Source: a virus
Strand: one strand, 5' to 3'
IMG/VR virus record: IMGVR_UViG_3300028592_000074
Location: 1 to 27,271 of that record
Length of the DNA stretch: 27,271 bases
The notes under the pieces: generated by a model
The model's input: only the letters and a program-made list of their open reading frames with translations
Told to the model about the DNA's origin: nothing
The model's database searches: none
Program-made: the position numbers and the translations under genes
Shown: piece by piece, positions 1-27,271 of the stretch
Layout of the letters: every line of letters begins with the position of its first letter
How positions within the stretch are numbered: position 1 is the first letter of the stretch

Positions 1-83
1 CGGCCGCACTCAGTGTCACCGGCGCCACCTGTCGCGCATCCGCGTGGCCATCCAGGTGGCGCCGGTGACACTGAGTGCGGCCG
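1..83. repeat. Perfect 30-bp inverted repeat at window edge
   Basis: Bases 1-30 are the exact reverse complement of bases 54-83, separated by a 23-base spacer. The right arm lies inside the coding sequence of the leftmost minus-strand gene and is in frame there. The left arm then supplies that gene's last few codons and its stop. The repeat begins at base 1, so its true extent to the left is unknown. A foldback or chimeric contig end is the simplest explanation; a genuine cruciform or an inversion scar is the alternative. Confidence 0.9.
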
Positions 84-231
84 TGGCGGTCCAGGCCTGC
101 CCGGCACTGAGGTCGAGCGCGCCATAGAGTGCGGCGGTGCCTGCGACGGCGCCCCCCATATAGAAGGGGCCGAGTCCGAAGCGGTGCCGGTGCAGCACCT
201 CCCACAGGTTGATGTCGTCGCGTGAATTCAT
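16..231 (-). CDS. Small membrane protein, 3' end probably altered by the inverted repeat
   Basis: A 71-residue reading frame starting at the ATG at 231, preceded by a GAGGAG ribosome-binding site about 9 bases upstream. The N-terminus is soluble and charged. The middle (about residues 24-58) has two weakly hydrophobic Gly/Ala-rich stretches that could span the membrane, and the C-terminus is basic. It is the last gene seen in the leftward operon, 13 bases after the zinc-finger gene. The final residues and the stop codon come from the left arm of the 30-bp inverted repeat, so the natural protein may be longer. I do not recognise the family. By position it could be a small accessory membrane protein of the conjugative-element module, but that is inference. 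Confidence 0.5.
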   Translation of the reverse strand: MNSRDDINLWEVLHRHRFGLGPFYMGGAVAGTAALYGALDLSAGQAWTATAALSVTGATWMATRMRDRWRR

Positions 232-244
232 CGTGATCGTCTCC

Positions 245-1081
245 TCAGCTGGCCAGGGTCTCATCGGACGGCCTCATGCCGCCCTTGCGCTTCTTGGCGG
301 CCGCGATGTCGTCGGCGTAGTACTCGTCGATGGCCGCGATGACCGCACTGAACGACTTGCCCGCCTCCTCCAGCTGGTCGCACGCGGCGATCAGTCGCTG
401 CACGGTGATCGGGTTGAAGCCCTTGTTGCGGATCAGGTGCGCGCGGTATTCCACGATGGCCTCGCGTGCGAAGCCGCCCAGCGTCTGCTCCAGGCCGACC
501 ATGTCGTCGCGGATCTCTGACAGCCTGTGTGGCCGGGACCCCGCCATCACTGCCCAGGCGGCTTTCATCGCCTGCGCGATCTTGCTTTCCATTGGGTTTG
601 CGCTCCTTGTGCTCGAAGTGGTGGTGCGCGTCGGCTGCTGACCGTCTGGTCGTCGCGGCCGGGACCAGACTTTGCCGGTGCCGTCAGTGCCGGTGACGCT
701 CTGCGGCGCGGGCGCGGCTCCTGGTTTCGGCTCAAGACTGTGGATCGACTCGAAATGCTTGTTGAGCCCGTAGGCCGACTTGTACTTCCTGCGGCAGGCG
801 AAACAGTGGTATTGGGCGCGCCCCAGCCGCCTGCGCCTGTTCGGTACCTCGTCGACCTCTGGCAGGTCGTCAGCGGTGAAGTTCCGCTCCGCCTTCCATG
901 CCCTGTAGTGCGCGCGCGTCCGGGTCTTCGTGACGCCGTAGGTGTACCTGGCTTCGACGTAGACGACCTGGGCGACCTTGCCCGTGCCGCGCACCGTTCC
1001 GCGCAGGACTCGGAACCACAGCGGCAGCGATGCCTTGCGCTGTTCGGCGTCTGTCTCTGTCTCCGCGACGTCGGTCGACAT
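245..1081 (-). CDS. C2H2 zinc-finger protein of AICE/plasmid type
   Basis: 278 residues from the ATG at 1081 (GGAG nine bases upstream; a GTG one codon earlier is also possible). A classical C2H2 finger is visible: Cys93-X2-Cys96-X12-His109-X4-His114, preceded by a basic NRRRR stretch. The N-terminal third is rich in aromatic and basic residues. A low-complexity Pro/Thr/Arg linker follows the finger. The last roughly 110 residues look all-helical and end in a basic KKRKGG segment. Proteins combining one C2H2 finger with a helical tail occur in actinobacterial plasmids and integrative conjugative elements near transfer genes; this is from general knowledge, not a search. Nucleic-acid binding is likely; the target is unknown. 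It starts just after the DUF2637 gene ends, so the two are co-transcribed. Confidence 0.7.
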   Translation of the reverse strand: MSTDVAETETDAEQRKASLPLWFRVLRGTVRGTGKVAQVVYVEARYTYGVTKTRTRAHYRAWKAERNFTADDLPEVDEVPNRRRRLGRAQYHCFACRRKYKSAYGLNKHFESIHSLEPKPGAAPAPQSVTGTDGTGKVWSRPRRPDGQQPTRTTTSSTRSANPMESKIAQAMKAAWAVMAGSRPHRLSEIRDDMVGLEQTLGGFAREAIVEYRAHLIRNKGFNPITVQRLIAACDQLEEAGKSFSAVIAAIDEYYADDIAAAKKRKGGMRPSDETLAS

Positions 1082-1087
1082 CACGCA

Positions 1088-1879
1088 TCACTCCCCCGCC
1101 GCCGTGGCGGCCTGGTCTTCTTTGAACTGGCGGGCGATCGTGCGCCCCATACCAGTGTCCTTTCCGAACTTGCCGAAGAATGGTCCAACGGTCTTCCACA
1201 GGTCTGCGCCGGAGGCGTTGGCGTCCACCTTGGACAGGTATCCGCGCATCGCGTCCCCGAGCGCGCTGTAATCGCTGGGCGCCCAGCCTGCCTTGCGCAT
1301 CTCCTCGGTCAGGCCGTCCAGGCTGACCGGCTCGGACGCGACCGGCTCCGGCCCGGGAATCGGACGAGGTGCCGGAGCGACCTTCTCCGCCCGTGGCTGC
1401 GGCGTCTTCTCGACCTTCTGCGCCTGCACCTCGGAACGCTCACGCAGGCGCCGGATGAACCTCAATACCAGCTCGACCGAGACGGCCAGCGACAGCGGCG
1501 GCCAGGCGGCGATCGCCTTCGCGGCCGCTGTGCTGACAACGTCGTAGTTCATGTTGGCCAGCACCGACCAGCCGATACCCGCGAGCATGGTCAGATAGGC
1601 CAGCCAGTCCTTGCGGTTGCGCATGCGCGCGTCCGCGTACATCACCAGCGAGGCCGCGAGCATGGCGCCGTCGACGGAGATCGGTGACAGGTGCGCGCGC
1701 CAGCGCGGCTCCCGGTTGGCCAGGGCCCAGTCGAACATGTGCGAGTAGGAGATCGCGACGGCGACGGCGATGACGGCGGTGAGCGCCAGCAGCACCAGCG
1801 CGACGATCGTGATCAGCTCACCCCGGCCGAGGGGGATCGTGATCGGGGTGCGGCGGGGGGCGCGCCTGAGCAGGTTCAT
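1088..1879 (-). CDS. DUF2637 / SpdB-like four-helix membrane protein
   Basis: 263 residues from the ATG at 1879, chosen because it overlaps the stop of the preceding gene as ATGA and has GGGAGG upstream. Four hydrophobic segments are visible at about residues 22-45, 66-84, 90-112 and 118-140. The region between segments 1 and 2 has the SVDGAM-like motif typical of DUF2637. A basic RRLRERS stretch ends the membrane part. It is followed by a Pro/Ala-rich linker and a roughly 90-residue soluble domain. DUF2637 proteins are common on Streptomyces-type plasmids and AICEs, often next to Spd (intramycelial spread) or TraB-type transfer genes. The role here is inferred as a membrane component of element transfer or spread. 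It is unusual beside phage head genes. Confidence 0.75.
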   Translation of the reverse strand: MNLLRRAPRRTPITIPLGRGELITIVALVLLALTAVIAVAVAISYSHMFDWALANREPRWRAHLSPISVDGAMLAASLVMYADARMRNRKDWLAYLTMLAGIGWSVLANMNYDVVSTAAAKAIAAWPPLSLAVSVELVLRFIRRLRERSEVQAQKVEKTPQPRAEKVAPAPRPIPGPEPVASEPVSLDGLTEEMRKAGWAPSDYSALGDAMRGYLSKVDANASGADLWKTVGPFFGKFGKDTGMGRTIARQFKEDQAATAAGE

Positions 1880-2154
1880 GCTCCGAGTACCTCCCGGTTG
1901 TGGCGGAACCGCCATGTGCTGGCGTGCGTGCCGGTGGTCTCCTCGATCCGGCTCCACGAGGTACCGAGTAGGCGTTCGTGCTTGAGCACGGCCAGGCGCG
2001 TCTGCTTGAGGGCCAGAATCAGCGCATCGATGGTGACGAGCTGGGGCAGTAGCGAGGTGCCGTCTTCGATGATCGTCCCGCCAGGTGTCAGCCACAGCGG
2101 CTCGCCCTGTTCGACGATCGCTGCGATCGACGTCCGTACGTCCTGCGCCTGCAT
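1876..2154 (-). CDS. Small HTH-like protein, first gene of leftward operon
   Basis: 92 residues from the ATG at 2154, which has a good GGAGG ribosome-binding site 8 bases upstream. A GTG at 2184 in the same frame is less well supported. The stop codon overlaps the start of the DUF2637 gene (ATGA), so translation of the two is likely coupled. The C-terminal half contains a segment around residues 66-85 (TSWSRIEETTGTHASTW) that fits a helix-turn-helix of the 'W-x-x-I-x-x-x-x-G-x-x-x-x-x-x' type found in small actinobacterial regulatory proteins. The N-terminal half has a short beta-rich stretch. It may be a DNA-binding regulator of the module. The exact family is not recognised. Confidence 0.6.
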   Translation of the reverse strand: MQAQDVRTSIAAIVEQGEPLWLTPGGTIIEDGTSLLPQLVTIDALILALKQTRLAVLKHERLLGTSWSRIEETTGTHASTWRFRHNREVLGA

Positions 2155-2172
2155 CGTTTGACCCTCCGCCTT

Positions 2173-2205
2173 GTGGATTTCCACATACCCTACCCCAGTA
2201 TCCTC
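2173..2205 (-). promoter_or_regulatory. Putative leftward promoter with 12-bp palindrome
   Basis: On the minus strand a TAGGGT -10 candidate (2187-2192) and a GATACT candidate (2198-2203) precede the leftward operon. Neither has a convincing -35 box. The predicted start region carries the palindrome GTGGA-TT-TCCAC (2173-2184), which could be an operator. A promoter must lie near here because the neighbouring genes diverge. Confidence 0.4.
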
Positions 2206-2263
2206 TCCGCCGCAGAGCCGGTTTCAGAATTCCTGGTGAGCAGGCCTGTCACGGCCGCGTCAC

Positions 2264-2292
2264 GTGATCAGCGCCGAACGCCCGGCTACCCT
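2264..2292 (+). promoter_or_regulatory. Putative rightward promoter for head operon
   Basis: A TACCCT -10 box (2287-2292) lies 38 bases before the portal ATG. The hexamer 17 bases further upstream is GTGATC, a poor -35. TACCCT also occurs in the same role ahead of the capsid gene (13813) and the Tad2-like gene (16897), which supports it. Confidence 0.4.
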
Positions 2293-2329
2293 CACGCCAA
2301 GTGACCGAGCACTGCTGACAAGGGGTGAC

Positions 2330-3943
2330 ATGGCATCCAGGACGCTCGCCCCCGCGCTACGCCGCATGCTCGGCTGGCAGCCACGCAAGAGAGAGACCAA
2401 GGGGTACAGCGGCCGCGTCGGCAGTTCCTGGCGGCAGTACGTCGTCCCCGGCCAGCCCTACGCCACCGACTGGAACACCGACCGCGCCGTCCGCGAGGGC
2501 TTCGAGGTCAACCCGTGGATCTACCGGGCCGTGCACGTCACCGCGTCCAAGATGCTCGGCTGGGACATCGTGCTGCGCCAAGGAGACCCCAAGAAAGGCA
2601 AGCCACTACCTGTCGAGGCCGACCCCACCCGCCTGTTGCACGTGTTCAACATCCAGGCCAACCCGTGGGAACGCGCCAAGGTCTTCCGCTACCGGCTCAT
2701 CGCCCAGTACCTGCTGTCCAGCCGAGGCGTGTTCATCGAGGTCCGCCGCAGCCGCGCGGGACGCATCGCCATGCTCACCTTGCTCGACCCCGACCGCGTC
2801 GAGATCATCCCCACCGTCATCGGCAAGAATTCGGACGGAACCCAGCAGGTCGATCCGCTCGGCGCGTTCCGTGTCACCGTCAACGACGGCACCGGACCGT
2901 ACAACGAACTCCCCCGGTTCAACCCGAAAGCCGACTTCGACGACCAGCCGGGCGCCGTGCTCTGGGTACGCAGCCCGCACCCGACTCTCATGTTCCGGGG
3001 CATGTCGCCGATGCAGGCCGCCGCCATGTCCGCTGACATGGACAAGGCCGCGCGCCTGTACAACCGGCGCTTCATGGACGGCGATGGCCGCCCCGGCGGC
3101 ATCCTGCTGGTCAAAGGCCACGCCCGGGACGATCAACTGGAGCTCGTTGAGGCGCGCGTCAACGGCGGGCCCGGCTCGCAGAGCCGCCTGACCGCCCTGG
3201 AAGGCGACGACCTCCAGTTCGTCGACACCTCCGGCAGCCCCCGTGACACCCAGTGGGGCGACACGATGGATCGGATGCGCAAGGAGGTCAGCATCGCCTT
3301 CGGCGTGCCGGAGTCCGTGCTGGGCGACGCGTCCGGGCGCACGTTCGACAACGCCGACGCCGAGAAGGCGAACTGGCTGGAGGACACCGTCACCAAGCTG
3401 GCCGACCTGCTCGACGACCAGCTCGACATCCTCACCGGACCCTGGGACGACGCGCTGTTCCTGCGTCACGACTACTCCGTCGAATGGGTGCTGGGACGGC
3501 ACAAGCGCGACGAGATCGACCGCGCCAGCACCGACCTGCGAGAAGGCCGGATCACGCTCAACGACTGGCGCGTCATCGCAGGCCTGGACGAGATCGACGA
3601 GCCGTGGGCCCGCGTGCTTTACCTCCCGGCCGGAACCGTGCTCGCCGGTGCCCCCGAGGACGTCGCCATCGTCGCCAAGCTGCCCATGCTCGGCAGTCCG
3701 CAGGCCGCCGACCCCGAGGCCGAGGCGCGACGCGGTGCCAGCGCGGGCAGCCGGATGGGGGTACGCGCCGCCGACAACATCAACTCCGCGAACCGGCTCC
3801 GGCTGGTCAACCAGAACGCGCGCGGTGGCGGCGGGCCGGTCGCCCTGGAGCAGCGTGACGCGCTCGCACTGACCGGCGGAGAGCTGGAGGGTAAGGAGGG
3901 CGGCGCGCGAGCAGGCGGCGACGACGCCGCTGCATGGCGATGA
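2330..3943 (+). CDS. Phage portal protein (HK97 type)
   Basis: 537 residues from the ATG at 2330, preceded by AAGGGG at a 5-base spacing; an in-frame GTG at 2264 is less likely. The portal forms the dodecameric DNA channel at one head vertex and binds terminase and the head-tail connector. Family signs include the early 'NPWIYRAVHV' segment, the 'RGMSPMQAA' clip-region motif, and the 'FGVPESVLGD' followed by 'TFDNADAEKANW' segment that marks the C-terminal part of HK97/SPP1-like portals. The last roughly 90 residues are Gly/Ala-rich and probably disordered. It heads the rightward head operon. No terminase gene precedes it, which is unusual; a divergent conjugative-element-like operon occupies that place. 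Confidence 0.93.
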   Translation: MASRTLAPALRRMLGWQPRKRETKGYSGRVGSSWRQYVVPGQPYATDWNTDRAVREGFEVNPWIYRAVHVTASKMLGWDIVLRQGDPKKGKPLPVEADPTRLLHVFNIQANPWERAKVFRYRLIAQYLLSSRGVFIEVRRSRAGRIAMLTLLDPDRVEIIPTVIGKNSDGTQQVDPLGAFRVTVNDGTGPYNELPRFNPKADFDDQPGAVLWVRSPHPTLMFRGMSPMQAAAMSADMDKAARLYNRRFMDGDGRPGGILLVKGHARDDQLELVEARVNGGPGSQSRLTALEGDDLQFVDTSGSPRDTQWGDTMDRMRKEVSIAFGVPESVLGDASGRTFDNADAEKANWLEDTVTKLADLLDDQLDILTGPWDDALFLRHDYSVEWVLGRHKRDEIDRASTDLREGRITLNDWRVIAGLDEIDEPWARVLYLPAGTVLAGAPEDVAIVAKLPMLGSPQAADPEAEARRGASAGSRMGVRAADNINSANRLRLVNQNARGGGGPVALEQRDALALTGGELEGKEGGARAGGDDAAAWR

Positions 3944-3953
3944 ACTCGCCGTA

Positions 3954-5255
3954 TTGACCGCTGACTCGTTCGTCGTTCGCGAGGCCGCCCCCGATCCCCC
4001 TCCCGGTCCTGAGCGCGACGCGATCATCACGATGAACGAGGCGGCCGCGCATGCCGCCGAGAACGCGGTCACCGGCGTGCTGGAACGGCACCTGGAACGC
4101 GTGATCGGCGTCGTGCTGCAGCGGGCCAGGGGGCCGAAGGCGCGCAAGGGAACCAAGTGGTGGGTTCCAAGTGGAACCGACTCCACATTGGAAGTGAAGG
4201 ATCTCGATACCACCTACGTTGTACCGGACAAGCTGACCAACAGTCTCGCCGACGACATCCGGCCGGTCATCCTCACCATCGCCACCGACGCGGCCGCCGA
4301 CACCGCGCAACGCCTCGGCGAACCCGAGGACATCGCCTCCTATGACACGCAGGAGATCGAGCGCGCCGTCGATGAGGCGATCAAGCTGATCCTCGGTATC
4401 GCCGACCGGCACATCCGTGAACTCCGGCAGGCCGTGCTCGACGCCGACAGCACCGCCGGAGATCTCGACGACCTGCTCGGCCGCATCGAGAAGGCGCATC
4501 GCAAGGGTGGCAACTGGGTGCTGATGGCCGGGCGCACCCTCGCGAACGCGCTGGCCAACGACGCCGCCTATGAACAGGCCCTGCGGCTGGGCTGCACGCA
4601 CGCGCAGTGGGTCAGCAGACGTGACGGCCGTGTTCGCCCCACCCATGTGCGGGCCGACGGTCAGGTGCGCCGGATGGAGGGACGTCTGTTGAAGTTCGGT
4701 ACCCGGTTCAAGGTCGGCAAGTTCAGGCTCCGGCATCCTTGTGACCCCTCTGGCCTGCCGTTGTCCTGGCCGGAGGTCGCCGGTTGCCGATGCAAACTGC
4801 TGTTCCGGCGCCCCGGCGAGAAGGCGCGCGCACTGTTCGAGGTGATCGACCGGTCGGTCCGCGATGGCAGCGCCCCCCGGCGCGCCATCGACGCACTCGC
4901 CATCGCGCTGGCCACGGCGACGGCACTGCCCGACGGCGCCGCTCATACCCCGACCCCCCAGGGGTATCCGCTCGCACCGGCCGCACCGCTGGTCACGCTT
5001 CCCGAGCCGGTCGTTGGCTACCGGCTACTGCCCGACGGCGCCGATGTCATCCCCGGCCAGCAGATAACGATGTCCAGTCAGCTCGTGCTCGGACTCGACT
5101 GGAAAGGCTCTGCCAGCGCGCTCACGCTCGCCGTGCTGGTGCCCGCCGGGACCGTGGTCGCCGCGACCGGCGGTGCGATCATCCTGTCCGGCGGAACCAC
5201 ACTGGAGATCCTCGGCGCCGGAGAGACCGGGGTGCGCGCGCAGGTCGTGGCCTGA
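3954..5255 (+). CDS. MuF-type minor head protein with ART-like C-terminal domain
   Basis: 433 residues if translation starts at the TTG at 3954; the first ATG is at 4032 and neither start has a clear ribosome-binding site. The middle contains a MuF (phage head morphogenesis) domain: about residues 220-285 include 'WVSRRDGRVRPTH' and then 'HPCDPSGLPLSWPEVAGCRC', the usual His/Cys-bearing core. MuF proteins sit inside the head next to the portal. The last roughly 85 residues resemble the C-terminal half of VIP2-type mono-ADP-ribosyltransferases: YR at 356-357, a TMSSQ segment (Ser374/375), an 'LAVLVPAGTVV' strand, and LEIL with Glu418. MuF-ART fusions are known in polyvalent phage proteins. Here the ART domain looks short, and the first Glu of the usual ExE motif is not conserved, so activity is uncertain. 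Confidence 0.82.
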   Translation: MTADSFVVREAAPDPPPGPERDAIITMNEAAAHAAENAVTGVLERHLERVIGVVLQRARGPKARKGTKWWVPSGTDSTLEVKDLDTTYVVPDKLTNSLADDIRPVILTIATDAAADTAQRLGEPEDIASYDTQEIERAVDEAIKLILGIADRHIRELRQAVLDADSTAGDLDDLLGRIEKAHRKGGNWVLMAGRTLANALANDAAYEQALRLGCTHAQWVSRRDGRVRPTHVRADGQVRRMEGRLLKFGTRFKVGKFRLRHPCDPSGLPLSWPEVAGCRCKLLFRRPGEKARALFEVIDRSVRDGSAPRRAIDALAIALATATALPDGAAHTPTPQGYPLAPAAPLVTLPEPVVGYRLLPDGADVIPGQQITMSSQLVLGLDWKGSASALTLAVLVPAGTVVAATGGAIILSGGTTLEILGAGETGVRAQVVA

Positions 5256-5265
5256 CATGACGAAA

Positions 5266-5283
5266 CCCCCCGGCCACGGGGGG
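5266..5283. terminator. C6/G6 hairpin in the 189-base gap after MuF gene
   Basis: CCCCCC-GGCCAC-GGGGGG can form a short, very stable hairpin just after the MuF stop. No T-run follows on the plus strand, but a TTTC tract follows on the minus strand. A second G6 run at 5287-5292 offers an alternative pairing. It may be a weak terminator or attenuator. Apart from this and the start motif at 5432 I see nothing in the gap. Confidence 0.35.
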
Positions 5284-5431
5284 CACGGGGGGCGTCGTCG
5301 GCTCCACACAGCCAGCCTGTGCGCGAGGGGGGACCATCGACAAGGTTGGGCGAGTGGAGCCCTACGGTAAGTCGGCCGCCCACCAGTGTCAACGCCGCGC
5401 GTGTCGCCCCGGAACGCTGATCCGCTGCTGC

Positions 5432-5447
5432 GACGATGACCGGCATG
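5432..5447 (+). promoter_or_regulatory. Leaderless-start motif upstream of 2H protein
   Basis: GACGAT, then GACCGGC, then ATG. The same arrangement ([TG]ACNNT, seven bases SACCNGC, start codon) recurs at 16897 and 17579, and without a start codon at 26081. If the hexamer is a -10 box, transcription would begin at or next to the ATG at 5445 and the mRNA would be leaderless. No good -35 is visible. Confidence 0.4.
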
Positions 5448-6521
5448 GCCGATGAACACGTTGGGGGCATGGTTGCCCTGATCCCGCGCGCCTCCGATGC
5501 GGAGCAGCTCCGCGTGTCCGGCGGCGAGAAGCTGGACGAGCTCCACCTGACCCTCGCCTATCTCGGTGACGACGTCACCGACTGGACGGCGGACCAGCGC
5601 AACCACCTCACCGCCACCGCGCTGAACGTCGCGCAGTCGGCGGGTGCGCCGGTGCAGGCGCGCGTCATGGCGCACGCCGTGTTCAACCCGGATGGTCACG
5701 CTGATCGCGCTCCGTGCGCGGTCTACCTGGTCGGCGACAGCCGGGCGATCGGTCCGATGCGGGACATGATGCGCGTGGTGGTCGAGCACGTACAGGAACA
5801 GCACGAGCCGTTCATCCCGCACGTGATCGCCGGGTACGGGATACCGGTCGCCCGGCTGAAGTACACCGGGCCGATCGTGTTCGACCGGCTGCGCGTGGCG
5901 TTCGCCGGTGACACCTACGACTTCCCGCTCGGCGAGGTGGACGAGAAGTCGATCGCCGAGGAGTTCAAGGTGGACGTGACGGACGGCCTGACGACGCTGA
6001 CCGAGGACGAGATCGAGTCCAAGGTCATGAGCGCGGATCCGCGTGCGGCGAAGTTGCGCGAGTACTGGGCTCGCGGCAAGGGCCGGGGCAAGTGGGACAA
6101 GTGGCGTGAGCTGCACCGGCATCTGAAGAAGTACGTGAAGAACCCGAACATCCTGGACGGGCTGACCTCGAACATCTACCGGATCGCCAAGGGTCACAAC
6201 CCGCCGCGCGGCAAGAAGGATCTTCAGCTTTCCGAGGCGGAGGTGAAGGCGGCGATGGCGCTGGCGGACCCGGACGCGGACTTCGATCCGGACGCGCTCG
6301 CCGACTGGCTGGACGAGGATGACGAGCTGGACGAGGAGTTCGACGAGAACGATCCGGACCAGGTGTACGAGCGGGCTTTGATCGACGATGTCGACTGGGA
6401 GATCGACGCCGAGGGCGCGCTGGTCCGGGAGGACGAGGACGAGCCGGACGGGGAAGAACTCCCCGACAGCGCGGGTCCGGTCGATCCGGGCGTGAGTCTC
6501 TGGGATCTCGAAGCCGATTGA
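5445..6521 (+). CDS. 2H phosphoesterase-like protein with second conserved actinophage domain
   Basis: 358 residues from the ATG at 5445; an ATG at 5436 in frame is possible, and neither has a ribosome-binding site. The first roughly 165 residues resemble 2H phosphoesterases (2'-5' RNA ligase/cyclic phosphodiesterase superfamily). The first motif 'LHLTLAYLGD' is intact (His34). The second, 'PHVIAGYG' (His126), has Ile where the catalytic Thr/Ser belongs. A second domain around residues 195-270 contains 'SADPRAAKLREYWARGKG', 'KWRELHRHLKKYV' and 'HNPPRGKK', a module I recognise from actinophage head-region proteins but cannot name. The last roughly 85 residues are strongly acidic. It lies directly before the protease fusion. 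Possible roles are a packaged nucleotide-signal or RNA-processing enzyme or an internal head protein; this is inference. Confidence 0.68.
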   Translation: MADEHVGGMVALIPRASDAEQLRVSGGEKLDELHLTLAYLGDDVTDWTADQRNHLTATALNVAQSAGAPVQARVMAHAVFNPDGHADRAPCAVYLVGDSRAIGPMRDMMRVVVEHVQEQHEPFIPHVIAGYGIPVARLKYTGPIVFDRLRVAFAGDTYDFPLGEVDEKSIAEEFKVDVTDGLTTLTEDEIESKVMSADPRAAKLREYWARGKGRGKWDKWRELHRHLKKYVKNPNILDGLTSNIYRIAKGHNPPRGKKDLQLSEAEVKAAMALADPDADFDPDALADWLDEDDELDEEFDENDPDQVYERALIDDVDWEIDAEGALVREDEDEPDGEELPDSAGPVDPGVSLWDLEAD

Positions 6522-6546
6522 TTGCCGCCCGAGTGGCGGCTAGTAT
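6518..6546 (+). promoter_or_regulatory. Promoter with palindromic spacer (GCCGCC-N5-GGCGGC) for the giant gene
   Basis: A -35 TTGATT (6518-6523), a 17-base spacer and a -10 TAGTAT (6541-6546) form a near-consensus promoter. The spacer is an inverted repeat, GCCGCC-cgagt-GGCGGC. The -35 box overlaps the stop codon of the preceding gene. The expected start is near 6553, leaving a leader of about 30 bases with GGGAGAA before the GTG at 6585. The arrangement matches the promoter at 15537-15565 and resembles that at 16827-16856, so a shared repressor is plausible. Confidence 0.65.
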
Positions 6547-6584
6547 TCGCTTGTCTGTCTTCAACGAAACACAGGGAGAACCCG

Positions 6585-9500
6585 GTGACCGCGACCCTGC
6601 CGGACGGTATGGAGTACAAGAACGCGATGGCGCAGAGCTGCGCCGATGCCGTCGCAGGCGTGGGAGTCTGGGGCAGCGAGTACCCCGACGAGGACGGCGT
6701 CCGCAACCACATCGTCGCCGTCACCGGCGTACGCGACGAGGTCGGCGACATCATCGTTCCCGGCGCGTTCATCAAGACGCTGCAGCGGCTGACCCCGAAG
6801 GCCTGCATCGGGCACGACTGGAACCGCGCCATCGGCGACCCCGAGGCCATCGAAGAGGTCATGCCCGGCGATCCCCGCCTGCCCCGGGAAGACCGGTTCG
6901 GTAAGCCGTGGAATCCGAGGGCCGGTGCACTGTTCGCGCGCACGCGCTACAACCTGGACAAGAAGGACGGTCGGGAGGCCTACTCCGACGCCAAGTTCTA
7001 CGGCCCCCGTCTCGCCACCTCCATCGGCTACGTCGACCCCAAGGACGACAACGGCAAGCCGCTGCACTCCTACAAGAAGATCGACCCCGACACCGGCCTG
7101 ATGACCCGATTCCTGCCCGAGCTGCAGCTGTTCGAGTACAGCCAGGTCCTGCACGGCGCCCACCTGCTTGCCGGAGGACTCAAGACCAGCATGCCGACGC
7201 GGCTGGAACGCAAGCAGCGCCCGGACATGGAGTTGAAGGTGCGCCTGGTACGCGACTCCTCCTACTGGGGTCTGCCGCTCGGCACCCCGATCCGGCCGGG
7301 CATGAAGCCGCAGGGCCCGAAAGCCCGTCGCCTGGTCGCCGCCGGACAGCAGGCCGACGAGACCGCCGGTGCCGTCGAGGTCGACGCGAACAACCTGCGC
7401 ATCGAACCCACCGCCAAGGGCAAGCAGAAAGGCCCGACGGCGGTCGACACCGCGTACAGCTTCGTCATCGGCATGATCGATGAGGAGCTGGACCCGTTCG
7501 ACGACGAGTTCACCATCGACGACGACCCGAACAACAAGATCAACAAGGGTGAGCCGTACAACCCGCTCGACATCCTGATCGCCAACGCCGTCCCCCCGGC
7601 CGAACTCGAAGAGGACCTGCGCAACGCCGACTGGGACAATGATCGGCTCGGCGACGCGGCCGAACGTCAAGGCGAGATCGATTCGTACATCGCCGACGTC
7701 ACTGACGCCTACCGCGAGAAGTACAACGCCGAACTGGTCCGGCAGAACGACACTGGCGACAGTGAGGTCGCGGACGGGACCCCCAAGATCGAGGGTCAAG
7801 CCGCCGAAGTTCCCGGCGATCAGCAGTCGCAGGAGGCCGGGCCTGACGGTGTTTCCGCCAGCGACTTGACCCCAGGTTCCACTTTTATCGATCCCGATAC
7901 CGGTAACACCGTCACCGTCGACGTCGCCAAGCCGAGTGACAAGTTGCCAGGGCACATGGTCGTGCAGGGCACTGACAGCGAGGGTGAGGTCTACGACGCG
8001 GTTGTGGCCACGGATACCGTGCTGCCTGCCGCGCCGCAACCGCAGAGCAGCAAGCCGACCCCGGAAGAGTGGCAGGCGGCCCAGGCGGACATGGCCGCTG
8101 CCGGACAGCCCGCCGAGGATCCGAACCGGCCGGTCGTCTCCGCTGGCACCGGCCAGCAGGCACCGGCGCAGCAGGGCCTGATCGGTTCGAAGGCCATGCA
8201 CAGCGGTGACCCGGTGACCGTGCGCGCCGTCGACGGCGACACCGCGACCGTGCACAACGCCCGCACCGAGGAGGTCTACGAGGTTCCGGCCGCTGATCTG
8301 CTGACCGGCGGGGCGAGCCCTGATCAGCCGACCACGGTCAAGGTCAACGAAGCGCAGCGTGACGCGCTCGACCTCGCGTTCGGCAGCGGCGAACCGGTCG
8401 AGGTGTCCGGCGCCGAACTGGGCGCCGACGCGCTGATCGTCTCCAACATCGCCGAAGCCGTGTGGACGATCGACACGGCGATCGAGGTACTGGAGGACAA
8501 CCCGGACCGGAAGCGCACGCACGGCCGTGCCCTGCGGGCGATGCGGAACAAGATCGCGAAGATGGCGAAGCCCGGCGAGCCTCTCGGCGGCGGGCGGTCA
8601 GAAGACCAGTCCGCTGCCGCAGCCGAGGGTGAGCCGATCGCGGCACCGGGCGCTGACGTCACCGCGCCCGCGACGATGGAACCCGATGTCGCAGCACCCG
8701 AGGGCGAGACCCCTGAATCCGGGATGGCCGAAGCCCCCCCCGCGCCGGTCGTACCGCCTGTCGGCGATGACGTCGGCCGTTTTCCGGACGGCACCAAGCC
8801 CAGCCCGAAGCTGATCGCCGCACTCGGCGGCGCGACCTGGGTGACCGGCATGAGGGTCTACAGCAGCGGCGGACCCCAGAAGCAGGCCGACGGCTGGATG
8901 GTGAGCGGCCACGCCAACACCCTCTACCCGCTGCACACGAAGAAAGTGGGCACCCAGGCCTTCCCCTCCACTTCGGAGAGAGGTGCGCGCACCAGCTTCC
9001 TGATCAACGAGGAAGGCGCCCGACTGCTCGCGCCCTACCTGCCCAACGGCGGGCAGCGCGACGAAGCCACCACACCGGAAGCGTTGCCGGACAACGGTGA
9101 CGTCACGCCAGAACCGTCTACTGAGGCCGCTCCGGAACGGGGTCACCCAGGAAATCGTCCCGCCACCGGACTGGCTGACCTGTCCGACGCCGAGCTGGAA
9201 AGCCAGCTGGCCGACTCCCGCGCCCAGCTGCAGAAGATCCAGGACCTGGCGACCCGACTGGAAAGCACCGGCGGGGTCACCGACGCCGTACGCGCCGCCC
9301 AGGTCGCGGCCGAGAACCACAACCGCGCACTCGAACAGGAAGCCACGCGTCGTGGCACGGGGGCGCCTGGAGACGCCGCTGGCGGTCCCGTCCCGAACGA
9401 CGGGGAAGCACTTCCTGCCGGAGATGGCGACGGCCTTGTCGAGGACATCGGCCAGGCCCAGACCGAGGCGATCGCCGAAGACGCCGTCATCGAGGAAACC

Positions 9501-12500
9501 GAGCAGATCGGCGCCAGCGAGATCGCCGACGCCGACGAGATCGTCGACGCCGGATTCGGTGTCACCGAGGCGCCTGACGGCGAGTTCGAGATCGACGACG
9601 ACATCGCCGACCGGCAGGACCGCGTCGCCTCCCTGCTCGTCCAGGCCGAAGCGGGCAGCCTCGACCTGTCCCGTGACCGCGTCGGCGATGACCAGCTGCG
9701 CACCACCCGCGCCGACATCGTCGACGAGCTCCGCCTGCAGCAGCACCTCGAACGGCGTCGCACCGGCGAGCAGGCCGTCAGCCGCCAGCGCTCCGACGCC
9801 CAGGCCGCCGACGACCTGGCACCACAGGAAGGCGACAGCGAACCCGCCGCACCCGAGGAGACCGGGCCGAAACCACGTCCCGGTGTCGCTGGTGCCGCCG
9901 AAGATCTCGCCGACGCGCTCGAATCCGGCAGCGACGACCGGATCGACGCCGCGACCGACCGTTTCCGCAAGGCACTGAACCGGTCCCGGTCCGACTCGCC
10001 GATCGTCGCGGAACTGCGCGCCATGCTCGCCCCCGAATCCGGTGCCTACGACCCGGACGCCCTGCGCGACGCCGCCCAGCGCCTGCGCGAGGAGCAGCGC
10101 GCCAAGCGCAACGAGGGCGCCCGGCGGCGACGCACCGCGCGCCGGTTCGAACGCGAACGCCTGCGCTCCCTGCTCGGCCAGGTCGAAGCCGAGATGCGCA
10201 ACCGCGACCTCGACTACGACCCGATCCCCGATGAGGACGGCACCGTCACCCTCGATCTCGCCGTCGCCAAGCCGGTCGTCTGGGAAACCCGCACCGAACG
10301 TGAAAGCTGGTCAGGAACCGACTTCCGTCTCGACGAACTCAACGGAACCGGCTACCAGGCCAGCATCACCTCCTACGGTGACCGGCCCAGCATCCATGGT
10401 GCGCGGACGCCCACCTATGCGTGGACCGTCGTCGCCGACGACGGCGTTGTGCTGGCAACCGGCTCCGGCGCGGCCCCGGACGTCGACAGCGCCCAGACCA
10501 CCATCGAGATCGCGCTGGACACCCAGCGACGCCTCGGCCTGATCCCCGCCGACGCGCAGATCCCGCAGGGCGCCGTGTCCGAAGACACCTCCGCCACTCC
10601 GCACGCCGACATCGTCGACGCCGTGCAGCGCATGCAGCGCAAGATCGACGAGGGTCGCGAGTACAACCCGATCACCGGCCGTCCGGACCCGCTCAACCAG
10701 AACCTCCCCGCACTGCCCGTAGTCGCACCGATCTACATCGACGCCGACCAGGCCCGCAAATACCTGGAAAGCAGGGGTGCCACCGATCGTCACGGCAGCA
10801 AGCTGGTCGAGTCGTACCGCTGGGACACCGCGAAGCTCACCCCGGGCGCCGGTTTGGCCGTGGTCGACGACCTGAAAGGCCAGCCGCAGATCGTGCACAC
10901 CCGCAGCGGCGCCACGTTCGGCGTGATCGGCACCGACCTGGGCAAACTGTCCCGCGCCGACTTGTTGCGGTACGCCACGATCGCCGAGGCCACTCGTGAC
11001 GCCGACGGCAACCTGGTCGACTGGCGGCAGGACGGCCGCGACCTGGCCGCCGACATCAACGGACGGCGATACCCGGCGGCCACGAACAACGGCCACAGAG
11101 GATTGCAGGAGGTCGCGCTCGACCGGCTGACCCGCGAGAAGATCGCCGCCGGGGCGTTCACCCACCCGCTCGTGCTGCGCGGGCACGAGATGATCGACGG
11201 CGTCACCAACCCGACACGGCGCGAGTTCGTGAACGACCAGCACCGCGCACTAGGGCAGATCATCAACGCGCGGTCCGGCAGGGTCGCCCCCGCCGACAAG
11301 AAAACCTTGGACACGGCCAAGGGCGCGCGCGTGCTCGCCGCCATGGGCGCCCCGGACGCGGCCGCAGCGCTGCTCACCCGCCGGGCCGCCGAGCTCGATG
11401 AGCAGTTCGAGGGTGACGCGCCCAGTCACGGCTCCGCGCTACTGCGGTCGCTGGCCACCGGCTACCTCGGCATGTTCTCGCCGGTGCGCTCGCACGGCGA
11501 ACGTGTCGGCGACATGAAGGTCGGCGAACGGCTGTTCCTGGAAGAGCGCTCCGCCGACGGTGGCAAGCCGCAGCTGCGTAGTTTCCGGGCGCTCGCACCG
11601 GCGCGCCGCGACCCCCGGGGCGGGCCGTCTGACCTGATCACGCCGGTGATCGACGAGAAGACCGGCGAGCAGAAGTTCCTGCACACCGATGTCGGCCAGT
11701 TCCGCGTTGAGGACACCGAGGAACGCGCCTACGGCTATAGCCCGCTCGGTGGTGGCCGGTCGCACGGCAACTACGCCGTGGTCGGACCGGGCGAGGAGAT
11801 GCCCGAGACCGTTGATGATCTGGCATCGCGGGCGTTCGACGACGTCGCCGCCATCCCTCAGGACGTGCTCGACGCGGCAGCCGAAGCACTGCCCGAATCC
11901 AGGAGGGAGACCACCGTGCGCCGCGCGGCCGCCGAGGAGGGCCGCCGGGCACCTCGTCGCGGCACCCCGCGTGCGCCCAAGCGGACCGCTGAGCCTCTTG
12001 CCGCACCTGAGCCGGTGCGCAACGAGCAGCAGCTTGCCGAAGCCCAGGGCAGGACACTGGGGGCGTTCCTGGGCATGCCGTTCGAGTACGGCGACACCCC
12101 CACGAACGGATTCGGCAGCATCGAAGCGGCCCGCGAACACCTGGTCGCACTGGAGAACGGACCGGAACCCCGGTCGGCCAGTTCGGCGCGCGCGGTCATC
12201 AAGTTCATCGACGACGGGGAGATGACGCTGTCCCCTGGTGGCATGTTCGCGGTGCACAAGAAGACCGGCTTGGTGACCCACCTGCCGTCGAGTCAGCGCG
12301 TGTGGCCGCCGCCCCCCAGTTCCAGGGCCTCGTTCGAGGACTACGTGCAGGCGGGCGGGCTGGCCAACCAGTCGATCGGCCTGCGAGTGGCGCGCGCCCT
12401 GGAATCCGGGGTATTCGACGGCGAGCAGATCGACTGGTCCGGCGACGGCATGACAGCGGTCACGCAGACCAATGCGATCGGCAAGCGCAACGGCGGATCC

Positions 12501-13736
12501 CACCCACTGCGGACCGCGCAGCGTGCCGCGTTCCTGGACGGCGTGCTCGGCACCTCGAAGAAGCCGCTGGCCGCCGACGCGACCATGTTCACCGGCGCGG
12601 CTGACGGCGCGCTCGACTTCGACGCGCCCAACGCGGAGGCCTTCGACAACCCCGTGGACAAGGTCGTCGACTACGAGGGCAAGAACGGCTACACCGCCGA
12701 CAGCAAGGCCGGGGAGACCACGGCGAAGCGGGTGGCGGTCGAGCTGCGGCTGGTGCAGCCGCTGGCGAAGGCCGCGCCGCTGGACGCGGTGCGCAGGCTG
12801 ACCCGGTTGGCCGACGAGCTGGACGGCAAGACGGTCACCATGCGGGCGACCCGCCGGGACAGTTCGGGCGATCAGACGCTGACGCTGACACCGTCCGACG
12901 ATCTGCGCGCGATGGCGTCGACGATCACGGATGTGTACGACCCGAAGAAGATCAGCACGTCGGCGCTGTTCCGGCAGGCCGGGATGGTCGGCCAGGTCGA
13001 GCTGAACAAGCCGAAGATCAGCTCTGGCCGCACCTGGGAGGACCCGAACGGCGTCGTCGCGCGGCAGGTCGAACAGCAGATCACGGACGCGGGCGGCCTG
13101 CGGTTCTACCGTGACGAGAACGGCATGCTGCATGCCACGTTCGCCGGTGTCGACATCGCTGACGGGCAGCACAACGGGCGCACCTTCGACGGCGACTCGA
13201 TCGCCCTGAACGGGTCGATCAAGCTCGGCCCGGACGGCAGGCTGACCGTGTCCTACAGTCGGGGCAACCGGTTGATGATCATCGATGCGAGTCCGCGTTC
13301 GTGGACGTTCACTTCGGATGTCCCGGACGATGGGGACACCGACGGGGACAGCAACGGCTCCGAAACCGAGTCTCCGCAGGCAGGAGCAGGCAGGGAAAGG
13401 GACAGCGGAGAGGACGCCGGGACGGATCCGCAGAACGAAACAGGGGCGCCGGAGCAGGCGGACGATCCGGCCGTGATCGCGGAGAACCGGATCAGGGAGC
13501 TGTACGCGGAGATCGCGGACGGCCCGCAGGACTTCGTCCGGATCGCGCGCATCCGGGCGCGCCTGGGCGACATGGACAAAGCGACCGTGGACGCGGCGCT
13601 GCTGGCGATGATGGAAACCGGCCTGGTGCATCTCGCGCCCGAATCCAATACCAAGGTGCTCACCGACGAGGACCGGGCCGGGGCATTGCGGGTGGGAAGC
13701 GAGGACATGCACCTCATCGCAATCGAAGAAGAATAG
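6585..13736 (+). CDS. Prohead protease fused to a giant polyvalent protein (2383 aa)
   Basis: The start is the GTG at 6585, five bases after GGGAGAA. Residues 1 to about 205 form an HK97-type (S78) prohead protease: 'GDIIVPGAF' near 53, His77 in 'IGHDW', Ser146 in 'ATSIGY' and Glu184 in 'LFEYSQVLHGA', fitting the His/Ser/Glu triad proposed for the family. Free proteases are about 200 residues; here some 2180 more follow without a break. The extension has acidic and Pro-rich linkers, a heptad-like helical stretch (about 862-925), Arg-rich helical segments, several globular mixed alpha/beta regions I do not recognise, and an acidic disordered stretch. The C-terminal winged-helix-like domain (about 2296-2383) contains 'FVRIARIRARLGD' and ends in 'MHLIAIEEE'. 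This matches polyvalent proteins: multi-domain products packaged in the head and delivered with the DNA. The protease would mature the capsid encoded next and may cut its own tail. Confidence 0.85.
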   Translation: MTATLPDGMEYKNAMAQSCADAVAGVGVWGSEYPDEDGVRNHIVAVTGVRDEVGDIIVPGAFIKTLQRLTPKACIGHDWNRAIGDPEAIEEVMPGDPRLPREDRFGKPWNPRAGALFARTRYNLDKKDGREAYSDAKFYGPRLATSIGYVDPKDDNGKPLHSYKKIDPDTGLMTRFLPELQLFEYSQVLHGAHLLAGGLKTSMPTRLERKQRPDMELKVRLVRDSSYWGLPLGTPIRPGMKPQGPKARRLVAAGQQADETAGAVEVDANNLRIEPTAKGKQKGPTAVDTAYSFVIGMIDEELDPFDDEFTIDDDPNNKINKGEPYNPLDILIANAVPPAELEEDLRNADWDNDRLGDAAERQGEIDSYIADVTDAYREKYNAELVRQNDTGDSEVADGTPKIEGQAAEVPGDQQSQEAGPDGVSASDLTPGSTFIDPDTGNTVTVDVAKPSDKLPGHMVVQGTDSEGEVYDAVVATDTVLPAAPQPQSSKPTPEEWQAAQADMAAAGQPAEDPNRPVVSAGTGQQAPAQQGLIGSKAMHSGDPVTVRAVDGDTATVHNARTEEVYEVPAADLLTGGASPDQPTTVKVNEAQRDALDLAFGSGEPVEVSGAELGADALIVSNIAEAVWTIDTAIEVLEDNPDRKRTHGRALRAMRNKIAKMAKPGEPLGGGRSEDQSAAAAEGEPIAAPGADVTAPATMEPDVAAPEGETPESGMAEAPPAPVVPPVGDDVGRFPDGTKPSPKLIAALGGATWVTGMRVYSSGGPQKQADGWMVSGHANTLYPLHTKKVGTQAFPSTSERGARTSFLINEEGARLLAPYLPNGGQRDEATTPEALPDNGDVTPEPSTEAAPERGHPGNRPATGLADLSDAELESQLADSRAQLQKIQDLATRLESTGGVTDAVRAAQVAAENHNRALEQEATRRGTGAPGDAAGGPVPNDGEALPAGDGDGLVEDIGQAQTEAIAEDAVIEETEQIGASEIADADEIVDAGFGVTEAPDGEFEIDDDIADRQDRVASLLVQAEAGSLDLSRDRVGDDQLRTTRADIVDELRLQQHLERRRTGEQAVSRQRSDAQAADDLAPQEGDSEPAAPEETGPKPRPGVAGAAEDLADALESGSDDRIDAATDRFRKALNRSRSDSPIVAELRAMLAPESGAYDPDALRDAAQRLREEQRAKRNEGARRRRTARRFERERLRSLLGQVEAEMRNRDLDYDPIPDEDGTVTLDLAVAKPVVWETRTERESWSGTDFRLDELNGTGYQASITSYGDRPSIHGARTPTYAWTVVADDGVVLATGSGAAPDVDSAQTTIEIALDTQRRLGLIPADAQIPQGAVSEDTSATPHADIVDAVQRMQRKIDEGREYNPITGRPDPLNQNLPALPVVAPIYIDADQARKYLESRGATDRHGSKLVESYRWDTAKLTPGAGLAVVDDLKGQPQIVHTRSGATFGVIGTDLGKLSRADLLRYATIAEATRDADGNLVDWRQDGRDLAADINGRRYPAATNNGHRGLQEVALDRLTREKIAAGAFTHPLVLRGHEMIDGVTNPTRREFVNDQHRALGQIINARSGRVAPADKKTLDTAKGARVLAAMGAPDAAAALLTRRAAELDEQFEGDAPSHGSALLRSLATGYLGMFSPVRSHGERVGDMKVGERLFLEERSADGGKPQLRSFRALAPARRDPRGGPSDLITPVIDEKTGEQKFLHTDVGQFRVEDTEERAYGYSPLGGGRSHGNYAVVGPGEEMPETVDDLASRAFDDVAAIPQDVLDAAAEALPESRRETTVRRAAAEEGRRAPRRGTPRAPKRTAEPLAAPEPVRNEQQLAEAQGRTLGAFLGMPFEYGDTPTNGFGSIEAAREHLVALENGPEPRSASSARAVIKFIDDGEMTLSPGGMFAVHKKTGLVTHLPSSQRVWPPPPSSRASFEDYVQAGGLANQSIGLRVARALESGVFDGEQIDWSGDGMTAVTQTNAIGKRNGGSHPLRTAQRAAFLDGVLGTSKKPLAADATMFTGAADGALDFDAPNAEAFDNPVDKVVDYEGKNGYTADSKAGETTAKRVAVELRLVQPLAKAAPLDAVRRLTRLADELDGKTVTMRATRRDSSGDQTLTLTPSDDLRAMASTITDVYDPKKISTSALFRQAGMVGQVELNKPKISSGRTWEDPNGVVARQVEQQITDAGGLRFYRDENGMLHATFAGVDIADGQHNGRTFDGDSIALNGSIKLGPDGRLTVSYSRGNRLMIIDASPRSWTFTSDVPDDGDTDGDSNGSETESPQAGAGRERDSGEDAGTDPQNETGAPEQADDPAVIAENRIRELYAEIADGPQDFVRIARIRARLGDMDKATVDAALLAMMETGLVHLAPESNTKVLTDEDRAGALRVGSEDMHLIAIEEE

Positions 13737-13754
13737 CCGAGAATTAAGCGGCTA
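13734..13754. promoter_or_regulatory. TAGCCG-N9-CGGCTA palindrome
   Basis: Perfect 6-bp arms separated by nine bases, starting on the stop codon of the giant gene. It has the same 21-bp frame as the palindromic spacers of the promoters at 6518, 15537 and 16827. The flanking hexamers here (AGAATA, TAACGC) are poor promoter boxes, so it may be an operator without a promoter, or a small hairpin. Confidence 0.5.
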
Positions 13755-13776
13755 ACGCATTTTGGGAATACGACAC

Positions 13777-13806
13777 GCCGGGCGGATCCCATTCCGCCCG
13801 GCTTTG
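13777..13806 (+). terminator. Intrinsic terminator after the giant gene
   Basis: A perfect 10-bp stem GCCGGGCGGA / TCCGCCCGGC (13777-13786 with 13793-13802) with a 6-base loop, followed by TTTGT. It separates transcription of the protease fusion from the capsid gene. Confidence 0.8.
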
Positions 13807-13812
13807 TCGATC

Positions 13813-13818
13813 TACCCT
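13813..13818 (+). promoter_or_regulatory. Putative -10 box of the capsid gene
   Basis: TACCCT immediately after the terminator, identical to the -10 candidates at 2287 and 16897. Transcription from here would give a leader of about 65 bases before the capsid ATG. No good -35 is visible. A separate promoter makes sense for a protein needed in hundreds of copies. Confidence 0.4.
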
Positions 13819-13889
13819 CCCATCAGCGCGCTTGGTGCTGACCGGCGCTACACCACCCCGTCGGTAACAACTGGGAGGGATCGACCCCC

Positions 13890-15242
13890 ATGAGTGGCAC
13901 CATCACGCTCGACAAGAAGAGCCTGCGTCAGACCCTCGCCACCAAGTCGGCCGAGATCGACGCGTTCACCAAGAACGGCATCAAGGACGAGAGCGGCAAC
14001 GGCGACCTCGTCGTCTCCGTCGAGGACGCTCGCACCTTCCGCAAGCTCATGAACGAGTGCAAGGAACTGCGGGGCCTGCTCGCCGACCTCGAAGGCCACG
14101 CCGAGATCAAGGCCTACCTCGACGACCCCGGCAGCGCCCCCCTGGCCGCCCAGCAGGGCGCCGCCCAGCTCGTCGCCCCCCGCCAGTACAAGAGCGTCGG
14201 CGAGCGGTTCGTCGAATCCAAGGCGTTCAAGGAGCGCGCCACCAACGGCATCATGTCCGACTCCTTCCTGGTCGACGAGGACCTCACCTCGCTGGAGAAG
14301 AAGGACATCTACACCGCCGCCGGTGGCACGCTCACCCGGTTCTCGTTCGGCCGCGTCGAGCAGGAGCCGATCGTCCCGCGCCCGTACCGCACGGACCGTG
14401 TGCGCGATCTGTTCCCGGTCGCCAACACCAACGCCAACCTGATCGAATACCTGCGCGTGCTCGGCTACCTGGACGGCGAGAACAACGCCCGCACCGTGCC
14501 GGAGCGTGAGACGGATTCGCCGACCTCGGTTTTCGGCCTGAAGCCGCACACGCGGCTCAAGCTCGCCCCCGCGCAGGCGCCCATCCGCACGATCGCCCAC
14601 TACGAACTCGCCCACCGCAACACCCTCGACGACGAACCGCAGCTGCGCTCGATCATCGACACCGAGCTGCTCTACGGCCTGCGGCTCGTCGAGGACGACC
14701 AGGTCCTCAACGGCGACGGCACCGGCGAGAACCTGCTCGGCATCATGCGCACGCCGGGCATCCAGCTCTACCCCGGCCCGGGCTTGGGCTACGGCCAGGC
14801 TGGTACGCCGGTCAAGGAGAACGACACCAAGGTCGACGCCGTCCGGCGTGCCGCGACCCGCGTCATGCTCGCCTACTTCTCTCCGACCGGCGTGGTCCTC
14901 CACCCGTTCGACTGGGAGGAGATGGAGCTCACCAAGGACAAGAACCTCAACTACATCCTCGCGATCAACGTCGCGATCGGTGCCGAGAAGAGGATCTGGC
15001 AGATGCCGGTCGTCGCCACCCCGGCGATGAACCAGGGATCCTCGCTGATCGGCGCGTTCGGCCTGGGCGCGAAGATCTACGACCGCCAGCAGTCCAACAT
15101 CAGGGTCGCCGAGCAGCACGACGACCTGTTCATCCGCAACGCGATCGCGATCCTGGCGGAGCAGCGGATCGGCTTGACCGTCTCCCGCCCGGAGTCGTTC
15201 GTCAAGGTGGACCTGACCACCGCCTACGACAACACCCCGTGA
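13890..15242 (+). CDS. Major capsid protein (HK97 fold)
   Basis: 450 residues from the ATG at 13890, with GGGAGG about ten bases upstream. The N-terminal roughly 100 residues are charged and helical, as expected of the delta/scaffold domain removed by the prohead protease, followed by an Ala/Gln-rich linker suited to cleavage. The rest follows the Phage_capsid (HK97) pattern: 'SDSFLVDEDL', the 'RLKLAPAQAPIRTIAHYEL' strand region, 'LLYGLRLVEDDQVLNGDGTGENLLGI' (in part), 'VVLHPFDWEEMEL', and the closing 'AEQRIGLTVSRPESFVKVDL'. It is the structural shell protein and the likely substrate of the protease domain encoded just upstream. It is framed by its own promoter candidate and a terminator. Confidence 0.93.
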   Translation: MSGTITLDKKSLRQTLATKSAEIDAFTKNGIKDESGNGDLVVSVEDARTFRKLMNECKELRGLLADLEGHAEIKAYLDDPGSAPLAAQQGAAQLVAPRQYKSVGERFVESKAFKERATNGIMSDSFLVDEDLTSLEKKDIYTAAGGTLTRFSFGRVEQEPIVPRPYRTDRVRDLFPVANTNANLIEYLRVLGYLDGENNARTVPERETDSPTSVFGLKPHTRLKLAPAQAPIRTIAHYELAHRNTLDDEPQLRSIIDTELLYGLRLVEDDQVLNGDGTGENLLGIMRTPGIQLYPGPGLGYGQAGTPVKENDTKVDAVRRAATRVMLAYFSPTGVVLHPFDWEEMELTKDKNLNYILAINVAIGAEKRIWQMPVVATPAMNQGSSLIGAFGLGAKIYDRQQSNIRVAEQHDDLFIRNAIAILAEQRIGLTVSRPESFVKVDLTTAYDNTP

Positions 15243-15261
15243 TCGGTTAGCCGAACGCGAC

Positions 15262-15296
15262 GAAGCCCCGCCGGACCTTCCGCCCGGCGGGGCTTC
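15262..15296. terminator. Bidirectional terminator between capsid gene and moron
   Basis: A perfect 13-bp stem, GAAGCCCCGCCGG paired with CCGGCGGGGCTTC, and a 9-base loop. It lies between convergent genes and can serve both. Its sequence is the reverse complement of the hairpin at 15565-15599 over 34 of 35 bases, loop included. Confidence 0.8.
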
Positions 15297-15308
15297 GTGC
15301 TGTCGGGG

Positions 15309-15530
15309 TCAGGCATCCACGTTGGCGTTGAACCAGTCCTTGCCGTTCTCGGTGAACTGGCCACGGGCGTTGATGAGGCCGCGCCGTTGCAGCGCGTTCT
15401 GGGTGCCGATGCGCACGTAGTTGGATCTGCCGAAGTCTTTGGCCATGCACACGTTGAGTTCGCCGTCCACGTCCACTTCGGCGTTGCGCATCGCCTTGTC
15501 CATGGCCGGGGGGAGCTTGTTCGTCTTCAT
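15309..15530 (-). CDS. Small winged-helix-like protein (moron gene)
   Basis: 73 residues from the ATG at 15530. The -10 box of its promoter ends only 6 bases before the ATG, so the transcript is probably leaderless; accordingly there is no ribosome-binding site. The C-terminal half has the pattern of a winged helix ('TQNALQRRGLINARGQFT' then 'NGKDWF'), like the recognition helix and wing of small actinobacterial wHTH proteins. The family is not recognised. It sits alone, opposite in direction to the capsid gene, with its own promoter and with matching terminator hairpins on each side, the usual layout of a phage moron. A regulatory role is plausible, and it could bind the palindrome in its own promoter, but nothing here proves it. 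Confidence 0.7.
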   Translation of the reverse strand: MKTNKLPPAMDKAMRNAEVDVDGELNVCMAKDFGRSNYVRIGTQNALQRRGLINARGQFTENGKDWFNANVDA

Positions 15531-15536
15531 GAGTTT

Positions 15537-15565
15537 AGAATAGCCGTTAGATTGACGGCTGTCAA
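15537..15565 (-). promoter_or_regulatory. Near-consensus leaderless promoter with palindromic spacer
   Basis: On the minus strand: -35 TTGACA (15560-15565), a 17-base spacer GCCGTCAATCTAACGGC, and a -10 TATTCT (15537-15542), then six bases to the ATG. The spacer is an inverted repeat, GCCGT-N7-ACGGC. This is the strongest sigma70-type promoter in the window. The -35 box touches the T-run of the adjoining terminator. A protein bound to the spacer would block RNA polymerase, so a repressed promoter is the natural reading. Confidence 0.8.
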
Positions 15566-15599
15566 AAGCCCCGCCGGGCGGAAGGTCCGGCGGGGCTTC
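15565..15599 (-). terminator. Intrinsic terminator of the leftward moron pair, second copy
   Basis: Read on the minus strand, a 12-13 bp GC-rich stem with a 9-base loop is followed by TTTT, a textbook terminator for the gene ending at 15608. It is the inverted copy of the element at 15262-15296. The T-run runs straight into the TTGACA -35 box of the next gene. Confidence 0.85.
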
Positions 15600-15607
15600 G
15601 TGCTGTG

Positions 15608-15793
15608 TCAGGGGTTCTTCAAGGTGACCTTGGCGGGCACCTCGCCGTTACCGAACACGGCGCCGTCGGCGACCATGTTGTGCACGTACTCCTTGATGTC
15701 GGCGCGGATCTCCCGGCCCCCCTCGATCCCGAACGTGGTGGTCCAGTCGGCGGGATCCTCGATCTCGATCTCAAGGTGAACAACGACCTTCAT
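15608..15793 (-). CDS. Small conserved-looking acidic protein
   Basis: 61 residues from the ATG at 15793, which overlaps the stop of the upstream gene as ATGA, so translation is probably coupled; GGAAAGG lies about nine bases upstream. The sequence starts with a beta-strand-like 'MKVVVHLEIEIEDPADW', then 'REIRADIKEYVHNMVADG', a probable amphipathic helix, and a final strand. This beta-alpha-beta layout resembles small phage proteins of unknown function in actinophages. No catalytic motif is visible. It forms a two-gene operon with the Cys-rich protein encoded upstream and ends at a strong terminator. Confidence 0.7.
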   Translation of the reverse strand: MKVVVHLEIEIEDPADWTTTFGIEGGREIRADIKEYVHNMVADGAVFGNGEVPAKVTLKNP

Positions 15794-16794
15794 GACGTGG
15801 CCTTTCCACAAAGGAGCTCGGTGTAGCGGCCCCAAGCCTGCTTCTCGTCGTCTGCCAGGGGCGTGCCGTCCGTGTTGATCAACTTGGCCCCCGGACGAGA
15901 CGCGAACCTGCGCATGATCCCGACCGTCGCCACTGCATCCTCCTGGGGCATTCCGGCAGCGATCTCACGTTCAAACCTGGCCTGTTCGTAGGCGGTGATC
16001 TCGGCCGTTTCGGCGTTCGTCCGGTTGTTCTCGTCGACGGCGACGAGGTCGTGCCATGTGCTCATCAGCTGGTCCGCTGACCACGCCTGGGCACCCTGCT
16101 CACCTTCACGCTGGATCCACACCTGCGTCAGGTGGGGCGCGTTCGCAGCGGGGGTGGTTCCCAGGACGCGGCGGATAAGGCCGGTCCGAGTGTCCTTCAG
16201 GCGCAGCACGAGGTCAGGACCGAAGTCGCATCCGCCCTCGTGGCACCCCTGCTTCTCGGTCCTGCCGTGCCCACACTCTGGCGGGCAGTCGATGTTCTCC
16301 TTTTCGGCAGCGTCGACGAGTGCGGTGGTGATGAGTCCCGCGTGGATGTGACTCCAGGTCAGGTTGTTCTCCTGGCACACGCGTTCCTGGGCGGCACCGG
16401 CCGAGGACGCCGTCACAGTCCACATGCGCTCGGCGGGGTGGTCGAGGGTGGGGGCGCACGTGACGCGGTATTCGGCCAGCGCGCGCTCCGCCTGCGCGTA
16501 GACGGCTTCCTCGTCGAAGTCCGGAATGTCGAGCCGGTCCTTCGCGATCTCCAGCGCCTCGGCGTGGTCGAGCTCGACCTGCACCAGCAGCGCCTCGGCG
16601 TGCGCCGTCTCAACGCGCTTGGCCATGATCCGGGCGCAGGTGCCGCACATCCGCTTCCAGGCGGCCTCACCGTCACGGACGGTGGCGTGCATCGTCTTGC
16701 CGCACAGTGCGTTGCGGCCGTAGGTCCAGTCCTCGGCGTAGTGCAGGGCCGTGCCGAAGCTGACGTCGCTCTGCTTGACGATGTTGAGGCGCAT
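15790..16794 (-). CDS. Cys-rich, probably zinc-binding protein of unknown function
   Basis: 334 residues from the ATG at 16794, with AGGGAG six bases upstream. Two Cys clusters are visible. The N-terminal one (His20, Cys31, then Cys50-X2-Cys53) follows the 'LCGK...C-x-x-C' layout of short actinobacterial zinc-ribbon-like proteins. The second has Cys170-X3-Cys174, then Cys184, His185 and Cys189. A long Glu/Ala-rich helix lies at about residues 58-110. The C-terminal part (about 225-330) looks helical. It is not recognised as a known family. It has its own promoter with a palindromic spacer and is divergent from the Tad2-like gene, so it belongs to the moron island rather than the virion operon. 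A host-interaction or regulatory function is a guess from position. Confidence 0.7.
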   Translation of the reverse strand: MRLNIVKQSDVSFGTALHYAEDWTYGRNALCGKTMHATVRDGEAAWKRMCGTCARIMAKRVETAHAEALLVQVELDHAEALEIAKDRLDIPDFDEEAVYAQAERALAEYRVTCAPTLDHPAERMWTVTASSAGAAQERVCQENNLTWSHIHAGLITTALVDAAEKENIDCPPECGHGRTEKQGCHEGGCDFGPDLVLRLKDTRTGLIRRVLGTTPAANAPHLTQVWIQREGEQGAQAWSADQLMSTWHDLVAVDENNRTNAETAEITAYEQARFEREIAAGMPQEDAVATVGIMRRFASRPGAKLINTDGTPLADDEKQAWGRYTELLCGKATS

Positions 16795-16826
16795 GATTGG
16801 CTCCCTGTCTCGAACGTGATAGGTGA

Positions 16827-16856
16827 AGACTAGCCTTAGATGTGGCGGCTAGTCAA
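16827..16856 (-). promoter_or_regulatory. Promoter overlapping ACTAGCC-N11-GGCTAGT palindrome
   Basis: On the minus strand: -35 TTGACT (16851-16856), an 18-base spacer and a -10 TAGTCT (16827-16832). Perfect 7-bp arms ACTAGCC/GGCTAGT (16829-16835 and 16847-16853) overlap both boxes. The core CAxATCTAA between the arms is also found in the promoter at 15537, so the two sites look like copies of one operator. The predicted leader is about 25 bases and contains AGGGAG. Confidence 0.7.
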
Positions 16857-16896
16857 ATCACCGCGCGTCGTCACCACCCGAACAGCGGCAAGCCTT

Positions 16897-16912
16897 TACC
16901 CTGACCTGCGTG
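16897..16912 (+). promoter_or_regulatory. Leaderless promoter of the Tad2-like gene
   Basis: TACCCT (16897-16902), seven bases GACCTGC, then the GTG start codon at 16910. A -10 box at this distance places transcription start at the GTG, so the message would be leaderless. No clear -35 is visible. The same layout recurs at 5432 and 17579. Confidence 0.55.
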
Positions 16913-17173
16913 GACTACTCCGGAGCCATCCATTTCGTCGCCAGCGGAAAACGCGCCCGGCGCCCCTCCTGGCCGGTCGGCGCGTTCCTGATCCTCGTAC
17001 CCGGCTCCACCATCACCGTGGACGCTGACCGGCCACTCGGACAGGCCGCGCCCGAACTGGTCGGCCAGCGGGTGCGCTACAGATCGCACGTCGACTACTT
17101 CGAGAACGGCGAACTGGAACCCTGGCAGTCCGAGAACGACGACCGGAACGCACGCGACTGGGAGATCATCTGA
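16910..17173 (+). CDS. tad2: Tad2-like anti-defence protein (DUF2829)
   Basis: 87 residues from the GTG at 16910. The whole length follows the DUF2829/Tad2 pattern: an N-terminal 'YSGAIHFVASGKRARRPSW', then 'GAFLILVPGS', 'DRPLGQAAPELVGQRVRY', a His-containing 'SHVDYF', 'GELEPWQSENDD' and 'ARDWEII'. Tad2 is a small phage protein that binds and sequesters the cyclic ADP-ribose-type signal of Thoeris defence, and some relatives hold other cyclic nucleotides. The conserved W-G-F-L-VPGS and DW segments are present, so the fold is likely intact; which ligand it binds cannot be read from sequence. It is transcribed from its own promoter, divergent from the Cys-rich gene, and its stop overlaps the next start (TGATG). 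Confidence 0.85.
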   Translation: MDYSGAIHFVASGKRARRPSWPVGAFLILVPGSTITVDADRPLGQAAPELVGQRVRYRSHVDYFENGELEPWQSENDDRNARDWEII

Positions 17174-17559
17174 TGGCCACCAACACCGAAGCCGCCGCCC
17201 TCAAGGCCAGGCGTGCCGCCGCCCGCACTGCCGGGGACGGGCCGCCGGTCACGCCTGTCGCCGTCGGCAAAGACGAGCCCGCCCGGCGCGAGAAGCTGCT
17301 GTTCCACCCCGACGAACCCCGCGCGGTCGCCGAGGCCACCGGCTCCCTGTACGGCACCGGGGCGGGCGAGGCCATGCCCGGATTCACCATCGCCGAAGCC
17401 GACGCCTACGAGACGTTCACCCCCGACCGGTGCACCACGCCCGTCACCCGCGCCAGGTGGACCAAGGGCCAGCACGTACCCACCGAGGTCTACGAGGCGT
17501 ATCTGGCCGCACAGGGGGAGAAGGCTCCGGAGCGCGTCGCCGACGGCGCGGCGAGCTGA
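17173..17559 (+). CDS. Hypothetical protein, coupled to tad2-like gene
   Basis: 128 residues from the ATG at 17173, which shares one base with the stop of the Tad2-like gene, so it is probably translated by coupling. The N-terminal 40 residues are Ala/Arg-rich and likely disordered. The middle has 'LLFHPDEPRAVAEATG' and 'PGFTIAEADAYETFTPDRC', and the C-terminal part 'ARWTKGQHVPTEVYEAYLAAQ' looks helical. I do not recognise the family. Position between an anti-defence gene and fibre-type structural genes leaves both a structural and an accessory role open. Confidence 0.7.
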   Translation: MATNTEAAALKARRAAARTAGDGPPVTPVAVGKDEPARREKLLFHPDEPRAVAEATGSLYGTGAGEAMPGFTIAEADAYETFTPDRCTTPVTRARWTKGQHVPTEVYEAYLAAQGEKAPERVADGAAS

Positions 17560-17578
17560 CCACCCGTTCCACACATGC

Positions 17579-17594
17579 GACGATCACCCGCGTG
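17579..17594 (+). promoter_or_regulatory. Leaderless-start motif
   Basis: GACGAT (17579-17584), seven bases CACCCGC, then GTG at 17592. A CTGACC hexamer 17 bases upstream (17556-17561) is a fair -35. It matches the layout at 5432 and 16897. Confidence 0.45.
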
Positions 17595-17939
17595 GAGGCA
17601 GCGGAGTACCACACCGACGCCGAACTGGGCGGGGCCTGGTCGGCGGTCGTGCAACGCCTCGCCGACAACGGCGGGGTCGCACTCATGCTCTCCGAACCGT
17701 GCACGCTCGACCTGTGGCGCACCAGTCAGGACCCTGTCACCGCCACGCCGACGCTGAGCGTCAACGCCGTCATCGCCGACAACGGCAAGTCCGCGCGCCT
17801 GCACATCACACCCGAACAGCTCGCCACGCTCGGCGTCGGCAGGTTCGAGCACCGGCTCGTCATCAGCGACGCCGTCATCGGGCCGCAGGTGATGGCACGC
17901 GGCTGGTTCACCGTCCGGGGCCGGGTGAGCGACCTGTGA
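17592..17939 (+). CDS. Putative beta-rich structural protein
   Basis: 115 residues from the GTG at 17592, chosen because of the leaderless promoter motif; no ribosome-binding site is present. The sequence is rich in predicted beta strands: 'LSEPCTLDLWR', 'TLSVNAVIADNGKSARLHIT', 'GRFEHRLVISDAVIGPQVMA' and 'RGWFTVRGRV'. This style (short strands, a 'ITPEQLATLGVGRF' turn) is seen in N-terminal domains of phage baseplate and fibre proteins, where a peptide binds the baseplate. I infer a small baseplate or fibre-attachment protein. Its stop overlaps the next start as GTGA. Confidence 0.65.
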   Translation: MEAAEYHTDAELGGAWSAVVQRLADNGGVALMLSEPCTLDLWRTSQDPVTATPTLSVNAVIADNGKSARLHITPEQLATLGVGRFEHRLVISDAVIGPQVMARGWFTVRGRVSDL

Positions 17940-18535
17940 CCGGAATGCTGCACGGCCTGCCCCCACTGTTCCCGCAGCGCGTGGTCCGCGAGGTCGTGCC
18001 CCGTCGCCGCCGCGTCGTCATCGAGCTGTACACCGAAGAGGAGGGGCGCGTGCTCCACATCGTCGAGAACGGCGTCGCCCCGGTCAGCCTGCGCGCGTTC
18101 GCCGAGACCGCCGCGATCACCGGCGCGGGCAACGTGTTCGCCTGCGGCACCAGCGGCACGTGGACGCTCACACCGGCCGCCTGGCGCCTGTCCGGCAAGG
18201 CCTCCCCCGGCGACGTGGTCGAGTGGTCACCGAACCTGCAGCTGCAGGGCGGGCCCGCCGCGTTCGACCTCGCCTCGGTCGTCGATGGCGTGGCGGTGCG
18301 CTGGAAGTCCAGCGGTACGGACACCCCCGCCGCGCTCGGCTCGATGTACGCGCAGGGCGACTACGGCACCGCCCGGCTGCCCGTCCTGCCCTGGCGGGTG
18401 AACGCCGCAGACATCGACGACGACGGCAGGATCACACTCGTGCTCGGCTATCGCGCCGGTGGCGACATGAGCCTGGGGCACGTCAGCGGCGTCTCCCGCA
18501 TCTCACTGTCCAACTTCGGGCCCGTCGACGCGTGA
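17936..18535 (+). CDS. Putative virion/fibre-associated protein of unknown family
   Basis: 199 residues from the GTG at 17936, which overlaps the preceding stop (GTGA); an ATG three codons later is an alternative. The N-terminus is Pro/Arg-rich ('LPPLFPQRVVREVVPRRRR'). The remainder is a mixed beta-rich sequence with Gly/Asp turns, for example 'FACGTSGTWTLTPAAWRLSG', 'DVVEWSPNLQLQGG' and 'DIDDDGRITLVLGYRAGGDM'. No enzyme motif is visible. It lies immediately before the tail fibre and in one translationally coupled run, so a tail-fibre or baseplate partner is the best guess. Confidence 0.65.
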   Translation: MTGMLHGLPPLFPQRVVREVVPRRRRVVIELYTEEEGRVLHIVENGVAPVSLRAFAETAAITGAGNVFACGTSGTWTLTPAAWRLSGKASPGDVVEWSPNLQLQGGPAAFDLASVVDGVAVRWKSSGTDTPAALGSMYAQGDYGTARLPVLPWRVNAADIDDDGRITLVLGYRAGGDMSLGHVSGVSRISLSNFGPVDA

Positions 18536-18544
18536 GGTGACCTC

Positions 18545-21046
18545 GTGACCCTGCCGAACACGCCTACCCGCACGGCGCTGCGCGCCGAGGTCGACGCCGC
18601 GTTCGCCGATGTCGGCGATCGTCTCGACGACCTGGAGGCCGGAAGCGCGCACACGCACACCGCGTCCCAGATCACCGACTTCGACCAGGCCGCCGACGCC
18701 CGCGCCCAACTCAAGATCGATGCGCTGGTAGCGGGGGCGCCGGGCGCGCTGAACACCCTTGACGAGATCGCGGCCGCTCTCGGTGACGACGGGAACTTCG
18801 CGGCCACCATCACCAACGCGCTGACCGCGCTCACCACGGCGGTGAACACCAAGCAGGACGCGCACGCCAACCTGACCGGCGTGTCCAGTGTCGGCACCGT
18901 CAACGAGATGATCGTCTTCCGCTACGGCGGGGCCTGGGTACGCCGCACGCTCGCCGAGTTCACGGCGATGCTCGGCATCACCGGGGGCGCTGGCGTGTCC
19001 GAGCCGCTGTTCGACATCGAGGCCAACGGCGCGATCGCCGACGGCACCACCGACAACTACACGGCGATCCTGGCCACCTGGAACGCGCTGCGGACGTATG
19101 CGAAGACCGGCAGCCTGTACGGCCCGTCGATCGGCACCTACCGGTGTGTGCTCACGCCGGAGCGTGTGCAGGTGTGGCCGGACAAGCAGTTCGCGGCGTT
19201 CCCGATCCCGATGGTGCCGCGCACCGAGACCAACCCGAAGCACACGTTCGGCATCCGTGGCGTCGGCAACGCCTACAACGTGCGCACCGCGAACCTGGGC
19301 GGTGACTCCGCCCAGGTCAACTCCGCCACGGTCTTCTTCTTCGACTACGATCCGGCCGATTTCGCCTGGGACGCCACGGACGGGCATCCGTCCATCTTCG
19401 GTGCCCCTGACGCCGACGCGACCGACCCCGTCGGCAACACCTTCTCGAACCTGGGTTTCACGGTCCGCGACGTCATCTTCCGCAGCCCGGACAATCCCAG
19501 TCTGTGCGTGCTGAACCTGGAGCAGGTGAGCACATGCCTGCTGGACAGCGTCCGGTTCGACGTCGAGACCGTGCTGGACTTCCTGCCGGAGCCGACCCGC
19601 CCGACCGGGTGCGCGCTGCTGTTGCCGCGCAGCAACAACAACGTGGCGATCGACGTCAACCGGCTGGTCGTCGAGGGCTACTACGCGGGCATCCCGCTGA
19701 CCGAGCATCTGATGCTGACCACGGCGATCGTGCTGGCGTGCAAGATCGGCGTGTTCACCCGCCGCCCGTGCTCGCACATCGGTGTCGTGAGTGGACAGCT
19801 GAAGATCGAACAGTGTCCGTGGGGTTTCGCCGGGTACGCGCCGGACGGTGTCGGCCCGAACCTGGGTGTGGTCGATTTCAGGGGCGGCGTCTTCCGGATC
19901 AACGCCGTCGACTTCGAGCACTACGGCTACGACGGCGATCCCGCCCGCGCCTGGCGTTATACCCCCAACGGGTATGCGAACGTGCTGGACCGCAACAACA
20001 ACTTCATCGGCACCGTCGCGGCCATGTACGTGATCAACTCAGAGAACCCGCCGGTCGGCACCACCAACAACGCGACGATCTACGTGCGCGGCAACTCCGG
20101 CGTCAACTCGCCGATCGCGGCGTACCGCATCCACGATCACACCGTGGCGATGACCCGCGTGCTGGGCGGAGTGCCGTCCAACCCGCCGCTTGCGCCCCCG
20201 AACGCGCCCACCATCGGCGTCGCGACCGCCGGTGTCGAGTCCGTGCAGATCACGTTCACCCCGGCCGGTGCCGGTGAGCCCGCCGACGACTACACCGCGA
20301 CCGCCTACAACGGATCGAACGTGGCCGTGGGCACGAACGACGGCGCGACCAGCCCGATCACCGTGTCCGGGCTGGTCGCCGGGGTCGCGGTGACCGTCAA
20401 GGTCAAGGCGAACAACATTATCGGCAGCTCGGCCGAGTCCGCCGCGTCGAACTCCGTCACCCCGACCGCACCGGCCGGTCTGCCCGCCGACAACTTCGAC
20501 GGCGCCGACACGGGCAGCCTCGGCACCTCCAGCTCCGGCCACGCATGGCTGGGCGATCCGGCCGGGACATGGGAGCGCAAGAGCAACAAGGCGGAGGCGA
20601 ACACCACCGGTACCGCGTGGAACCCCGCGTGGCTCGCGGTCGGCCAGAACGACTACCGGGTGCGGGCCGAGACCCCGCACGACCCCGGTGAGTGGGGCCT
20701 GTGTGCTCGCGTGGTCGACGACCAGAACTTCTACTACCTCGACTACCAGTACGACAGTGCCGCCAGCGGCATCGTCACCCTGTACAAGCGGGTGGGCGGA
20801 TCGCTGACACAGATGGCGAGCGAGACGGTCGCCGGTCTCACCGCAGGCGTGACGATGCGCCTGCAGCTGCTGGTGAATGGGGATCAGATCACCGCGTACG
20901 CCAACCGGGCGGTGGACGCGGACAACGTGATCGGGGCGCCGGTCACCGACGCGACGTTCGCCGCCGGTGGCGGTGCGGGCATCGTGTCGCTGGTGGTCAC
21001 GACCCCGCACGTGACGATCGACAACTTCGAGGTGTTGGCGCCGTGA
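18545..21046 (+). CDS. Tail fibre/tail spike with beta-helix-like, FN3 and C-terminal sugar-binding-like domains
   Basis: 833 residues from the GTG at 18545, with GAGGTG upstream. Domains in order: a helical N-terminus, then the classic phage fibre repeat (about 34-95) with 'HTHTASQITDF' and 'GAPGALNTLDEIAAALGDDG'. A long body (about 158-540) begins 'FDIEANGAIADGTTDN', as in pectate-lyase-like right-handed beta-helix spikes. A fibronectin type III domain spans about 550-643 ('PPNAPTIGVATAG' to 'NSVTPTAPA'). The C-terminal roughly 185 residues open with 'DNFDGADTGSLG' and have a concanavalin/laminin-G-like strand pattern. It should recognise, and perhaps cut, a cell-surface polysaccharide. Its stop overlaps the next start (GTGA). 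Placement between capsid and connector genes is unusual. Confidence 0.85.
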   Translation: MTLPNTPTRTALRAEVDAAFADVGDRLDDLEAGSAHTHTASQITDFDQAADARAQLKIDALVAGAPGALNTLDEIAAALGDDGNFAATITNALTALTTAVNTKQDAHANLTGVSSVGTVNEMIVFRYGGAWVRRTLAEFTAMLGITGGAGVSEPLFDIEANGAIADGTTDNYTAILATWNALRTYAKTGSLYGPSIGTYRCVLTPERVQVWPDKQFAAFPIPMVPRTETNPKHTFGIRGVGNAYNVRTANLGGDSAQVNSATVFFFDYDPADFAWDATDGHPSIFGAPDADATDPVGNTFSNLGFTVRDVIFRSPDNPSLCVLNLEQVSTCLLDSVRFDVETVLDFLPEPTRPTGCALLLPRSNNNVAIDVNRLVVEGYYAGIPLTEHLMLTTAIVLACKIGVFTRRPCSHIGVVSGQLKIEQCPWGFAGYAPDGVGPNLGVVDFRGGVFRINAVDFEHYGYDGDPARAWRYTPNGYANVLDRNNNFIGTVAAMYVINSENPPVGTTNNATIYVRGNSGVNSPIAAYRIHDHTVAMTRVLGGVPSNPPLAPPNAPTIGVATAGVESVQITFTPAGAGEPADDYTATAYNGSNVAVGTNDGATSPITVSGLVAGVAVTVKVKANNIIGSSAESAASNSVTPTAPAGLPADNFDGADTGSLGTSSSGHAWLGDPAGTWERKSNKAEANTTGTAWNPAWLAVGQNDYRVRAETPHDPGEWGLCARVVDDQNFYYLDYQYDSAASGIVTLYKRVGGSLTQMASETVAGLTAGVTMRLQLLVNGDQITAYANRAVDADNVIGAPVTDATFAAGGGAGIVSLVVTTPHVTIDNFEVLAP

Positions 21047-21654
21047 CGATCCTGACGCTGAAGGACCTCAACCACTTCATGAACAGTCCGAGGTGGACGA
21101 CCGAGCAGGAGATGACGATCACCCGGATCATCGCAGGGGTCGAAAGCAGCCTGGAGGGTAGCCTGTCCGGCGCGTACATCACACCCAGGCAGATGTTCGA
21201 GGTCGCGCCGATCCTGCGCAGCGGACTGCTCGCCACCCGGCAGCCGGTTGCCTCCGTACAGGAGATCGACGGCGTCACCGTCGACGAGACCCATCCACTC
21301 GCTTCGCCGTGGATTCTCACCGAACACCGTCTGCGCCGCACTGACACTCTCACCCCGCCGTCCGGTCTGCTGACCCTGCCGAGCCTGTCGAGCGCCTGGG
21401 GCACCGGCAACCTGCCCAGTGTCGAGAACGTCGGGCAGGCCACCGTGAAGTACATGGGCGGCTGGGGTGACGACCCGGCGCTCGCGCTCGCGATGCTCAA
21501 CAAGTGCGCGGCGATCACCAACAACCGTTACAGCGACGCCATCGTCGTCAACGGCACCGACAGTGAGAACGCGCCCCGGCCGCAGCGTGAGACGTGGTCG
21601 AAGGACGAACTGGAACCGCTGGGGATCTACCGCAACATCGGGGCGAAACGCTGA
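21043..21654 (+). CDS. Head-tail connector (adaptor) protein
   Basis: 203 residues from the GTG at 21043, overlapping the fibre stop. The N-terminus 'ILTLKDLNHFMNSPRW' followed by a helical stretch ('MTITRIIAGVESSLEGSLSG') and a middle strand region ('PVASVQEIDGVTV') is the layout of gp6/gp15-type adaptors that sit under the portal. The C-terminal helix 'PALALAMLNKCAAITNNRYSD' also fits. It would form the ring that joins the portal to the neck. The next gene shares one base (TGATG), so these connector genes are translationally coupled. Confidence 0.72.
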   Translation: MTILTLKDLNHFMNSPRWTTEQEMTITRIIAGVESSLEGSLSGAYITPRQMFEVAPILRSGLLATRQPVASVQEIDGVTVDETHPLASPWILTEHRLRRTDTLTPPSGLLTLPSLSSAWGTGNLPSVENVGQATVKYMGGWGDDPALALAMLNKCAAITNNRYSDAIVVNGTDSENAPRPQRETWSKDELEPLGIYRNIGAKR

Positions 21655-22160
21655 TGTCCGCGCGCACCGAATTCAAGGTCAGCTACGACAGGGCGATCTT
21701 CAGTCGTGCCCGGCGCAAGCTGGCCGACATGTCCTTGCGCGCGCAGAACGTCGCGCCCGCCTGGGATGTGTTCCTGGACTGGTTCACCGACGGCAACCGC
21801 AAGCAGTTCGGCAGCCAGGGCAGGTACTGGCGCACCCCCTGGCGGGAACTGAAGCCGCGTACGGTCGCGCAGAAACGCCGCGACGGCTGGACCGGCGACA
21901 TCCTGGTGCGTGAAGGTGAGCTGCGCCGCGCCGTGTCGGATCGGCCGATGCAGCTCGAACGCCTTGGCGCGCACGACATGTCCGCCGGGACCAGGCTGCA
22001 CTACGCGGGATACCACCATCGCGGTGCGCCCCGGGCGAACATCCCTCGGCGTCCACTGTGGAACGCGCGCGCGATCACGGAAGGCGGTGCTGCCACTTCG
22101 GCGGTCAAGTCGTGGATCGTCAGCGGCACGCCCCGCGTCAGCGAACGCAAGGCGAGGTGA
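21654..22160 (+). CDS. Phage virion morphogenesis / neck protein (Mu gpG or P2 gpS-like)
   Basis: 168 residues from the ATG at 21654. Recognisable pieces are 'FGSQGRYWRTPWRELKPRTV', 'AQKRRDGW', 'LVREGELRRAVSD', a 'LHYAGYHHRGAP' segment, and 'NIPRRPLW'. This order (substituted 'W-x-x-L-x-x-x-T', 'L-x-x-x-G-x-L-x-x-x', 'YAxxHxxG', 'IPRR') is that of the virion-morphogenesis/tail-completion family of contractile phages. It would act at the head-tail joint. It follows the connector gene by a one-base overlap and precedes a putative tail terminator gene by 4 bases. Confidence 0.78.
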   Translation: MSARTEFKVSYDRAIFSRARRKLADMSLRAQNVAPAWDVFLDWFTDGNRKQFGSQGRYWRTPWRELKPRTVAQKRRDGWTGDILVREGELRRAVSDRPMQLERLGAHDMSAGTRLHYAGYHHRGAPRANIPRRPLWNARAITEGGAATSAVKSWIVSGTPRVSERKAR

Positions 22161-22164
22161 GCGC

Positions 22165-22791
22165 GTGCGCGGAGCCGACGGTGTCCGGGATCAGCTGACA
22201 GAGCTGTTCGCGAGCGACATGCCGCGCCGGATCGAACTCCTGCGGGTGGCGCGTGGCTGGGGTGCCGAGACGATGCCGGACGTGGACGTGTTCCTGTCCG
22301 GCGACGTGCCGGACTCGGAGCTGAGTTCCGCCAAGGGGCACAGGGTGTGGCTGGTGGTGGTCAACCCGCGTCTCATCCGGATAGTCGCCACCGGCGACTT
22401 CTCCTCCGCCGGTGACGCCGAGTACCACAGCACCTACTCGTGCCGTGTGTTCATCCGTACCAAGGGTGAGGACTGGCAGCTGTCCGAGCAGGCACGCGAC
22501 CACATCGCCGAGGCCGCCCGCGCGACCCTGCTGCAGTACCCGTCGCTGTCCACCACGCCCGGCGAGACCGGCTACCGGCTGGTGCAGGCCACCTACAACG
22601 AGGATTACGGCCTCCCGGCCCGCGTGGCGAACAACCAGGGCGCGTGGGCGGCGGCCATCCTGACCGTGGATGTGCTCGCCGAGGAGTGCGTGGACGACGG
22701 CTCGACGCTGCCGTCGGTGGGTGAGGCGCAGGAAGTGGACGTCGCCACCCTTGCGGTAGGTGCGACCGAACCGATGAACGGAGAGACATGA
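22165..22791 (+). CDS. Putative tail terminator / minor tail protein
   Basis: 208 residues from the GTG at 22165, preceded by GCGAGG; a GTG at 22158 is out of frame. The sequence has an N-terminal helix ('VRDQLTELFASDMPRRIELL'), a beta-rich core ('HRVWLVVVNPRLIRIVATGD', 'STYSCRVFIRTKG') and a helix with 'IAEAARATLLQYPSL'. This matches the general plan of tail-terminator proteins, which cap the tail tube at the neck. The assignment rests on plan and gene order (connector, morphogenesis protein, this gene, then sheath) more than on a motif. Its stop overlaps the next start as ATGA. Confidence 0.6.
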   Translation: MRGADGVRDQLTELFASDMPRRIELLRVARGWGAETMPDVDVFLSGDVPDSELSSAKGHRVWLVVVNPRLIRIVATGDFSSAGDAEYHSTYSCRVFIRTKGEDWQLSEQARDHIAEAARATLLQYPSLSTTPGETGYRLVQATYNEDYGLPARVANNQGAWAAAILTVDVLAEECVDDGSTLPSVGEAQEVDVATLAVGATEPMNGET

Positions 22792-23051
22792 CGCGGGCGA
22801 AGAAGCAGACGTTGTTCAACCCGAACCCCACTCCGATGGTGTTCGACGGCGAGGGACGGGTGGTCGCCGGTGGCGAGCGGGTAGAGGTCGACAGGGTCGG
22901 CGAGGTGGCCCAGGAGGCGATCGATCACGGCCTGCTCGTGCTGGAGAAGGCCGACAAGGAAGACCTGCCCGAGCATGCGATGGTTCCGGCGGACGACGAG
23001 GCTTCCACGGTCAAGGCATCCGGCGCGTCCGCGCCGAAGAAGCCCGCCTGA
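22788..23051 (+). CDS. Small hypothetical protein before tail sheath
   Basis: 87 residues from the ATG at 22788, which overlaps the preceding stop (ATGA). The first part 'TLFNPNPTPMVFDGEGRVVAGGERVEVDRV' resembles a short beta-barrel-like turn-rich segment; the end is Ala/Lys-rich and likely disordered. Small proteins of this kind, with an 'NPxPxPxxF/YDxxGxxVxxGE' opening, occur just before sheath genes in actinobacterial contractile tails. The function is unknown. A 94-base gap with a palindrome separates it from the sheath gene. Confidence 0.65.
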   Translation: MTRAKKQTLFNPNPTPMVFDGEGRVVAGGERVEVDRVGEVAQEAIDHGLLVLEKADKEDLPEHAMVPADDEASTVKASGASAPKKPA

Positions 23052-23100
23052 GGTGCCATGATTCGATCAGCGCGCGGCGCGCGTCGCAAACCATTAATGC

Positions 23101-23121
23101 TAGCCGGAGAACCACCGGCAA
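23101..23121. promoter_or_regulatory. Palindrome upstream of sheath gene
   Basis: TAGCCG-N9-CGGCAA, an imperfect member of the 21-bp palindrome family at 6522, 13734, 15542 and 16829, with GCCGG-N7-CCGGC arms. The flanking hexamers (ATGCTA, AAGGCA) are poor promoter boxes. It may be an operator or a small mRNA hairpin in front of a highly expressed gene. Confidence 0.35.
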
Positions 23122-23145
23122 GGCAACCCGAAGAAGGGACCTCCC

Positions 23146-24609
23146 ATGCCGGGTGTGAACGTCACCGTCGGTGCCGTGTCCGGTCCGAGCGCGCCGACGC
23201 TCGCGCCCTCCAGCAAATACTTCGCCGTCGGGCTGGCCGAACGTGGCCTTACCACCGAGCCGACGCGCGTCACCTCGTTCGCGCAGTTCCAGGAACTGTT
23301 CGGCGCGCGTACCACCTACAGCGCGCTGTGGGACGACATCAGGACGTTCTTCGAGGAAGGCGGCACCGAGGCCTACGCCGTACGCGTCGTCGGCCCCGCC
23401 GCCACCACCGGCACTCTGACCGGCGGACTCCAGGACCAGCAGGGCACCCCCGCGACCACGCTCAACGTCGCCGCCCGCAGCGCCGGGGCCTGGTCGTCCG
23501 GTCTCACCATCCAGGTCATGGCGGGCCCCACTGCCGCGACCTATCGGCTGGTCGTGCGCCTCGGTGGCGTGGTCGTGCACGACTGGACCAACCTGCGCGA
23601 CCCCGAAGAAGCGGTCAGCCGGTCCAGCACCAGCCCGTACGTCAAGATCACCAACGCCGGTTCGCCCGCTGTCGCCCCCCAGAACAACCCGGCCGTCGCC
23701 GCAGCCACTGCGCTGGGCGCCGGAACAGACGACCGGGCCAGCGTCACCGCCACCCACTACGTGAACGCGCTCGCGTTGTTCACCACCGAACTCGGTGACG
23801 GCGCCGTCGCCATCCCTGGCATCGGCACCACCGTGCACGCCGGACTGATCGCGCACGCCGACGCCAGCAACCGGATCGCCCTGCTGGCCGCCGCGAGCAC
23901 CACCGACAAGGCCACCCTGATCTCCACCGCCGCCGCGCTGGACGCCAAGCGCGCGGGCCTGTTCGCCCCGTGGATCAAGATTCCCGACGAGTACGGCGGT
24001 GGCGGCACCCGCACCATCAGCCCTGAGGGCTACGTCGCGGCCGCCCGCGCCCGCGCCCACGCCGAAGGGCCGTGGCGCGCACCCGCCGGGGACATGTCGA
24101 CCGCGCGCTACGTGGTCGGCCCGGCCACCGTGTTCACCGGTGTCGACGGCAACGACCTCGACTCCGCGAAGGTCAACGTCATCCGCACGATCAGCCGCAC
24201 CACCCGCCTGTACGGCTGGGTGTCGCTGGCGGCTGATCGCGACAACTGGGGCTTCCTCACCGGCGCCGACACGGTCAACCGCGTCGTCACCGAGGCATAC
24301 AGGCAGCTGGAGCCGTACCTGTTCGGCGTGATCGACGCACGTGGGCACCTGCTCGGAAAGATCGCGGGAACCCTGGAAGGCATCGTCGCGCCGATGGCGG
24401 ACCGCAACGGCCTGTACGCACGCCTCAACCCCGCCGATCCGACAGGGCCGCCGCTGGACCCCGGCTACCGGGTGCGTGTACTCGACATCAACCCGGTCGA
24501 GGTGGCCGCGCAAAACAAGGTCCTCGCCGAGCTCGGCATCCGGGTGAGCCCTACCGCCGCGATCGTGCAACTCACCGTCACCAAGGCCGCCGTGACGGCC
24601 GCGCTGTGA
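23146..24609 (+). CDS. Contractile tail sheath protein
   Basis: 487 residues from the ATG at 23146, with GAAGGGA upstream. The N-terminus 'MPGVNVTVGAVSGPSAPTL' and the following 'YFAVGLAERGLTTEP' and 'LFGARTTYSALWDDIRTFFEEGG' with 'AYAVRVVG' are typical sheath openings. The C-terminal subdomain carries 'TVNRVVTEAYRQLEPYLFG', 'LLGKIAGTLEGIV' and a final beta-rich arm 'GIRVSPTAAIVQLTVTK' used for linking subunits. The sheath surrounds the tube and contracts on attachment, so this is a myovirus-type particle. It is followed, 16 bases later, by the tube gene. Confidence 0.95.
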   Translation: MPGVNVTVGAVSGPSAPTLAPSSKYFAVGLAERGLTTEPTRVTSFAQFQELFGARTTYSALWDDIRTFFEEGGTEAYAVRVVGPAATTGTLTGGLQDQQGTPATTLNVAARSAGAWSSGLTIQVMAGPTAATYRLVVRLGGVVVHDWTNLRDPEEAVSRSSTSPYVKITNAGSPAVAPQNNPAVAAATALGAGTDDRASVTATHYVNALALFTTELGDGAVAIPGIGTTVHAGLIAHADASNRIALLAAASTTDKATLISTAAALDAKRAGLFAPWIKIPDEYGGGGTRTISPEGYVAAARARAHAEGPWRAPAGDMSTARYVVGPATVFTGVDGNDLDSAKVNVIRTISRTTRLYGWVSLAADRDNWGFLTGADTVNRVVTEAYRQLEPYLFGVIDARGHLLGKIAGTLEGIVAPMADRNGLYARLNPADPTGPPLDPGYRVRVLDINPVEVAAQNKVLAELGIRVSPTAAIVQLTVTKAAVTAAL

Positions 24610-24625
24610 AAGGGGCAGTTCGGCC

Positions 24626-25036
24626 ATGAAGTCAGCACAGAGGCAGTTCCTGTGGACTGTGGACGGGATCAGCGGTCCGTTCGCGCAGAAGACCGGCGGC
24701 GAGGTGACCGCCGACGCGACCAAGGTCTGGGACGGCGGCGCGACCAAGGCAGAGGTGATCGCCGCACCGCCCGAGGTAGGCGACCTCACGCTCACCCGAC
24801 CGTACGATCCCGAGCGCGACCAGCCGATCCTCGACCGGCTGATCTCCCTGGTCGGCCAGTTCCGCACAACCGTGTCCGGCCAGCCACTGGGCAGCGATAT
24901 GCGCGTCGCCCGAGGCGTGAAGCCCCGCGTGTATCCGGAGGCGCTGCTGATCGGCGTGCGTGAACCGGAATCCGATGCGGAGAGCGGCGACAAGGCCGAC
25001 TACGAGCTGACCTTCGCCGTCGGCGGCATCGCCTGA
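24626..25036 (+). CDS. Tail tube protein
   Basis: 136 residues from the ATG at 24626, with AAAGGGG upstream. The short length, position directly after the sheath, the opening 'QRQFLWTVDGISGPFAQKTGGEV', and the 'WDGGATKAEVIAAPPEVGDLTLTRPYDP' segment match the gp19-like tail tube family. The tube is the rigid channel for DNA inside the sheath. The gene is followed by a 72-base RNA hairpin, which may influence how much of the next gene is made. Confidence 0.9.
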   Translation: MKSAQRQFLWTVDGISGPFAQKTGGEVTADATKVWDGGATKAEVIAAPPEVGDLTLTRPYDPERDQPILDRLISLVGQFRTTVSGQPLGSDMRVARGVKPRVYPEALLIGVREPESDAESGDKADYELTFAVGGIA

Positions 25037-25053
25037 TTTCATCGCCCTACCTG

Positions 25054-25125
25054 CCGCGACAGGTTCGGGCTGAGTGCGCGGGGTTCTATCCCGGTCCCCG
25101 CGTGCTCGGCCCGTTCCTGTCGCGG
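25054..25125 (+). other. 72-nt nearly complete RNA hairpin between tube and chaperone genes
   Basis: Bases 25054-25083 pair with 25096-25125: ten Watson-Crick pairs, a UU/UU internal loop, then 18 pairs of which three are G-U wobbles (25071/25108, 25075/25104, 25076/25103). The apical loop is 12 bases. The wobbles show that the pairing is better as RNA than as a DNA repeat. There is no T-run, so it is not a normal terminator. It fills the gap between the tube stop (25036) and the chaperone ribosome-binding site (25141). Candidate roles are RNase III processing, protection of the sheath/tube mRNA 3' end, or control of the chaperone. I have not folded it computationally. Confidence 0.8.
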
Positions 25126-25154
25126 TGATCCACCAAAACCGGGAGGACACGAGA

Positions 25155-25715
25155 ATGACAACCGATTTCGACGGCTCCAGCGGGGGCACGCAGGCGCCCA
25201 GCGCCCTCATTCCCGGCGCCAAGGACACCGGCTTCAGCACGCTCAGCCTGCTCAAGCAGACCGTCGCCGACCGGATCGAGATCGAGCCGGTCACGGTGAC
25301 CGTGCCCGGCGGCCGTATCCGGCTGACCTGTCACACCGACATTCCCGAGAAGGACCTGCGCAGGTGGCAGAAGGCCTCACTCCCGCGCGAGATGCGCCGG
25401 GGGCGGGAGGCGCAGAACGCCACCCCGCTCGACTCCAGCCAGCTCGTGCTCGCGGTCGCCGTACTGGTCTACAGCACGATCACCATCGAGGTCCTGGGCA
25501 AGGGCGACGAGTGGATGGTCGTCGAGCATGACGGCGTGCCGCTGTCGCTCGATCACGATGCGGTACTGAGCGCGTTCAACGCGCTCGACACGACCTCTGC
25601 GCTCGTTACGATCTTCGGCCGGGAATCCGACATCATCCAGGCCAGTCAGGAAGTCCTGGCCGCGTCCGGCTGGACCGGCGAGAACGGCGGCCGTGACGAG
25701 GGCGACCCTCAGTAA
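25155..25715 (+). CDS. Tail assembly chaperone, short form (gpG-like)
   Basis: 186 residues from the ATG at 25155, with GGGAGG eight bases upstream. It is identified by position between tube and tape-measure genes and by the overlapping second frame, the signature of tail assembly chaperones. The N-terminal 25 residues are Ser/Gly-rich. The body mixes strands ('EIEPVTVTVPGGRIRLTC') and helices ('DAVLSAFNALDTTSALVTIFG'). The end 'GENGGRDEGDPQ' is flexible, as expected just before a frameshift site. These chaperones coat the hydrophobic tape-measure protein until the tube polymerises. They are not in the virion. Confidence 0.8.
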   Translation: MTTDFDGSSGGTQAPSALIPGAKDTGFSTLSLLKQTVADRIEIEPVTVTVPGGRIRLTCHTDIPEKDLRRWQKASLPREMRRGREAQNATPLDSSQLVLAVAVLVYSTITIEVLGKGDEWMVVEHDGVPLSLDHDAVLSAFNALDTTSALVTIFGRESDIIQASQEVLAASGWTGENGGRDEGDPQ

Positions 25716-25942
25716 GCGGCGGTCTGCTCGCCCAGCGCGCCCGCGAGAAGATCGATACCTACTCCCACGATGAACGTCTCATCCAGGTCGCCCGCTACGC
25801 CTACAACTTCCATGTCGACGTGGTAGCGATCCTGGCCGACGAGGACGAGGAGAACCTGCTGGTCCGGTTGGCGGCGGGGCAGGTGTTCGAACGCGACGAG
25901 AAGGCCCGTGAAGAGCAGAGCCGCCGCAGTATGAAAAAGTAG
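25697..25942 (+). CDS. Tail assembly chaperone extension, reached by -1 frameshift (gpT-like)
   Basis: In the -1 frame relative to the chaperone, an open frame runs from just after a TGA at 25694 to the TAG at 25940. It has no ATG or GTG start until 25820, after about half of its protein-coding character. It reads 'GLLAQRAREKIDTYSHDERL', then 'VARYAYNFHVDVVAILADED' and 'LLVRLAAGQVFERDEKAREE', a helical domain with the look of gpT-type extensions. It must join the chaperone by a ribosomal -1 shift between 25697 and 25715, for instance at C.CCT (25706-25709), where tRNA-Pro can re-pair on CCC two codons before the TAA. No classical heptamer is present. The fused product would be about 260 residues. 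Confidence 0.72.
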   Translation, partial: RGRPSVSGGLLAQRAREKIDTYSHDERLIQVARYAYNFHVDVVAILADEDEENLLVRLAAGQVFERDEKAREEQSRRSMKK

Positions 25943-26006
25943 CTTCTCGTAGGATCGCGACGCGAGTCGCAGGGGTCTCCGCGCAGTCGGGGCGCGGAGG
26001 GACACG

Positions 26007-26040
26007 AACGGCCGGTGGTCTCCAGCACCGGCCGTTTCTC
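26007..26040 (+). terminator. Intrinsic terminator between chaperone and tape-measure genes
   Basis: A perfect 11-bp stem AACGGCCGGTG / CACCGGCCGTT (26007-26017 with 26026-26036) with an 8-base loop and a TTTCTC tail. It lies in the 179-base gap between the chaperone extension and the tape-measure gene, a place where phage late operons are usually continuous. Confidence 0.7.
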
Positions 26041-26080
26041 ATGCCTGGCGAGCCTCCCTGTCCCTGATTGCGGCACGTGC

Positions 26081-26096
26081 GACGATCACCAGCGTC
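26081..26096 (+). promoter_or_regulatory. Promoter-like motif before the tape-measure gene
   Basis: GACGAT, then CACCAGC, then GTC: the same layout as the leaderless-start motifs at 5432 and 17579 but without a start codon. Transcription from here would give a leader of about 28 bases with GGGGAGG before the GTG at 26122, restarting expression after the terminator. Confidence 0.4.
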
Positions 26097-26121
26097 AGCA
26101 GGTCGACGGGGAGGTGAGCGC

Positions 26122-27271
26122 GTGGCCGGGGACGACGAGATCGAGATCACCGCGACACTGCGAGACGCGATCTCCGCCGCCATCACCCCCATGGATCGGC
26201 GTCTCGCCCAGCTCGAAGAACGCTTCGACAGTCTCGGCCACGCGGCGAAGAAGGCCGGTGCCGAGACCGAGGCGGGCCTGGGCAAGGCGGAGGAGGCCAC
26301 GGAAGACCTGGGCAAGGCCGCTCGCCGGGCGATACCGCCGGTGCGCGAGCTCGGTGACGAGACCCTGAAGGCCGGGGCCAAGGCCCGCGCCGGATCCCCT
26401 GGTCTGGACGCGTTCGCCCGCAAGGCCGACAGGGTCGGTATGTCGTCCAAGCGTTCCGGTCAGATGATCGTCAACTCGTTCAAGTTCGCCGGGGTGATCA
26501 CGGGCGTGTTCGCGCTCGCCGGTGGCGTCTCCGCGCTCGGCGCCGGTGGCGCGATCGCCGTGGGCGGGCTGGCTCCGCTGGTCGGCGTGCTCGGCCTGGT
26601 GCCACCGCTGCTGCTGGCCGCGAAGCTCGGCATGTGGGCGTTCAAGCTGGCTGCCGAAGAGGTCGAACAGCCGGTGACCCGGATCAAGAACCAGTTCGCG
26701 CAGCTCGGCGGACAGATCGCAGCCGGAGGCCTGGGGGCAGGCCTGGACTACCTCGCCGACTCGCTGGGGGATCTGTCCCAGCTGTCCGGCCGTGGCCTGG
26801 CCGGTGTCGGTGCGGAGATCGGCGGGCTGGCGCGCGAACTGGGGAGCATGGCCCGCTCGGATCGGATGCTCGGTCAGATAGAGATCATTTTCATCGAGCT
26901 GCGCCCGGTGGTGCGGGACCTCGGCCGGGGCGTGCTCTACCTGACCCAGGCGGTCATGAACCTGATCCAGGCCGCTCTTCCGGCGACCGGTCAGTTCGCC
27001 GCGCTGTTCCTGAAGATCGCGCAGGGGCTGGCCAACTGGACGCAAGAGGTCCTGAACAACGGCAAGGCCTCGATGTTCTTCGTTTACGCGCTCAACCTGC
27101 TGCGCCGTGTCACCGGCGTCGTAGTCGATGTCGTCATCGGCCTGTTCAACATCTTCCGCATCGCCGCCGGTTACTCCGATGATTTCGGTCTCTCCATCGA
27201 GAACCTGGCCTGGAAATTCCGTCTGTGGACGCGTAGTGCCGAAGGGCAGCAACGGATCGCCCAGTACTTCC
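26122..27271 (+). CDS. Tail tape-measure protein, N-terminal part (runs off window)
   Basis: 383 codons are visible from the GTG at 26122, seven bases after GGGGAGG, open to the end of the window. The N-terminal roughly 100 residues are charged and helical/coiled-coil ('MDRRLAQLEERFDSLGHAAK', then Glu/Lys/Ala repeats). A hydrophobic Gly/Ala-rich block follows at about 116-175 ('VITGVFALAGGVSALGAGG', 'LGLVPPLLLAAKLGMW'), then long amphipathic helices. This is the plan of a tape-measure protein, which sets tail length, is coated by the chaperones encoded just before it, and is ejected ahead of the DNA. Enzymatic domains often found near the C-terminus would lie outside the window. Confidence 0.9.
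   Translation, partial: MAGDDEIEITATLRDAISAAITPMDRRLAQLEERFDSLGHAAKKAGAETEAGLGKAEEATEDLGKAARRAIPPVRELGDETLKAGAKARAGSPGLDAFARKADRVGMSSKRSGQMIVNSFKFAGVITGVFALAGGVSALGAGGAIAVGGLAPLVGVLGLVPPLLLAAKLGMWAFKLAAEEVEQPVTRIKNQFAQLGGQIAAGGLGAGLDYLADSLGDLSQLSGRGLAGVGAEIGGLARELGSMARSDRMLGQIEIIFIELRPVVRDLGRGVLYLTQAVMNLIQAALPATGQFAALFLKIAQGLANWTQEVLNNGKASMFFVYALNLLRRVTGVVVDVVIGLFNIFRIAAGYSDDFGLSIENLAWKFRLWTRSAEGQQRIAQYF

Follow-up and report, generated by a model that had tools for sequence, protein, structure and literature searches.

Introduction

For phages beyond T4, P1, N4 and the phiKZ group, little is known, to our knowledge, about head-borne proteins and the routes by which they are loaded. Polyvalent proteins of phages and conjugative elements that contain assemblin-like peptidases have been described, and in the survey of these proteins the peptidase was always C-terminal (Iyer et al. 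2017, PMC5512222). The head of P1 packages about 45 copies of DarB, a protein of about 2,000 residues, and Pro cleaves DarA (PMC12810830, PMC9024508). The ejection proteins of T4 and SPN3US are cut by proteases at a motif that the capsid protein also has (PMC5694885).

The present analysis concerns a giant prohead protease fusion encoded in a stretch of 27,271 nucleotides, hereafter the window (positions 1 to 27,271 of the IMG/VR virus record IMGVR_UViG_3300028592_000074). We take this virus to be a virus of actinobacteria.

Results

A prohead protease with a 2,165-residue extension

The protease-cargo fusion protein is encoded by a single uninterrupted frame of 2383 aa (6585-13736; all features are on the + strand unless stated otherwise) that starts with a GTG preceded by AGGGAG, and the alignment of its three closest homologues begins exactly at this GTG. 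This frame is not due to chance, since the stop-free frames of 200 shuffled versions of the window reached at most 522 codons (versus 2383 codons in the ORF) and since GC3 is 0.82-0.90 throughout. Residues 1-1094 were found again at 100% identity in a separate contig (L007) and are therefore not an assembly error. The ORF is confirmed as real, and the initial annotation, which had described a 2383-residue prohead protease fusion with a protease of less than a tenth of the chain, was right on both counts, the measured share being 7-8% (residues ~26-200). The extension comprises residues 219-2383 (2,165 residues, 230 kDa).

On sequence homology, residues ~26-200 (6660-7184) are a prohead protease of the HK97/S78 type. 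This domain is 38-44% identical (E down to 2e-24) to annotated head maturation proteases of the Gordonia phages DalanDe, GMA6 and Gray, of the Brevibacterium phage Cantare and of the Streptomyces phage Gilgamesh, and its predicted catalytic residues, His77 (6813-6815) and Ser146 (7020-7022), are invariant across 20 aligned sequences. The protease gene sits among head genes, between those of the portal protein (2264-3943) and of the major capsid protein (13890-15242). AF2 gave a pLDDT of about 85-94 over the domain, whose best fold matches in the PDB were T4 gp21 (TM 0.50 of target, probability 0.94, E 0.08) and herpesvirus assemblins, a resemblance that is below significance since no match reached E ≤ 0.001. 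The window protease scored 19.8 bits, under the curated TIGR01543 cut-off of 59, and its domain was unmatched in the Pfam scan of the window protein; relatives standing in the same alignment (L020, L022, L027 and DalanDe) pass PF04586.

A candidate cleavage motif shared with the capsid protein

The idea of a cleavage motif, [LIMFV]-E-x-K (hereafter fExK), arose from the tag junctions described below, and the capsid protein provided a check that is independent of the cargo. When about 70 related capsids are aligned, the column before the mature domain is mostly [LIMFV]-E-x-K↓[DS] (↓, predicted cut), with variants such as YGxK, and the capsid protein of the window fits this maturation column with a predicted site LEKK↓DIYT at residues 135-138 (14292-14303). 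The HK97 capsid protein is cut after Lys103, and in a PDB alignment the mature N-terminus of HK97 falls no more than about 2 residues from LEKK↓DIYT. The motif is enriched 5.7x in 87 protease ORFs (seven control motifs: 0.39-1.03x) and 4.6x in 70 capsids, where the control motifs range from 0.15 to 2.9x and some are thus raised too. Since it marks the capsid maturation point and is enriched in protease ORFs and capsids, fExK is very probably the cleavage site of the fused protease. The motif alone does not ensure cutting, because it is also found within the DarB region of sister fusions.

Strict fExK sites of the window fusion are found only at residues 9, 207 and 215; they flank the protease, and there are none in the cargo. 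MEYK (residues 9-12; 6609-6620), where all sister fusions have LEYK, LEWK, LEFK or LEVK, is the predicted cleavage site at the N-terminus of the protease, and LERK (207-210) and MELK (215-218) are predicted self-cleavage sites (7203-7238). The latter two lie in or adjoin a linker of low AF2 confidence (residues 197-216, pLDDT <50) that is probably flexible according to the model, the protease itself being confident. The linker behind the protease thus carries motifs matching the capsid maturation site, in agreement with the proposal of the initial annotation that the extension is fused to a prohead protease. Its expectation of several processed fragments fits the sequence less well: one unit of ~230 kDa is more likely because fExK is absent after residue 218. 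The absence of the motif from the window cargo is not significant (0 sites versus 0.95 expected, chance 0.39), and the avoidance of fExK in giant ORFs (0.45x) is not specific, since fE.R gave 0.48x in the same set.

Candidate sites are also present in other head proteins of the window, whose gene order is portal, MuF and 2H-phosphoesterase, then the protease-cargo fusion, then the major capsid protein. They are LEGK↓E near the C-terminus of the portal protein (residues 541-544), LEVK↓D at residues 79-82 of the MuF-like head protein (3954-5255) and IESK↓V at residues 193-196 of a 2H-phosphoesterase-like protein ('RNA ligase' PHROG; 5436-6521), in which the enzyme domain lies on one side of IESK and a small domain with a very acidic tail on the other. 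Elsewhere in the window, an ORF located between the capsid and tail genes (16910-17173) matches the Pfam family Tad2-like (Thoeris anti-defence 2; E 2e-10) and is likely, by this homology, a second anti-defence gene. A DUF2637 protein (E 1e-12) is encoded at 1088-2095 on the - strand, opposite to the head genes.

A tag behind the cleavage site

Directly behind the ExK site of the fusions stands a tag, VRDxxYWGxPxGTPI (YWG tag), which in the window protein is VRLVRDSSYWGLPLGTPIRPGMKPQG (residues 219-244; 7239-7316). The YWG tag also opens separate head-block genes of Gordonia phages, which encode ADP-ribosyltransferases (GMA6, Gray and others) and HTH proteins of ~1,000 aa, and it is found at profile residues 23-69 of a PHROG family of ADP-ribosyltransferase toxins (weak match, E 0.12). 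A variant, VRTxxGxxxYGxPIG, is carried by proteins of DalanDe, Cantare, Gray and GMA6. An ExK lies within about 11 residues upstream of 26 of the 35 distinct tags, compared to 2.5% of random windows, these 35 rows being not fully independent though on otherwise unrelated proteins. A second tag, HPRDxxGRF, follows ExK in two of its eight occurrences and is not claimed as general.

Thirteen fusions built on one plan

A scan based on the protease alignment collected 72 viral loci, and more were added by a scan for the tag. One plan is common to thirteen related fusions, which range from 1,505 to 3,644 aa. They are the window protein, L167 (= L017/L018), L019, L020, L027, L159-L165 and L166 (= L022), with L161 and L162 both counted despite their near-identical plans. 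The protease is N-terminal in 13/13, and the plan opens with fE[YFWV]K close to the N-terminus and with the S78 domain; an ExK site (present in most) and the tag just behind it come next, followed by variable cargo, a conserved helical module (S8+S9a) and more cargo. The window protein is colinear over its whole length with those of two other viruses, L017/L018 (63% identity) and L019 (45%), and compared with these nearest relatives it has an extra segment (about 533-700) and the C-terminal domain (2300-2380). By a simple estimate at high GC, its dN/dS against L018 is 0.20-0.81, below 1 in all regions and lowest in the tag region (201-260) and in S8+S9a. Beyond L017/L018 and L019, alignment-derived patterns found no close relatives of the cargo in viral contigs or bacterial genomes; L160 came to light afterwards, by its tag.

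Other arrangements were also observed. A 1,282-aa protease fusion devoid of tag (L025:9965-13810) has a weak match to a Hint domain (E 0.17) at residues 335-403. An ORF of 2,690 aa containing the protease is carried by a Phycisphaerae MAG (L103:9938-18007), which suggests, since this locus is outside Actinomycetota, that the habit of giant fusions arose more than once. In Gilgamesh, the protease ORF gp52 (L015:32165-34090) has a NUDIX-like box, read by eye, GGHLDDGEDALAAALREWAEETG, with fExK sites before and behind it (LEVK, LEYK, IEHK, IEAK), an arrangement that would suit the excision of a small enzyme; the protease ORFs of Streptomyces prophages (L059-L086) were noted together with gp52. 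The separate Gilgamesh protein gp48 (L015:16979-30853; 4,624 aa) has one fExK only, at residue 23, LEVK↓AARRKWNPALHPRD, and its N-terminus looks like a cleavable leader on a separate giant cargo.

Cargo of the window protein

Behind the tag, the cargo has a helical segment (261-400; 7365-7784) conserved in the closest relatives L017/L018 and L019 and a small beta domain (429-475; 7869-8009) that weakly resembles EF-P and SH3-like barrels in the PDB. The segment at ~533-700 (8181-8684), found in the window protein only, lies inside a disorder-rich spacer, and the small domain that comes next (725-825; 8757-9059) is also present in L017, in L019 and, weakly, in L132. The module S8+S9a (950-1215; 9432-10229) is, besides the protease and the tag/site, the sole part common to all 13 fusions. 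It includes a very basic helix of ~50 residues (pI 11.7) and has no match among 50,697 annotated phage records; a likeness by eye between S9a and the C-terminal tails of small proteases was not significant (best E 0.09).

Farther on, a repeat domain, S10, occurs in two copies, at 1382-1490 (core 1402-1480; 10728-11054) and 1842-1960 (12108-12464). It is also repeated in separate giant ORFs (>2,000 aa) located upstream of the protease in Streptomyces prophages, and it recurs in Gilgamesh gp48. Between the two copies lie a helical (1500-1640) and a beta (1640-1770) domain (11082-11894) with a confident AF2 core and no match in PDB or BFVD, and behind copy 2 lie helical and beta domains (1960-2245; 12462-13319) for which no relative was found outside L017, L019 and L160. 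The chain ends with an HTH-like domain (2300-2380; 13482-13724), the one that the initial annotation had called winged-helix-like, which is not in the sister fusions. This domain matches proteins of actinobacterial plasmids (Streptomyces, Amycolatopsis, Nonomuraea and others), some annotated as helix-turn-helix, and three to four occurrences of it are found in one protein of a Thermobispora phage-plasmid, 3842 aa long and encoded next to the portal gene. The Thermobispora phage-plasmid (L014:11840-23368, NZ_CP039125.1) also has an Rmf-like gene and a separate prohead protease.

AF2 modelling of residues 1092-2244 gave a mean pLDDT of 73, with 317 residues above 90, and a structure search of this region against PDB and BFVD returned no match. 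Single-sequence scans of the window cargo against Pfam, PHROGs and NCBIfam gave nothing usable and no family beyond the protease. Because so many residues of this region are modelled above 90 and match nothing in PDB or BFVD, the cargo domains are probably folded, of no recognised kind, and not filler. The profile and structure searches proposed in the initial annotation were thus rewarded for the C-terminal domain, related to plasmid proteins, and yielded neither a family nor a solved fold for the other parts; its division of the extension into globular and disordered segments was broadly right. The extension is a conserved multidomain cargo rather than repeated or disordered filler, and the separate ORFs in which relatives carry parts lie within the head gene block and not among non-virion genes.

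Cargo of the sister fusions

Within the same protease-tag-module frame, the cargo slot of the sister fusions holds a DarB-like antirestriction region (L159, L161 and L163; 1274-1337 bits) with methyltransferase and helicase matches, a ParB-like domain at residues 285-358 with an ATPase match (L165), or HExxH motifs (metallopeptidase-like) near the C-terminus (L020 and L166). DarB-type methylase-helicase, ParB-like and HExxH modules are textbook parts of polyvalent proteins. The window protein is likewise a large multidomain chain encoded amid virion genes; family scans and fold searches found in it no recognised disparate effector domains. For lack of such domains and of any fold match, we do not file it as a proven member of the polyvalent proteins. 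The proposal of the initial annotation that it is one is therefore upheld by the sister fusions and not by any recognised family or fold in the window cargo itself. Overall, the architecture and homology behind this proposal are well supported, and we infer packaging, cleavage and biochemical activity.

Discussion

We consider it fairly probable that the window protein is a self-releasing virion cargo carrier, whose cargo serves as a polyvalent protein in the next host. The N-terminal S78 prohead protease would bring the attached chain of ~230 kDa into the prohead. At head maturation, it would cut after the Lys of fExK at the sites predicted from sequence and comparison, namely the delta domain of the capsid protein (LEKK↓D), its own N-terminus (MEYK↓N) and the positions behind the protease (LERK↓Q and MELK↓V). 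Residues 219-2383 would be freed as one intact polypeptide beginning with the YWG tag and would accompany the DNA up to its ejection into the next host. The protein thus probably takes 230 kDa of cargo along into the new head and sets it free there, a load whose scale is feasible because P1 packages ~45 DarB copies and its DarA is cut by the prohead protease. The role of the cargo, which is suggested by slot homology and not by the window's own domains, would most likely be to protect the entering DNA or to serve early takeover, in view of the DarB-like, ParB-like and HExxH modules that occupy the same slot in sister fusions. Since sister viruses have recognised anti-restriction proteins there, the fusion seems to be a self-releasing loader of anti-defence proteins that are injected.

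More tentatively, and with the odds somewhat against it, these features could belong to a general cargo code, in which a Lys-specific fExK cut shared with the capsid is combined with a retained YWG tag, the two marking proteins for the head and for delivery. In one lineage the protease would have become the carrier, giant anti-defence proteins being loaded one-for-one and released by self-excision, and the window cargo would be a new injected class with unknown folds.

The extension could instead be mainly a structural or scaffolding internal core that aids prohead assembly and is not injected, S8+S9a being its working part. Phages often have protease-scaffold fusions, S8+S9a is the only module of the extension found in all 13 fusions, and its 50-residue basic helix may bind DNA, capsid or portal. 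However, the capsids here retain a delta domain of ~138 residues, the usual scaffold in HK97-like phages, and relatives manage with short proteases devoid of S8+S9a. Since, moreover, the remaining extension varies and includes DarB, ParB-like and HExxH modules without structural role, we regard a scaffolding core as unlikely.

Still less probable is that the fusion is a convenience of expression, the cargo being cut off before assembly to act as an ordinary late or regulatory protein in the producing cell. The resemblance of the C-terminal domain to plasmid HTH proteins would suit such a regulator, but S78 proteases normally do their work within the prohead, the tag is common to other proteins encoded in head gene blocks, and a one-to-one fusion with a head protease is an odd route to a soluble regulator. 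That the extension is low-constraint filler or decaying sequence is already disfavoured and seems very improbable: its spacers are rich in disorder and variable in length and its dN/dS against L019 reaches 0.9-0.97 in some parts, but the 13 fusions run up to 3,644 aa without stop or frameshift, the blocks 981-1215 are 79-81% identical to L018 and the AF2 model of residues 1092-2244 has its 317 high-confidence residues. A carrier that releases its own cargo is thus the reading that we retain.

A readable cleavage motif and tag would allow the injected proteins of many actinobacterial phages to be listed from sequence. The fusion puts loading, cutting and delivery into one gene, in which they can be tested together, and its cargo slot, in which unrecognised modules stand in some sister viruses where others have DarB, points to new candidate anti-defence proteins.

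Compared to known systems, the fusions resemble the polyvalent proteins with assemblin-like peptidases (PMC5512222) in being very large, multidomain and encoded with virion genes, in having a peptidase for self-processing and, for the sister fusions, in holding DarB-type methylase-helicase, ParB-like and HExxH modules. Unlike in those proteins, the peptidase lies at the N-terminus, is apparently the prohead protease of the phage itself and has a cleavage site and a tag behind it, and the window cargo is devoid of any catalogued domain. The Dar system of P1 (DarB, DarA, DdrB and Pro; PMC9024508, PMC12810830) similarly places a giant antirestriction protein in the head beside a prohead protease, and its DarB has an N-terminal packaging signal needed for recruitment; however, protease and cargo are separate genes in P1 and one chain here. 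T4 gp21 and SPN3US gp245, with their Alt-type internal or ejection proteins, also have one protease motif common to the capsid protein and injected proteins (PMC5694885), but there the cut is after Glu ([LI]xE, AxE) and the substrates are products of separate genes, whereas the cut predicted here is after the Lys of fExK and the protease is joined to its cargo.

Related arrangements are found in annotated phages. Gp27 of the Gordonia phage DalanDe (1,633 aa) is also an S78 protease fused to cargo; it has fExK sites and an N-terminal tag, but its cargo is N-terminal to the protease, which lies in the C-terminal half. Gp52 of the Streptomyces phage Gilgamesh ('hydrolase', 641 aa) is also an S78 protease fused to cargo and has fExK sites, but this cargo is small and NUDIX-like (by eye), and the giant protein of 4,624 aa is encoded by a separate gene. 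A literature search covering papers outside subscription journals found no description of a fusion between an N-terminal prohead protease and DarB. Taken as a whole, polyvalent proteins with a C-terminal peptidase were already known, and what appears new is a prohead protease placed N-terminally, with its site and tag, on a cargo of the polyvalent type.
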